NCBI GenBank assembly: GCA_033964015.1
Contig: CM066915.1
Span: forward strand, 12,423,573 to 12,487,572
Length of the DNA: 64,000 nt
DNA from: Scolanthus callimorphus
Taxonomy: Eukaryota; Cnidaria; Anthozoa; Actiniaria; Edwardsiidae
Reading direction: 5' to 3'
Positions 1-64,000 of the stretch are shown here, one piece after another. Position 1 is the first letter of the stretch. Each line of letters begins with the position of its first letter. A program made the position numbers and the translations under genes. A model generated the notes under the pieces. It did not search any database. It was not told the DNA's origin and was given only the letters and a program-made list of their open reading frames with translations.

Positions 1-179
1 CACGTGAACTAAAACTGGTTTTCGCAGGAAATTCATCGGTTAGTAAAACAGTTTGAGTACTTCTTTCTATCTATACTTTATAGAAATCGATAAACTAGAA
101 ATATGATGTATTATTATACAACTGTGACTTCATTTTACCATATAAGGTCAAAATTGAGTGCATATATATAGAGGATATT

Positions 180-311
180 ACACGGTGGCGCGAAGATATG
201 AGTTTTATTTTCGAGTGGCAAGAACAATATTTTACGAATGAGCGCAGCGAATGAGTAAAATATTGTTTTTGACACGAGAAAATAAAACTCATATCTTCAA
301 GCCACCGTGTA
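180..311. repeat. Long hairpin (miniature inverted-repeat element core)
   Basis: The two halves are inverted copies: the left arm begins ACACGGTGGC and continues with GAAGATATGAGTTTTATTTT, and the right arm is its reverse complement, ending GCCACCGTGT. The short centre holds a smaller inverted repeat around ACAATATTTTAC. It is non-coding. It resembles a fold-back miniature transposon; no target duplication was identified. The flanks to about 490 also contain an inverted pair (TTATTATATAGACA near 330 and its complement near 485). Confidence 0.6.
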
Positions 312-486
312 ATTTTCTTTTTATTATATAGACAAACCAGAAAAAAATATTCCAAATTGATTTCCAAGCACTTTTGTTTTGACCGATATACTCACTAGTG
401 AGGATATGGAAAATATGTCACTGAGGACCCGGATGTAGCTTCGTATGAGATCTACGAGTGGCGTATTTCTCAGTAAAACACTCGTG

Positions 487-700
487 TCTATATAATAAGG
501 AGCCGTATTACATGGCAAAAGCCGTATTACACCGGTTGAAAGCCGTATTACACTGTAGGAACCGGTTACGAAAAATGCTCGGAAAAATGCGTCCGCAACT
601 CGTAAAATATCCGCCCGTATTACATGAAAAAACATCTAATGAGATATATTTATTTATATACCACGTTTCAAAGTACACAACTTTTTAGTAGCGGCGGAGC
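487..700. repeat. GCCGTATTAC short repeats
   Basis: GCCGTATTAC or CCCGTATTAC recurs several times between about 500 and 625. No gene is supported. The stretch ends at a GGCGGAGCCC... motif that begins the satellite family seen again near 43770. Confidence 0.4.
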
Positions 701-1720
701 CCTAAAGCTACGCGCGCCAGCGGATGCTTCATACTTAAGAGAACTGTATTGATCTGATTTTTGAACGCGCGTGCAGTGTCCGTCCGACGTCCCTGCACCA
801 CCACAGGGTTCCCATCAAGAAAGAACAAAAAATTGAATATCTCGAGAACGGAACATCGCTAGGTTACCAAACTTGGGTTCACTTATGTTAGAGACAAGGG
901 GGGTGCACCACCAAGGTCACGTGGCATGACGTCATCAATGGCGTCAGAAAAAAAACTAGAAAAGTCAATATCTCGAGAAGGCAACATCGCTAGGCGACCA
1001 AACGTGGGTAGAGTTTTCTTGTGAAGGAAAGGGGATGCACTAGTGGTCTGACGTCATCAAAACTAGGAAAGTCAATATCTCGAAAAGGCAACATCGCTAA
1101 GTGATCGAACTTGGGTTAAGTTATCTTGGAGGCAAGGAGGATGCACCACTAAGATCACGTGGCATGACGTCGTCGTTGACGTCATCATAACATGTACCTC
1201 GATGACAGTAGGAGTGTTGATTCGAGCTCCGCTTTTAGGCAGTGCCTAAATCTGTATATGATCTTAGGAAGAGATGAACCGCAGACAGCCAAACTTGGGG
1301 AAAGTTGTCTTAGTGGCAAGGAGGGTGCAACTGCTTAGTCCCGTGACAACTGCGTGGTCACGTGATCGATGACGTCATCAAACGAGAAACGGTATATATC
1401 TTGGGAAGGGATGAACTTCAGAGAACCAAACTTGGGTGAAGTTGTCTAAGTGGCAAGGGGGTGCGAAGGCGTGGTCACGTGGTATGACATCCATGACGTC
1501 ATCAAACGAGAAAAGTATATATCTTGGGAAGGGATGAACCTCAGAGAACCAAACTTGGGAGAAAATATCTAAGTGGCAAGGGGGGTGCAAGTGTTTGGTC
1601 ACATGGTATGACGGTGACAGGCTATATACAATGGCAACCTATTGTCTCCTTAACAAAGAAAAATATAGTGTAACCGGGTGCTCCGCTTTTAGTCATTGGC
1701 TAAATCTATATATTATCTTA
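700..1720. repeat. Satellite of ~110-bp units rich in CRE-type palindromes
   Basis: Diverged tandem units share ATATCTCG, an AACATCGCTA or GAACCAAACTTGGG block, GGTCACGTGG and TGACGTCATC. The array ends with a block like CTCCGCTTTTAG..GGCTAAATCTATATATTA (about 1223-1250 and 1681-1715), which also ends copies near 44880 and 50460. It is the same family as 43765-44885. No coding potential is supported; short open frames across the repeats are by-products of the periodicity. Confidence 0.7.
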
Positions 1721-1895
1721 TTGGTAGAGAGTGTATCACGTGAACGTGAATAAATTTGACTGTTTCCCTGGTTCACTTTTCCTAGTATCTTATTGGTCGA
1801 GAGTGCATCACGTGAACGTGAAGAAATTCGACTGTTTCCAGTCAACAACGGGGAGGGCAACCGTATGTTTTATTGACTGGCAATAACAAAATCGC
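1720..1895. repeat. Short tandem duplication
   Basis: ATCTTATTGGT-GAGAGTG-ATCACGTGAACGTGAA is present twice (near 1716 and 1791), giving a unit of about 75 bp. Each unit carries CACGTGAACGTG. No gene is seen. Confidence 0.5.
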
Positions 1896-2329
1896 GAGGA
1901 GGAGGAGGAGGAGGAGGAGGAGGAGGAGGAGGAGGAGGAGGAGGAGGAGGAGGAGGAGGAGGAGGAGGAGGAGGAGGAGGAGGAGGAGGAGGAGGAGGAG
2001 GAGGAGGAGGAGGAGGAGGAGGAGGAGGAGGAGGAGGAGGAGGAGGAGGAGGAGGAGGAGGAGGAGGAGGAGGAGGAGGAGGAGGAGGAGGAGGAGGAGG
2101 AGGAGGAGGAGGAGGAGGAGGAGGAGGAGGAGGAGGAGGAGGAGGAGGAGGAGGAGGAGGAGGAGGAGGAGGAGGAGGAGGAGGAGGAGGAGGAGGAGGA
2201 GGAGGAGGAGGAGGAGGAGGAGGAGGAGGAGGAGGAGGAGGAGGAGGAGGAGGAGGAGGAGGAGGAGGAGGAGGAGGAGGAGGAGGAGGAGGAGGAGGAG
2301 GAGGAGGAGGAGGAGGAGGAGGAGGAGGA
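1896..2329. repeat. Pure (GGA)n microsatellite, ~434 bp
   Basis: About 145 GGA triplets run without a visible interruption. The tract creates open frames of poly-Arg (plus) and poly-Pro (minus) that should not be read as proteins. It is a purine/pyrimidine tract able to form unusual DNA structures, and its exact length may be an assembly product. Confidence 0.97.
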
Positions 2330-2516
2330 CGTTTCTTTGTATCGTTTCCCAAAATATCTGTTCCTGATTTTCGAAGGTCTTTTAAATCACGAAAACAAGT
2401 GATTTCTTCCGAGAAATGCCAGTCTGGAAAGGAGACCGTAAATGCACTTTTCATGATATTTTCAGTGGCTTCGATTGCAATGAGATCGCACAATACAGTC
2501 AAATTTTAGTAGAAAA

Positions 2517-2572
2517 GGAACACGGCTAAAGGGAACAAGGTAGATGGGAACATTTGTTCCTAAGTATGTTCT
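2517..2572. repeat. Left GGAAC motif cluster
   Basis: Three GGAAC motifs and one GTTCC lie in about 55 bp (aaaGGAACac, agGGAACaa, tgGGAACattTGTTCCt). The same motif fills 11454-12466 on the other side of the three-gene block, which is why this point is proposed as the left limit of the element. Confidence 0.5.
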
Positions 2573-2636
2573 CCAATGCAAGGTCTACTCTGACATATTC
2601 GGGATACCTGTGGTCAACTGAGCTGAATTCTCAATA

Positions 2637-4160
2637 AACAAACAGTGGGTTTGACTGATATAGCGTGTATGATACTTCCAGTAACTATGGTCTGTTTTAT
2701 AATATTATATTATAAGACAGACCATAGATACTGGAAGTTTCATACACGCTTTATCAGTCAAATCAGTCATATCAGTGTTTATTGAGAGAAATATTTTCAC
2801 CTTCAAAATTCATTAAAGAACTTTATCAAACACTGATCTGACTGATTTGACTTATATAGCGTGTATGACACTTACAGTAATTATGATCTGTTTTTAATCA
2901 ATTATACTGTAAGTATCATACACGCTATACCAGTCAAATCAGTCATATCAGTGTTTATTGAAAGAGATATATATTTTCACCTTAAAATTGTTTAAAGAAT
3001 TTTATGAAACACTGATATGACTGATTTGACTGATATAGCGTGTATGATACTTACAGTAACTATGATCTGTTGTTAATCAATTATACTATAATAAATTATA
3101 ATTATTAATATAATTATTAAATTAAATTAATTCATGAATTACTAATGAAAATTAATAATTATAATTTATTATACTATAATTGATTAACAACAGATCATAG
3201 ATACTGTAAGTATCATACACGCTATATCAGTCAAATCAGTCATATCAGTGTTTATTGAAAGAGATATATATTTTCACCTTAAAACTCTTTAAATAATTTT
3301 ATCAAACACTGATATGACTGATTTGACTGATATAGCGTGTATGATACTTACAGTATAATTGATTAAAAACAGATCATAATTACTGTAAGTATCATACACG
3401 CTATATCAGTCAAATCAGTCATATCAGTGTTTATGAAAGAGATATATATTTTCACCTTAAAATTGTTTAAAGAATTTTATCAAACACTGATATGACTGAT
3501 TTGACTGATATAGCGTGTATGATACTTACAGTAACTATGATCTGTTGTTAATGAATTATACTATAATAAATTATAATTATTAATATAATTATTAAATTAA
3601 ATTAATTCATGAATTACTAATGAAAATTAATCAGTATAATTTATTATAGTATAATTGATTAACAACAGATCATAGATACTGTAAGTATCATACACGCTAT
3701 ATCAGTCAAATCAGTCATATCAGTGTTTGATAAAATTCTTTAAAGAGTTTTAAGGTGAAAATATATATCTCTTTCAATAAACACTGATATGACTGATTTG
3801 ACTGATATAGCGTGTATGATACTTACAGTAATTATGATCTGTTTTTAATCAATTATACTGTAAGTATCATACACGCTATATCAGTCAAATCAGTCATATC
3901 AGTGTTTATTGAAAGAGATATATATTTTCACCTTAAAACTCTTTAAAGAATGTTATCAAACACTGATATGATTGATTTGACTGATATAGCGTGTATGATA
4001 CTTACAGTTATTATGATCTGTTTTTAATCAATTATACTGTAAGTATCATACACGCTATATCAGTCAAATCAGTTATATCAGTCTTTGATTATGAAATATT
4101 CCATACATACCATAGCTGCTGAAAGTATCATACACGCTAAATCAGTCAAACCCACTGTTT
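2637..4160. repeat. Array of seven palindromes with iteron-like arms
   Basis: Seven hairpin units lie at about 2637-2785, 2829-2954, 3006-3252, 3306-3433, 3485-3728, 3780-3905 and 3957-4083, followed by a half unit to 4160. Each arm reads, in order, three 9-bp direct repeats of the form GACTGATWT, then AGCGTGTATGATACTTAC and AGTA; the other arm is the reverse complement. Two units (3006, 3485) have a long AT-only centre. The units are separated by ~50-bp spacers (GAAAGAGATATATATTTTCA...), one of which (3729-3780) is inverted. The outermost arms share AACAGTGGGTTTGACTGAT. Inference: a replication-origin or recombinase site array. Alternative: nested miniature transposons. Confidence 0.8.
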
Positions 4161-4540
4161 GATTAAAATCATTCAAGAATCGTGTCTGTACGATGACAAT
4201 GCATTTGTCTCAACAAACAGTGGTTTTGACGGGTATAACGTGGATGGGCTGATCACCATGGTTACCATGGGCTGATTTAATATTAATGATATTATGATTA
4301 TAAAACAGACCATTACAACTGGAAATATCATGCGCCCTATAGAGTGAAAAAGTCGTTCAAGAATGAAGTCTAGAAAACGCCAATAATTTCTATCAAGAGC
4401 AGTTTCTTGATTTTAAGCTGATTTGGCAAAATGGAAATAGCAAACTAAATGACATTTCAATTGATCAGAATGCGTATTTGCATGTAAACTCTGGCAGCGG
4501 CCTTTCTAGGAATCTCAAGCTTTTGTCAAATTAAGGTAAC
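4160..4540. other. Spacer with a decayed palindrome unit
   Basis: A degenerate copy of the palindrome arm is visible (AACAGTGG..TTTGACGGGTATAACGTG near 4215, and CAGACCATTACAACTGGAAATATCATGCGCCC near 4305 in parts). The remainder is unrecognised AT-rich DNA without a supported gene. Confidence 0.4.
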
Positions 4541-5020
4541 CGATTTGACAAGAAATTCATTAGGAAGGAATGCCGAGTCATTTGTTTCTCATTCACTTCC
4601 TCGCAAAACATACCAGTTCATCAAATATTTCAAAGCTGTACACGTCAACTGCTTGCTTATACAGTTGAACTGAATGAACACGTGAACAGCTTGTGTAAAG
4701 AATCGGCATTAACGAGATTCGTTTTGGAAGGAAAGCCGCACGGCACCTTAACATGTTCAATTACATCACCACTTCTCGCAAAACATCAACTTGTTTTAAG
4801 AGCAACAATTGAACAATGATTCTCTAGATGTACACGTGAACGGTGTGTATAAAGAGTTGACATTGGCAAGATTTTTTTTGGAAAGGAATGCCCAAGCATG
4901 GCACCTTAATTAGTTCAGTTACATCACCACTTCTCACTTAACGTCAACTAGTTCATCAATATCTTTGAAATGGAACAATTGAGCATGTTTCCCTAGATGC
5001 AAAAGTGAAATACTTGCATA
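4540..5020 (+). promoter_or_regulatory. Diverged ~165-bp tandem repeats upstream of the helicase gene
   Basis: Three diverged units share TTGG-AAGGAA-GCC, GGCACCTTAA, TTACATCACCACTTCTC, a CATCAACT block, and ACACGTGAAC followed by GTGTATAAAG. They end just before the TATA-like box, so they may be promoter or replication-control repeats. The role is inferred from position only. Confidence 0.5.
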
Positions 5021-5034
5021 TATTATTTGAAGTG

Positions 5035-5042
5035 TATATAAG
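5035..5042 (+). promoter_or_regulatory. TATA-like box of the helicase gene
   Basis: TATATAAG stands about 55 bp before a good splice donor (GTGAGT at 5097) and 158 bp before the proposed start codon. It would place transcription start near 5065 and give a short non-coding first exon. Confidence 0.55.
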
Positions 5043-5096
5043 TGCCAGTGCCAAACCGGTCCTATCTCTTCCAGTACACGGCGCTGAAAAGTGAAG

Positions 5097-5192
5097 GTGA
5101 GTGCTTTGCCATTTGGAAATTATAACCCGATATTTGTTGTCTAAAACGCTCTGTCCAAGATTTTTCTAACATGATACTTTGCTATTTATCAG
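5097..5192 (+). other. 5' leader intron of the helicase gene
   Basis: The donor is GTGAGT at 5097 and the acceptor TTTATCAG ends at 5192, directly against the ATG at 5193. The upstream AAAGTGAAG is a plausible exon end. Predicted from splice consensus only. Confidence 0.5.
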
Positions 5193-8100
5193 ATGTACGG
5201 ACGAAATAGACCGAATCCCCAACTGAACAGTTCCGTGATTCGAGCAGAAATTCAAGCCAACATTATACCGGTTGTGGAGAAGAGGTGTACGATCATCGGT
5301 GTGAAATGTATTTGGAGACTTCAGGGTGGGAAGCAAGGAATTATCCAAGCTTGGCATGACATTGTGGCGAAGAGAATGAATGCGACAGTACTGTGGCGCG
5401 TGTAAACGGCGTCTGTTTTTTCGTTTCATCCATTTCCACATATGAACCAAAGTCGTCAAGTCGCAAAAATGACGAAAAGGAAGGCGAAGTCGAAGATTCA
5501 AGCGAGAAAGAAGATGCAACTCAATCATTCTCTGTCCCGAGTTCCCAGAAGTCACAGCACGCCAAAGAGGCTTCTGAAAAAAAGCGATATCCAGCAATCA
5601 CCTATTGGATTGCGATTGAATCAGTGAATGGGGCACCAGTTTCGCCGTCAGTAGTACAATCTGCTCTACTTAAGTGCAATGTCGAAGTAAATCCCACTAG
5701 GGCATGCCCCAGAAACAAGGCCAAGCATTCTTCAGAGCTGTTAAACAAAATCTGCCAAGCGATGAAAGATCATAAGAACTCGTATATGGCCGACTTATTA
5801 GAGGAATCATACTCACATTGTTATCAAGAGTTGTGTGACGAATTGACGCACGGCGGAATGAACATCACAAAGAGGATTATAAGGTGTCCAGACAAAGTTG
5901 TACGGATGACTGTCATAAAGCCCGAGTACATTGGATTACTTCAAGCCAGTCTAAAGAAATTGAAAGACAAGGGACTTCAAATTGACGTATTTCTGGCCAT
6001 GGAACGTGATTCTCAAGCACTAGGATCTGGCGATAAAGAGAATATTGCTGCACAGCCCATGCTAGGTAGCGAGATTCTGGTCCTATGCAACGATGTGGAG
6101 AGATTTCTCAGAACTCTGAACTTCGCCGTCAACAAGGGAGACGTTTATCGACTCCAAGAAGGGGCATCATACACGTACCAGCGCGCATGCTCCATCGAAG
6201 AGTTCTTACACAGCCTCCTAGGGAACAAACAGTTTAAAGATCGACTCTTGAAGAATATGTCAAAGCTGCTGACTGTACTGAAGCACCCCGACTCGCAGGC
6301 GATACAGCAATTTACGATTGATCACGATCTAGTCGAAGTAAAGAACCACTGGTTTTGGTCTTTCAAGGCGAAAAGTTTTCTTCATGGTGTGATAAATCGT
6401 CACGACGTGGGAAAGGTATCCACAAGAGCATTTGTCCCTTATGATCACGAAATCGAGGAAGGTCCAAAGTACTTCAGAGAAATAATAGAAAACAGTTTGG
6501 ACGAGCAAGAGGCAGCCGAGCTATGCAAGGATTTCCTCAACTTATTCATACTGAACAAGCGCGACCACAAGGATAAGATCCCTTGCCTTATTGGTCCATC
6601 AAACAGTGGCAAGACGTCCGTGCTTCTCGCTACTACCAAGATCATAGATCAGACGAGAGTGGCAAAAATCGTGAAGCAGCGCCAGTTCAACAAAGCTCTA
6701 ATCGACGAAAGCACGCAACTAATTAACCTTGATGAAGCGACAGTGTCGTTGATGGATCTGGATGATTGGAAGGTGTTATTACAGGGAGGTTTATCAGCAC
6801 ACGACACAAAGTACAAGACGGCAAAGCCCTTCATCAGTCGTGCACCCATATTCATAACAGCACAAAAAGAGCTCAACTTTGGCGAGGATGTGGACAATCA
6901 AGCCATGAACAACAGGTAATTACTCTATTTTATCATAGTCCCTTGCGTCTATTTCCACTATCAATCTTAAAAGTAGGTTATTCTCAACTTTGGTCGATTG
7001 CTAATCTGAAATTGGCTGGTGAATCAGAGACCACTTTTGGAAAATCGTAGACGATTAGTGGCTTAAAGTTGTCGTTCCATTTTCTAGGTTGAAGAAATAC
7101 TACTTTAAGGCGCTTCCAAACGTGTCGAGTAAAGCTGCACGTTGGATTAGAGAACACCCTATGCATTGCATCGTATGGGCAACGAGCATGGCACGAAGAT
7201 GTGCTGATTCTGAAGATGATGAACGTGACGTGAGCTACGGGCAGCGAGGATTGACGACCTCAGAACTTCGGAATATCTTCGAGCATACACTGGATCACGG
7301 TCAAGGGAACGAAGGACGCCAAGAATCATCTGATGACGAGGGGGACCAAGAAGGTATGTTTTTTAATAGTTTTTTTTTCAGCATTGGATTGAGTGAAATA
7401 GAACATCTGAAGTAGTTTGCTGTGACTTGAAGGGTAAAAAGACACCTAATAATTTGAGAACTTGTATCGAGCTGTTTTGCTTACTCCATTCTAGACGATC
7501 TAAACGAAGAGGAGGAAGAGGAGTCCGAAGAAGAGGAGCCCGAAGAAGACGCCGACGACGTTTTGGTCGACACACAACTCACTGATCGCGTAGACGCTCT
7601 CGAGAGAGCAAAATCAAAAAGCCTATCAGAGCTGGACTTTGGGAAAGCGAGAATGATAGAGGCCATGGCAAGCTGTGCTCAGGAAACAGTAGACGAGGTG
7701 AGGCAATCTGTGAGACAAATGCATGCGGGGCAACGCGAGAGAAGGCGACGTTACCTGATTGAACTCGGCGTGGATCAAGATTTAGTGACAGATTTCCTAC
7801 CATCTAACCCAATCGAAGAACTCCCTTCCCAGCTTGAACGGGCTGCTTCGGAATGCCAAAGACAGCGAGATGAAGGAAAGCGGGAAAATGAAGCGAAGGA
7901 GGCCAAGGAAAAGGCGGACAGTTATTTCAAGATCCCTTGGGTGATTGGAAAAGAGAGGGAGTTGCGAGAACTTCAGAAACAAGAGCACGAGTGTCCCGTT
8001 CACGACGTCAAGCAGGCCCTTCGATACAGGATGGAAGTGGCGTCCGAGTCTCTTCGCCTGCGCTTTAATGAAGAGAACATACCAGGCTTGAAGAAGTACG

Positions 8101-8668
8101 TTCTACAAGAGCGAAAGAAAATAGCACTTGCGATGAAATGGGTGAGCGAAGATCAAGTGGAAGAGATCATAAGCCCGTGGGATCCCTTGCCGTATCCCCC
8201 CGGACGTCAGGGTGGTGAAAGCGACGGCGAGAAAGAAAGCGACGAGGACGAAGGCGATCTACATCAGCCACCGATGATGAGCCGCGAGAAAGAAATAGGT
8301 GAGTCCCGTTAAGGTTATGCCAACATTTTCTCGATTTCTTAAACTTTGCATAGAAAAGACCATGTGTTAAACTGTTATAATCCGTTGTTTGATTATCAGA
8401 ACTACCGGAGTCACTTGTGTCAAGTGGATTTGCTGAAGGAGACATAGTGGAAACGCCTCCAAGTCAGTCCATTTTGACAGCGGAAGGTCTACTGCGCGAG
8501 TCACCTAGCAGAAAAAGAGGGGCGCCGTTCGAGGATTACACGTCGTCGCAGGCGTGGGGCGGGATCAAAGTCCGATCCCAACCCGTTAAGACGAAGAAAG
8601 CAAGGCCTTCCAGCAAGCTGCCTCGGGGTCAAACGCAAATCGGAAATTTTTTCAATAAAGCAATGTAA
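5193..8668 (+). CDS. SF3 helicase (replication initiator-like) with C-terminal PIP box; spliced
   Basis: The proposed exons are 5193-5399, 5453-6915, 7088-7353, 7495-8298 and 8400-8668, giving about 1002 codons with phases that agree across all junctions. The SF3 ATPase core is clear: Walker A GPSNSGKT (6593-6616, residues ~450-457), Walker B LINLDEA (Asp/Glu at residues ~496-497), motif B' GGLSAHDTKYKT, sensor APIFITAQ, and a conserved NNR spanning the 6915/7088 junction. SF3 helicases unwind origins for small DNA viruses and elements. An acidic run (~635-670) and a charged helical stretch (~760-790) follow. The last residues contain QTQIGNFF, a full PIP box (Q-x-x-I-x-x-F-F, 8630-8653) expected to bind PCNA. 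The N-terminal half is unrecognised; no HUH nuclease motif is seen. The 53-nt intron (5400-5452) is short and least certain; the other three introns are well supported. Confidence 0.88.
8654..8659 (+). terminator. Poly(A) signal overlapping the helicase gene end
   Basis: AATAAA lies inside the last codons, seven bases before the stop at 8666. A second, variant signal ATTAAA lies at 8749-8754. Confidence 0.5.
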
Positions 8669-8769
8669 ACTGAAAAGTGGCTATAACGAATCGAGAGTGT
8701 TGTAAAACGAAATGTTGTTAAAACGAATTTAAGTAAATTGAGCAGAGCATTAAATACGCGTGAAAATAT

Positions 8770-8775
8770 TTTATT
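8770..8775 (-). terminator. Poly(A) signal of the minus-strand genes
   Basis: TTTATT on the plus strand reads AATAAA on the minus strand, about 70 bp after the cyclin stop codon. The convergent genes thus end within about 110 bp of each other. Confidence 0.55.
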
Positions 8776-8843
8776 GAGCTTTTCTCACAATGAGCACTGA
8801 GCTATTATTAAAGTCCTATCATGTCGTAATATTCCAGGGGCCT

Positions 8844-9170
8844 TCAATTCACTGATTCCAGTACTTTAAGCTCCTCCTCTATGATATCTGTTTTTGGCAC
8901 CGGTGTAGAAACCATGTCCATAAATAAGGAGGTTCTTTCGATATCACTGTTTTCCAGTTTGATGGCAATGAACAGACACGCCAAGATCAGCTCCCTTAGA
9001 GTAGACTTTTTTCGGTTTCTTGTCCGGTTTAAATGGCGCCAGAGCAAACTTTCCGCCAAAATGGCCGTTGATGTTGGAAAGCTGGAAACGCAAACTCCAC
9101 GTATAAACTCTCCAGCAAATTTGATATCTCGTAGCGACAACTCGGGATGCTTATCAATAACAGCGTCCAT
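8844..9170 (-). CDS. Small single-box cyclin homologue (108 aa)
   Basis: The protein matches the N-terminal cyclin box in layout: an early helix with EFIRGVCVSS, a helix with ILAESLLWRHLNRT, then the hallmark LILACLFIAIKLEN (residues 61-74), where Lys71 and Glu73 stand for the conserved K..E that cyclins use to contact a cyclin-dependent kinase. It ends EEELKVLESVN, where the first cyclin fold normally ends, so there is no second box and no destruction box. Expected role: bind and activate a host CDK to favour S phase; this is inference. It starts at an ATG 154 bp downstream of the recombinase stop on the same strand and has its own promoter motifs. An additional upstream exon cannot be excluded. 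I recognise the fold from the sequence pattern, not from an alignment. Confidence 0.72.
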   Translation of the reverse strand: MDAVIDKHPELSLRDIKFAGEFIRGVCVSSFPTSTAILAESLLWRHLNRTRNRKKSTLRELILACLFIAIKLENSDIERTSLFMDMVSTPVPKTDIIEEELKVLESVN

Positions 9171-9273
9171 CTGAGCTCCTCGGCGTTCAACAGCAAATGA
9201 GGCCTAACACGCAAAATGTTACAGCTCTAATAGTTTCGCGCTGACTACCGGCATGCAAAGGGTTAGCAGCGTC

Positions 9274-9296
9274 CCAATAAGGGAAAGGGCGCCAAA
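9274..9296 (-). promoter_or_regulatory. E2F-like site and CCAAT box before the cyclin gene
   Basis: Minus strand TTTGGCGC (plus 9289-9296) matches the E2F consensus TTTSSCGC, and ATTGG (plus 9274-9278) is an inverted CCAAT box. Both lie 104-126 bp upstream of the cyclin ATG. This pairing is typical of S-phase genes; function is inferred. Confidence 0.5.
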
Positions 9297-9324
9297 ATAA
9301 GCTTTAATAAATTCCAACTCTACA

Positions 9325-11100
9325 CTATTGGCGAAACTTGGCGATCGCTCTCTTTTTCAACGAGTCTGGGGACCTCCCTTTCTGGAAATGAAACTCGGAA
9401 TCTCTTAGAATGGCTGTCCACTGCCCATACCCGTACCTTCTCAATCCGGCCTTGAGATATTTGTCCTCGTCTTGGGTGAACAACATGGCCTTTTTTCTAT
9501 TGCATGTACGATCGATGTTCGCCACTTTGAAAGTGCGCTGGCGTGAAAATCTTGGCATTTTATTGAAATTGAACTCACGTTTTACTGGCAACGCCTCCTC
9601 TGCACTTTCTACTTCTTCTGTAGAACCGCTGGACAGATGGTGCGGATCCTGTTCTTGAGAGGAGGCTGACGAGATGTCTGAAAGCCTTGAAATCACATCT
9701 TGTTCCAGCTTTGTTCCCTTGTCGCCATGTAGTTTATCCAAGCATTGGCGCGCCTTCGTTGCGACCTCTCGAGATCTTTGCTTTTGATAATGCACTCTTG
9801 CTACAACCGAGCTGTGTTTTTGATCCTCTGAAACCGAGTCTTGCTCTCTTGCGCTAAGCTGGTTGGAACTTGCAGTCTCGACGATCTGTCGATAGCGCGT
9901 CGGATGAACGTACTTTCCAATGGCATCGAAGACCAGTTTACTCATGAGCTCACCGAGCTTGTTGTGCTGCCCTCCGTTTCTCGTCATTAGCACGTAATCG
10001 CAAGCTGGTTTCTGCAGAGGGCGAATATGATTGATATATCCATCCAAAACTTTCATGTTAGTGTCGGTCAAAAGGAGCGAGTCAAAACCGTATTTCCCTG
10101 CCGTTTTAAACATTTTCTGGTCAATGAATCCCCCATTTGTTTTCGCTGTGCGAACCATGTCAACTGTGAGGTACTGATACGTCATAGGTCGGGATCCCTT
10201 TACCTTGATAAACAAGTAGACGGCAAGAAATTTTGTGGCAAACGATAAATCCCCCGAGCAAACACTACCTGGTTTGTCCCTGCATTTCTTGAGCACTTCT
10301 TCATATCGAGGAAGGTAGTAAGAGACAACTTCCAGTAGTTCGTCGAGCGATGCCCAGTGACCCTTGGCTTCTAAAACATCGATGTCCAGATCGCTGGTCC
10401 ACTGCAATCTCATCATCTTCGACACTGTTCTTCGAACTCTTTTCAAGTACGTCTCGGTGACTGACAAACCTCTCGCCACTGTTTCCGACAACCCTTCGCT
10501 AACTTTTCGGAATTGCACTAGCTCCCCAATAGCGTCCAGGTATCCTAAACGTCCAGCATGTCCAAGGCTCCACGTGTCCTGCATCGTATCAGCAAATTTA
10601 AAGAGAAGGTTAGGAGAGCATAAGCTATAGTCGACATTTTTCCAAGTCAGTTCGTCTTCGTCATCACAACAAAATCTGAGAAACTTAAGGCATTTACTGA
10701 CAGTTTGTTGAGCTTTTCGATCGCTCTTGCACCCCCCGCCACTCCCAGTGAGCCAAGAAAGGAATTCTTTAGCAATTGCACCTGATGCTTCAAAGGTTGG
10801 AATCGATTTGCTTGCGCTGGTGGATTCGGATTTCTTTGCGTTTTCATTACAGTCGTGAACTTGACTAGCCTCAATTTCTGAATTGCTTGGTTTATGATCA
10901 AAATAGAAGAACCAACCGTGCTTTCTAGTTACGTGTTTCCTGCAGCCTCTTTGAGTCCCAAAACCATCGTGATCGCACGCCTGCACTGGGCAGTGAAAAA
11001 GTCCATCGGATTCATCTTTCTCCAAGTGAAGTCTTTTCGGTTTGGGCAAAGCATTTGCAATTTTAGCCCAGTCAACTTGCTTGTACTTTTTACTCGACAT
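9325..11100 (-). CDS. Tyrosine recombinase with C2H2 finger and Myb/SANT domain (591 aa)
   Basis: One uninterrupted exon. Residues 37-61 form a C2H2 zinc finger (C37, C42, H56, H61). Residues ~105-230 are helical and resemble a core-binding region. The catalytic part shows the tyrosine recombinase set: Arg304 in GSRPMTYQ, a beta-hairpin Lys (332 or 336) in FKTAGKYG, H399-P-T-R402, His429 in DQKHSS and the nucleophile Tyr438 in ARVHYQKQ, nine residues after His429 as in lambda integrase. Residues ~538-590 are a Myb/SANT (telobox-like) domain with FTQDEDKYLKAGLRRYGYGQW. The enzyme would cut and rejoin DNA through a 3'-phosphotyrosine link to integrate, excise or invert the element, with two extra DNA-binding modules choosing the site. 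Cryptons have related recombinases, but this zinc finger plus SANT layout differs from the ones I know. Confidence 0.85.
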   Translation of the reverse strand: MSSKKYKQVDWAKIANALPKPKRLHLEKDESDGLFHCPVQACDHDGFGTQRGCRKHVTRKHGWFFYFDHKPSNSEIEASQVHDCNENAKKSESTSASKSIPTFEASGAIAKEFLSWLTGSGGGCKSDRKAQQTVSKCLKFLRFCCDDEDELTWKNVDYSLCSPNLLFKFADTMQDTWSLGHAGRLGYLDAIGELVQFRKVSEGLSETVARGLSVTETYLKRVRRTVSKMMRLQWTSDLDIDVLEAKGHWASLDELLEVVSYYLPRYEEVLKKCRDKPGSVCSGDLSFATKFLAVYLFIKVKGSRPMTYQYLTVDMVRTAKTNGGFIDQKMFKTAGKYGFDSLLLTDTNMKVLDGYINHIRPLQKPACDYVLMTRNGGQHNKLGELMSKLVFDAIGKYVHPTRYRQIVETASSNQLSAREQDSVSEDQKHSSVVARVHYQKQRSREVATKARQCLDKLHGDKGTKLEQDVISRLSDISSASSQEQDPHHLSSGSTEEVESAEEALPVKREFNFNKMPRFSRQRTFKVANIDRTCNRKKAMLFTQDEDKYLKAGLRRYGYGQWTAILRDSEFHFQKGRSPDSLKKRAIAKFRQ

Positions 11101-11150
11101 CTTTCTTGGGCGGAGAGCAGGCGAGAAATGAACATATACTTACCTGACAG

Positions 11151-11370
11151 TTATTTGTATACGATCCATGTGTCCCTAGAGTACGAAAACCCTTATTGGC
11201 CAATAGCAAGGCAAATAAAGTGAGCGTGTTCAAACTTGCCCTGAACATGTTGTAGCCCCTTTGGGAGCCTGACTGTATCTTGTCCAATAAAAAGGCGAAG
11301 GTGCGCATAATCAAATGAGCGTGCACAAACTTGCCCTAACATGTTTAGGCGGAGTTCTTGCTCAAACATG
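11151..11370 (-). promoter_or_regulatory. Promoter region of the recombinase gene with tandem repeat
   Basis: The block CCAATA..AAGGC / GAGCGTG-CAAACTTGCCCT-AACATGTT occurs twice, about 110 bp apart (near 11195-11250 and 11290-11350). The repeat carries CCAAT boxes. TATACAAATAA on the minus strand (plus 11151-11161) could serve as a weak TATA element 50 bp before the ATG. Confidence 0.4.
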
Positions 11371-11453
11371 CTTAAACCGATCCGATCCTATCCTATCTTA
11401 CGTCAGTTATTGTGGCCTTTATTTTAGAACACTCCCCATCGCTTTAAAGTATA

Positions 11454-12466
11454 AGGAACACTGTGTTCCCAAATATGCATGAAGGGAACAAAGCGTTCCT
11501 TTTAAATTCGGAACGCTTTGTTCCCAAGATCCATATCTAAGACCAATACGTTCCTTTAGTGAAAAGGACCGATGTCGATCATAGGAACTCTTTGTTCTTA
11601 ATTGTGTTGCAGTGGAACAAAATGTTCCTATTGCTAAAGGAACAATATGATCCCATTTGCTCATATGGGAACAAAGTGTTACCTTTTTTAGGGCCACCTT
11701 GTTCCTAATTCCTGTTTAATTGGGAACAGCACGTTCCCTATTTTCACACAAAGGAACTTCACATTCCCCTTTTGTAAGGTCCAATTTGGTCATGGGAACA
11801 GAATTCCTGTTTAATTGGGAACAGCACGTTCCCTATTTTCACACAAAGGAACTTCATATTCCCTTTTGTTAGGTCCAATTTGGTCATGGGAACAGAATTC
11901 CTGTTTAATTGGGAACAGCACGTTCCCTATTTTCACACAAAGGAACTTCACATTCCCCTTTGTTAGGTCCAATTTGGTCATGGGAACAGAATGTTCCTAA
12001 TTGGGAGTGCGTTAAGGAACAAAGAGTTCCTGATTGAGCTTGTCAAACTCGGTAAATGGGAACAGGTGTTCCCAATTACCTCAAAGGAGAACCAAACATC
12101 GAGATAGGAACTTAGCAGTTCGGAACTGTTAGTTCCTTAGTGCTGTGAAAAGGAACAATGGTTCACATTTGACTACATTATTGGGAACAAAACGTTCCCT
12201 TTTTTCAAAAAGGAACGTCATGATTAGGAACGTGAGTTCCTAATTGTACATAAAAGGCCCAGCTTATTTCTATGTTTAGGAACAATACGTTCCTTTGTTA
12301 TTACAAAGGACCGTTTGGTTCCTAATCAGTGATACTTTTGTTCCGATGAACGCAAAATGTGTTCCTATTCGTGGGCATAGGGCTGTTCGTATATTTAAGA
12401 AAAGGAACAATTGTTTGGTTCCTAATTTGATTATAGGAACAAAGGAACAAAAATAGAGGAACGGAC
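11454..12466. repeat. Dense GGAAC/GTTCC array
   Basis: By hand I count about 49 GGAAC or GTTCC motifs in roughly 1 kb, often as facing pairs (GGAAC...GTTCC) 10-40 bp apart. Between about 11715 and 11995 the array is an ordered tandem repeat of a ~90-bp unit (GGGAACAGCACGTTCCCT, AAAGGAACTTCA, GTCCAATTTGGTCATGGGAA) in three copies; elsewhere the spacing is irregular. It is non-coding. Candidate binding array for the zinc-finger/SANT recombinase or helicase of the element, or its terminal region. Confidence 0.8.
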
Positions 12467-12639
12467 CCCTTTCAATTGACTGATTGTAGCACTCGAGCAA
12501 CTCGGTTTTTATCCAAAAAAACGATCAAGTTATCTGCCCTGGAAGCTAACCTAGTTTTAGTCCAAGTTTTACAGCAAACTTCAAAGCAAGTAAGCAGAAT
12601 TTCGGGTTTCTCTCATTTGGGAAACGTATAGGAATATTC

Positions 12640-13130
12640 ACACAGGGAGGGTACAATCTTGCTGATGTAATGCAGAGGTTAACAAAGCTAGAAAACACAC
12701 ATAATGCCACTGTTGAGACGGCTCTGCAAGAAGTGAGACACTACCTGAGGGCGCCAGCGCCGCCGCCTCCGCCACCACCGACGATAATTAACTTTCCGAG
12801 TAAGGTCGACGACGACAATAATTTACTTTCCGAGTGAGTTGGTTTGAGTTGAGTCCACTCTGAATGTTCTTGTTTCTTTGTAATATTCATACAGGGTGGG
12901 AACAACCTTGCTGATGTAATGCAGAGGTTAACAAAGCTAGAAAACATACAGAATGCCACTATGCAAACTCCATTTGCATTGGTAATAAACTCCCTGGGGA
13001 TTGTAATATAAAAGAAGTATTATCCTAACAATCCCTTGTCATTCAGTCAAGCAGCGAAAGAGAAACGGTTGTCTCTTCGCAGGACTTGGTACCATCAACC
13101 CGATTCAACTCGTCTAGGGATGAAGAACAA
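12640..13130 (+). repeat. Retroelement-like fragment, first copy
   Basis: GTTGAGACGGCTCTGCAAGA and the ~115-bp block ATGCAAACTCCATTTGCATT... (12962-13078) recur at 16506-16790. CTTGCTGATGTAATGCAGAG repeats internally (12658 and 12909). The open frames are broken. It appears to be a rearranged gag-type or leader region of a retroelement. Confidence 0.45.
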
Positions 13131-13705
13131 AGTTACAGCCATGGACAGCTTCATGTTTAATAAGTTATTAGCGTTTGTGTGTGTGTCGTTGACTCTTTAT
13201 TGACTTTTATTCTCTTTATTGGCTTTATCCATTTGTAATTATATCTTCGTTTCTTCTTCATAAATCAGGTTTTGTCTCGGTCGGTGAATTGGTTTTGCAA
13301 CGTCTGAGCGTCACTCGATTTGGGACAACCTCCAAAGAAACGCCAGCAAAGTGTCCTTGGTATATTTTCTTTCAAGATTGAAATGGCAAAGGTCGGATGG
13401 TTTGGTAAAGATGTGTGGATTGAGACGGATTCGAACTTCAGCGGAGGCCGTACAAGAGAGACGCCATGACTCACTCACTCATAGCGACGAGTGAGTGACT
13501 CACGACGTGACGCATTGACGCGTCAATCTTGACAGGCGAAGCTTCTTTGGTGTATGCTCATCCTGGTCTGAAATCACGAAGGGTGGATGGTTTGTCAAAG
13601 ACGTTGATTCAGACAGATTCGAAGTTTAACAGTCAAGATTACTCCAGACGCCATTACAGTACGAAACCGCTGCTGCCTCACAACGGGTATTGTTTCTCCT
13701 AAGGT
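13130..13705. repeat. Unrecognised stretch with a diverged direct repeat
   Basis: Two diverged copies of about 150 bp share GGTCGGATGGTTTGGTAAAG / GGGTGGATGGTTTGTCAAAG, GAC-GATTCGAA-TT and GACGCCAT. A small palindrome ACTCACTC..GAGTGAGT lies near 13470. No gene is supported. Confidence 0.4.
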
Positions 13706-15367
13706 AGAAATTATTTATCTATTATATTTATAAGTACCTGTAGTGATAATATTGTTATCTGAATTGAATGCTAATGTGATACTGAGCTATGAAATACCTG
13801 TGAGGTTTAAAATTTTTATTTGCCTGTGGGGCTTGAATATGAAATACCTGTGAGGTTTAAAATTTTTATTTGCCTGTGAGGCTTGAATATGAAATACCTG
13901 TGAGGTTTAAAATTTTTATTTGCCTGTGGGGCTTGAATATGAAATACCTGTGAGGTTTAAAATTTTTATTTGCCTGTGAGGCTTGAATATGAAATACCTG
14001 TGAGGTTTAAAATTTTTATTTGCCTGTGGGGCTTGAATATGAAATACCTGTGAGGTTTAAAATTTTTATTTGCCTGTGAGGCTTGAATATGAAATACCTG
14101 TGAGGTTTAAAATTTTTATTTGCCTGTGGGGCTTGAATGTGAAATACCTGTGAGGTTTAAAATTTTTATTTGCCTGTGGGGCTTGAATATGAAATACCTG
14201 TGAGGTTTAAAATTTTTATTTGCCTGTGAGGCTTGAATATGAAATACCTGTGAGGTTTAAAATTTTTATTTGCCTGTGGGGCTTGAATATGAAATACCTG
14301 TGAGGTTTAAAATTTTTATTTGCCTGTGAGGCTTGAATATGAAATACCTGTGAGGTTTAAAATTTTTATTTGCCTGTGGGGCTTGAATATGAAATACCTG
14401 TGAGGTTTAAAATTTTTATTTGCCTGTGAGGCTTGAATATGAAATACCTGTGAGGTTTAAAATTTTTATTTGCCTGTGGGGCTTGAATGTGAAATACCTG
14501 TGAGGTTTAAAATTTTTATTTGCCTGTGAGGCTTGAATATGAAATACCTGTGAGGTTTAAAATTTTTATTTGCCTGTGGGGCTTGAATATGAAATACCTG
14601 TGAGGTTTAAAAGTTTTATTTGCCTGTGCGGCTTGAATATGAAATACCTGTGCGGTAAAAAAATTTTATTTGCCTGTGAGGCTTGAATATGAAATACCTG
14701 TGAGGTTGAAAATGTTTATTTGCCTGTGCGGCTTGAATATGAAATACCTGTGCGGTAAAAAAATTTTATTTGCCTGTGAGGTTGAAAATTTTTATTTGCC
14801 TGTGAGGCTTGAATATGAAATACCTGTGAGGTTGAAATTTTTATTTGCCTGTGAGGCTTGAATATAAAATACCTGTGAGGTTGAAAATTATGTTTTGCCT
14901 GTGGGGCTGAAATATGAAATACCTGTTGTGATTAAGCACACTGAATACGTTGCATATAAATGAAAATAAATGTAGTATTTAATAATAATAATAGACATTT
15001 TGATAGCGCTTATATCAGCGCTTATATCAGGCTTATATCAGGCAAATAAAAATTTTATATTTAAAATATATATTTATAGTTCTGGATCAGGATGAGTAAC
15101 TCCTGCAGGTCTATACATACTCTGGTAGGCCTCCAGACGTCCTGTTCTCAGGTGTGTTTGAAGTTACTCCCTCCTGGTTGGGAACCCCTAATTGCATAAT
15201 GCTGTTACACAAGGTGCAGATTCTGTTTGAAATGTTATGGTTGTTGCATGTCACCTTTGGGTGGGATGCACTCTGGAAGGGGTTTCCGACCAGGAAGGGA
15301 TCATTGTAGTTATTAGTATAGAATATATTTCATATTTACTGGAATTGCAATTTATTCGTTATTGTAT
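13706..15367 (+). repeat. 50-bp minisatellite with alternating (100-bp) higher-order unit
   Basis: From about 13791 to 14905 the unit GAAATACCTGTGAGGTTTAA + AATTTTTATTTGCCTGTGRG + GCTTGAATAT repeats about 22 times. GGGGCTTG and GAGGCTTG mostly alternate, so the true unit is a dimer. Copies decay at the right edge (14600-14930). The following 15060-15367 is a non-repetitive part that is itself duplicated at 15780-16090. Confidence 0.9.
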
Positions 15368-16090
15368 TAGAAATTATTTATCTATTATATTTATAAGTAC
15401 CTGTAGTGATAATATTGTTATCTGAATTGAATGCTTATGTGAGGCTGAACTATGAAATACCTGTGAGGTTGAAAATTATTATTTGCCTGTGAGGCTTAAA
15501 TATGAATACCTGTGAGGTTGAATTTTTTTATTTGCCTTTGAGGCTTGAATATAAAATACCTGTGAGGTTGAAAATTTTTATTTGCCTCTGAGGCTTGAAT
15601 ATGAAATACCTGTGAGGTTCAAAATTTTTATTTGCTTGTGAGGCTTGATTATCAAATGCCTGTGTGAGGTTGAAAATTATTTTTTGCCTGTGGGGCTGGA
15701 ATATGATATCCCTGTTGTGATTAAGCACACTGAATACATTGCATGAATAAATGTAAAATAAATGTAGTATTTAAAAAATATATTTATAGTTCTGGATCAG
15801 GGTGAGTAACTCCTGCGGGTCTATACATACTCTGGTAGGCCTCCAGACGTCCTGTTCTCAGGCGTGTTTGAAGTTACTCCTTCCTGGTTGGGAACCCCTA
15901 ATTGCATAATGCTGTTATATGTGCACAAGGTGCAGATTCTGTTTGAAATGTTATGGTTGTTGCATGTCACCCTTGGTTGGATGCAATCTGGAGGGGTTCC
16001 CGACCAGGAAGGAATCGTTGTAGTTATTATTATTAGTACAGAATATATTTCATATTTACTGGAATTGCAATTTATTCGTTATTGTATTAG
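15368..16090 (+). repeat. Second copy of the minisatellite-bearing segment
   Basis: AAATTATTTATCTATTATAT at 13706 reappears at 15368, followed by a short diverged 50-bp array (15450-15715) and then the same TTCTGGATCAGG-TGAGTAACTCC segment. The first copy therefore has an expanded array and the second a contracted one. Confidence 0.75.
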
Positions 16091-16097
16091 GATTTTA

Positions 16098-16225
16098 GAG
16101 AGAGGTTTGAGGTTTGGGATAGGTTTGAGGTTTGGGAGAGATAAGGTTTGGGAGATAAGGTTTGGGAGAGATAAGGTTTGGGAGATAAGGTTTGGGAGGT
16201 AAGGTTTGGGAGATAAGGTTTGGGA
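16098..16225 (+). repeat. Minisatellite (GGTTTGGGAGATAA)n
   Basis: About eight irregular copies of AGGTTTGGGAGA(GA)TA stand directly after the duplicated segment. Confidence 0.8.
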
Positions 16226-16469
16226 TAGAGAAATTTATTATGATGAGTAAATGGGATATCCATCAGTGTTATGGGTGCGCTAATAGTGGGAAAATTAACA
16301 CATCAGCAATACATGTTATTATGTCATGAATGGAAATAATGTATGTTATAATGTATGTAATTAATGTATGTAATTATATCTTCCTGTAAGAAGTAATTAG
16401 ATTGTGGCACGTGCTAAAAGAGCTCAGAATGAAGGCAGGCTTGGGGAAGGCCAGAGCGATTCCCCATAC

Positions 16470-17215
16470 CTAATTATCATAACAATACACAGGGAGGAAT
16501 ATTACACTATGCAAACTCCATTTGCATTGGTAATAAACTCCCTGGGGATTGTAATATAAAAGAAGTATTATCCTAACAATCCCTTGTCATTCAGTCTCAA
16601 GCAGCGAAAGAGAAAGGGTTGTCGACCCACCCACCCTCCCTGCGAGTTGAATCGGGTTGATGTTATTTCCTCCATCTTTCGCCTGACCTGGGCTTGTCCC
16701 AGGCCAGAGCGATTCCCCATACCTAATTATCATAACAATACACAGGGAGGAATATTACACTGTTGAGACGGCTCTGCAAGAGGTGAGACGCTACGTGAGT
16801 GCGCCAAAGTTCTGTAAGGATCAGGCCATTGATCATCATCATCATCATCATTCCATCATTTTCTGGTAAACCTCAAAATTATGGCTAAGGAGACAGCACA
16901 TTATAAAGCTGGATGGGCTCCTGTTCTGCAGTTTAAGAAATATCCGGAGGCGTTGTGAGGAGACAAAGATAATGTAACTGTATTTAAGTGTTTAGCCTCG
17001 GTTGACAAAGCCATGCGTTTGGAGCCTGGGCCGCAATACCAGAATCGTGGCGCCTTTGGCCAAAGGGGCAGGGTCGGGCCAAGAGGGCCAATATTCAATG
17101 TTATAATTGTGGGCGATTTGGACATTTTCAGCTTTTTTGTTCTTTCGGACAAGCGGGTCCACAGCCTAAGAGGGTAAGATTTTCTGGGGGGAAACCATAC
17201 CCTCCTCAGACATAT
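16470..17215 (+). pseudogene. Gag-like retroelement fragment with CCHC zinc knuckle
   Basis: This is the second copy of the 12640-13080 sequence, followed by a broken coding stretch. Near 17098-17165 the frame reads CYNCGRFGHFQLFC, a C-x2-C-x4-H-x4-C zinc knuckle as in retroelement Gag proteins, preceded by a Gly/Arg-rich segment (FGQRGRVGPRGP in an adjacent frame). A frameshift separates the two, and a stop lies upstream at about 16956, so the copy is dead. The element type cannot be named without a longer match. Confidence 0.5.
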
Positions 17216-17517
17216 TCCCCATGAACAATTTTTGCTCAGGGTATAGTAATGAGTTCAATTAAGTAATGCACTAGGCCTTTGAGTATTGGAATGTTATAAT
17301 TATTTGTACAATAGGTTATGATATTGCAATGGCTTATGGTCTAAATAATAATTCTAAACAGGGTCGTACAGAGGGGGGCGGGGATCCTGCACGGATCACG
17401 AGTGCAAAAAATCACGAGTCACGGCTGCAAAAGCTTTCACGGATCACGAAAATGGATGCTGGGAGATCACGCTCTGCTCACTGTTGTTGCTTGCCATGGC
17501 ATGATTTAACGCTATGA
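17216..17517. other. Unannotated stretch with ATCACG repeats
   Basis: GATCACGA, AATCACGAGTCACG and AGATCACG recur between 17390 and 17480. No gene is seen. Confidence 0.3.
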
Positions 17518-17969
17518 GGGACCGGTCATTATTTATTTGAGGATTGTGGGCAAAGCGCGCCGAATATGAAGAAATTTATCATTCTTCATGTGCGTAAGGC
17601 TCGGCCCGAATGATGAATTTCTATGCTTGTAACGTCGAACTCATGCTGACCTAAGGTGTCAGTTCTTTCGAACATAGTGACTGCCCGCCAAGCCTAGGGG
17701 GCTTTTTGGGGGAGTAATTGGCTACGTTGCGTGCGTTCTCAAAAACCGTATGTTTTCAGGGGGCAAATTTGCCCGATGTCTTCTCGCGCCGAAATTGTTT
17801 ATTGCACATGATATCGAAGTTGCTGGAATAATTCCTTAGAACATTTCTTATGGTCCCCCCTTTCAGGGCATCAGGTTTCGAGAGATCCCCCCTTTCGCTC
17901 ACCCAGCAATGAAGTCATCCCCCCAAAAAATTATCAGTCCCCCCCAGGCAATAAATAATGACCGGTCCC
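17518..17969. mobile_element. Miniature inverted-repeat transposon (GGGACCGGTCATT ends)
   Basis: The ends are inverted: GGGACCGGTCATTATTTAT at 17518 and its complement ATAAATAATGACCGGTCCC ending 17969. The flanking triplets TGA/TAA are close to a 3-bp duplication. The ends resemble those of 61548-62529, which has a clean TTA duplication; PIF/Harbinger elements use TWA. The inside carries GATCCCCCCTTTCGCTC, which recurs near 55155. Confidence 0.65.
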
Positions 17970-18165
17970 TAAGTATGTGAACGAAGTATCCTCAAAATAA
18001 AATGCTCGTGACTTTGACAAACAATGTGACACGGGAAATGCGCTGTATGCATAATCCCAGCCGGGACAAATAAAAAATCAGACATTTGACACACAATGAG
18101 AAAGAGACTCAGAAGGTCATCTTCAGCATGCAAAACAGAAAGTTCTCAATGCCATAACTTCACAG

Positions 18166-18887
18166 TAGCCTGCGAACATCCGGTACACGCGAGCTTAACC
18201 TTTAGGGTTAGTACCGTCAGCGCATTAACGGTCGATCGCTTGTGTTACATCCCCTGCGGCGTAGGAGAATTAATCTTTTCCGGTTAAACTTGGCCTGGGA
18301 TCAAAAACAACATGACTCTTCCAGTAGTAAGTGAATACAGTGAGCTTTTCGATCTGGGCCTTTGAGTCGGTACGAACCCAATTCTAAATCGAGAATTTTT
18401 TTCCAGAACAAGAGGAGAGAATAAAAGCCTTCTTTATACTTGTAAGCTTGCCAACAGGACTGACAGGATACAGTAAATCGCTGATTTATCAGTGCTTGCC
18501 GCGATGAGTGAAATCAACTTCGAAGGGTTGCGTGGAACGAAGGATAAAGTTCGCAACTCCGAAGGAATATCAAAACCAAATTTTTAGTTTTGCCGTCGAC
18601 CAAGTACCGTTCGTTTTGCGCGAAACAATTGATTTTGAATAGCCTATAGCGTAAAGAAACTAGAAGTCATTCGTTCCGCCGTCAAAACTCACGTGCGCTA
18701 AAATCGCAATCAAAACATTGCACCGAGCGAGCACCGGAAAATACTGGCCCGAGTGCGTTTCACCAATCAGTGGCTGCGATAGAACGAGAGCCAATGACAG
18801 CGCGTTATAGATATTCCCACTAGCACGCAGGGGGTCTAACACAAGGGATTGACCGTTAATTCGCAGACGGTACTAACCCTAAGGCTA
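18166..18887 (-). mobile_element. Inverted-repeat transposon with 8-bp target duplication, copy A
   Basis: It is flanked on both sides by CTTCACAG (18158-18165 and 18888-18895). The left end TAGCCTGCGAACATCCGGTA starts a terminal inverted repeat of over 100 bp; the right repeat lacks its outer ~35 bp (it goes from AACCCTAA straight to GGCTA). The internal sequence matches 30672-31419 in the opposite orientation. It is non-coding. The 8-bp duplication fits hAT- or P-type elements. Confidence 0.9.
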
Positions 18888-19014
18888 CTTCACAGCTATT
18901 TATCGGATCATACCCAATTTCTCTAATCATAATCTTTAAGAGTACCAAAAATTGATTTAGCGTCATATCCTCTCGATTCTATTGACAAGTATTTATAGTA
19001 AAAATAAACTGTAT

Positions 19015-19599
19015 AGCGGTTTTCACATGACTGTCATTAAAGCAAATCAGTAATTCACTATCCCATCAAATGCAATACAAATTAGAAAACAAACCAATCA
19101 GAGAGCGAGGTTCATTCACAATCTCTCCTTTTTGCGAGCGAAGTAATTACAAGTAATGGGCAGTCGCAAAAAAAATCCGCACCCCCCTGTTGAGGACCCG
19201 AGTCACAGAAACCCACCCTGGATTTTTTTACATTTGAACCACCCACCCTGGAATTCCAGTGATTTTCTCATGACCACCCTGGACATTGCGCTTACCCACC
19301 CTGGAATTTCGTATTTTAAGGGTGCCCACCCTGGAATTCCAAGCTCTACTTTGACCACCCACCCTGGAATTCCGAGCTCCATTTTGACCACCCACCCTGG
19401 AAATCCAACAGGGGTCCTCAACAGGGGGGGTGCGAATTTTTTTTGCGACTGCCCAATTATGTTAACTGTGTAATTATTTTTTCTGCTTGATCTGATTGGC
19501 TGAAGGATCAAAAATCATGCTCTCATCCACTCACAACCAAAACCAATAGCAATTACCAAGTATTTTGTAATTACTCACAACAGTCATGTGAAAACCGCT
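19015..19599. mobile_element. Miniature transposon with AGCGGTTTTCACATGACTGT ends
   Basis: The 20-bp ends are perfect inverted copies (19015-19034 and 19580-19599). Inside lies a second inverted-repeat element (19158-19454), so this is a nest. No coding sequence. Confidence 0.75.
19158..19454. mobile_element. Nested inverted-repeat element with CCCACCCTGG minisatellite
   Basis: The ends GGGCAGTCGCAAAAAAAATC and the complement ending GCGACTGCCC are inverted over ~45 bp, continuing into CCCCCCTGTTGAGGACC. The centre has six or so copies of ACCCACCCTGGAATTCC. AAT flanks both ends, a possible 3-bp duplication. Confidence 0.75.
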
Positions 19600-20495
19600 C
19601 TAACTATGTTTTACTTGTGTGATGGTATGGTCTATCTAAAAGCCACCTCTGGCTGCTGTTGTGTCACTGAAACTGAAAGATGATAACACCGGTAAGTCTG
19701 ATGAGCCTTGAAGACAGATCTTTTATTTACCAGTCTTATGTAAAACCTACATGGCTATGTGGATACTTTAGTAAGCTGAACATACTGGAACCATTGTTTT
19801 TGGCACAAAAATAATGAGTTCATCAAATCAAGGGTAAATAAAATCATTTCTTTTTTATCATCTAATTGGTTTATTTTATCATTTTCAATTTCATTTTTTG
19901 GCACATCAGATATTAGTAAAGGATATTATTGTATAAAACATTTGGCAACAAAGCATAGAAGGAAAGATGAACTTTTGATAATCGCATTTCATCAAGCCTC
20001 AGAAAAAGGGTAGATGAAGGTTTTTTGTGTATAGTAAACAAAGCCTGTCAGGAGCCCAGGAAATACACTAATTATATAGGTTATATGAAAGCTCCTAGTG
20101 AAGGGCTCCTGAGCCTTTAGGTAATATTTTTCATGCGCTTCACAAATGAAGAAATTATTATTATTCATGTGCGTGAAGCGCGGCCGAAATGACTAAACGT
20201 TGAACTCACGCTTACCTAAGGTGTGTTCTTTCAAACATAGAGACTACCCGGCAGGCCTATCAGTGCATATTAGATGTTAAATTCTGCATGCGCGCAAAGC
20301 GCGCCGAAATTTTAATTAAGTATTGAGTGAAATTAGAAACATATAACATATTGCATTCTGTAAAAAATACAAACTTTTCGTTTCCTCCCTGTTATGTGCT
20401 TGTATTTTTTTGGGTGACCCCCCCTTTAGTGGTGTATTTTTTGGGGTGACCCCCCCTTTGAGGCCGTATTTTTTTGGGTGAAAAAGTAAAACAAA
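19600..20495. repeat. Dispersed repeat, copy 1 (GTGACCCCCCCTTT tail)
   Basis: 19980-20490 matches 61920-62460: TTTCATCAAGCCTCAGAAAA, GTGCGTGAAGCGCG, ACTCACGCTTACCTAAGGTG, CAGGCCTATCAGTGCATATT, and GTATTTTTTTGGGTGACCCC repeats. A more diverged copy is near 54850-55160. The first 380 bp hold nothing recognised. Confidence 0.65.
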
Positions 20496-20867
20496 GAACG
20501 AATTAACCTGCCCACACATTTGGCAGGAATGCAATGCTAGCATAAGCTCACAAGCCTGGCCTCACTTTGACGAGCACATGCTCTATACAAATTTCCCACC
20601 TGTTATGTTTTAGTACATTCAAGTCATCTGTATATTTTTTCATTCATAAAAAGTGATAATAACAAAAAAATGTATAACCTTGAATGAGACTAATACCGAG
20701 GGAGAATTTCATTTCCTTTTTTGGTTCCCAAAATGGTGATGTATTTCCAGCTTTGAGGTGCAGATGATCCAGAGCATTCAGAAATTCCTGGCTACGCCGC
20801 TGCCTCACAAAGTGGCCTTCTATTGGAAGGCAAGTACATATCATTGAAAAAATAAATGATAGGAGTG

Positions 20868-21654
20868 CGGCAGGTCCAAAATGCATACCAGAAAATGCAG
20901 ACCGGAAAATGCAGACCAGAAAATGCAAATATGAGTCATTTACATCCCCAATAGATTTTCATATCCCGATATAATGTTTTGAAGTAGGCGGCTGCTCATA
21001 AAGATTAGCAGGCTGCAAAGAAAAACTGATGGCTGACATGATGGAAATTTCGTAGCTTCAAAGCAACATGTTAAGTTTCCTCGCCAAGCCAATTCTGACT
21101 CAGACTCAAGGATTCCAGTTTTATTTTATTTTAGAATATGAGGTGAGCTTTCAGGCTGCACTTAACAAAATTCTATGGTTCGAACTTTTCTCACATTCGG
21201 CAAAAAGGAGCTCGGTCGCCGGCTTATGTTTTGACAGCTCTGCTGTATCCCCGATAGATATTTTGTATCAAAAGGACACCTAAAACATATTGATCGTAGT
21301 TGTAATTTTCTCTTACTTAGCGAAGGGCAAATGTAAGCTAAAATTGCGCTAAAAGTATCAAATCATTTCAGGAAAATTCCTGAAATTTGCGTGTAAGATC
21401 GGAGATGAAAATGAAACTCCCTTGAGATGTAAAAGATAAAACAACCATCTACATAGTAACGGCATCCTGACAGTTCAAAATTATTTTACTGCATATTTCT
21501 ACCTTTGGCCGCAGTTTGTCAGTGTTGTAATATTTTATGTACTAGCCATTCCATCAAACGATGAAATAAAACTGTTCTTTTGAGTTTTCAGAGAGAAGAG
21601 ACCTGGTGTGCATTTTCCGGTATGCATTTTTCAGTCTGCATTTTGGACCTGCCG
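20868..21654. mobile_element. Mutator-like miniature transposon with 10-bp target duplication
   Basis: GATAGGAGTG flanks both sides (20858-20867 and 21655-21664). The ends CGGCAGGTCCAAAATGCA are inverted, and both contain subterminal repeats of GAAAATGCAGACC / GCATTTTCCGG. The 787-bp interior has no coding sequence. A 9-10 bp duplication is typical of Mutator-like elements. Confidence 0.85.
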
Positions 21655-21664
21655 GATAGGAGTG

Positions 21665-22600
21665 TCTGATACACTACCATGTTATAAAATCAATTTCAGG
21701 GGCCTATCAAAACTTCAAGCAAATGACAATTCGAAGTAAAAAATCCTCTTTGTTGAATCCCCTTGATTGATATTTTAAATATGGACTATGAATTGTATCT
21801 GTGAGCAAAATCTACACTTTACTTCCACATCTGAAGTCCATGCCTTCTGTGTACTGTCGACAGAGAAGCATGCCATAAACTAATCGATAGAGAGAGCAAT
21901 AATTATTCCTAGATAGATATCCACTTGCCTGTTATATGTGAAATACTCTGTGAAGCATCCCCTGCAGCCAGGAATACATCTTGGGAATTTCTACAAAATT
22001 AAATTAAACACAAGAGTTTTATAAATTGGCCCTCCTTAAATCAATCTTAAGTGAAAAAACTCGGGAAAAATTCGTTGTAGCCGAACCAAATTGAGAAGTC
22101 GAAAAAGGGTCTCAATTTTAAGAATAAATCGCTTAGTTACATTAGAGAATTCAAGAATCATCGTACCATTATCTATCTCTGAAGATTGGAGCGCATGGCG
22201 AGTGCCTTTTAGTGATTCGCACTGATTTGTGCCCTTTTGATGACCAAAGCTCGCGAGCTCAACAAGATGGCTGCCATCTCCCGAGTCTCCCCGCCAAAGG
22301 ATAAACACAGCCACGGCAGCCATCCCATTGTCAGCAATTCTAAATCACTAGAAAATACGGTATTCTGATAAAAAAAAGCTTAAGACAATAGTTTAGCGTG
22401 TAAAAACGACAAATCTCCCGAGCGGCTGCTATATAGTCTCATTCAGCTTTCATCTTTTTCAAACTAGCGTAGCGAGCCGTGAAAAACAGCCGCAAAGCGC
22501 GAAAAACAAGAACAAAAACTCGAATGAAAGTTTGCGATAGATAAAAAATGATTACTACTAAATGCCACTTTTATACACTAGCTACAAAGTTTAAGTACCT
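21665..22600. other. No recognised gene
   Basis: AT-rich sequence without supported coding exons, repeats or sites that I could identify. Confidence 0.3.
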
Positions 22601-23115
22601 ACCTTGAAAATAGGTTTGTGGTCGTTGTTTGCGTTTTCTCTCGCGTGCTAGCTCTTCGACTTCGTACTTCACACTCACAGCACAATCAACACAAATCAAT
22701 TCGAGCAGGAACTACAGGAATATTTGCTTGTTTTGGAAACTGGAAAAATTTCAGAAGTCAAATGCTTGTATTCATGGCTTTTTCTTCATGTATTTCTCCT
22801 CTGAATAATTATTGTAGGCTGGCTTTTTTTTTCAGCCGCTAGCAGCCCTGTCGGCTGCGAAACTTGACAACGCGCCCCTCTCCCGTTAGTTGAGCATACT
22901 TGACGTCACAATAGGGCTATTGTGACGTATCCCTTCACGAAGACGTACACATCCGGGACTTGCTGAGACGTCCAAAAATCGGATCGATCCCTAGCAAATT
23001 GCACAGGCTACCCAATTGGAGTTATCAGTTATATTTTGCGATTATCTGCTTTTTTGACGCTGTTTTCTTAGGTATGGTGCTCCGCTCTGCGGCGGCCTTC
23101 GACCGCCGCAAGGAG
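22600..23115 (+). repeat. Dispersed repeat, inverted relative to 59190-59660
   Basis: Shared landmarks are ATAATTATTGTAGG, CAGCCGCTA-CAGCCCT, CCCGTTAGTTGAGCAT, the palindrome CACAATAGGGCTATTGTG, GTACACATCCGGGACTTGCT and the hairpin GCTCCGCTCTGCGGCGGCC. The 59-kb copy is the reverse complement. The terminal GGAGCTCCGCTA hairpin recurs at 43770. Confidence 0.7.
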
Positions 23116-23578
23116 CTCCGCTATTATTCATGAGTTTCACGGACTTTGTTTTGTAAATGTGTCATTTCGACTTAGCATGACTTAGCGCGTGCTCGGAGGG
23201 AAGCAAGGTAGTGTGTACGTTTGTTGAAACTTGAATGAAAATTTTTCTCAGCTCAAATCTTTCAAGTTAGAATTATCCCTGCACATTCCTGTATGTAATC
23301 TGTAAGAGAACCATTTAGGTTTCAATGACTTTGGTGCTTTCGGCTGCGCGAACTGAGTTCTTTTTTAGTTTCTGTGGGAGATTTTCAACATGGCGGCGAT
23401 GGCGGCTTTGTCCCTCGCTTAAGAAATCGCTTGAATTAGAACTTTGCCCAGGGTGAATCTTTTCCAACAAAAAAACGCCCACGGTCCAGATTTCCAGCTT
23501 CTCTTCAGGTTTGCGAACTTTTTTTGGCGGCACAGCTTCAGGGCTAAGCGGAGCGAGTGCGGACACGATTTTCCTTAC
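23116..23578. other. No supported gene
   Basis: An open minus-strand frame (23566-23315) with a charged, Pro-rich start is present, but it has no recognised domain and no clear promoter. Left unannotated. Confidence 0.25.
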
Positions 23579-23725
23579 GGTATTAATATATAGATTGGTA
23601 CTAATTTTCGCGTCGCTCTAATTTCGCGAATTTCGCGATTTAAAAAAAAATACCCGCGAAATATGCCGACCTTTTTTTCGCGAAATGAAGTGCCCGCGAA
23701 AATTAGTACCAATAAGGTATTAATT
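23579..23725. mobile_element. Fold-back element
   Basis: GGTATTAAT..GATTGGTACTAATTTTCGCG and its complement form a nearly complete hairpin with a TTTCGCG-rich centre. It is non-coding. Confidence 0.7.
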
Positions 23726-23809
23726 AACAATTAGTCGCCTCAGGTCGACTTATTGTCAAATAACTCTAATCAGCTCAAATCTATCAGGGATTTATCAGCT
23801 TCTATGTAG

Positions 23810-23935
23810 GGGGAGTCATTTAGAGGGAGTCCTTTGGGGTTTGAGGGAAAAACTAAGAAATTCTGAGTCCCTTTGGGGTTGACGGAAAAACTCAGAAATT
23901 CCGAGTCATTTTCGGGTTGACTGAAAACTCAGAAT
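23810..23935 (+). repeat. Short tandem repeat, ~48-bp unit
   Basis: GAGTC-TTTGGGGTTGA-GGAAAAACT-AGAAATTC repeats about three times with decay. Confidence 0.6.
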
Positions 23936-23939
23936 TAAT

Positions 23940-25381
23940 CGCATGGATGAATTTGAAGGCTATTTGTTCGGACACTTTTTTGGCTTCACATGAATTCTGA
24001 ACATTTCCTCCACATCAATATTTTGTCGGTGCAAAAACAATGAAACTCCAATGAACTTTACCTTTGGAAAACCACAAATTACTTTGGAACGCGTTATTTT
24101 AAGGTAAGTTTCAAAATGGAGCACATTTCGTAGACTTGTTGTTGTTGTTTGGCTTTTGGTATTCAACATTGTCGGAAATGACTTTTTTTATGGGAGCTTT
24201 GCAACGACAAAGAAGTTTATTCGTCGAAAATGTATTTGATGATGTGAAAAATCTGACTAAAATGTGAAAATCCGCGAACGAGGTGTTTTGCCAAGCTGGA
24301 TCCTGATAAACGACCTGTCAACCAGTTGAGCTGAGAAAAATATATATAATGAAAGGTCGACGAACAGCTTAAACGATGATTATTTAATAACGATATTTCA
24401 ATCGGCCATTACCGATCTTCTTCAGGTTTTGACAAGGATGTATTTTAGACCACATTTCTTGTAAAAACAAGTCTTCATCTTCTTTACGCGGGGTACGACG
24501 AGCGAACTCAAGATCGTATGTATTTGTGCAACCGAGCATGATTATGGCATAAGGATACCAAAACAGCAGGCGCAGATGGTTGCCGTGATTGTGTGCTTAT
24601 ACACAATTTGCGGCAGTGGCTGAAACAATCAATACACGACAATACACTTCTAGCAAATTTGCTAGTGGACAGACTTTTGTCTTTGTCTTTGCGTTTACAA
24701 AAAAGCGACTGCTAGCAGTTCATTTTTCCCTCTTTGGGCTGCTCGCGGGCTCAAAGGGGGTAATTGAGCAAGCTAGCACACCAAAAACAAAACGGTGTCG
24801 TTCTTGTGTGCTGGGTTGGGGAATTAACCTCAGTATCGGACGTATTTTTCATTTTCTGTTTCCTACAAAATTATTCCTTTCTTTGGAGACGCGCACAATA
24901 AATCACGTCGCAAAAAAACACGAACAGCAGTTGACTGTCAATTTAAATCACCATTGGAAAACAAACTGTTTGCACAAGAACAAATGACTGCCAAATGATC
25001 ATCTTCAAAGATTATCATCTTCTGCCATATTGTTCATGGAACTAGCTGTGAGCGAGGTCAATCATTGTTATTTTAAATATTTCAATTGAACTATAATTGC
25101 TTGAAACATCTATCCGATTCCAAGCTATCACTGTCCTGTTCGGAGCGTTCGGATTCACTCTCTAGTTTTTTCCTGTTATGCAGTGCTCTGCGTATGGCTA
25201 GCGGGAAATCAAATTTTCCTTAGTTTCTCCGGTGGTTCGATGAACTGAATTTCAGGATCGTCAGGGAGATCTTGTGTTTATCTTCAAAAATTTATTTCTC
25301 ATCGTCGGCGGATTCGTTGCGTTTATTGACTCCCGTCTCCCTTATCTATGTATCTTGTCAATATCGACAAGATGTTTACCA
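23940..25381. other. No recognised gene
   Basis: Several open frames of 70-130 codons occur, but none shows a domain, a good start context or splice sites. No repeat structure was recognised. Confidence 0.3.
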
Positions 25382-25497
25382 CCTTGTTTAGGACTAGCTG
25401 TGGACGAGAGCAGACGTGTTTCTGACTGCTCCCGCTCCTAACCGAAATTTTTGTTTAAAAACTTTGGTTAGTAGAGCCATGTAATACCAAAATCAAC

Positions 25498-26351
25498 ATG
25501 AGCGAGGTAGAAAAAGAAGAAGTAAAGAGTCAAAGATCGAAGCGAAGGAAAAGGTCAAAAAGCTCGCAGACAGAGATGGACGCTAACGACGAGAAAGCGC
25601 TTGGCTCAGTTGTTCAAGAACACGAATGCAAGTGTGATTTACTTCTCGAGAAAATTGAAAGCTTGGACTACAAACTAGATCTTGCAATGAAGGTACTGGC
25701 ACAAGTTGAAACCCTCCAAAATGCTGTCAAGTGTTTAGAGGAAGAAAATAAAGATTTAAAAAAAGCGTCGAGATAGCACACGAAGAGAACAAGGAGCTTG
25801 CAAGCAACCAAATAGCGCTTGACGAAAAGATCGAGGTGCTTACAAGGGATGTACAAAAGTTGGGAAAGGCGCTGGAGCAAGAAAAGAGCAGGGGAGTAAA
25901 ACTTGAGAGTTTTTCGAGAAGGAATAACTTGCGTTTTTATGGAATCCCCGAGCAAAGGAACGAGACGTGGGAGCAAACGGAGAACAAGTTAAGGCATTTC
26001 ATTGCCAAGGATCTCAAAGGTGGCATGGACCTGGCTAAGGTAGTATCCTTCGAGAGAGCACATCGTACTAGGAGTAAAACCGTCCCGCGGCCTATTGTGG
26101 CAAAGTTCTCCTTTTTTAAAGAAAAGGAAGAGGTAAGGGATCTAGCTAGAAATTTAAAAGACACGGCTTTCGGCATCTCCGAAGATTACCCTAAAGAAGT
26201 CACGGATGTCCGTAAAAAGCTTGTACCACTTCTAAAACAAGCGAAACAGGAAAATCGCAAAGCCGTTATCAAGGTTGACCAGTTATTTATTGACGATGTA
26301 CTTTATCGAGGGCCAGAAGCCCATCGCGATTATGTTATCCCACGTAAGTAA
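25498..26351 (+). pseudogene. L1-type ORF1 protein (RNA-binding), one frameshift
   Basis: The first part (25498-25776) is a Lys-rich start plus a coiled coil (LEKIESLDYKLDLAMKVLAQ and on). The frame breaks in AAAAAAG near 25765; the continuation (to 26351) has the ORF1 RRM-like and C-terminal domain pattern RRNNLRFYGIPE, VVSFERAHRTR, RPIVAKFSFFKEKE and ISEDYPKEV. This is the Transposase_22 type that coats element RNA as a trimer. It differs from an intact ORF1 by one base. Start chosen at ATG 25498, 104 bp from the element's 5' end. Confidence 0.85.
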
Positions 26352-26707
26352 GAAAAAGAAGCTGATTTAATACCCCGGTCGCTATACCGGATAGTTATGT
26401 AGCGTGAATATTTAGATAAGTTTATAGAAGTTATAGTTGAAAGAAATTACATTGGATCGCCTCTATCGCTCGCAACAATCATCTTAGAGCCCAGTCGATT
26501 AGATACGCCACAAGGTCAATCTCCCTTAAATCTCAATTTTCGTTGGCGACCTTGTCGATATTTACTGTTTTTCAGTAAATTTCATTTTGTCTCTATATGC
26601 TAATTTTTGTACTTGTCCTTATTGTAAATTTGCATTCATTAACATCAGTTACTCTCACTTTGTGCATCAAGTGTTTCTTTTAAATACCACTTACATAATT
26701 TCTTTAA

Positions 26708-29700
26708 ATGCCTTTCAACTTCACGTGCTGCTCCCTAAATGTTCGTGGCTTAAATGACACAAAGAAACGTAGGCAAATATTTAGATGGCTTCACAATCAA
26801 AAATTCGCCCTTGTATGTCTTCAAGAAACTTTTAGTTCTGAGCGCTTGGAAAAAATATGGACAGCGGAATGGGGTGGAAAGGCGTACTTTAGTCATGGAA
26901 CAAATCACAGCAAAGGCGTAGTAATTCTTATTAACCCGAAAGTTGATTTGCAAATAGTGAATTGCGTGTGTGACAAGGAAGGGAGGTTCGTAATTCTTGA
27001 GGTAGCATCGGAAGAAAACTCTTTGGTTTTTGTAAGCACGTACGCCCCTAACGACTTAGCAAAACAGCAAACGTTCATTGCTTCTATTTCCAACAGGCTA
27101 CGTGAGTTCGCAGGCAAACCAATCTTTTGGGCAGGCGACCATAATTGCGCACTTACACCCTTAGACAAAAGCGGCGGATCAAATATATCTACAAAACAAC
27201 TGGTAATCGATGAAATTTTGAACGCATGTCACTCGCTAGGTGTACAAGATATATGGAGGTCACAACATCCAACTCTAAGGCAATACACCTGGCACAGCAG
27301 ATCGCTTAAAATACAATGCAGGCTAGACTACTGGTTAATTTCTAATTCGGTTGCGTCTCTTGTTGAAAAATCTGAAATTATTCCAACTAGTTTCTCTGAT
27401 CACTCAGCAACGACCATTACTATAAGATCCAAAGACTTTGCTAAACGTGGTCCAGGTTTCTGGAAATTCAATAATTCCTTGTTGAAAGACTATCATTTTA
27501 TTGAACAACTCAACGAAAAAATTGCACAATTAAAAACAGATCTAAAGTCTTTAGAGGACCCGCGTTTGAGATGGGATATGATGAAAATGGAAATCCGCTC
27601 TTTTTCTATAAAATACGCTAAGGCTCGAGCTAGGGAAAGAAGAGAACAGGAATGGAACTTACAAGTTGAATTGAATAATCTTCACCGAAAAATGAATTAT
27701 GATATGAACGAGGAAAACATTTGCAATTACTACCGAGTGAAGCATAAGTTAGACCTATTAGCACAACAAAAAACTAAAGGATCAATCACGCGCAGCAGGG
27801 TAAGGTGGCACGAGCAAGGTGAAAAAAGTACAAAATATTTCTACAACTTAGAGAAAAGGCAACACGATGCCAAATATATAACAAAGTTGACATTAGAAAA
27901 CAACACCGAAATAACTGGCCAACAAGAAATCCTAGACGAAATTAAACATTATTATGAAACACTCTACTGCTCATCAGACTGTGATCCTCACGAAAGCCAA
28001 TTCCAACCTCTTTTTCAGTCATCAGAGCATATACGACTGAATGATGATGACAAACTGTTGTCTGAAGGGAAACTTTCAAAAGACGAATGCTTCAAAGTAC
28101 TAAAAAAATTTGCAAAAAACAAAAGTCCTGGGTCTGACGGTTTGACTGTTGAATTCTACCTGAAATTTTGGAAAAATCTAGGAAGTGAGTTAACACAATG
28201 TTTTAATTATGCTTTTGAGAAAAAAGAAATGTCAATCTCTCAAAAAGAGGAATCATTACCCTTATTCCGAAAAAAGGCGGAAATACATTCTTTCTAAAAA
28301 ACTGGAGGCCAATAACTCTATTAAATGTAGATTACAAAATCGCTGCAAAGACAATTGCGAGTAGGCTAGCAAAAACTCTTACGGAACTTATTAACACCGA
28401 CCAGACAGGCTATGTTAAGAACCGCTACTTAGGTCAAAATATCAGGATGATCTCTGACATTATGGAATTGACGGAAAAAGAAAATATTGGCGGTATGGCT
28501 CTTTTTCTTGACTTCCAAAAGGCTTTTGATAGTTTGGAGTGGAGCTTTATTGAAAAGACATTACACACTTTTAATTTTGGCCCTGACGTGTTGCGGTGGT
28601 TCAACACTTTTTATTGCGACATCTCTAGTTGTGCTGTAAATAACGGGTTCGCGACGCACTTCTTCACTTTGTATCGCGGGCTCAGACAGGGCTGCCCACT
28701 CAGCGGTACCTTGTTCATCCTCGCTGCCGAAATCCTAGGAAACGCCATAAGACACAACAAAGACATAGAAGGAATTAAATTATATAATCATGAATTCAAA
28801 GTAACACAATATGCAGATGATACAACTGTCTTCTTAGCAAATGTTAAATCCGCCGAAAATCTCTTTTCTCTCTTAAAAGTCTTTGAATCGTGCTCAGGTT
28901 TAAAATTAAATGTTTCCAAGTCAGAGGGGCTATGGCTTGGACAGGACAAAGAATCAACAGCAAAACCACTAGGAATTAAGTGGCCACCAAAATCCGTGTA
29001 TGCACTCGGTGTTCATTTTTCGTACGACAAAAACGTTTCAACCAAACTAAATCTAGAAAATAAGCTTCAAGCGATGAAAAAAGTTTTAGACATCTGGAGG
29101 ATGAGGAATTTAACTTTAGAAGGGAAGATAAAAATTGTTAAAACTTTAGCTTTGTCTAAGCTTACTTTTATCGCTTCTCTCATGTGTGTCGATAAAGCTA
29201 TCATTGACGAGGTAAACAACTTAACCCGTGCTTTTATATGGAATGGAAAACTACCGAAGGTAAAAACGAGTACAATGATAGGCCCGAAAGACAAAGGTGG
29301 TCTAGATATGCCTGACTTCGACATTATTAATAAGTCCTTAAAAGCATGCTGGGTTAAACGTCTTTGTTCAACTGACGAGTCATGGTCCGAGAGTTGGAAA
29401 CATTTACCTCTAACATTAATACGGAATCTGGGGGGAGCCTTCCTTTTTAAATGCAAATATGAAATAAAAAAACAACAACTAAATCCAAAGTTGCCAAACT
29501 TTTACCTAGAAATAATGAACGCCTGGCAAGATCTCAACATACATAGTGAAAAGTGTGATCCCGCTAAAGAGATTATTTGGAACAATAAGAATGTATTAAT
29601 CGAAGGAAAATCGATTTTTTATCAAGATTGGTATCTAGGCGGGGTCACACATGTAGAAGATTTATTTGATACCAGAGGAAAATTGTTAACCGTGGAATCC

Positions 29701-30402
29701 CTTTATGCAAAATTCAAAATCAAAACTCATTACTTAGCCCTTCTTGGGCTCGTAAAAGCGATTCCGTCAGATTGGAAAAAATCATTAAGGAACACCCCCC
29801 GGGTCACACAAGCAAATCGAACAGAAAAGGATAGTATTGCCTTATTGACATGTAAGAAAATCAGAAAAGAACTTGTAACAAAAGCCTTTAAGCCTCCTAC
29901 TGCTGAAAAGCGGTTACTAAAGTGCGGCTTTTCACCACGCGAAGCAACTCTCGTTTATTCACTTCCATATAAAATAACCAAAGATGTTAAGCTCAGAATC
30001 TTTCAGTTCAAGATTATTCAAAACATATTACCCTCGAATGCTACACTGTTCAGAGATAAATTAATTGATTCTGAAAACTGCCACTTTTGTTCACAAAAAC
30101 AAGACCTAAAACATATATTTCTTGATTGCCCTCGTATTGCTGTTTTCTGGAACGATTTTATTGAATGGTGGAAAAAAAAGAATAATGTCCGCATAGAAAT
30201 TTATCAAAAAAATATATTCTATGGACACATGCCGGGCGAACCAAAATACTTCCCCCTAAACCTATGTTTAATGATTGCTAAGCACTACATTTACGGAGCA
30301 TATAGAAAAACTGAAGATGTATTTTTCCAAGCTTTCCTGATTGTTCTCGACAACTGGCTGAAAGTAGAATCTGCAGAAACTGCAAAACAAGTAAACATTT
30401 GA
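26708..30402 (+). pseudogene. L1/Tx1-type ORF2: endonuclease-reverse transcriptase, one frameshift
   Basis: The N-terminal apurinic-type endonuclease has LNVRGLN, LQETF, GDHN and FSDHSA. The reverse transcriptase has FLDFQKAFDSLEW, GLRQGCPLSG and the catalytic QYADDTTVFL (near 28807). A C-terminal zinc motif CHFCSQKQDLKHIFLDC follows (near 30080). The frame shifts once at about 28246 (CTCAAAAAGAGG, one A short of the reading implied by the family), so the ORF is seen as 26708-28297 plus a second frame ending at 30402. The enzyme would nick target DNA and copy element RNA in place. Otherwise full length, about 1230 codons. Confidence 0.9.
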
Positions 30403-30603
30403 TGCGCTAGTTTAGCTGATGTAATGACATCGTTGTGAAATAAAAAAATGCATGTGTAATGTTAAGTGTCTGTAAAAGAAAAAAAAACATGTAAAAATGA
30501 AATGGAAATGGAAATATGTTTGTGTAATGTAAAATGGACAATGTAACGAAGAAGACGAAAAAGGTGCATATAAATTATGTAATGTTAAATGTTCATAATA
30601 ATA

Positions 30604-30605
30604 AT

Positions 30606-30632
<27 letters not shown>
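30604..30632 (+). other. Poly(A) tail of element A
   Basis: AATAATAATAAAAAA... runs directly into the 3' target duplication at 30633. Confidence 0.9.
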
Positions 30633-30636
<4 letters not shown>

Positions 30637-30671
30637 GTTTAGGAAAATTACATCGCAGTGCTTTGCAAGAG

Positions 30672-31419
30672 TAGCCTGCGCGCATCCGGTACACACGAGC
30701 TTAACCTTTAGGGTTAGTACCGTCTGCGAATTAACAGTCAATCGCTTGTGTTAGACCCCCTGCGTGCTAGTGAGAATATCTATAACGCGCTGTCATTGGC
30801 TCTCGTTCTATCGGAGCCACTGATTGGTGAAACACACTCGGGCCAGTATTTTCCGGTGCTCGCTAGGTGCAGTGTTTTGATTGCGTTACGTGAGTTTTGA
30901 CGGCGGGACGAACGACTTCTAATTTCTTTCAACTATAGGCTATTCAAAAGCAATTGTTTCACGCAAAACGAACGGTACCTGGTCGACGCAAAACTAAAAA
31001 TTTGGTTTCCTTCGGAGTCGCGAACTTTATCCTTCGTTAATTCCAGATACCCTTCGAAGTACCCTTCGGAGTTGATTTCAGCATCGCGGCAAGCACTGAT
31101 AAATCAGCGATTTACTGTATCCTGTCAGTCCTGTTGGCAAGTTTACAAGTATAAAGAAGGCTGTTATTCTCTCCTCTTGTTCTGGAAAGAGATTCTCGAT
31201 TTAGAATTGGGTTCGTACCGACTCAAAGGCCCAGATCGAGAAGCTCACTGTATTTACTTACTCGAAGAGTCATGTTGTTTTAAATCCCAGGCCAAGTTTA
31301 ACCGGAAGTTTGTTAATCTCCTACGCCGCAGGGGATGTAACACAAGCGATCGACCGTTAATGCGCAGACGGTACTAACCCTAAAGGTTAAGCTCGCGTGT
31401 ACCGGATGTTCGCAGGCTA
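30672..31419 (+). mobile_element. Inverted-repeat transposon with 8-bp target duplication, copy B
   Basis: TGCAAGAG flanks both sides (30664-30671 and 31420-31427). Both ends carry the >100-bp inverted repeat starting TAGCCTGCG-CATCCGGTAC and including TTAACCTTTAGGGTTAGTAC. Copy A is at 18166-18887, reversed. It has no transposase. It lies only 28 bp past the 3' target duplication of element A. Confidence 0.93.
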
Positions 31420-31429
31420 TGCAAGAGAT

Positions 31430-32519
31430 GCACATTTAATATTGGAAGACACTTGCGCATATTTCAAAGATGCTGTCAGCTCTTTTTTTATGATAAACGA
31501 GCTTACACTTGGTCTCAGACTTGGTTTACCGTGTTATGCTCAGAAAGTGTATGAACAGTGACAGATGGTACAAAAAAATTAAAAAATCATTATCCAAACA
31601 CGTTTCTTCAAACTGCGTTGAAGTCAGTTTTTGAAAAAAATAGTATATTTCCAGAGGGTGGGGGCTTTTTTCCCAAGGTCAGAAATTCCAGGGGGTAGGG
31701 GGTCAAAAGTCACCCCCTCTATTGGAAACTCCAGGGGGTGGGGGAGGTTTCTAAATAAATTCCCTCCGTGGTGGGGACATGGATTTTTTCTGGAAATGCA
31801 CATTTCAAATGTCGACGCAAAGTAATGATTTTAATTCTCCTACCTTGTTTGTTAATAATGCATCCAGAATGTGCAGAAGTCCCTTGTGGTTTCCCACGAA
31901 AAAGAAGCTACAACAATTACAAAAAGTGGGATGGAAGTACTGCAAATTTTCAGCAACGACGACAATTTTCATGAGGGACTTCGGGTATTCCTCGATGTTA
32001 CAGAAATGTTTTCTAGGCTAGAGGTACTGCGTTGCATCTCCTCGCTCTTTTTCTCTCTCTTTGTTCATCTGGGCCGAGTCAAGTGGCCGAGTCTGGGTGA
32101 CCAGCAAATGAAACAGACCAGGACAACTCAAAGAAAAAAAAGGGAGCAGGTGGCCTGGTATTATATATTGTCAAAAATGCACTTCTGATATTGTAACATA
32201 CCAGCCTTACCAATCAGCAGCAATGATGACATCATATTTATGCTGGAGATGCCATGTATCAGCCTCCTCTTCCCAAACAAGTACCCTACAAAAACATTTG
32301 TGACATACAATCAAACCCACATAAGGAAAGGGATTTGTTTTCTTCATAGGAGCAAGCAAACGAAGGACTGGCTACTTACTTAGAGTGAACCTTTGTCATT
32401 CCAAAGCTCCCTCTGTTCTTCATTATTATGAGTTCAATATCTAGTTGTAAATGTTAAAGAAACGACATGTGGCATGTGAATGGGAAATCTCAAGCTGAGG
32501 AGGTCTGCTTCAACTATAG
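31430..32519. other. Unrecognised; G-rich patch at 31650-31780
   Basis: CCAGGGGGTGGGGG-type repeats occur between 31655 and 31760. Overlapping short open frames exist at 31780-32190 without recognised domains. Confidence 0.3.
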
Positions 32520-33578
32520 TCTATAGACGTTTTTCAAAATGGCGCGCTTGACATGGAAACGAGGCTGAAAATATAAACAAACATGGCGGCCTTCAGTCCG
32601 TGAAGGGAGACAAAATCAAACCGAATTTGTAAATGCTAAGGGAGAAAAAACAAATGCTAAGGGAGGAAATATTATGGCTTAGAGTCGTCTAAGGTTAGGT
32701 AAAATGTGAAAGTTTTGTGAATTTAAACGAAAAACGAGAGGTTTCTCCAATAATTTCGTAACTCAATTCTTTTGTATGGGCTGCAAGTTTCTTGAGCATG
32801 GACGCTAAGGAAAAACATTTTGCATTTCCAAAGAAAACCAGTTACTTTGGTAAGAGTTTAGAAGATCTACCATACTTCACACAGAAAGAAATGGATGTTT
32901 TTTTCCATAAATTCAAGTCGGATTCTAACCCTGCTGCAAATCGACGTTCAGAGAGGAGAACATTGAGCAAATAACCAATGACATGGTTACCTCTTCTGAC
33001 GAACACGTCTTTTACGTGGAGGCATGTTCTTATCGCAGTGTGAGGAATAAGCAGTCAAATTCTCAAATAATAATTGTCCGCATTGGTTTGTGTCGCGAGA
33101 CTTCTTCTGTTCTTTAGGCTGAATACTCGTGTAAAGCTTCTCAAGCTACCTTTTTCATTTTCTGCCCTAGCTGGTCTTTTGGTTGTGGAAAACCGAAGAG
33201 GGATACCTTCTTTCCACCTCTTCTGACCTTCCCTTCGTAGTGCTCACATTCTAATACACAGCAGATTTGTGTCATCTTCAGGAAACCACAGCTCACACAA
33301 AAATACTAAAGTACCGAAAATATCGATATCGACAAGTTGCCTTTTTGGTGCTGAAAACCGCTAGAAATTTCTTTCTTTTGACAACCAACCCGGCAAAGAC
33401 TTCATTACCCTCCCAGCCTTTGCTCCTATTCTAACCCGGGAAGTCTGTAAACGCTAAGTAATCACGAGTTTTTGTCTTCTCCTCACGAGCTGGGATTTCC
33501 ATGAGCAACCGCCATGTTTGTTTATATTTTCAGTCTCGTTTCCATGCCACACGCGCCATTTATAGCCAGTCAATGTTA
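32520..33578. mobile_element. ~1-kb inverted-repeat element carrying a possible exon
   Basis: The left end (GGCGCGCTTGACATGGAAAC, GAGGCTGAAAATATAAACAA, CATGGCGG; ~32541-32590) is inverted at 33509-33570. Inside, 32795-32974 is an open frame starting MDAKEKHF with a Pro/Phe-rich, Lys-rich sequence (FAFPKKTSYFGKSLEDLPYF) that looks like a real protein start. It may be a captured exon or a remnant of the element's own gene; no domain is assigned. Confidence 0.55.
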
Positions 33579-34391
33579 ATGAATGACTTCTCCTATACTA
33601 TGTTTGGAAAGAGTCGAGCTCGCCAATGGGCAACTTGGCTGGGAGCACCCAGGTGTAGCTTCAAGCTTGCGCACTATGGCCATGTTCACAATGAAAAATG
33701 TATACAGTATAAATGGAATAGATGCAAGCAAAGATACTAGAGGCAGACTCCTGGTTCCCATCAGTAAGGAGAACTTCCTTTGCCTTGCTGTTTGCTGCAA
33801 GCTAAAAAATATCAGATAAAATATTCTAAAATTTCACATAAATGTATTGTAATGTACTGGATTGACATAGGACCAACACTTGCCATGACACCAGCCAATC
33901 CTGACATGCCTGCACCCAACTCACATATCGTTTTGTCCCTGAAAAGGTATATGTAATACAATCAAGTTGAAGTTTTTGGCAGGGCGAAAGATTGGTTTAT
34001 TTATTAAGGTGGCTCCCGAGTATTTATTGCAAAAATTAGACCTCAACTTCTAGCGTATTTTTGACCATAAAAAATTATTCCGATTTCCACAATTGTTGGC
34101 ACAGATTTTAAGCAACCTCTGTACTACCAAACGGTGTAATTGTCTAGATATATTAGTACATGTATTAGTCTCGTCTGTTTGGGATATTTCAAATTTACCA
34201 AAGGAGGTGTTTTTAGAATAACTGATATAATTTGAAAATTCGACCGTGAATCGCTTTATTTCCAGCAAAAATCGCATCCATAGTAACAAGGGCTTACTCA
34301 GAGAAATGCCCAGTAACGATGTTATAATGATGTCGGTCGAGCATGTTCGAAGAGTAAGACGTGCTTTGGCTGAGCTCTCTGGCTTCAAGGA
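33579..34391. other. No supported gene; probable 5' flank or leader of element B
   Basis: Nothing recognised apart from short open frames at 33580-33820. The last part (about 34300-34391) may be the leader of the L1-type element that begins its ORF1 at 34392. Confidence 0.3.
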
Positions 34392-34862
34392 ATGGCGGAA
34401 AATACGAACTTAAAACGGAAAAGCAGAGAGAGCACAGACACAGAAGAAACAAGAGTCTCTCCTGAAGGTAAAAGAATAGCGAGAAAGTCCATTTTCGAGT
34501 CGGTGTCGCCGTTCTCGCCTTCACTATCTTTTTCAAGTCTCCGATTTCAGGACGATAACAAATCAAGACAGTTAAGTGACAAGATTATGGCTGCCCTTGA
34601 AATGACAGAAGACTTCGGCACGCTGGGGAAAAAGCTAAACCTGGTTTTGGAAAAGCTAGCCAACCTAGATGTAAAGGCCGACAACATCGACGCTAAATTA
34701 ACTAAAGTTGAGGAACGAACGGAGAGAACCGTGAAGCTGGACGAAAGGACGATAGAAACGAGGAAAAAACTGGAAGAAGCCGAAAAGGCACTAGTGTTCA
34801 TTTCTAATCTACGCCTGCACCGCGACACGCGCAATAATCAACAAATAGCAAATGGAGTGTGA
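34392..34862 (+). pseudogene. Element B ORF1, 5' part
   Basis: It starts at ATG 34392 with MAENTNLKRKSR and continues into a heptad-rich coiled coil (LEKLANLDVKADNIDAKLTK). The last recognisable ORF1 part (EEAEKAL) is near 34795; the sequence after that is inserted DNA. Same protein type as 25498-26351. Confidence 0.7.
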
Positions 34863-34949
34863 AAATGCCTGTGCCTGGAGATGAAGCGCAGACTACACGG
34901 CGGAGGAAAACTACAAAGAAAAAAGGTGGAATGAACAACAAAGTGTAAT

Positions 34950-37557
34950 GAACGTTTCATAAAAATGATTACAATTTAGAAAACTTCTGAGCAATAGACA
35001 ATTTGTCATCTAAGGAAGCGACAATATAACTCTGTTCAGACATCCCGGATTTCCAACCGGCCCTCTAATTGCCTATCAGTAACGAGAGGTGAACGAGCCA
35101 GAAAATTGACACCACCCCTTCTCAGACTATGAGTACCGTAAGACTTGGGATCCTCTACAAACTCTGACAGAACTTCTCTGATAATTTCTAGAACCCTGGA
35201 ATAAGATAACTTAGGAATAATATCAGAATTAGTCCTAGAAACATTCAAACGACAAATCAAATGTTGCTTAGGAAAATTAGGAATCAAATTCAACAAACGA
35301 GACGTAACAGAAAAAGGGCAAACATTATTACCAGTCTTAGCAAAAACAACAGTAAGGCCTTTCTTATGCTGATCATTCTTCCTTTTCGGAATGAAAACAT
35401 CCATATGATCTGAATGAAAATTAATGTGCGATCTCTGGATCTCTATAATTTCGCTAAATCGAAGAAGCCCTGAAAAACCAATCAAAAATATAAAAGATAT
35501 TCTAAGACCTTTCAATGTAGCGGAATGAATACTATACTTATCAACAACAGCGTTTACAATAGATGAGTCGAGAGGAAACTTCTTAGAAATAGGTTTTCCT
35601 ACGCCATTGGGTTAATGAGACAACGAGTCGGTTTTCATCCACCACAGTTTAATACAACGTTGGGGCAATGGCGCCCGGACCGTGAACGAAGGTTCGTGGT
35701 CACATGACCACTGACCACGAGGTCGATACATACACAGGGTGCCCAATGCCTACATAAACACAACCTAGCCATATAACACTATGGCGCGGCCTGTTTTTCC
35801 TTCTCCTTACATACAAGATGGCAGAAACACGGTTACAATGCAATGTAAGCTATACTACTGTTACAAGGTAAACTAAAGTAAATAAAGCTATATACTGGTG
35901 GAGAAAATGGTAAAAATATATCAGGGCAGACAAACTGTTACTGTACAATTGTACACAAGACACGAATGACTATAACACTGATATAGGACACACACACACT
36001 ACGGTGTGTAGGTTGCCAGGGATACAATATGGGGACGGGTGTGTACACATACTACTATCCATAATGACATACATGGCTACCTGGAGGTACCATGTATGGG
36101 GGGGAGGGGCGACCACTTTTTCTTTCTTCTTGTCTCCTGTCCTATGCTCGAGTAAATTGTGGAGGTGGTGGTCGGGGGAGGGGGTGAAAAAAATATCACA
36201 AAATTACATACATATGTACAACAAAATAAAGGGTCGGCTGCTGTGATGTTCTAGCGTTGAGTTAAGTAAATATATATCTTGACCAATATGGAGCAAACAA
36301 AATTATATATGCTAAATAATATGTAAATAAATCATGAAAAAAATAGAAAAACAGAGAAGAACATAGCAACTAGACTAGAGTCCACGATAATGTCCATTAT
36401 CTTAGGGCAAAACTAGGAGAGATTAATGAGTGATTACGTAAGTGTCCATGTCTGCTACGATAATAAACAATTGTCAATAAACAAAATGGCGACTTTGTAG
36501 ACATGCAGCTACGTTAAAACGTGTCCCAGATCTTGTGTAGAGCCCGCTCGACAGGTTTTGGTAAAATCAATGTTATGCAGCACATGTGGCTTCGTTGCAC
36601 GCAGTCAGTCATAAGCACGCTTGAAAAATAATATCAGCATCCTTTGGTTGTGTTAGATCTATCCTCACAATGGATCCCCGCAAAAGTAAACAAGAGATCG
36701 TCTTTGTTGTGTTGTAGATTCTGGACTAGCCTTGGTAGTGATCAAGCAGCTTCGTAATCGTTGACATGCGGCTTCGTTGCATGTCGTATCTCAGATCTTG
36801 TGGAGTCGTGAGCTGGCTCGAAAATAATCTTAGTTGAGTTTCCTGAGCTGTGTTGTCAATCTTTGAAGAGTAAGTCATCGTCAGTTAGTAGTCCTTGGGG
36901 CAGTCGAATGTAGTTGTAAGAAGTTTTGGAACACGGTAGGGCCCATTGCCCCGCACTGAAGAAGAAACTGCTTCCAAGGCTCTTTCGCCAGTCGTGAATG
37001 TGCACAGCTTGGCACAAACCGTTCTCGAAGTCCTTGTAGCGAGCCGTATATCCTTGGATAACCTTCGCCTTTGGAAGGCCGGTGAATTAGCTTGTTCCTA
37101 ATCCCGCCGCAGGCCACCACGCCATTGGGTTAATGAGACAACGAGTCGGTTTTCATCCACCACAGTTTAATACAACGTTGGGGCAATGGCGCCCGGACCG
37201 TGAACGAAGGTTCGTGGTCACATGACCACTGACCACGAGGTCGATACATACACAGGGTGCCCAATGCCTACATAAACACAACCTAGCCATATAACACTAT
37301 GGCGCTAATAATCTTTTACAAGCTTCTATTGTATGAACAACTAAGATACAAATAGTGGGCGAATCAACACCAGCTAAATCATGCGCCCATTTAATGCCGT
37401 AAACAGCAGACTCGATAGGTGAAACAGAATTACACAATTCAAATTTATCTCTAAGATACAGAGCCACTAACAATGACGAAGCAGGAAAAACATTTTTTCC
37501 AGTATGGAGCAGCTCCCACTTTTTCCACTTGGACCATTCCAAATTATATTTGTACAC
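34950..37557 (-). pseudogene. DIRS tyrosine recombinase, split by a 1.7-kb insertion and frameshifted
   Basis: The N-terminal part is at 37557-37308 and the rest at 35598-34950. The catalytic region shows GLLRFSEI (first Arg), a Lys-rich KRKNDQHKKG stretch, HSLRRGG (H-x-x-R) and, after a one-base frameshift near 35045-35060, SYIVASLDDKLSIAQKF with the nucleophile Tyr (about 35015). The two parts are in frame with each other if the 1703-bp insert and one 3-bp duplication are ignored. Confidence 0.82.
35602..37304 (-). mobile_element. Short LTR-type element with identical 185-bp terminal repeats
   Basis: Direct repeats at 35602-35786 and 37120-37304 read identical base for base; each begins CGCCAT and ends ATGGCG. 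CTA flanks both sides (35599-35601, 37305-37307). On the minus strand, TGGTGGCCTGCGGCGGGATT follows the upstream repeat at once, as a tRNA primer-binding site should, and the purine run AAGGAGAAGGAAAAACAG lies just before the downstream repeat. The 1333-bp interior has no recognised coding sequence, so it is non-autonomous (TRIM-like). Identical repeats imply a recent insertion. Confidence 0.85.
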
Positions 37558-38144
37558 TGTGGAGGAAGCTTTGGCGTGCAGATAAATAACGGAAGAGAAT
37601 CGGCCAACTGCTTTAACTTTGGACTAGTAAGACCTTCAATTTGCTTCCATATGCCTGCACTAAATACATCTGGAGAGAAAATAACATAAATTTTATAAAT
37701 CAAGAAAAATCGACTTTGAGAGCGAGAACACTGAATTTTGGACAACCGGAAAAAAACTGAAATCTTGTCCTTATAAATTTGAAGCATTCCACGACCAGGA
37801 ATAAACATATCAGGACGTTTCGGAATTTCAACAACATCCTTAACAAATGTAGCAAAACCACTAACAGTAGAGCTAGATACAAGAAAAGGCCAAAATGCGG
37901 CACTTGTCCATCTTGGAACAATTACACAGCCGACAGAATGGCAATATTGCATATGCTTGAAAACATTACACAGTAAGTAAGGAGGCGGGCACACCCAATT
38001 GTTGACCCCATGCCAGTCCTGACTAAAACAATCTACAGCGCATGTAAAAGGACACCAAAATTTCGAATTGAAACGTGGTAACTGAGTGTTGTAATCATAA
38101 GCCATACGATCAATATCGAACGATCCCCACAAAGCATTTAACAT
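37470..38144 (-). pseudogene. DIRS C-terminal polyprotein domain before the recombinase
   Basis: Continues from RNase H with NSKFWCPFTCAVDCFSQDW, NWVCPPPYLLCNVFKHMQYC and VIVPRWTSAAFWPFL. In DIRS elements this zone is annotated as a methyltransferase-like domain; I see its conserved WVCPPPY and W-x-S-A-x-FWP motifs but cannot confirm activity. Confidence 0.55.
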
Positions 38145-39643
38145 GGCAAAATCTCAGGATGAATCATCCAATCATCTGGATCCACGATTCTACTTACATA
38201 ATCGGCAATTTCATTATCGCCACGAGGAATCCATTGTACGTTTACAAGAATCTCATTCGATACACAAAAACGAAATATCTTAACAGCGATATCTTGAAGC
38301 AAAGGAACGGAACTTCCATGATGAACAATATGCACAGCACATTTACTGTCAGAAAAATCTTCACACTCTTGTAACACAATGACTTACAAAACTGTGCAAA
38401 CTATAAAAAATAGCCATAAGTTCTCTGTAAGTCGAACTTTGGGTGCTTTCGAATTCTGTCCAAGAACCCGAACAAAAAAAATTGCTTGAAATTACACAAT
38501 ATGAACCATAACCCGACTGACTGGCATCACAATGCATAGCAACATCAAACGACACTTTGGTCCTAATAGAAAATCCATTACACTTGTTAAGAGTCTCGGA
38601 CCAGAAACTTAACTCATTCAACACACCTTCAGGAATAACAATTACATCAGACCAAAAATGTCTAGCATTTATGCCCGCATAGATTTGAAGAGCAAACAAA
38701 CGCGTAACAGGACCAAAGCTAAAGTGAGTGAAATAGAAAAACCCGTTAATTTAGCAAGATCCTTAACACATACGCGTGAACTATGCGAAATATCACTAAT
38801 TAGACGCTTAACTTTGTCAATCTTCTTAGGAGGAATCATGAACCTCTCATTGACAGCATCTATGATCATGCCTAACCATTCTACGGCATTGCTGGGCTTC
38901 CAGTTCGATTTAGCTTGGTTGACTTTAAGGCCAGCATTCTCAAGATCGCGCCTGACAAACTGACTAGCGCTTTCCGCTGCCTTCTCTGACACGCACCCAA
39001 TTATTCCATCGTCAATATGCATGATAGCAAAATATCCCATAGATCTCCATCTACTTACAAGAGGTTTCATCATTTTCGTAAACAGATAACAGGCAGAAGA
39101 AACCCCAAAAGCTAAAACTTTGAATTCAAAATAACGATTGAGACCATTAGGAAAAGTCCAAGCAAAACAAAGAAATTTGCGAAAATCTTCGTGAATATCA
39201 ATGTGATGATAGCCAGATTCTAAATCAAATGTTACAAAATAGAGATCTGACTTAAACATATCTACTAAAGTTTGTAGACCTTCATACTTAAATTTAAACT
39301 TTTCTAAACAAGGATTAACAGAACGACTTAGATCAATAACTAAACGTAATTTCTTTCCTTCAACTACGGATAGAGGATTACAGCAATGAGGAATAACAGA
39401 AACTTCAGAAATACAATTTTTAGCCAATAAATCTTCAATAGAATCGCAAACAAACTGATAGTGCGATAGAGCACTCTTGTTATTCTTTATGTATACCTGA
39501 TCGGAAAAAACTGCGAAAGGCAACTTGTAGCCATCAGTCAAAACTTCTATAACTAATTGAGATAATTGTAAATTATCGAACCACCACTGGCGGTTAGAAT
39601 GAATTCGTCCCAGAACATTCACAGTTTCTTGATACACAAGCAA
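38138..39643 (-). pseudogene. DIRS reverse transcriptase and RNase H, frameshifted
   Basis: The reverse transcriptase shows KLRLVIDLSRSVN, FVTFDLESGYHHIDIH, FGVSSACYLFTKMM and the catalytic HIDDG (in place of YxDD). The frame shifts near 38690 into RNase H, with MHCDASQSGYG and a following E (TYRELMAI), then DSKCAVHIV and GDNEIADYVSR. These copy the element RNA into DNA and remove the RNA strand. Confidence 0.88.
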
Positions 39644-39705
39644 AGTCTAGATCACTATCATCAACCAGACGTAGGGAATCAAACACCAAGTCCTGTAGAA
39701 CGGGA

Positions 39706-40085
39706 TCACTTGGAAGTGGATTGAGGATTGAGTTGACGAGCCGCTTGTAGCTGGTCCGGGGAGAGCAGGAATGGATTGTAACTGTCGAGGTTGGCCAGCT
39801 GCCAAGAGTCTAAGAGGGCACGACCTCCAGAAATGTCCGGTTCTTGCTGAAGGGCTTCAGAAGCATCCGCATATTTGCCACGAGCAATCGCAGAATCTGC
39901 CGCCTCAATTTTAGTTTCCACAGAAACCTCATGAAGATATTGCTTCTTGTTTCCCTCCCTTTTAGAATCTCTTGACTGAACCTTCTTAACAGCAGTTTCT
40001 ATAGCAACTTCAGTTTCTTCTTTGATAGAGGTTTTAACTCGCCGATTTGTTCTTTCGGAAATCTTTCAGCTCTTGAGAAAGAGCC
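39706..40085 (-). pseudogene. DIRS gag-like ORF, frameshifted
   Basis: It starts MALSQELKDFRK at 40085, shifts frame near 40035, and continues to KQYLHEVSVETKIEAADSA and the stop at 39706. It has a charged helical sequence and no zinc knuckle. Identified by position before the reverse transcriptase. Confidence 0.5.
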
Positions 40086-40269
40086 ATCTAAATTTAAACT
40101 TGGCAGTCTGAAGACTTCAAACGCGGAGTGAAATGTTCACTTACAAAATCACTTTTATACAGTACACAATTTGCATAAACAACAATACACAATAGAACTA
40201 AACAACATACTGGACGTGCAAAGCTATGAACCGAAATGAAAGAGCTTCTCAATTCCATAAATTCCAATG

Positions 40270-40831
40270 AGAAGCACTAATTCCTTAACAAGGAGGTCGA
40301 GGATCTAAAAGCCAGTTTGAAAAAAAAAAAAACGAAGAGTACCAAAGAAAGAAAAGAGACGAGCTGGAAGATGAATTGCTTTATAGTGAGGTGTACCAGC
40401 GACGAGAGAACCTGCGGTTCTACGGGATTCGGGAAGCCAGTTTAAAAGAAGAAGAGAATGTGGACCAAGTCCTACGTCAATTCTTCAAGACTCAATTAAA
40501 ACTGGAAGAGGAAGTGGTATGTAATGTAGAGTTCCAAAGGGTTCATCGGGTCGGCATGAGAAAGAGTGATGGCACTGGGGATCGGAGACCAATTATCGCC
40601 AGATTCCCCAGGTATAAAGACAGGGAGACGGTGTTTTCCGGTGTAAGGGCGCTGCCGAAAAAGTCCAAGTTAGGGATATCAGCGGATCTGCCGAAAGAAA
40701 TCGTACGTAGAAGGAAGTTGCAAGCGGACAAGCTCGTGGAGGCAAGAAAGAAAGGCCAAACGGCATTCTTCAGCAGACCGTTCCCGGACAAACTGTACAT
40801 TAACAATGTTCTCTGTGAATTCAAGAAGTAG
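40270..40831 (+). pseudogene. Element B ORF1, 3' part
   Basis: It resumes with coiled-coil sequence (KEVEDLKASL) and continues into the RRM-like and C-terminal domains: RRENLRFYGIREAS, VEFQRVHRVGMR, RRPIIARFPRYKDRE, ISADLPKEIVRRRK and LYINNVLCEF, ending at 40831. It carries stops before 40376 but is clean after. Confidence 0.8.
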
Positions 40832-41063
40832 GTACCAATTCTTTAGTGATGCATATTCAATCGCCAGATCACATATTGAAAAAGTTAGCTTGCGAGCCAG
40901 CCCTATTTAGTTTCCACTAAGCACTTCGTTTTTTGCTCCGCATGTAGGACGCTGGCCCCAAGATACATACATGGCCGCGTTTCTCTGGCCATGGTCAAAA
41001 AGTTTTTTCGTTTGTGTCCGTTATGTATTATTATTTCGTGCCGACACGTAGAGCCACACTCGA
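40832..41063. other. Spacer between ORF1 and ORF2 of element B
   Basis: AT-rich, no coding sequence, about 230 bp. Confidence 0.5.
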
Positions 41064-43515
41064 ATGCATCCCAACTTTCCTCGAATTTGCATTGGAATTT
41101 ATTTCATTATCGTATTCAACGCGAATAGGCAATTGCAGCTGAAGTGTGTTTCGTTGAATGTAAGGGGCTTAAACCGGGCAATTAAGCAAAACATTGATAT
41201 TGCCTTTATCCAAGAGACTTTCGGTACGAAAGAGATCGAAAATACTTGGTCTGCTGAATGGGAGGGGGGGGGGGGGGCAAAGTGATGTTTAGTCACACCC
41301 AAAACAATAACGCAAGCAAGGGGGGGGGGGGGCAAAGTGATGTTTAGTCACACCCAAAACAATAACGCAAGCAAAGGCGTCGCGGTTCTTTTCAACCCAA
41401 AGCTCGACGTTAACATCGAACGAACAATTCATGACAAAAACGGTTGCTTCATTCTTATCCAGACAAAGATAAACGGGGATGAATGCACCTTTGGCAGTGT
41501 TTATCTACCTAATGAGCACAATCAACAGCTAAAACTCTAGACAGTTTTACAGAAGTGTTACAGAAAATGTCTGAAGACAATGTGTTTTGTTCTGCGATTT
41601 TAACTGTGCTTTAACAGCTCTAGACAAAGAAGGAGGGCTACCGGTCCAAAATAAGGCGAGGGTAATCAATAGGATCAACAAATTAATGAACCAATACAAC
41701 TTGACGGACATTTGGCGGAAGAAAAACCCGAATAAAAGAGAATATACGTGGAGAAACAGCAATCAGACCATCAAGTGCCGTCTTGACTTGATTTTAATGT
41801 CAGAACATCTTGTTAATTTGGTAGACAAAAGCTATATCAATCACCCGCCTTTTTCAGATCATAGTGCTGCGTTTATCGAAATCATTAGTTGTACGCACAA
41901 AAAAACTCCCGGGTCTGGGTCCGGGTCCCGGGTTTTGGAAATTTAATTGCGCTTTGATGAAAGATGAAGAATATACGGAAAAGATTAAAGAGAATCTTAA
42001 ATCTTCCGCGACAAGCATAACGCAGTTAAAGAAAATAAAACATTATTCTGGGACTTCATAAAAATGGAAATAACTCAATACTCGATTGGCTTCTCGAAAA
42101 GAAAAGCAAAACAAGTGCGGGATAATGAAAAGCAGTATCTTATTGAACTAAATGCATAAAACGCCGAGCTGATGCGCTTAAAAACGAGGCAGTAAGCCAG
42201 ACTGAGATCAACGCCAAAATTGACGCCATAAAAATAAACTTGACGAAATCCTCGATATAAAATCAGAGGTACAATTTTACGGAGTAAAGTGAGATGGTAC
42301 GAACACGGAGAGAAAAACTCCAAGTATTTTTATGGTCTAGAAAAGCGTAGTCATGAAAGAAAACATATCACGAAGCTCAAAATAAACGATGAGACCGTAG
42401 GCGTAGAGGAGCCCAAGGTTATACTAGAAGAACAGAAAAAATATTACGAAAAGCTTCCCACGGCCAAAATCTCATCTGAGACTGAAGAGCAAGCTGAGTT
42501 TCTAGAGGGCATTCCTTTCAAAAACAAGTTATCAAAAGAGTAACGTGATTTGTGTGAAGGTCTGCTCACGATCGAAGAATGCCGAGTAGCTCTAACAAAA
42601 TTAAAAAAAATAAAAATAAAACACCGGGTTGCGATGGGATCCCAGCGGAGTTTTACCTTTTCTTTTGGGAACACGTGAAGCATGACGTAGTAGATTGTTT
42701 CAACTATGCTGCAAAAAGCGGGAAGTTGGCGATTTCACAAAGGCGTGGCGTAATAACACTGCTAATAACACAGGCTAAAGATCAGACGCTTTTAAAAAAT
42801 TGGCGCCCAATCTCCCTGTTAAACACCGACTACAAGATTGCAACAAAAGTAATAGCGTGCAGGCTGGAAACGGTTCTGCCTTCGATCATAAGCAATAATC
42901 AAACAGGTTATGTTAAAGGTCGTTATATAGGAGAGAACATTCGTCTGATATCAGATATCTTGAATTACGCATCCAAAGATAACTCGGCGGCATCGCACTT
43001 TTCTTAGACTTTGAAAAGGCCTTCGACTCAATAGAATGGAGTTACATCCTAAAAGTCCTTAAAAAGTTCGAGTTCGGTGCGGAACTGATAAGTTTGGTGA
43101 AACTATTTCATAACGATATATCAAGCTGTGTGATGAACAACGGATACGCCTGGAACTTGTTTAGCCTTTCCTCCGGCGTCCGCCAAGGGTGTCCGTTGTC
43201 CGGTTTATTGTTCGTTATCGGAATAGAGGTCCTCTCACTTGCAATTGAAGCAAATCAGAGTATAGAGGGTATCAACATTCATCACAATGAAGTGAAAATC
43301 TCACAGTACGCCGACGACACAACCTGCTTTTTAAAAGATACGGCTTCGGCCCAATTTTAGTTGCGCCTTTTAGAAACGTTCCGTAAGGTCTCTGGCCTGA
43401 AAATTAATAAAAAAAACAGAGGCCTTAAAATTAGGTAATTCTGACGTAGGCGATTTGCATGCGCTAGACGTATCTTGGCCAGATAGACCTGTTCTCGCTC
43501 TCGGTATTCACTTTG
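41064..43515 (+). pseudogene. Element B ORF2: endonuclease-reverse transcriptase, heavily broken
   Basis: Fragments in shifting frames give endonuclease motifs (LNVRGLN, IQETF, FCDFNCALT, FSDHSA), KYFYGLEKRSHERKHITKL, PGCDGIPAEFY, NWRPISLLNTDY, DFEKAFDSIEW in an adjacent frame, GVRQGCPLSG and QYADDTTCFL (about 43302). It matches ORF2 of element A (26708-30402) throughout. Multiple stops and frameshifts plus a 3' truncation at ~43515 make it non-functional. Confidence 0.85.
41263..41385 (+). repeat. Tandem duplication of ~58 bp with G-runs
   Basis: GGGCAAAGTGATGTTTAGTC + ACACCCAAAACAATAACGCA + AGCAA occurs twice in a row, each preceded by a run of 14 or so G. Either a slippage duplication within ORF2 or an assembly artefact at the G-run. 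Confidence 0.7.
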
Positions 43516-43745
43516 TAGAGCCCACAAATGTAATAACTACCCACAAATGTAATAAACCCACAAATGTAATAACAGGTTGCCCATAAATGTAATAAACCCA
43601 CAAATGTAATAACAGGATTACCCACAAATGTAATAAACCCACAATTGTAATAAAAGGGTTACCCACAAACGTAATAAACCCACAAATGTAATAACGGGTT
43701 ACCCACAAATGTAATATACCCAAAAATGTAATGTACCCACAGTAG
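43515..43745 (+). repeat. Minisatellite (CCCACAAATGTAATAA)n
   Basis: CCACAAATGTAATAA and ACCCACAAATGTAATAAC copies alternate with short spacers (CAGGTTG, CAGGATTA, CGGGTTA). It begins exactly where the ORF2 match of element B ends. Confidence 0.85.
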
Positions 43746-43764
43746 TATATGTTCCAATATAATA

Positions 43765-44885
43765 GTAGCGGAGCTCCTGCGCGGGCCGAAGGCCCGCGCA
43801 AGCGGAGCACCATACCTAAGGGAAAAACGTATAGTATACTATCGAGTTGATTTTGAACGTCACGGGCATTATGGATCATTTTGATGACGTCATTGATGAC
43901 GTAAGGGCACGTGACTTTTGTGTAGAGTTCCTCTTATGGTCTTTGAAACTTTGTCCAAGTTTGGCTTCTATAGAAGCTTCCCTAAGGGAGATATGATTTT
44001 TTCTTTATTTTTCTGGTATTAACCTATAGCGTACGCCGTCCGTCCGTCCGTCCGTCCGTCCGTCGTCCGTCCGTCCGTCCGTGTACACATGGGAACCCTG
44101 TGGTATGCAAAGAAAAAATTATATCTCCTCAAGGGAACATGCTAAGACAACCATACTTGGAATATTTTGTCTATGCCACAAGGGGGGTGCTGTAACACGG
44201 ACACGTGATGTGACGTCATCGATGACGTCATCTATGCTTGAAAAATCAATATCTCGTGAAGGGAAGACTCTAAGACAACAAAACTTGGGTAGTGTAGTCT
44301 AGGCCACCAGATGAGCAAAATGAGGTGGTCACGTGATATGACGTCATCGATGACGTCATCTATGCTTAATAAAACAATATCTCGTGAAGGGAAGACTCTA
44401 AAGCAACCAAACTTGGGTAATGTAATCCAGGTCACCAGATGAGCGAAATGATGTGGTCACGTGATATGACGTCATCGATGACGTCATCTACCCTTGAAAA
44501 ATTAATATCTCATGAAAGGAAGACTCTAAACCAACCAAACTTGGGTAATGTAATCCAGGTCACCAGATGAGCGAAATGAAGTGGTCACGTGATGTGACGT
44601 CATCGATGACGTCATCTATGCTTGAAAAATTAATATCTCGTGAAGGGAATACTCTAAAACAACCAAACTTTGGTAGTGTAGTCTAGGTCATTAGATGAGC
44701 GAAAGGAAGTGGTCACGTAATATGACGTCATCGATGATGTCATTTATGCTTGAAAAATTAATATCTCGTGAAGGGAAGACTCTAAAGTAACCATGTAAAC
44801 CATATACACATGGGAATCCCTTTCATTCACACAGAAAATTTTATAACCAAGAGCTCCGCTTTTAGCCAGTGGCTAAATCTATATA
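43765..44885. repeat. CRE-palindrome satellite, second locus
   Basis: It starts with a hairpin (AGCGGAGCTCCTGCGCGGGCC), then (CCGT)n at 44038-44082, then about five ~117-bp units each with ATATCTCGTGAAGGGAAGAC, AACCAAACTTGGGTA, GTGGTCACGTGATATGACG and the 20-bp palindrome TGACGTCATCGATGACGTCA. It ends with GAGCTCCGCTTTTAGCCAGT..AAATCTATATATTA. Same family as 700-1720. Confidence 0.85.
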
Positions 44886-47800
44886 TTATTATTCGTGTAA
44901 ACTGGGGAGCTATGGCGTGCAAGCTATTAGTGGAGATATTTGTTGAGGAAGCTGTTCTAGAGGCGAGCTCACTAGTCCAGTAGATTATCGCGGCGTTGGG
45001 TTTGAACTCCAAACTGTAAAAAAGTTGTGGCATTTTGACGCCAACTCCCCGCCAAACAGCTAGAGATGCAAGTAGACAAAAGGGACTGAACTGATAGCGA
45101 AATGGGAAAACATTGCCAACTCTGTGTTGCTTGAGTAGCCTGCGATGGCAGAGAGAATCTATTTTTTTTTCAACTCAGTCAACCAATCGGCCATCTGCAC
45201 CAAAATTCCCGCCAGAGAATGAACTTAAGTATCGGCACTAAAAATATCACTGAGAAGATTGTGTGGACCTTGCAACATTATTATAAACCTTAATTTTTTT
45301 GCCGAAAGCAGTGACTACATGTCGCGGCCATGTTTCCTACCTTCTCTTTCTCTTAGGTGGGGGAGGTTTGTGAATGATATCTCTCGAAAAAGTGATCCAA
45401 ATGGCCTAAGACTTCCAGAGGAGATCACAAAGGGCTAATAAACAAGTAAGTACAACATGATTAAACAATTCTTTTATTTTCATTATTTTACAAATTTCGA
45501 CTTCAACATAGCTAATATGCAAGCTATGCAGAGTGCTAAAACAGCCTAAGGCTAAATTCATTCAAATTTATTTAATATGAAACACTAACACAGAGCTTGG
45601 GCGACCTGTGTCCTTTGCAGCCCGCTCGTTCAAGAAAAGAAAACATGTCACTCGAACTTTTACGAGAAAACTGGAAACTTGTACATGGAAAAACAATGTA
45701 CGACTCGCTTCACAAGGACATCCTTGGAGATGAATAAGTTTCTTTATAAAATAATTTAGATAGTACGCGCGCTCTGATTGGTCGAGAGCCGTGTTTGCAT
45801 TTCCCTGTGCAAACACAGTTGTGACGTCGCCCACTGGCGAGCTTCGGGCCGCATTTCACTGATCTGCTCTCGAATTCTCCCAACCCCATCTCGGTTTGCA
45901 TAAGCCTGTGCAGTCACGGAAACTGTGTTTTATTTGTTAAAACAAGAGAAATGCTTTGGCAACAAGATTCCTTCAAGAAGAAACGATACGTTATTCAGGT
46001 AAGTTTTAAAGTAAGACTAGGTTCAAAGTTGAGTGCTTCGCTCATTTCTTTGCTTATTAGGGCGCATGTTTTCCATTGAAAATGCAACACAAGCGCAAGG
46101 ATATCATATTTAAACTATTCTATCTATACTTCATATCCCTTGTGCTTGCATCAGATAATACATAAATAAACGTTGGATTTGTGTTTCAGCCCCCTGATTC
46201 ATTCAGCAACTCTCTATTTCATTCAGCGACTCCATATTTCAAGCTTAGCTTTTTGTGGGACTGTGTTTGTTCCAAAGGCAAATGTTATCCTTTATGATAA
46301 AACAGGGTTAGAAATTCACTTTTTAGTCACAAAATTAATTCATCTTGTAGAGATGATATATACATGATATATAAATGTGCAAGCCACAAGATCTTAAGTT
46401 AGTCATTATACAATATATAGTAAAATATTATTGAGTAAAAATTATGATAATAAGTATGTACATATGGAGCTATGAGAGGAGAAAAGTTTTTGCTTGTGAA
46501 GCAGTCCATAATGTTTATCCAACAATATTTTACTATTTATTGTATAATGACTATTGAGCGCCCAAGCTCTAAACCCAGGGGGGTACTCAGCTATAAATTA
46601 AAAATGACAGGGGTAACCCAAAAAATACCTGAGCCATAAATTTTATACCCAAAAAATACCTGCTACCCAAATAAATACCCACTTTTTTAGCCTAAAAGGC
46701 AAGGCTATTTAATACCAGCATACATGATGCCCGTCTCATTATGTTTCCCGCAGAAATAGCTTCAGCTTAAGGCAGTATCTTGATAATCAACTAACTTCTC
46801 AGAAGTTTAAACCCCCCAAAGACCCAAACAAATACATGGTAGAATTTTCAACCCAAAAAATACTTTTACTACAAATTTCATACCCCCAAAAAATGTTGCC
46901 CCCCCCCTCCAACATAGGAGGCAGATTGCTAGAAATTGCAAGGCATTTTCTCGATTTTCTCTGCTCGCAGTGGTGATTTCGAACCCTGTAAGTCCTGAGA
47001 CGTTGTGTTTTTGCCAAAGAAATGTTCCCTGTATGTAACGGACCTGTATGTGTGCTGCTCAGAAAATGCCTCACGTAACCGCCTTGCGTTTGTATCCGTT
47101 CTGCATATGTTCAATTGTGAATCATGCCTAGTGTAGATATCCTAACAAGGTTCCCAGGCACAACAGGCTTTGGCAATAAAAAATGCGACCCCAACCCCTG
47201 GATGAAATTAATGATTTTCCGATTTTCTCACTAGAGGTCTCTGGAATCCTAGAATTCAGATTCAGGTTCGGATTTGTCACCACTACATTTTAATCTGTGG
47301 AATTTTAAAATGCTGTTCAAGGACTTTAAAGGTACTTTAAGGTATCAGTTATGGTATTTGATGATCCAACCCTCCAAGCCTGTAAATTTCTTTTACTGAC
47401 TAGGCTACTTAGCTTGACTTTCCCAGTTTGACTTTCATTTTTTTTTTCAGTTCTTGGTGCTGATGCAAGGGCTGGTTCACACATGAAGTGCAACACAAGT
47501 GCAAGTAGGTAGCCAAGACTTTTTCCAGGGCATCATGCAGCTAACCCACTTTGTAACTCTAGACTTCATTTGCACTAAGCACTTGAGCTTGGTGGAAAAA
47601 CCCTGGAATTCTAGAAAGTCATATCTAGCTCTTGCTTTATACCACTGGCTTTTGGTTGGTTCAATATATCTTAAATAGACTATACGGGGATGATCCACCC
47701 GAAAGGGGTAGGTCTTGAGGCTTGAATTATATAAAAGGGTAGCGATTTTGCAAATTTCAATAATATAAAAGTTTAGCGATTTTGCCAATTTCAGTATAAT

Positions 47801-49228
47801 AATAGGACTGAAAACAACTAGATTCTACCGAAAAAGCATTAGTTTGCAGTATAGAAAATGGTCAATATTGCACTACATTTTGCAGAGACGGCAGAACAGT
47901 TTTCAAAATGGGGAGGGGGGCTCATTAGTAAGATTGTATGACAAGTTGGGGAGGCTAAGTTTAGTGAAAATGTATGAAAACGTAAACATTTTGGGGCCCC
48001 CCCGGCTCTGCCATTTCTGTTTTGAAGCTTTTAATGTGTATTGAGCACATGCGTTTTTGCAAGAAGTATAAGAAAGGGGTACCTTTTTCTAAATTCAGTA
48101 TATTAAGGTGTAGGTTTTTCCTAATTTTTGGTTTATAAAAAGGTAAGGGGTCCAGAGTCTGGGCAGAGCAACCCCATAACAAACTGGAGTACTCCCCCCC
48201 CCACCCCACCCCAAGTGGAATCCTAAGTGCAAGGAAGCAAAATTTCAAAACACCTTGTGTTCATTTGTACTTGTACTTTCAACTAGAGCATGAATTTGTA
48301 CTTAATCAGTATATGTGATTCAAAACATGCCTTGCACTTGCAACCGGTGCTTAAGTTTAAGTATGAACCAGTTATTAGCTTGCGCAAGTTATTCCAAACC
48401 AGGATCTCACCTTATAGCGGGTAAGGAGGCTATGCTCATTTTTCTCTTGGTAGTTTTTTCTATACTTTTACTGGAACAAGGCTGATGGGCTACTCTTTCT
48501 TCTATTTGGCTGAAAACTGGATTTAACCATTACTCACTGGAATTCAGGGGCATAGCTAGGGGGATCCTGGGGTACACATTAAGGAAAAGATCGGTTGTGG
48601 CCCCTCTTTGGGGCCGAAAAATACAGTAAACATTAAGGTTGTGACCCCCCCCCCCCTTTTTGAGGAGCTGGCATGCCCCTGGAATTCCAGTAAATCCCCC
48701 CACAAGGATATTTAGATAGATTTTGTTATTGGAACTGTGTAGAAAAGATGTACAATGACGTAACTCCAATAAATTAAAAAGAAAGATACGTTAATATTAT
48801 TTTGTCTAATTTTGATTGTTTAATTTTCACTTATTTATTCAAAGAGGGGGTTCAAAGGCTTTGTCATGATGGAGTGATTTTGCAAAGTGTTGTTCTCGTT
48901 CTGTTTTGGTTGCCCATACAAAATTTTGCTATGTTTTTTAGACATTATTTTCTATTAATTTTCGGGACATTATTCTTGTAGATGCATCCAAGGAGGCCGT
49001 TTGACATAAATTGATTTTGGTTTTGATTGCTATAGTATGGAAGAGTTCATAGTTGGGTATTTTGGGTTCTTTTTTTCTAATACTCTGTATGACCTGCTAT
49101 GTCAGGGCATTGGAAATTCCGGAGCGGTGAGAATGGGGAGTCAATTTACTTTCATTGAAAATTCTGGAGGGATGAGTTCTCTTCTCAACACCCTTCTGTG
49201 TGGGGGATATTTTCTGGATATTCCCCCC

Positions 49229-49259
<31 letters not shown>

Positions 49260-49837
49260 ACCTCCAGAATTTCCAATCACTTTGTAGGGGGGTATGGATA
49301 ATTTCTGGAACCACACAATGTCATGTTCTCATTTTATGATTTTTATGGACATATTTCTAGTTTTTTTTCTGACTGTTCTAACTAGGATTTTGTTAGGGGT
49401 AGTTAGGCAACTGAATATTATTAAGCAACTCTCTTGAAGCACCCCCGTTTAGAAAACAATCTTCAGATTTTTAGGATCCCGTTTTGCCAGATTTCTAGGA
49501 TTTTGTAATGGGAAGTTTTGTATCTTTGGGGTTAAATTACTGTCCACAATACACAGCTTTTCAGCCAGCTTGTCCAGCAAGCACCCCTACCCAGTTTGAT
49601 CAGTTTTTTGATCACTTGTCCCAGGACAAGTAGTACAGAAAAGTTACTTGTCCTAGCCAATTTTCTAGTTGTCTAGTTTTGGTATAAAAATTATTGTAAA
49701 ATATTGACCAAGCCTATGTACGAACTATATAAATGTAACTGGCTTATCAATGCCCATTACTCATTTTTCTCGAAAAGATGATAGCTTCAAAGGTTTGACA
49801 CAAAATTCACTCAATTAGAAAAAAACAATGTGAACTC
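44886..49837. other. Gene-poor stretch with scattered low-complexity patches
   Basis: No gene is supported. I note a CRE-like and high-CpG patch at 45760-45930 (GCGCGCTCTGATTGGTCGAG) with a possible donor CAGGTAAGTTT near 45998, AAAAAATACC repeats at 46610-46680, poly-C at 48646-48658, and poly-C followed by (CA)n at 49224-49262. Confidence 0.3.
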
Positions 49838-49841
49838 TTAA

Positions 49842-50085
49842 AGGCCGGCACAGACTAGGTACAAGTCCCAGGGACTTGTCCCATGAACCAGCTTCGGGGA
49901 CAAGAGCCCTAGTGTGTACTCCTGTTTTTGCGTTGAAATTTCAGTCGCGGGGACTAAATATTTGTCCCAGGGACAAGTCCCAGAAATCAAACTGGTTTGA
50001 TTCGTGGGACTTGTCCCTGGGACAAATTGCGGATTTTCCTAGTGTGTATAGGCCGGCAAGACTTGTCCCCTAGTCTGTGCCGGCC
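49842..50085. mobile_element. TTAA-flanked miniature transposon
   Basis: TTAA lies on both sides (49838-49841, 50086-50089). The ends AGGCCGGCACAGACTAG and the complement CTAGTCTGTGCCGGCC are inverted, and subterminal GGGACTTGTCCC / GGGACAAGTCCC motifs recur. TTAA duplication is typical of piggyBac- and Kolobok-type elements. Confidence 0.8.
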
Positions 50086-50089
50086 TTAA

Positions 50090-51500
50090 AAGCTTAAAAG
50101 CAACAAACCACACACCAGCAAAATGTTCTATATTTATATTTTGCACAAAATTGTTGCCTGCCCTGTTACTAGTGCTCCTGGGTGTTCACTTGTCAGAAAA
50201 AAACTTGGCAGAAAATTTGGCAGACAAATCCAGGACATGAAAGTTTATATGACCACTAGTGGTTGTATAAGGTACAACACGCTACGGTCTGTGATACGAA
50301 TTGTGTAACGTCAGTTCCACATGTTGGATGATATTGTAATCCCGACTGTCTGTCAGAAATTTGCTTTATAATATAATAGCATGTATAACAATCAGTCGTT
50401 CTGTAAGATGTATAAATGTTGTTTAACATTGGAGTTCCGCTTTTAGGCAGTGCCTAAATCTATATATTAATAATAATAATGGATTAATTAGTAGTACATC
50501 CACTAGGTGGCTCTTCGCCTACTAATATCTAACTAATTGATAAAATAATCGCGTTCAAAGAACGCAATCTATTCTCGGCAAGCCAAGAAGATTTGAGCGA
50601 TTTTCTTGACACAAGGCCTCGACATGAGACCGAGGCCACTAATCAGGTTAGAAACCGGTTTTACAAGATTTTTCAACTGTGCGTTCGAGAATGTGTTTCA
50701 CATTTGCGACTGGTTCTTGGTTCCTTGGTGGACGACATCAAACTCTGTTCGCTTAGTAATTCACCGCCACATATCGGCCGCATTGAATGAAAATTATTTC
50801 GCACACCGCCAAGAATAAAATGCCTAGAGGTTTCTTTTATCTGAGGGAAAGAGGCTGATCGTACAAAAAGATAACGGACATTCTAGTAAAGTCTTTGCAA
50901 GGCGATTCGCCTCAAACACCAAAGACATGAGCCTAAGAAAATCGATTCAGCGAACAATTCAACTGGTAAATCCTTTTGCACGTTTCTTTCCTATGAAAAC
51001 TTTTATAGATACAGTTCGCTTCAATTCCAAGTTTTCATCAGAATGATTTGCAGAACTTCCGACTTCCAGGGATCATTCAGGTCAAAGGCTAGGCTTCTCT
51101 AAGAAAATTCTCAAGCGTTCCACGCGGCGAAAGGAAGATAAGTTTTTCTTCTGGTGTCTTGTTTGAATGAAAAATGAGTCTTGTCAAAAATAAGCTCCGT
51201 AGCAAGACTTCCCGTGGGTTTCAAAGATCAGAGAAACGTACGAGCGAAGTCAAATGATTTGGGTCTGGCTTGTTGACAAGATTTGCAAAGAAAGAGTTTG
51301 ATTGACGTCCACTAAAAACCAGTCACGGGACGTCACGCTCACATCTTGGCATGTAACACATAAAAACGGATAAGAAATAACGGAAAAAGTCCTTCTTCGA
51401 ACGCGTTTCTAATCTATGATTACTACTAGTTATAAATACTAATGATTCTAGAATACTAAAATTTATTACAATTGTATGTACACTATTTACACTATGTTGA
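50090..51500. other. No supported gene; satellite end motif at 50430
   Basis: TTCCGCTTTTAGGCAGTGCC-TAAATCTATATATTA (50433-50468) matches the end of the CRE satellite family. The rest is unrecognised. Confidence 0.3.
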
Positions 51501-52720
51501 GAATTATAAACGTTTAAAAAAAATCGTGTAATCGATCATGGCTCCATGGCAAAATGTTTTCATAGAGAGCTTTGTGTGCAAGCTTCACTGTAGCGAGATC
51601 GATCCGCTTCGCTTGGACACTGGGAGCCAATTACGTTCTTTTAAATCATCCTTTGTCGCATACCTCTTGAGCACGAAACCAGCGTTGGAGTCGCTTTAAG
51701 AAAAGACAGTGTTGCAATAGTCAATTTTGGATAGAACAAGACTTTCGGCTAGATGTTTGCGGACATTGAAAGGTGCGAGATTGCGCAGTTTTCTCAAAAC
51801 AGAGAGAACGCCATAACAAGAAGACAGCAAAGTTGTAATATGTTCTTCCCAAGTTAGGTGATCATCGAACTGGATACCAAGCAGTTTAGTTTTAGAAACT
51901 CGCCCCATATGAGCCCCGCTGCAGCGTACGTCTGCTGCATTTTCTGGCAATGAATGTAAACGAGACATTTGTCTCGTAGACACCAACATCCGCTTTGTTT
52001 TTGCAGAGTTTAATGCCAAATTAGAGTTGACCGAGTAGTCGTGGAGTCTTGCGACGGTTTCATTCATCTTACTCACACATTCATCAAGCGCTTGAGGCCT
52101 CGAGTGCATTAATAAAGTCGTATCGTCTGCATATTGAAAACAAGTGCACTGTACCGTTGATTGTAGATCAGACACATAGATGTTGAAAAGGGGCCCTAAG
52201 ATGGATCCTTGAGGGACTCCAAAATTAATAACAAGCCTACTTGATGACTTGTCATCTATTTGAACAAAGTGCTGTCGACCTGAAAGATATTGCAGGATAC
52301 AGCGGAGGAATGGCTTTGAGAAGTCCATTTTGTGCATTTTTATCAAGACTGATCTGAAGTTAACAGTACCAAATGCTTTGGAGTAGTCTGCCAAAACCAT
52401 CATGGTTACTTCTCCGCGTTTCATAGCTCGAGTTATTTCATCTCTGATACCAAGGAGCGTTGTTGTTGTAGAGTGGCCCTTACGAAACCCAGACATATTA
52501 TCAGCAAGAAGCATATAGTGGTCGATGAATGAGACTATTTGTTGGGCGACCAATCTCTCAAACACTTTTGATAGGGCTGGGAGAATTGAAACGGGGCGAT
52601 AGTCTTTATCACTTTTGGGGTGATCTACCTTGGAGATTGGTGATATTCGTGCAAGTTTCCATGCAAATTTAATGCAAGTGTTAGTTATGTGTGTTATTGG
52701 TAGTTTGCTGTTTGCAAAAT
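51500..52720 (-). pseudogene. CR1/L2-type reverse transcriptase fragment
   Basis: On the minus strand the match begins near 52620 with KDYRPVSILPALSKVFE and runs through GFRKGHSTTTTLL, LADYSKAFGTVN, GVPQGSILGPL and the catalytic FQYADDTTLL to KIDYCNTVF (near 51700), then in shifted frames through YATKDDLKERNWLPVSKR to about 51530. The 5' part (endonuclease) is absent, cut off near 52720, and the 3' part has frameshifts. It is a dead fragment of a non-LTR retrotransposon of the CR1/L2/Jockey group. Confidence 0.85.
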
Positions 52721-53394
52721 AAAAGTGGTTAAATTAACTAAAAAGAATAAAAGCCCGCGAGTCCCGCGGGTTGGCGAACACAAGCAATAAACAATAGTAT
52801 GCAAATTCAGGATAAAAGTTACGGACGAGTGAGCCTCACTCGCTGCAAACGGAATTAAGATATGAGAAATGTCGGAAAATGTCTTCAGTCAGACCAGCGA
52901 GTCCAGAGAACTAGAAAACTAGAAAAGAGTCCAGGGCTTGTAAAATAAATGATGATAAATACAGTGCAAAATGGCGGCAAACAAAAGAAATGGCGGGAAA
53001 TTTGAATTACTTCTTGTCAATGCCGAGGCACTACTGCTGACTGACCAGAGTGACAAACAGTCAGTGTAGGACGAGAAAAGGAATGACGTATTGTTAGATC
53101 AATCACGACTAGGGCTAAATCAATCACGACTAGGCTAGATCAATCACGACAAGAAAGCGAATTCGACTGCAGTCGAGCAGCTTCGACGGTGAACAAACAC
53201 AGCAAAACAGCCAAAAGTCCGTAAAGGTTGATCACTAAATGTAAAAATAGTAGACCAGAAGATCAAACCTTAACTCGTAGCTGTTGTAGTCGTACAGCCA
53301 GTACGATAGAAGTAGTTTTCACCAGACGTTTCACCTGAGATTCGGGAGCTTAGAAAACTCCGTCCGCACGCCTCAGTGTGCAAATGACAAAATT
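52721..53394. other. No supported gene; small tandem repeat
   Basis: TAGATCAATCACGACTAGG repeats three times at 53095-53150. A hairpin CCCGCGAGTCCCGCGGG lies at 52753. Confidence 0.4.
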
Positions 53395-53538
53395 TGGCAC
53401 ATGTCCTCCATGGAACACCCCTGAAAGATCCAGAAGGGTGCCAAGAAATCGGACACCAAAGGGGGAGAGGAGGGGAATTTTGTCAAGTTATAATATATTA
53501 AATATTACATGTCAATTAAAGTGTACAACTGACCAATA

Positions 53539-56500
53539 GTCCAGTCATTCTATGGTTTGACCCGTCACTAATTGCAACAGAAGGTTTTTCTTCACAATAT
53601 TGGTCAGTTTAACGTACTAAACAACATACTAAAAGTCCTAAAAAATCCTAGCACGGGAAAGCCTCTAAAATGAGCATCATTGATACGCGCGCTCTCCTGT
53701 AACATGAAAACGAGGCTGAAACCGGAAGTAGCGCTATTTTGCCCGTTTTAATAGTATTTTCTGCCTGATTTTCGAAGATTTGTCATAATTCTATGAATAA
53801 CAAGCTGTTCAATCAATTAATATGGTATTTGCATATCATTTACGCTTAAAAAGAGTGTTGTGAGTTTTCGGTCTTCTCCGCTTCCCTAATATGTTAATTG
53901 TTTGCAAAGTTTTTTCAACATAAACATTAACAAAAGCGACAAAAAAATATTAAAGAGCTCTAAGGTTATCGTTTTTGTTTCCATCGTCAATAATAAATGT
54001 ATTTATAAAGGTAAAAGCAGTTCAAAATTGAAAAAAGTGTCCCGAGACCATCATTAATCGGAGATTGCAGAGTCCCTTTGCAGTGGCAACAGGCGGGTGT
54101 GATCATTCTGTTATGCTTGCGGCAAGGAGTAATGATCGTAGTGTGCTACATCCTGTTGGTGCTACATCCTGTGGTACAGTTGCATCTTATAATGCGTAGA
54201 AGGTTGTCCGGCGCTCAACCAACAGCTCTTCCCTCTGCAGCCGCGACCACCTCTCGAGTGCTATTTAGCCAGCCTAGCTGGCTCTCGAGTTTTTTCGAGG
54301 AAGGATCTCCGCGCGAAGCGCGGTCCGGAGCCGAGTGCGACCCGTGGAGGCGAGTGCTACCCATGGAATCTGTTTCATAACTGACTCCTCTCGAAAACAA
54401 CAAACGTACAGAGCCGGCTACGCAGGCTAGTGCTATTAGTCTGCTGGAACACGTTGGCTTGCTCTCGGAAACGATCGAGTGAGATGAAATTCTGGAGTGA
54501 CGCGCCACTGTAGTTTCGCGAAGTCGTGTCCCATCTGAGGAACGTGTGTAACAGAATATTCCGACACACCTCCACTCCTAGCCGTGAGCTCGAATTTTCA
54601 GGACGTTCCAAACGCGTCACAGAGTGTTGCCTTATGAAATACAAATTCAAGACCGCCTGGTATGGTGTTGGGTTGCGAAACATTTTGTCAGTTTTGTGAA
54701 ATAAACAAACAAGTTGAAGTGATCGCTCTGAAAGTACTATGAATAACGCTCCTTAGAGCTGTTAAAAGTTTTCGTGATCCCCCACAACTCCCTATTGGAA
54801 CTAGGGCTAGCCAGTTCAAATAGGAAGCATAAATGTAAATGTATAAAGGCCATGGCATGCCTCTTTCGGTGGGCGTGATTTTGATAAGGGCAGTTCATCA
54901 AGCCCCGAAAAAATGTAGGAGAAAATGCCTTTTGTATATAGTTGACAAACCAGGTAGACTTTTTTCTTCCTCATGCGCCGCAAATTACTCATAACGTTTC
55001 CAAGAGTAGGATAGGTGAATCCTACGATGTGCGTGAAGCGCGGTACAAATGACGCAATGCGCGCTGCAATTTTTATCGTATCCAGTTGCGAAAAATGCAA
55101 ATGAATAAAAGTTGCTGCAATTGGTACTTGCAGCTACCCCTCTTTCTTGAGATCCCCCTTTCGCTCGCCTAAACATAGAAAAATCATACTACTCCTCCTG
55201 GCGATAAATGACGTGCGACGCCTTATGAAGGAGTTCGGTTTTAGCGAAGGTTACTTACACGATCAAAATTCTTTTATTTGTGCCTGGGATTGCCACAATA
55301 TCATCACCGCGCTCTTTGCGAGCATTATTTATTCATTTACTCCTTTTTTCCCGTAGGACCATTACATCCGTCCTATTGGTTGCGCATGGCTCATTGCATA
55401 TCACGGCAAACTTTAGCCATTTGGGGTTCGCATTTAGTTGCTGGCAGTGTACCGGCGGCAAAGAAAAAAATGTCATTTGAATTCCAAGTTGAAAAAAAAG
55501 AAAGTGTCAAATAGGGTACACACTAGCCCTTCTGGCTGGTTTCAAATGTCGCACCCCGTGTAGGCGTGACACCGAAACAAACATGTGCTCTCTATATACG
55601 CGAACGAGCAGGGATAGGTTCGGCCCGTGTAACAGCACGTATCGTAGTGCGTATGCAAACCGAAAACAGAAATTTGTATGTTAGTTTCTCGACAGAGCAG
55701 TCCAGGGTCGCACTTGGGCAGACTTTTCTGACTTTGCGATATAAAACTTTGCCAGCTGATTGACGAAAACATAAAAGCGCCGACGAGCAGCCTTAGCGCT
55801 CTCTTTTTTGCCAGACTTTTGTAGGAACAATAGAATTCGCTGTCAATGAAATATAAACTCTAAAAAGAAGCAGAAATAGGAAAGTAACGGTAAACCTATT
55901 TCACACTAGTGCTACCCAAGCCAGGGGGAGGGGCGGCAAACCTATTTCACACTAGTGCTACCCAGGCCGGGGGGGGGGGGGGGGGGGGGGGGGGGGTGCT
56001 AATCTAGAAAAGCGGACCAACGTTGAACGTGGTTTGAATTTATTTTTATCGAGAAACCGCTGTCAAAATTCGCTAGGAAAAGCAAGTATAATAGCTGCCT
56101 TTATGCCAAAGTTATCGCAGTCTTCTGTTTGGTCCATTTAATCACTAATTAATCAATTTTAGTATCAATTCTCTTTTCTCCCGCCTGAATTCGAAATACG
56201 AAGCCCTTAAATGGGGACCTTTTTGTCACTTGGGTGTGTGTGTGCGACCACAGTCTTAGAGCAAAACACTTTGCCGAATTTTCGGCAAATTATTATTATA
56301 TTATGTGGCAAACATGAAAACTTTGCAAGTAATACCTTGCCTTATTCATCTTGAGTTTGCTCCTCTGAAATAATATGATACAAAATTATTGGCTAGAACC
56401 ACTTCAAACTCGTTCGTGTAATCAGTGAACGTAGCGTTCAGTACAAGCAAATAAACTTTTGAAAAACTCATGCTCATCGCTCTTCTAAAATTGCTCTTTT

Positions 56501-57332
56501 AAAATCGAAGAATTAGATATTTCTACATAAAATACATTGCCATGAAATGCTCAATGTAAATTTGGAAAAATCACTCACCGTCGTCTTTATTTGTGCGCAT
56601 AATTTAGCACTTAGCAGGGGAAACCCTCAATGCTAATCCCGCGTACTCTCGACAAAACTGCTCCTTCAGAGAGTTGAGTTGACAGTTGATTCTTTAGTAT
56701 ATTTACTTGTAGAAAGATGATTCTAATCTTCATATAGTAACTGAGGCAATTCTTCTCGAGCGGGTCCTAAGTAAGTGACTCTCTCTATTCAGATGCTTGT
56801 TTGGCAGCAAAGAAACACAACACTTTTAGTAGTGACGGGCTTTACCCAATCAGGTAGCTAGAGCTTCGCATTCGTAGCAGATTCAATCAACTTTATTTTA
56901 TATTCATAATCATGTAAACGCAGTTTGTTTGAGACAGATTGTGGTGTCAAAACATGCGAGCAAGAAAATTGCGAGTTCGGCATCATTCAAGAAATTTTCA
57001 TCAAGAAATACTCAGCAGTTTGAGAGAAAACTAAAAAAATAAAATAAAACTTAGTCTTCATGATTAATATTAATATTAGGATTGAAATTTTGGATATCAT
57101 TTGGACATTTCCTTGCACAAAAGAAAGAAATCTTCGATAATATTTAGGAAGTATTATGCACAGCCTCGTTTTCATGCAGAAAAAATCCTTTCCAAGGCGA
57201 CCTAATAGGATAGGATTTCTTAGGACTTTTAGTATGTTATAAAGGGGGACTTTCGGCACCTGAAACCGTCGAGAAACCTTCTGTTGCAATTAGTGACAGG
57301 TTGACCCCTTTTTTTCCATAGAATGACTGGAC
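53539..57332. mobile_element. 3.8-kb TA-flanked inverted-repeat element inside the satellite
   Basis: The ends GTCCAGTCATTCTATGG (53539) and the complement CCATAGAATGACTGGAC (ending 57332) begin inverted repeats of about 120 bp that share CACTAATTGCAACAGAAGGT and ACATACTAAAAGTCCTA. TA lies on each side (53537-53538, 57333-57334), and the satellite unit reads on across the insertion. The TA target fits Tc1/mariner-like elements, but no transposase is visible; the interior includes a diverged dispersed repeat (54850-55220) and a G-run (55970-55996). Confidence 0.7.
55900..55996 (+). repeat. Short direct duplication ending in a G-run
   Basis: AAACCTATTTCACACTAGTG-CTACCCA-GCC occurs twice (55891 and 55938); the second copy ends in a run of about 27 G. 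Confidence 0.75.
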
Positions 57333-58163
57333 TACAAAATTGGCATACATGTTCTATGAATCACCCCTAATAGATTTGGAAGGGGTGCCAAAAAATCGGA
57401 CATCAAGGGGGGGGTGACGGGAATTTTGTCAAATTATCATAAGATATTCAGTGCGATGTGTCAATTTGGTAAGTGTGCAGCTGACAAAAATTGGCATATA
57501 TGTTCCATTGATCGCCCCAAATAGATTTAGAAGGGATGCCAAAATCGGACACCAATGGGGAGGGGAAGGGAATTTTTGTCAAATTATCAATAATATGTTC
57601 AATTTGATGGGCCAATTTAAGTGTGCAACTGCCGAAATGCGGCACATATCTCCCATGGGCACACCTAACAGATTCAGAAGGGGGGGGGGGGGGGGGGGGG
57701 GGGGGCAAAAGACGGACACAAGAGGGAGGGAAGGTGATTTTTTGTCAAATTATAATAATATATTCAATTTGACATGTAAATCCATGTCCCCGAGTGTCCA
57801 ATATTTTGGCATCTATTCTTAATCTGTGAAGGGTGATCAATGGATCACGTATGCCAAATTTGATCAGTTGTACACTTATATTAATTGACATCAAATTAAA
57901 TATGTTATGATAATTGACAAAATTTCCCTCCCCTCCCCCTTCGTGTCCGATTTTTTGGCACCCCTTCTGAATCTGTTAGGGATGATTCATGGAACAAGTA
58001 TGCCAACAATTGAATTGTTGAACACTTAAATTAACATGATAAATTGAATATATTATATAATTTGACACAATTTCCCTTCCGATTTCTTGGCACTCCTCCT
58101 AGATCTGTTAGGGGTGTTCCATGGAGGACATGTGCCAAATATGGTGATTTGCACACTTAAATA

Positions 58164-58314
58164 GGCCATGTTCGAATTACGCTCCAATGGCTACAAACAA
58201 TAACCTCAAGTCGAGGCTTTCTTCTGAAATTACTGTAAATGTATTAGAACTTGGAGAAAGCCTCGATTTGAAGCTTTTGCCTTGTGAGCATTGGAGCGTA
58301 ATTCGAACCTGGGC
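58164..58314. mobile_element. Small fold-back element within the satellite
   Basis: TTCGAATTACGCTCCAATGG and the inverted CATTGGAGCGTAATTCGAA bound about 150 bp; AAGCCTCGA/TCGAGGCTT is a second inverted pair inside. The satellite sequence (ACTTAAAT / TTGACACATC) resumes on either side. Confidence 0.7.
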
Positions 58315-58520
58315 TATTGACACATCACACTGAATATATTATGATAATTTGACAAAATTCCCCTTACCTCTCCCCTTGGTGTCCTTTTTTTGGCACCCCT
58401 TCTGAATTTATTAAGGGTGATGCATGGAACATGTATGCCAATTTTGGTCAGTTGCACACTTAAATTGACACGTCAAATTGAACATATTATGAGAATTTGA
58501 CAAAATTCCCCTCCCCCCCT

Positions 58521-59189
58521 TAATTTCAAAATGTAACATCTTTCTGGAATTCTTTAAAACTTATCAGGAAACACGTAGCTTTATTCAAAGCATGAATTCA
58601 GCTATTTTTTGGCCAGAAAAATAGCATTGCATTTTGGTGACAAAACTGCCCCTCCCCACCCCTACACAGTGCGAATCGCGTGGCACCCCTTGGAGTTCTG
58701 TTCAAAATGATGCAAGGAATATTTATGCTTAATTTTGTGCCTTTACGCGAAATTGCACAAAAAAGTCACTAAGCCACTCTACTAAACAAGCAACGTGCAA
58801 GCGCTCGATATCATTCCCATCGACCCCCGCGTTCAGGAATTCGCTATTTTTCATTTACCTATACTCAAACTTAATTGAAATAGCTGTATACATGTAAGAG
58901 GTGGCAAATGGTTTATCAAAAAATCCAATTTCTCACCAAATTTATTTTTAATTCAGTAAGTATACAGAGCTTGCAGTGTTTTGTTTATTAGAACAGCTCA
59001 GATCTCAGTTCATTTTGCTTTCTTGGCAGACAAACTGAGCACTTCAGTTCTGGCAACAGCTATGAAGCTATCACTTTTAGTGAAACTAGACGCATAACTG
59101 CGTGAACTCGGGCTTCCGTAAAGGTATGACAGTATCATAGACATACCTTTAAAAGTCTCCACTAAACTTGTCATGGAAATTCTTTAAAC
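58521..59189. other. No recognised gene
   Basis: AT-rich, decayed satellite at the left (TGGCACCCCTTGGAGTTCTG near 58681); otherwise nothing recognised. Confidence 0.3.
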
Positions 59190-59660
59190 TTTTTTATAGC
59201 GGAGCTCCTTGCGGCGGCCGCCGCAAAGCGGAGCACCATACCTAAGAAAACAGCGTCAAAACTGCAAATATAGTATTGGGTACCCTGTGTGAGTATTTGA
59301 GTAACCTGTGGAAATTGCTAGGGGTCGATCCGATTTTTGGACGTCTCAGCAAGTCCCGGATGTGTACGTTTTCCTGTCTACCCTACGTCACAATAGCCCT
59401 ATTGTGACGTCAAGCATGCTCAACTAACGGGGGAGGGGCGCGTTGCCAGCAGGGAGTGCTCAACTAACGGGGGAGGGGTGCGTTGTCAGGGGGGTGTTGA
59501 TGCTCACGTGAAAGCTAAATCACAGGCACAAAAAGACTACAGGGCTGTTAGCGGCTGAAAAAACGACCTACAATAATTACTCAAAGGAGAAATGCCCGAA
59601 GACGAAAAGAAGAAGCCATGGAATCCAAAGAGTTGGTAGAATAGGGAATAATAATCAAGT
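59190..59660 (-). repeat. Dispersed repeat, reverse copy of 22600-23115
   Basis: Contains the AGCGGAGCTCCTTGCGGCGG hairpin, GGATGTGTACG, CACAATAGCCCTATTGTG, CTCAACTAACGGGGGAGGGG (twice in tandem, 59409 and 59459) and TAGCGGCTGAAAAAACGACC in reverse order to the 22-kb copy. Confidence 0.7.
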
Positions 59661-60503
59661 TGGAGTATTTTCTTTGCCGGCTTGCTCCTGAAATTCTTCC
59701 ATGCAGTCGGAGTTTCAAGGCCGAGAAAAAACACTCTGTCTCCAACTGCAGAACCGTGCTATCACTTACGCCTCAAAGGATAAAAATACGCGAAGAGGAA
59801 GCCATAGAATACAAACATTGGGTCGAGGGATGAGGAAGGGATCGAGGAATGTCAAAATTATCGTAGAAGAGCAGAAAGAAATGGAAGCACCAGAGAGACC
59901 TAGACGGAAATTGCGCCCGGCGGGAAGAAGGGGGAAGAGGAAGCCGGGCAAGCAAAAAGTAAACCACCAAAGAGAGGCATCCTGTTCTTGCCATCATATC
60001 TTTTTGAGACTACTCGATAGTCGAGGATTAACATGGAAACGGTTTTTCCCCTTGCCCTAGACTTTGAGTGAACCACAAATTTTCGGCTCTCCTCGACAGT
60101 TGATGGACTAAGACAATTTTTTTTAAACAGAAACTTTCGGTACCTTGAACGACACAACGCCTGGCGAGCGCCGACACCGAGCGTGGGGTATAGTCTAATT
60201 GGATCTCTGTTCACCGAAAACACAAACTTCACTTTACAGGAAGCGGAAATAAAGTTTCTATTGACAAACGTCTTTGCTCATGACCACCACGTGACCCGAA
60301 GCGGCAAGAGTTGTAGTCACACACGATAGCCTGCCCTGTTTGTTTTCGAGTTTTCGAGTCGTTTTCACGAGGAAAAATTACAGGCTGCAATTCTATTTAA
60401 TTAGACACATGTTCTACTTCTCCACTGAATGCGAAAGTGTCAGGACTATAGCTGAATTCACAGGAACTGAAAACGTTTGTCACGAGTTACAGGTACAACA
60501 ACA

Positions 60504-60693
60504 ATGGCGCCCAAATCGAGCTCGGGAGTTTTCGTGTTTTGCCGTGTTTTGTGGGTTCTTCAGCTCCCTAGACATGGAATAGCTTTGAAAGTCACGTATA
60601 TAATGGGTGCGGTGTCGATTGGAAACTCACTGTTCGCTGGAGTTGGACAAACATTCAGTATGAAGTGGACTAAACGGCAAGCTCTTAAAATTG
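60504..60693 (+). CDS. Possible first coding exon of a host gene
   Basis: It starts at ATG 60504 in a good context (CAACAATGG) with MAPKSSSGVFVFCRVLW and ends KRQALKIG against a donor GTAAGAAT at 60694. A hydrophobic stretch (VTYIMGAVSIGNSLFAGVG) suggests a membrane segment. The NSLFAGVG pattern is loosely like the start of Mpv17/PXMP2-type membrane proteins, but I cannot confirm it. The next exon was not found. Confidence 0.35.
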
Positions 60694-61152
60694 GTAAGAA
60701 TGTTTTTTGTTTTATGAGAAATATTTTCTCTGACTAGACGATCTCTTCAGGAAATTTGATTCCTCGGCCGTACGATTTAGAAAGATGACCAGACTTTCAA
60801 CTGTGTTTTGGCCATTCATTAAATTATAGAATTGATTACTTTATTCTATCTATTGATAGCTAACTTTTCTATTATAATTTATTTCTTGAAAACCTTCCAC
60901 CCCAGTCAAATATAAGTTAAATTTGATTCATCTATAATATTTTCCTTGCTCAAAGGAAAGCCAGCAGAGTCATACAACGTTTTCCCATTTCTGTTGGATC
61001 GGAATAAAGAGAGCCTCTGTTATATGTTTCCGCCGTAGTTTCATTGTTTTCTAAAACCCAATAGATGTATCTTGATCCAAGTTTTTCAAACTTTTCTCAG
61101 GGGGAGCATGCCCCCTCAACCAAAATTATTTTGTTTTTCTGTCTCATTTCTA

Positions 61153-61200
61153 TCCCCCCCCCCCACCCCCCCCCCCCCCCCCCCCACCACCACCACCACG
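61153..61200. repeat. Poly-C and (CAC)n tract
   Basis: CCCCCCCCCCACCCCCCC... followed by CACCACCACCACCACG. Confidence 0.85.
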
Positions 61201-61547
61201 AAAAAAACCCATTTTTTTTCAGTACCTTTTTTGCCTTTCTGGACATCTTGTAAACCTGAAACTTCATGAATTTCAGACCCTTCTACAAAATTGCTCCACC
61301 CATAATATGGAGTTATGTATTTGGAACACTTTGGACATTGCAGCCTTCTGCTTAACACCCGTATGGCCAGGAGTAATAGTGTCTGGTCCAATATCTTTTG
61401 AAGGGTCTGCACACATTAGGAACTTGGGTTATTTCCATTATAAAATTTAGATGGCAACCTGTTTCAATATACAGCTGAGAGTTTTTATAGAATTGGGTTG
61501 ACATAGAGTTTCATTGTAGTACTCCAGGGTGGAGAACTTTGACATTA

Positions 61548-62529
61548 GGGACCGTTCATTTTTTATCAGGGAGGGGGGGCTGGTGGAAATGAGGGGAGAC
61601 CCTGTATTTTTTTTGGGTGGCCCCCCCTTTCATGTCCATATTTTTTTTAGGTGGCCCCCCAAAATCCAATGTATTTTTTTCTGGTGCCCCCCCCCCCCCT
61701 ATAAATGCTTGCCCTGTAAGATAGACTCTTGCCTAAGTGATGCAGTCTCATTCTTCTTAACGTTTTTCTTACTTCTGTCAAAGCTAAGGAACCGATCCCC
61801 CCTGAGAACTATTAAACGTTTTCGTGACACCCACCTCAGGTCCCCTATTTGACCTAGTAGAAGACATTTTACATAAAGAGGGGGTCACATAATCTTTGCG
61901 CACGAAGCGCGCCCAAATTTTTATAACCGCATTTCATCGAGCCTCAGAAAAAGGGTAGATGTTTTTTTGTGTATAGTAAACAAAGCCTGTCAGGACCCCA
62001 GGAAATATGCTAATTATATAGGTTAGATGAAAGCTCCTAGTGAAGGGCTCTTGAGCCTTTAGGTAATATTTTTCATGCGCTCCGCAAATGAAGAAATTAT
62101 TATTATTCATGCGCTTGAAGCGCGCCCAAATGACTAAATGTTGAACTCACGCTTACCTAAGGTGTGTTCTTTCAAACATAGAGACTGCCCAGCAGGCCTA
62201 TCAGTGCATATTATATGTTAAATTCTGCATGCGCGCGAAGCGTGCCAAAATTTTTCATTAGTAAGTATTGAGTGAAATTAGAAACATATAAGCGAGTTGA
62301 AACATGTAACAAACATATTGCATGCTGTAAAAAATACAAACTTTTCGTTTCCTCCCTGTTATGTGCTTGTATTTTTTTGGGTGACCCCCCCCCCCCTTTA
62401 GTGGCGTATTTTTTTGGATGACCCCCCCTTTGAGGCCGTATTTTTTTGGGTGACCCCCCACCCCCCCCCCCCCCCCCCCCCCCCTCATTTCCAACAGCCC
62501 CCTCTCCCTGATAAAAAATGAACGGTCCC
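61548..62529. mobile_element. Harbinger-like inverted-repeat element with TTA duplication
   Basis: TTA lies on both sides (61545-61547, 62530-62532). The ends GGGACCGTTCATTTTTTATC and the complement are inverted for over 40 bp (AGGGAGGGGG-CTG-TGGAAATGAGGGG). The interior is the dispersed repeat also at 19980-20490, with GTATTTTTTTGGGTGACCCC blocks and C-runs. PIF/Harbinger elements duplicate TWA; no transposase is seen. Confidence 0.75.
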
Positions 62530-62599
62530 TTATATTTCTCCTTTTCATTTGTTGTTCATGGCATACATTTTGTTTCCAAAATAGACCAAAATCAAGCAA

Positions 62600-63279
62600 G
62601 CAATTCTAAGTGTTTCAGTAACTGGATTTTTGGCCACTTTGCCAAAATTGCCCGGAATCCTGGTAAAATGTCTGATATTTATTTCTCTGGCGTATCTATC
62701 AATAATATTATCTTGTGAAATTATTCCACTTACTATTCTGTCAGGTAATGCAGTTTTTTCCACTGAGGAATCAATATTGTCCTGAATAAATCATGAAAGT
62801 TATTGTGCCCCACTGTCCTGTGCATTGAAAAGAGACCCCCACCCCTATGGAATTTCTATAAAAAAAAGTACAGTATTTGTATGGAAAAGAGCAGGGAGCA
62901 TGCTAATTCTGACTGTAAGCCATGGGACATGTGGCAAGCAATAACATAAATCAAGCCAATCAAGCAATTAAATTTATTTAAAATTTGAAAACTTTTTTAG
63001 GGTTGAAAAAGATTACCTGATATTTTAGGGGGATATTTTTCGGATATGTTGCAGGGAGAGGCACCAAATTAGGCAAGATATAGGGATTAGGGGATATTTT
63101 GGTCCCCAGACTTGCCTCTATGCAATCTATACAATCCCTCTGTGTTGAAATCAAACAATTCACTTGTGACCGAGAAAACTCTGGGCAGAGAGATATGGTA
63201 TTTGTGTAGGGACAGCATAAAACTGTCTATCTCAGGGGTCATATGAGTCAAGAAATAGGACAGGGAAATTCTTGTTAGG
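62600..63279. other. No recognised gene
   Basis: No coding exons, repeats or sites supported. Confidence 0.3.
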
Positions 63280-63545
63280 GCTGCTGTTAGGCCTAACAAC
63301 CCCAACAGTCCAAAACAGCATAGGGTTGCTGTTAGGGACAAACAGCAGGGAGGAAGGCATTCCTTACTCCCACGTCTAAAAGGTGGGGCACATATTATGA
63401 TCAACACCTGACAGCCCTAACAGGTCTTACAGCCCATATAGCCCTTACAGCCCTGGTTGGCCTGACAACCCTAACAGCCAACAAACCTAACAGTCTGTTA
63501 GGTCTGTAAGTGGTGTTAGGGTTGTTAGGTGTTTATCATAATTTG
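63275..63545. repeat. CCTAACA/TGTTAGG motif cluster
   Basis: TGTTAGG or CCTAACA and CCCTAACAG occur many times on both strands (GCTGTTAGGCCTAACAACCC, CAGCCCTAACAGG, TAACAGTCTGTTAG). GGGGCACATATTATGATCAACACC and GGTGTTTATCATAATTTGTG-CCCC form an inverted pair around the right half. Confidence 0.6.
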
Positions 63546-63644
63546 TGCCCCGTCTTTTAAAGTGCCACTAAAGGCAGAAGTCAACTACATTTCATCAAAA
63601 AATCCATTATCCAAAGGAACAGTCGTAACGAAAGAAAAATGTGT

Positions 63645-63975
63645 TAACCACGCACCGTTTATACTTTATTGATTTTTGAATATTTCTGATTGGCGATTTT
63701 TTTTTCGTTCAACTATGTGTTTCTTCATCCTGTGGGGTGAACAATGGCTCCTGTGACACATGAAGAAGACATAGAAAGTAGAACAAAGACCACAAGGAAG
63801 ACAATGAAAGAAGAACAAAGGCCTTCTTTGTTGTATTTTCTATGTCTTCTTCATGCGTCATAGGAACCATTGTTCTGAAGAACTTCTCCCCCAAGATGCA
63901 TCGCGCATAGTTGAACGAAAAAAAACGCCAATAGAAAGTATTCAAAAATCAATAAAATATTAACGACGCGCGTAA
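63645..63975. mobile_element. Fold-back element at the right edge
   Basis: TTTATTGATTTTTGAATA..TTGGCG near 63666 and the inverted CGCCAATAGAAAGTATTCAA-AAATCAATAAA near 63926 form the outer arms; GAAGAAGACATAGAAA and TTTCTATGTCTTCTTC form an inner pair. No coding sequence. Confidence 0.65.
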
Positions 63976-64000
63976 AGCACATTTTTGTTTCGCTACTGTT

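Follow-up and report, generated by a model that had tools for sequence, protein, structure and literature searches.

The 64,000-nucleotide stretch of the Scolanthus callimorphus genome analysed here (the window) carries genes for an SF3 helicase, a cyclin and a tyrosine recombinase side by side, which raises the question of whether the trio forms a mobile element and, if so, of what kind. A literature search yielded no description of an element that combines a recombinase, an SF3 helicase and a cyclin. We consider it probable (roughly 70%) that the trio belongs to an animal mobile element of a new type, one that both integrates and replicates itself, in which the SF3 helicase together with host polymerases would carry out replication, the cyclin would tune it and Cre-like recombination would integrate the product.

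Extent, copy number and gene order of the element

The genes belong to a mobile DNA element that is repeated in the genome, one copy of which occupies positions ~2341–12632 of the window. The ends proposed in the first-pass annotation (2510 and 12470) were replaced, since head-to-tail copies join position ~12635 of the window to position 2341. Neither the (GGA)n array nor the array at 13788–15715 marks an end of the element, as the same tandem joins show; the latter array is located outside it.

The element is mostly 8–11 kb in size and is present in high copy number in this genome, with at least 75 recombinase, at least 150 cyclin and at least 93 SF3 matches among the matches listed. Wherever a partner was listed, the layout was constant: the recombinase and cyclin genes lie on the same strand, and the SF3 gene is convergent to them (25 of 81 SF3 loci were without a partner among the matches listed). 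The same layout is kept by copies whose SF3 is only 35–69% like that of the window. Linkage in other copies had been named beforehand as the deciding test, and, within this genome and for copies with a listed partner, one order and orientation was observed across diverged subfamilies. All three genes are present, and their compact, convergent arrangement is not due to chance; the single geometry of every copy with a listed partner rules out chance neighbours.

Pairs of cyclin genes and pairs of SF3 genes showed purifying selection. In very young gene pairs, dN/dS came to 0.6 for the cyclin (L002) and 1.9 for the recombinase (L003 and L031), values that reflect a handful of changes. In one studied subfamily the helicase domain has been lost while the recombinase and cyclin were retained, and the helicase is therefore dispensable in some copies.

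The SF3 helicase

The papillomavirus-E1-like SF3 helicase gene is located on the forward strand at 5194–8668 and is predicted from sequence to consist of four exons (5194–6915, 7088–7353, 7495–8298 and 8400–8668), separated by three in-frame GT-AG introns. All three genes had been reported to have apparently intact frames, which proved correct for the recombinase and the cyclin but not for the SF3 gene, the frame of which is broken once in the window copy, between 5194 and 5393. In a sister copy (L032), SF3 is open over 581 codons. The SF3 motifs noted earlier were recovered in full: GxxxSGKTS, DE and a late R are invariant across 18 aligned sequences, and the late R is read as a putative arginine finger.

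The Pfam family PPV_E1_C matched 9 of the 18 SF3 sequences at E <= 0.01, P0004 scored above the curated cut-off, and the E1 structure 1tue matched SF3 at E 0.0084. The first SF3 profile gave only weak matches against the PDB (NS1, 0.033), and the window SF3 exon alone matched no Pfam family at E <= 0.01. Among single genome SF3 frames compared with Pfam, L071, L072 and L073 lacked an E1 match, and that of L076 (2e-5) was under the cut-off. The SF3 query had no match in a phage collection. The predicted SF3 structure was set aside (pLDDT 38.7). At the C-terminus of the SF3 protein, a relaxed motif pattern detected a PCNA-interacting-box-like sequence, QTQIGNFF (8630–8653, forward strand).

Such a helicase would also be expected if the element descended from a small DNA virus encoding an E1-like helicase, either as its whole genome in integrated form or as a remnant of it, with capsid genes that were lost or with packaging supplied by a helper. 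Small DNA tumour viruses likewise push the host cell cycle. A survey preprint describes capsid genes alongside E1-like Rep genes from sea anemone data, as well as integrated fragments in high copy (PMC11071296). However, frames of more than 150 codons in the window element are confined to the three genes, although a spliced capsid gene could escape such a count, and the full 8.8-kb unit L033, which comes from a different subfamily, contained no further frame above that length. In agreement with the earlier statement that capsid and polymerase genes are missing, the window element and the L033 unit showed no continuous frame of capsid or polymerase size. IMG/VR, searched with single and profile queries of both SF3 and the recombinase, yielded no relative, and the arrangement and constraint hold across many chromosomal copies. 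A viral origin of this kind is considered unlikely.

The cyclin and the tyrosine recombinase

The cyclin gene (8844–9170, reverse strand, 108 codons) encodes a single cyclin-box protein. The cyclin-box hallmark noted earlier was borne out by a Cyclin_N match at E 2.5e-8 (34.1 bits versus a cut-off of 23); among PDB sequences, no solved cyclin matched the window cyclin at E <= 0.1. A host cyclin captured once was ruled out by the at least 150 copies and their constraint. Judging from the conserved cyclin box, the element cyclin may push the cell into S phase.

The tyrosine recombinase (9325–11100, reverse strand) is encoded by one frame of 591 codons, with a zinc finger, a putative Cre/Xer-like catalytic region and, at the C-terminus, a Myb domain (Pfam E 2.4e-6). 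Relatives of the recombinase are named from the anthozoans Porites lobata, Nematostella and Oculina. The full R-K-HxxR-H-Y set is present in the window protein, as R304, K332, H399xxR402, H429 and Y438. When the window sequence was aligned with 27 relatives, R304, K332, H399 and R402 were found in 28 of 28, H429 in 26 and Y438 in 27; the residues of the C2H2-type finger (C37, C42, H56 and H61) were present in all 28. Foldseek returned no match at E <= 0.001 for the predicted recombinase model, the catalytic region of which is of modest confidence and superposes with high rmsd.

Attachment sites and insertion

The left end of the window copy (2341–2355) consists of AT (2341–2342) followed by the inverted arm CGTTTCCCAAAAT (2343–2355), and it is here that tandem copies join to ~12635. 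The right end (12615–12632) consists of the arm ATTTGGGAAACG (12615–12626) and a spacer remnant, TATAGG (12627–12632). A paralogous, uninterrupted version of the insertion target, resembling an empty site, occurs in host sequence at 12868–12900.

The copy-to-copy junction is formed by inverted arms of ~13 bp flanking an 8-bp spacer, a structure detected at 63 sites versus none in the control. Recombination sites of tyrosine recombinases are defined by two inverted 11–13-bp arms around a 6–8-bp spacer, and the junction is a candidate site of this type. Fifty of the 63 sites were tabulated. For 31 of these no recombinase was among the matches listed, and 8 could not be assigned an orientation; in the sites that allowed the comparison, 19 of 19 had an arm sequence in keeping with the clade of their recombinase. 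The 8-bp spacer is conserved within a subfamily. Single insertions have sharp boundaries, with a common short T-C-Y core and C/T-rich surroundings. No end was obtained from 3 of 20 5'-end pieces (L037, L043 and L050), nor from 9 of 17 3'-end pieces, the latter because their length was guessed. Joined att-type sites were absent from the 1500 bases upstream of recombinase loci L001–L030, since in that subfamily the site lies further out. Taken together, the attachment sites and insertion boundaries strongly support integration by the tyrosine recombinase, as the first-pass annotation had proposed.

Among the matches listed, 45 of the 150 cyclins are held in head-to-tail arrays, at least one of which contains different subfamilies. 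Unequal crossing-over between chromosomal copies could by itself generate both the arrays and the joined sites, without circles, and the nearly equal spacing and identical scores in some arrays, such as that at C1:4171211-4199485, are those expected of local amplification. The first joined copy would nevertheless still require a precise end-to-end fusion that yields a perfect site, and the array at C7:25495058-25547473 mixes cyclins that are 99% and 76% like that of the window. Crossing-over alone is thus a highly improbable explanation.

CryptonA elements are DNA elements with a tyrosine recombinase that occur in animals, one of them a cnidarian, and these transposons have been proposed to pass through circular intermediates (PMC3212892). 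The present element, likewise moved by a tyrosine recombinase, could then be a Crypton-type transposon in which the recombinase alone is responsible for movement, SF3 and cyclin are passengers, and copies arise through chromosomal replication, excision and reinsertion; the subfamily without the helicase domain is indeed still found in arrays. Passengers, however, would not be expected to keep a fixed order and constraint over subfamilies that are 35–69% alike in SF3. None of the 28 recombinases matched a Pfam tyrosine recombinase or Crypton-type model at E <= 1. Animal Cryptons are described as having neither a C-terminal domain in the recombinase nor terminal repeats (PMC3212892), whereas in the element described here the recombinase ends in a Myb domain and SF3, cyclin and inverted attachment arms are present. 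We regard the passenger interpretation as quite unlikely.

Repeat arrays and origin-like DNA

Both motif arrays originally described on either side of the genes are real. The left, origin-like array (2646–4090) is a long-period array of inverted and direct repeats with the core TCATACACGCTATATCAGTCAAATCAG, present in 7 copies per strand within 3 mismatches; repeat cores extend over 2646–4072, and TRF reported 2717–4042 with a score of 2142. Very AT-rich blocks lie within it at about 3073–3187 and 3567–3661. In all five subfamilies examined (that of the window and four others), the region upstream of SF3 contains an array of long period together with very AT-rich DNA. The right array (11455–12462), upstream of the recombinase, is composed of GGAAC/GTTCC motifs, many of them 10 bp apart as palindromes; 49 occur in 11400–12480, versus a mean of 3.0 and a maximum of 9 in 200 shuffles. 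The conservation of SF3, the PCNA-box-like tail and the origin-like arrays fit the earlier suggestion that the element may open its own origin and borrow host PCNA.

Comparison with known systems

The yeast 2-micron FLP/FRT and P1 Cre/loxP systems combine 13-bp inverted arms, an 8-bp asymmetric spacer and a tyrosine recombinase with a replicating circle. The arms of ~13 bp, the 8-bp spacer and the tyrosine recombinase are shared by the element; in contrast to those systems, it resides in an animal in many integrated copies, has its own SF3 and cyclin, and uses loosely matched C/T-rich targets. In Tn916/Tn1549-type elements, which are bacterial and conjugative, the spacer is carried over from the last flank, whereas here it is conserved within a subfamily.

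Papillomavirus, polyomavirus and parvovirus replicons resemble the element in their E1-like SF3 and in repeats adjoining AT-rich DNA. They differ from it in that the element has no capsid-sized frame (spliced genes could escape) and possesses a recombinase with attachment sites, a PCNA-box-like tail and a separate cyclin. Polintons and polinton-like viruses are likewise large and integrated, and some carry a tyrosine recombinase or an SF3 helicase. One meldvirus with a Yrec is shown in PMC11071296. In contrast to polintons, the frame lists (window element and L033 unit) and Pfam searches of 7 window frames revealed no capsid-, packaging ATPase-, protease- or polymerase B-like frame. Unlike DIRS/Ngaro elements, the element contains no reverse transcriptase frame or Pfam match.

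A model for replication and spread

We infer a circular form of the element, its replication and the action of its cyclin. The recombinase would excise or join the element to give a circle that carries a 13-8-13 site. It would insert this circle, with little need for homology at the target, either at the ends of copies already present or in C/T-rich DNA. Once the element is circular, its SF3 protein may bind the repeat array and melt an AT-rich block, and its C-terminal tail may recruit host PCNA and polymerases; copy number would thereby rise outside the chromosome. The small cyclin would bind a host CDK, favouring or timing DNA synthesis. As no capsid-sized frame was seen, the element would most likely spread inside the germ line and perhaps, on rare occasions, by passive transfer.

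We lean towards placing the element in a new class of its own among animal mobile DNAs, as a chromosomally integrating episome in which a circle would be replicated by its own E1-like initiator with host PCNA and polymerases, its own cyclin would set the cell cycle and native loxP-like recombination would move it, with helicase-less derivatives as satellites on it. If this is true, the integrating plasmid that brings its own initiator and a Cre-like site, so far familiar mainly from bacteria and yeast, would be added to animals, and a mobile-element cyclin would form a direct link between selfish DNA and control of the cell cycle. The clade-matched arms and short T-C-Y core also provide a natural set of recombinase/site pairs from animals, and the conserved attachment sites make the mechanism open to direct testing.

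Gene content and domain assignment

The first-pass annotation had claimed a trio of genes with apparently intact frames, and all three were found in the window as described: a tyrosine recombinase (9325-11100, minus strand), a cyclin (8844-9170, minus strand) and an SF3 helicase gene (5194-8668, plus strand), within an element spanning approximately 2341-12632. Intactness does not extend to the SF3 gene of the window, which is interrupted once near its start, at a place where the L032 copy is open. The window copy reads as four exons separated by three in-frame GT-AG introns, and two other subfamilies carry a single open SF3 frame of 936 and 1028 codons.

The cyclin contains a cyclin box (Pfam E 2.5e-8) and the recombinase ends in a Myb domain (Pfam E 2.4e-6). 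The window's SF3 exon has no significant match in Pfam; its assignment is based on motifs and relatives. The GxxxSGKTS motif, DE and an arginine further on do not vary across 18 aligned SF3 sequences. Nine of the 18 hit the model of the papillomavirus E1 helicase at E <= 0.01, the lowest value being 1.3e-7, and one of these nine, P0004, scores over the curated cut-off. E1 (1tue) was the best helicase chain for the SF3 profile in PDB (E 0.0084); the first-ranked hit, to a Mediator subunit, was one of low complexity.

Among 27 distinct aligned cyclins, dN/dS between sister subfamilies was 0.12 (L071/L077) and 0.06 (L072/L075), and that of the window cyclin was 0.12 versus the L029 copy and 0.09 versus L016; against eight others dN was 0.15-0.28 with dS saturated. 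For SF3, pN was 0.19-0.35, again with saturated synonymous change. Very young pairs, with too few changes to judge, gave 0.60 for the cyclin versus L002, and for the recombinase 1.9 versus L003 and L031 and 0.17-0.32 versus L002 and L004-L006.

Linkage and tandem arrays

Across the window's own genome (596.8 Mb), at least 75 recombinase, 150 cyclin and 93 SF3 exon matches were detected, the latter merging into at least 81 loci. In 148 of the 150 listed cyclins the match was stop-free. For 57 of them a listed recombinase was placed on the same strand, 110-651 bp upstream; for 48 a convergent SF3 locus lay 1455-2238 bp downstream; and 18 had both partners. None of the 150 had a partner solely in a different geometry, so that the co-occurrence proposed in the first pass holds within this genome, with one geometry wherever a partner is listed. 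Conversely, among the matches listed, cyclin partners were assigned to 57 of the 74 recombinase loci and to 50 of the 81 SF3 loci, and 25 SF3 loci had no partner. Some of these gaps reflect incomplete lists of matches: the L033 unit (C1:4172001) has all three genes, its cyclin being absent from the matches listed, and the L073 SF3 locus (C13:7229394), for which no partner was listed, has a cyclin.

Sixteen arrays contain 45 of the 150 listed cyclins. Neighbours less than 16 kb apart share the same orientation in 29 of 30 pairs, with spacings of 7.6 to 14.5 kb, and a mixed array on C7 holds cyclins 99% and 76% like that of the window. Such arrays are explained more simply by integration beside a resident end, or by recombination between circles, than by duplication alone. 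The neighbouring elements L003 and L010 are 94-100% identical in DNA over the 5' array and the greater part of the recombinase and 90% in the recombinase's last block, after which identity falls abruptly to 51-71% from the recombinase stop onward. These sequences suggest that an integration module (site, array and recombinase) has been swapped against a replication module (cyclin, SF3 and repeat array).

Attachment sites

In the C7 tandem copies, the point matching window position 12635 is joined to that matching 2341, which creates a perfect inverted repeat, ATTTTGGGAAACG - 8 bp - CGTTTCCCAAAAT. This geometry of inverted arms and spacer is shared by loxP and FRT. Arms of 11-13 bp and spacers of 6-8 bp are given as typical for tyrosine recombinases in PMC3212892. 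A similar junction, with arms TTTTGGGGAATG, occurs in a subfamily whose recombinase is 65% identical. A pattern covering both arm types, with one mismatch permitted, matched 63 sites versus 0 for the reversed control, and 19 of the 50 listed sites adjoin a listed recombinase. First-arm sites belong to the near clade (at least 80% recombinase identity with the window copy) in 9/9 cases, and second-arm sites to the far clade (64-66% identical) in 10/10. The spacers are of a few types and, in each of the 42 orientable sites, run in one and the same direction with respect to the element.

Insertion boundaries and targets

Comparison of copies, as suggested in the first pass, yielded both ends and attachment sites; the search for an empty site and a target duplication produced an empty-site-like paralog for the window copy and, in nine two-ended insertions, no duplication longer than the short core described below, although the L047/L066 case, in a TTCC repeat, cannot be judged. 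The paralog, an uninterrupted host sequence at 12868-12900 and not an allele, fits the target rule that follows.

At the 5' ends (n=18), the last two spacer bases are T-A in all 18 and are the element's own, while the first is mixed (A4, C6, G4, T4) and is the target's own; position 2 is T in 17 and position 3 is C in 16. At the 3' ends (n=9), the first two spacer bases are A-T in all nine, position 3 is C in eight, position 4 is C or T in eight, and positions 5-8 are mixed. This pattern indicates a core of approximately T-C-Y common to element and target, with exchange inside it. One site, for example, has the end sequences GATT-ATCT-TATACG and AACG-ATCT-AGACGA (L051, L064). The C/T content of the host flanks was 69% (n=18) and 82% (n=9) versus a background of 50%, taken from the host DNA of this window only (0/5000 resamplings each).

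At L045/L070 (C5:1907000-1916500) the insertion target is itself attachment-site-like (GGGAAAC...GTTTCC) and may be a pseudo-site of the host DNA. In the window, a perfect (GGA)145 repeat (1896-2329) directly adjoins the left element end, the host sequence CTTGCTGATGTAATGCAGAGGTTAACAAAGCTAGAAAAC occurs twice beside the insertion (12650-12960), and a 50-bp CCTGTGAGGTT/GCCTGTGAGGCTT unit is repeated in tandem about 28 times outside the element (13788-15715).

Origin-like region, PCNA-box-like tail and helicase loss

In all five subfamilies compared (window, L033, L078, L079 and L080), the DNA upstream of SF3 on the attachment-site side carries a long-period repeat array, whose unit differs between subfamilies, together with 100-bp windows in which G+C does not exceed 15%; L080 shows this least strongly (14-15%). 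By sequence, this combination resembles an origin. The joined site is present in L033, L079 and L080 and was not found in L078 (C2:27515400-27519400), where a (TTA)n repeat (2661-3025) lies approximately at the place expected for the joined site of the tandem pair; the spacing of this pair is 366 bp longer than that of the next.

By a relaxed pattern, a PCNA-box-like motif lies at the C-terminal end of SF3 in 9/9 genome subfamilies (four by the strict one), the tail in L073-L077 lying in a separate frame taken as a later exon. The motif is also present in six nearer database relatives (three strict) and missing from the end of the six further ones tested. The strict pattern, the only one covered by the control, had a rate of 0.0017 per shuffled tail and matched 0/124 tails of other proteins.

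In a subfamily with an 8.25-kb unit (L079, C1:16888000-16893000, 763-1669, minus strand), the recombinase and cyclin are kept and the SF3 helicase domain is lost; what remains is an N-terminal part plus a tail that carries the PCNA-box-like motif. This is a likely satellite form, and would fit borrowing of the helicase from the full element.

Relatives and novelty

The recombinase has 807 relatives, with Porites lobata, Nematostella vectensis and Oculina patagonica named among the 120 listed, and SF3 relatives sit on contigs of up to 1.67 Mb. An anthozoan host is accordingly probable. Animal Cryptons are described, in PMC3212892, as having neither a C-terminal domain nor terminal repeats, and DNA YR elements are defined in PMC4157794 by a YR domain only. 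E1-like Rep genes together with capsid genes are reported from sea anemone data in PMC11071296. Searches of the published literature brought up no description of an element with recombinase, cyclin and SF3. A named Crypton entry in Repbase may match the recombinase; with this reserve, the trio element, which is set apart from Cryptons by description, appears to be new.
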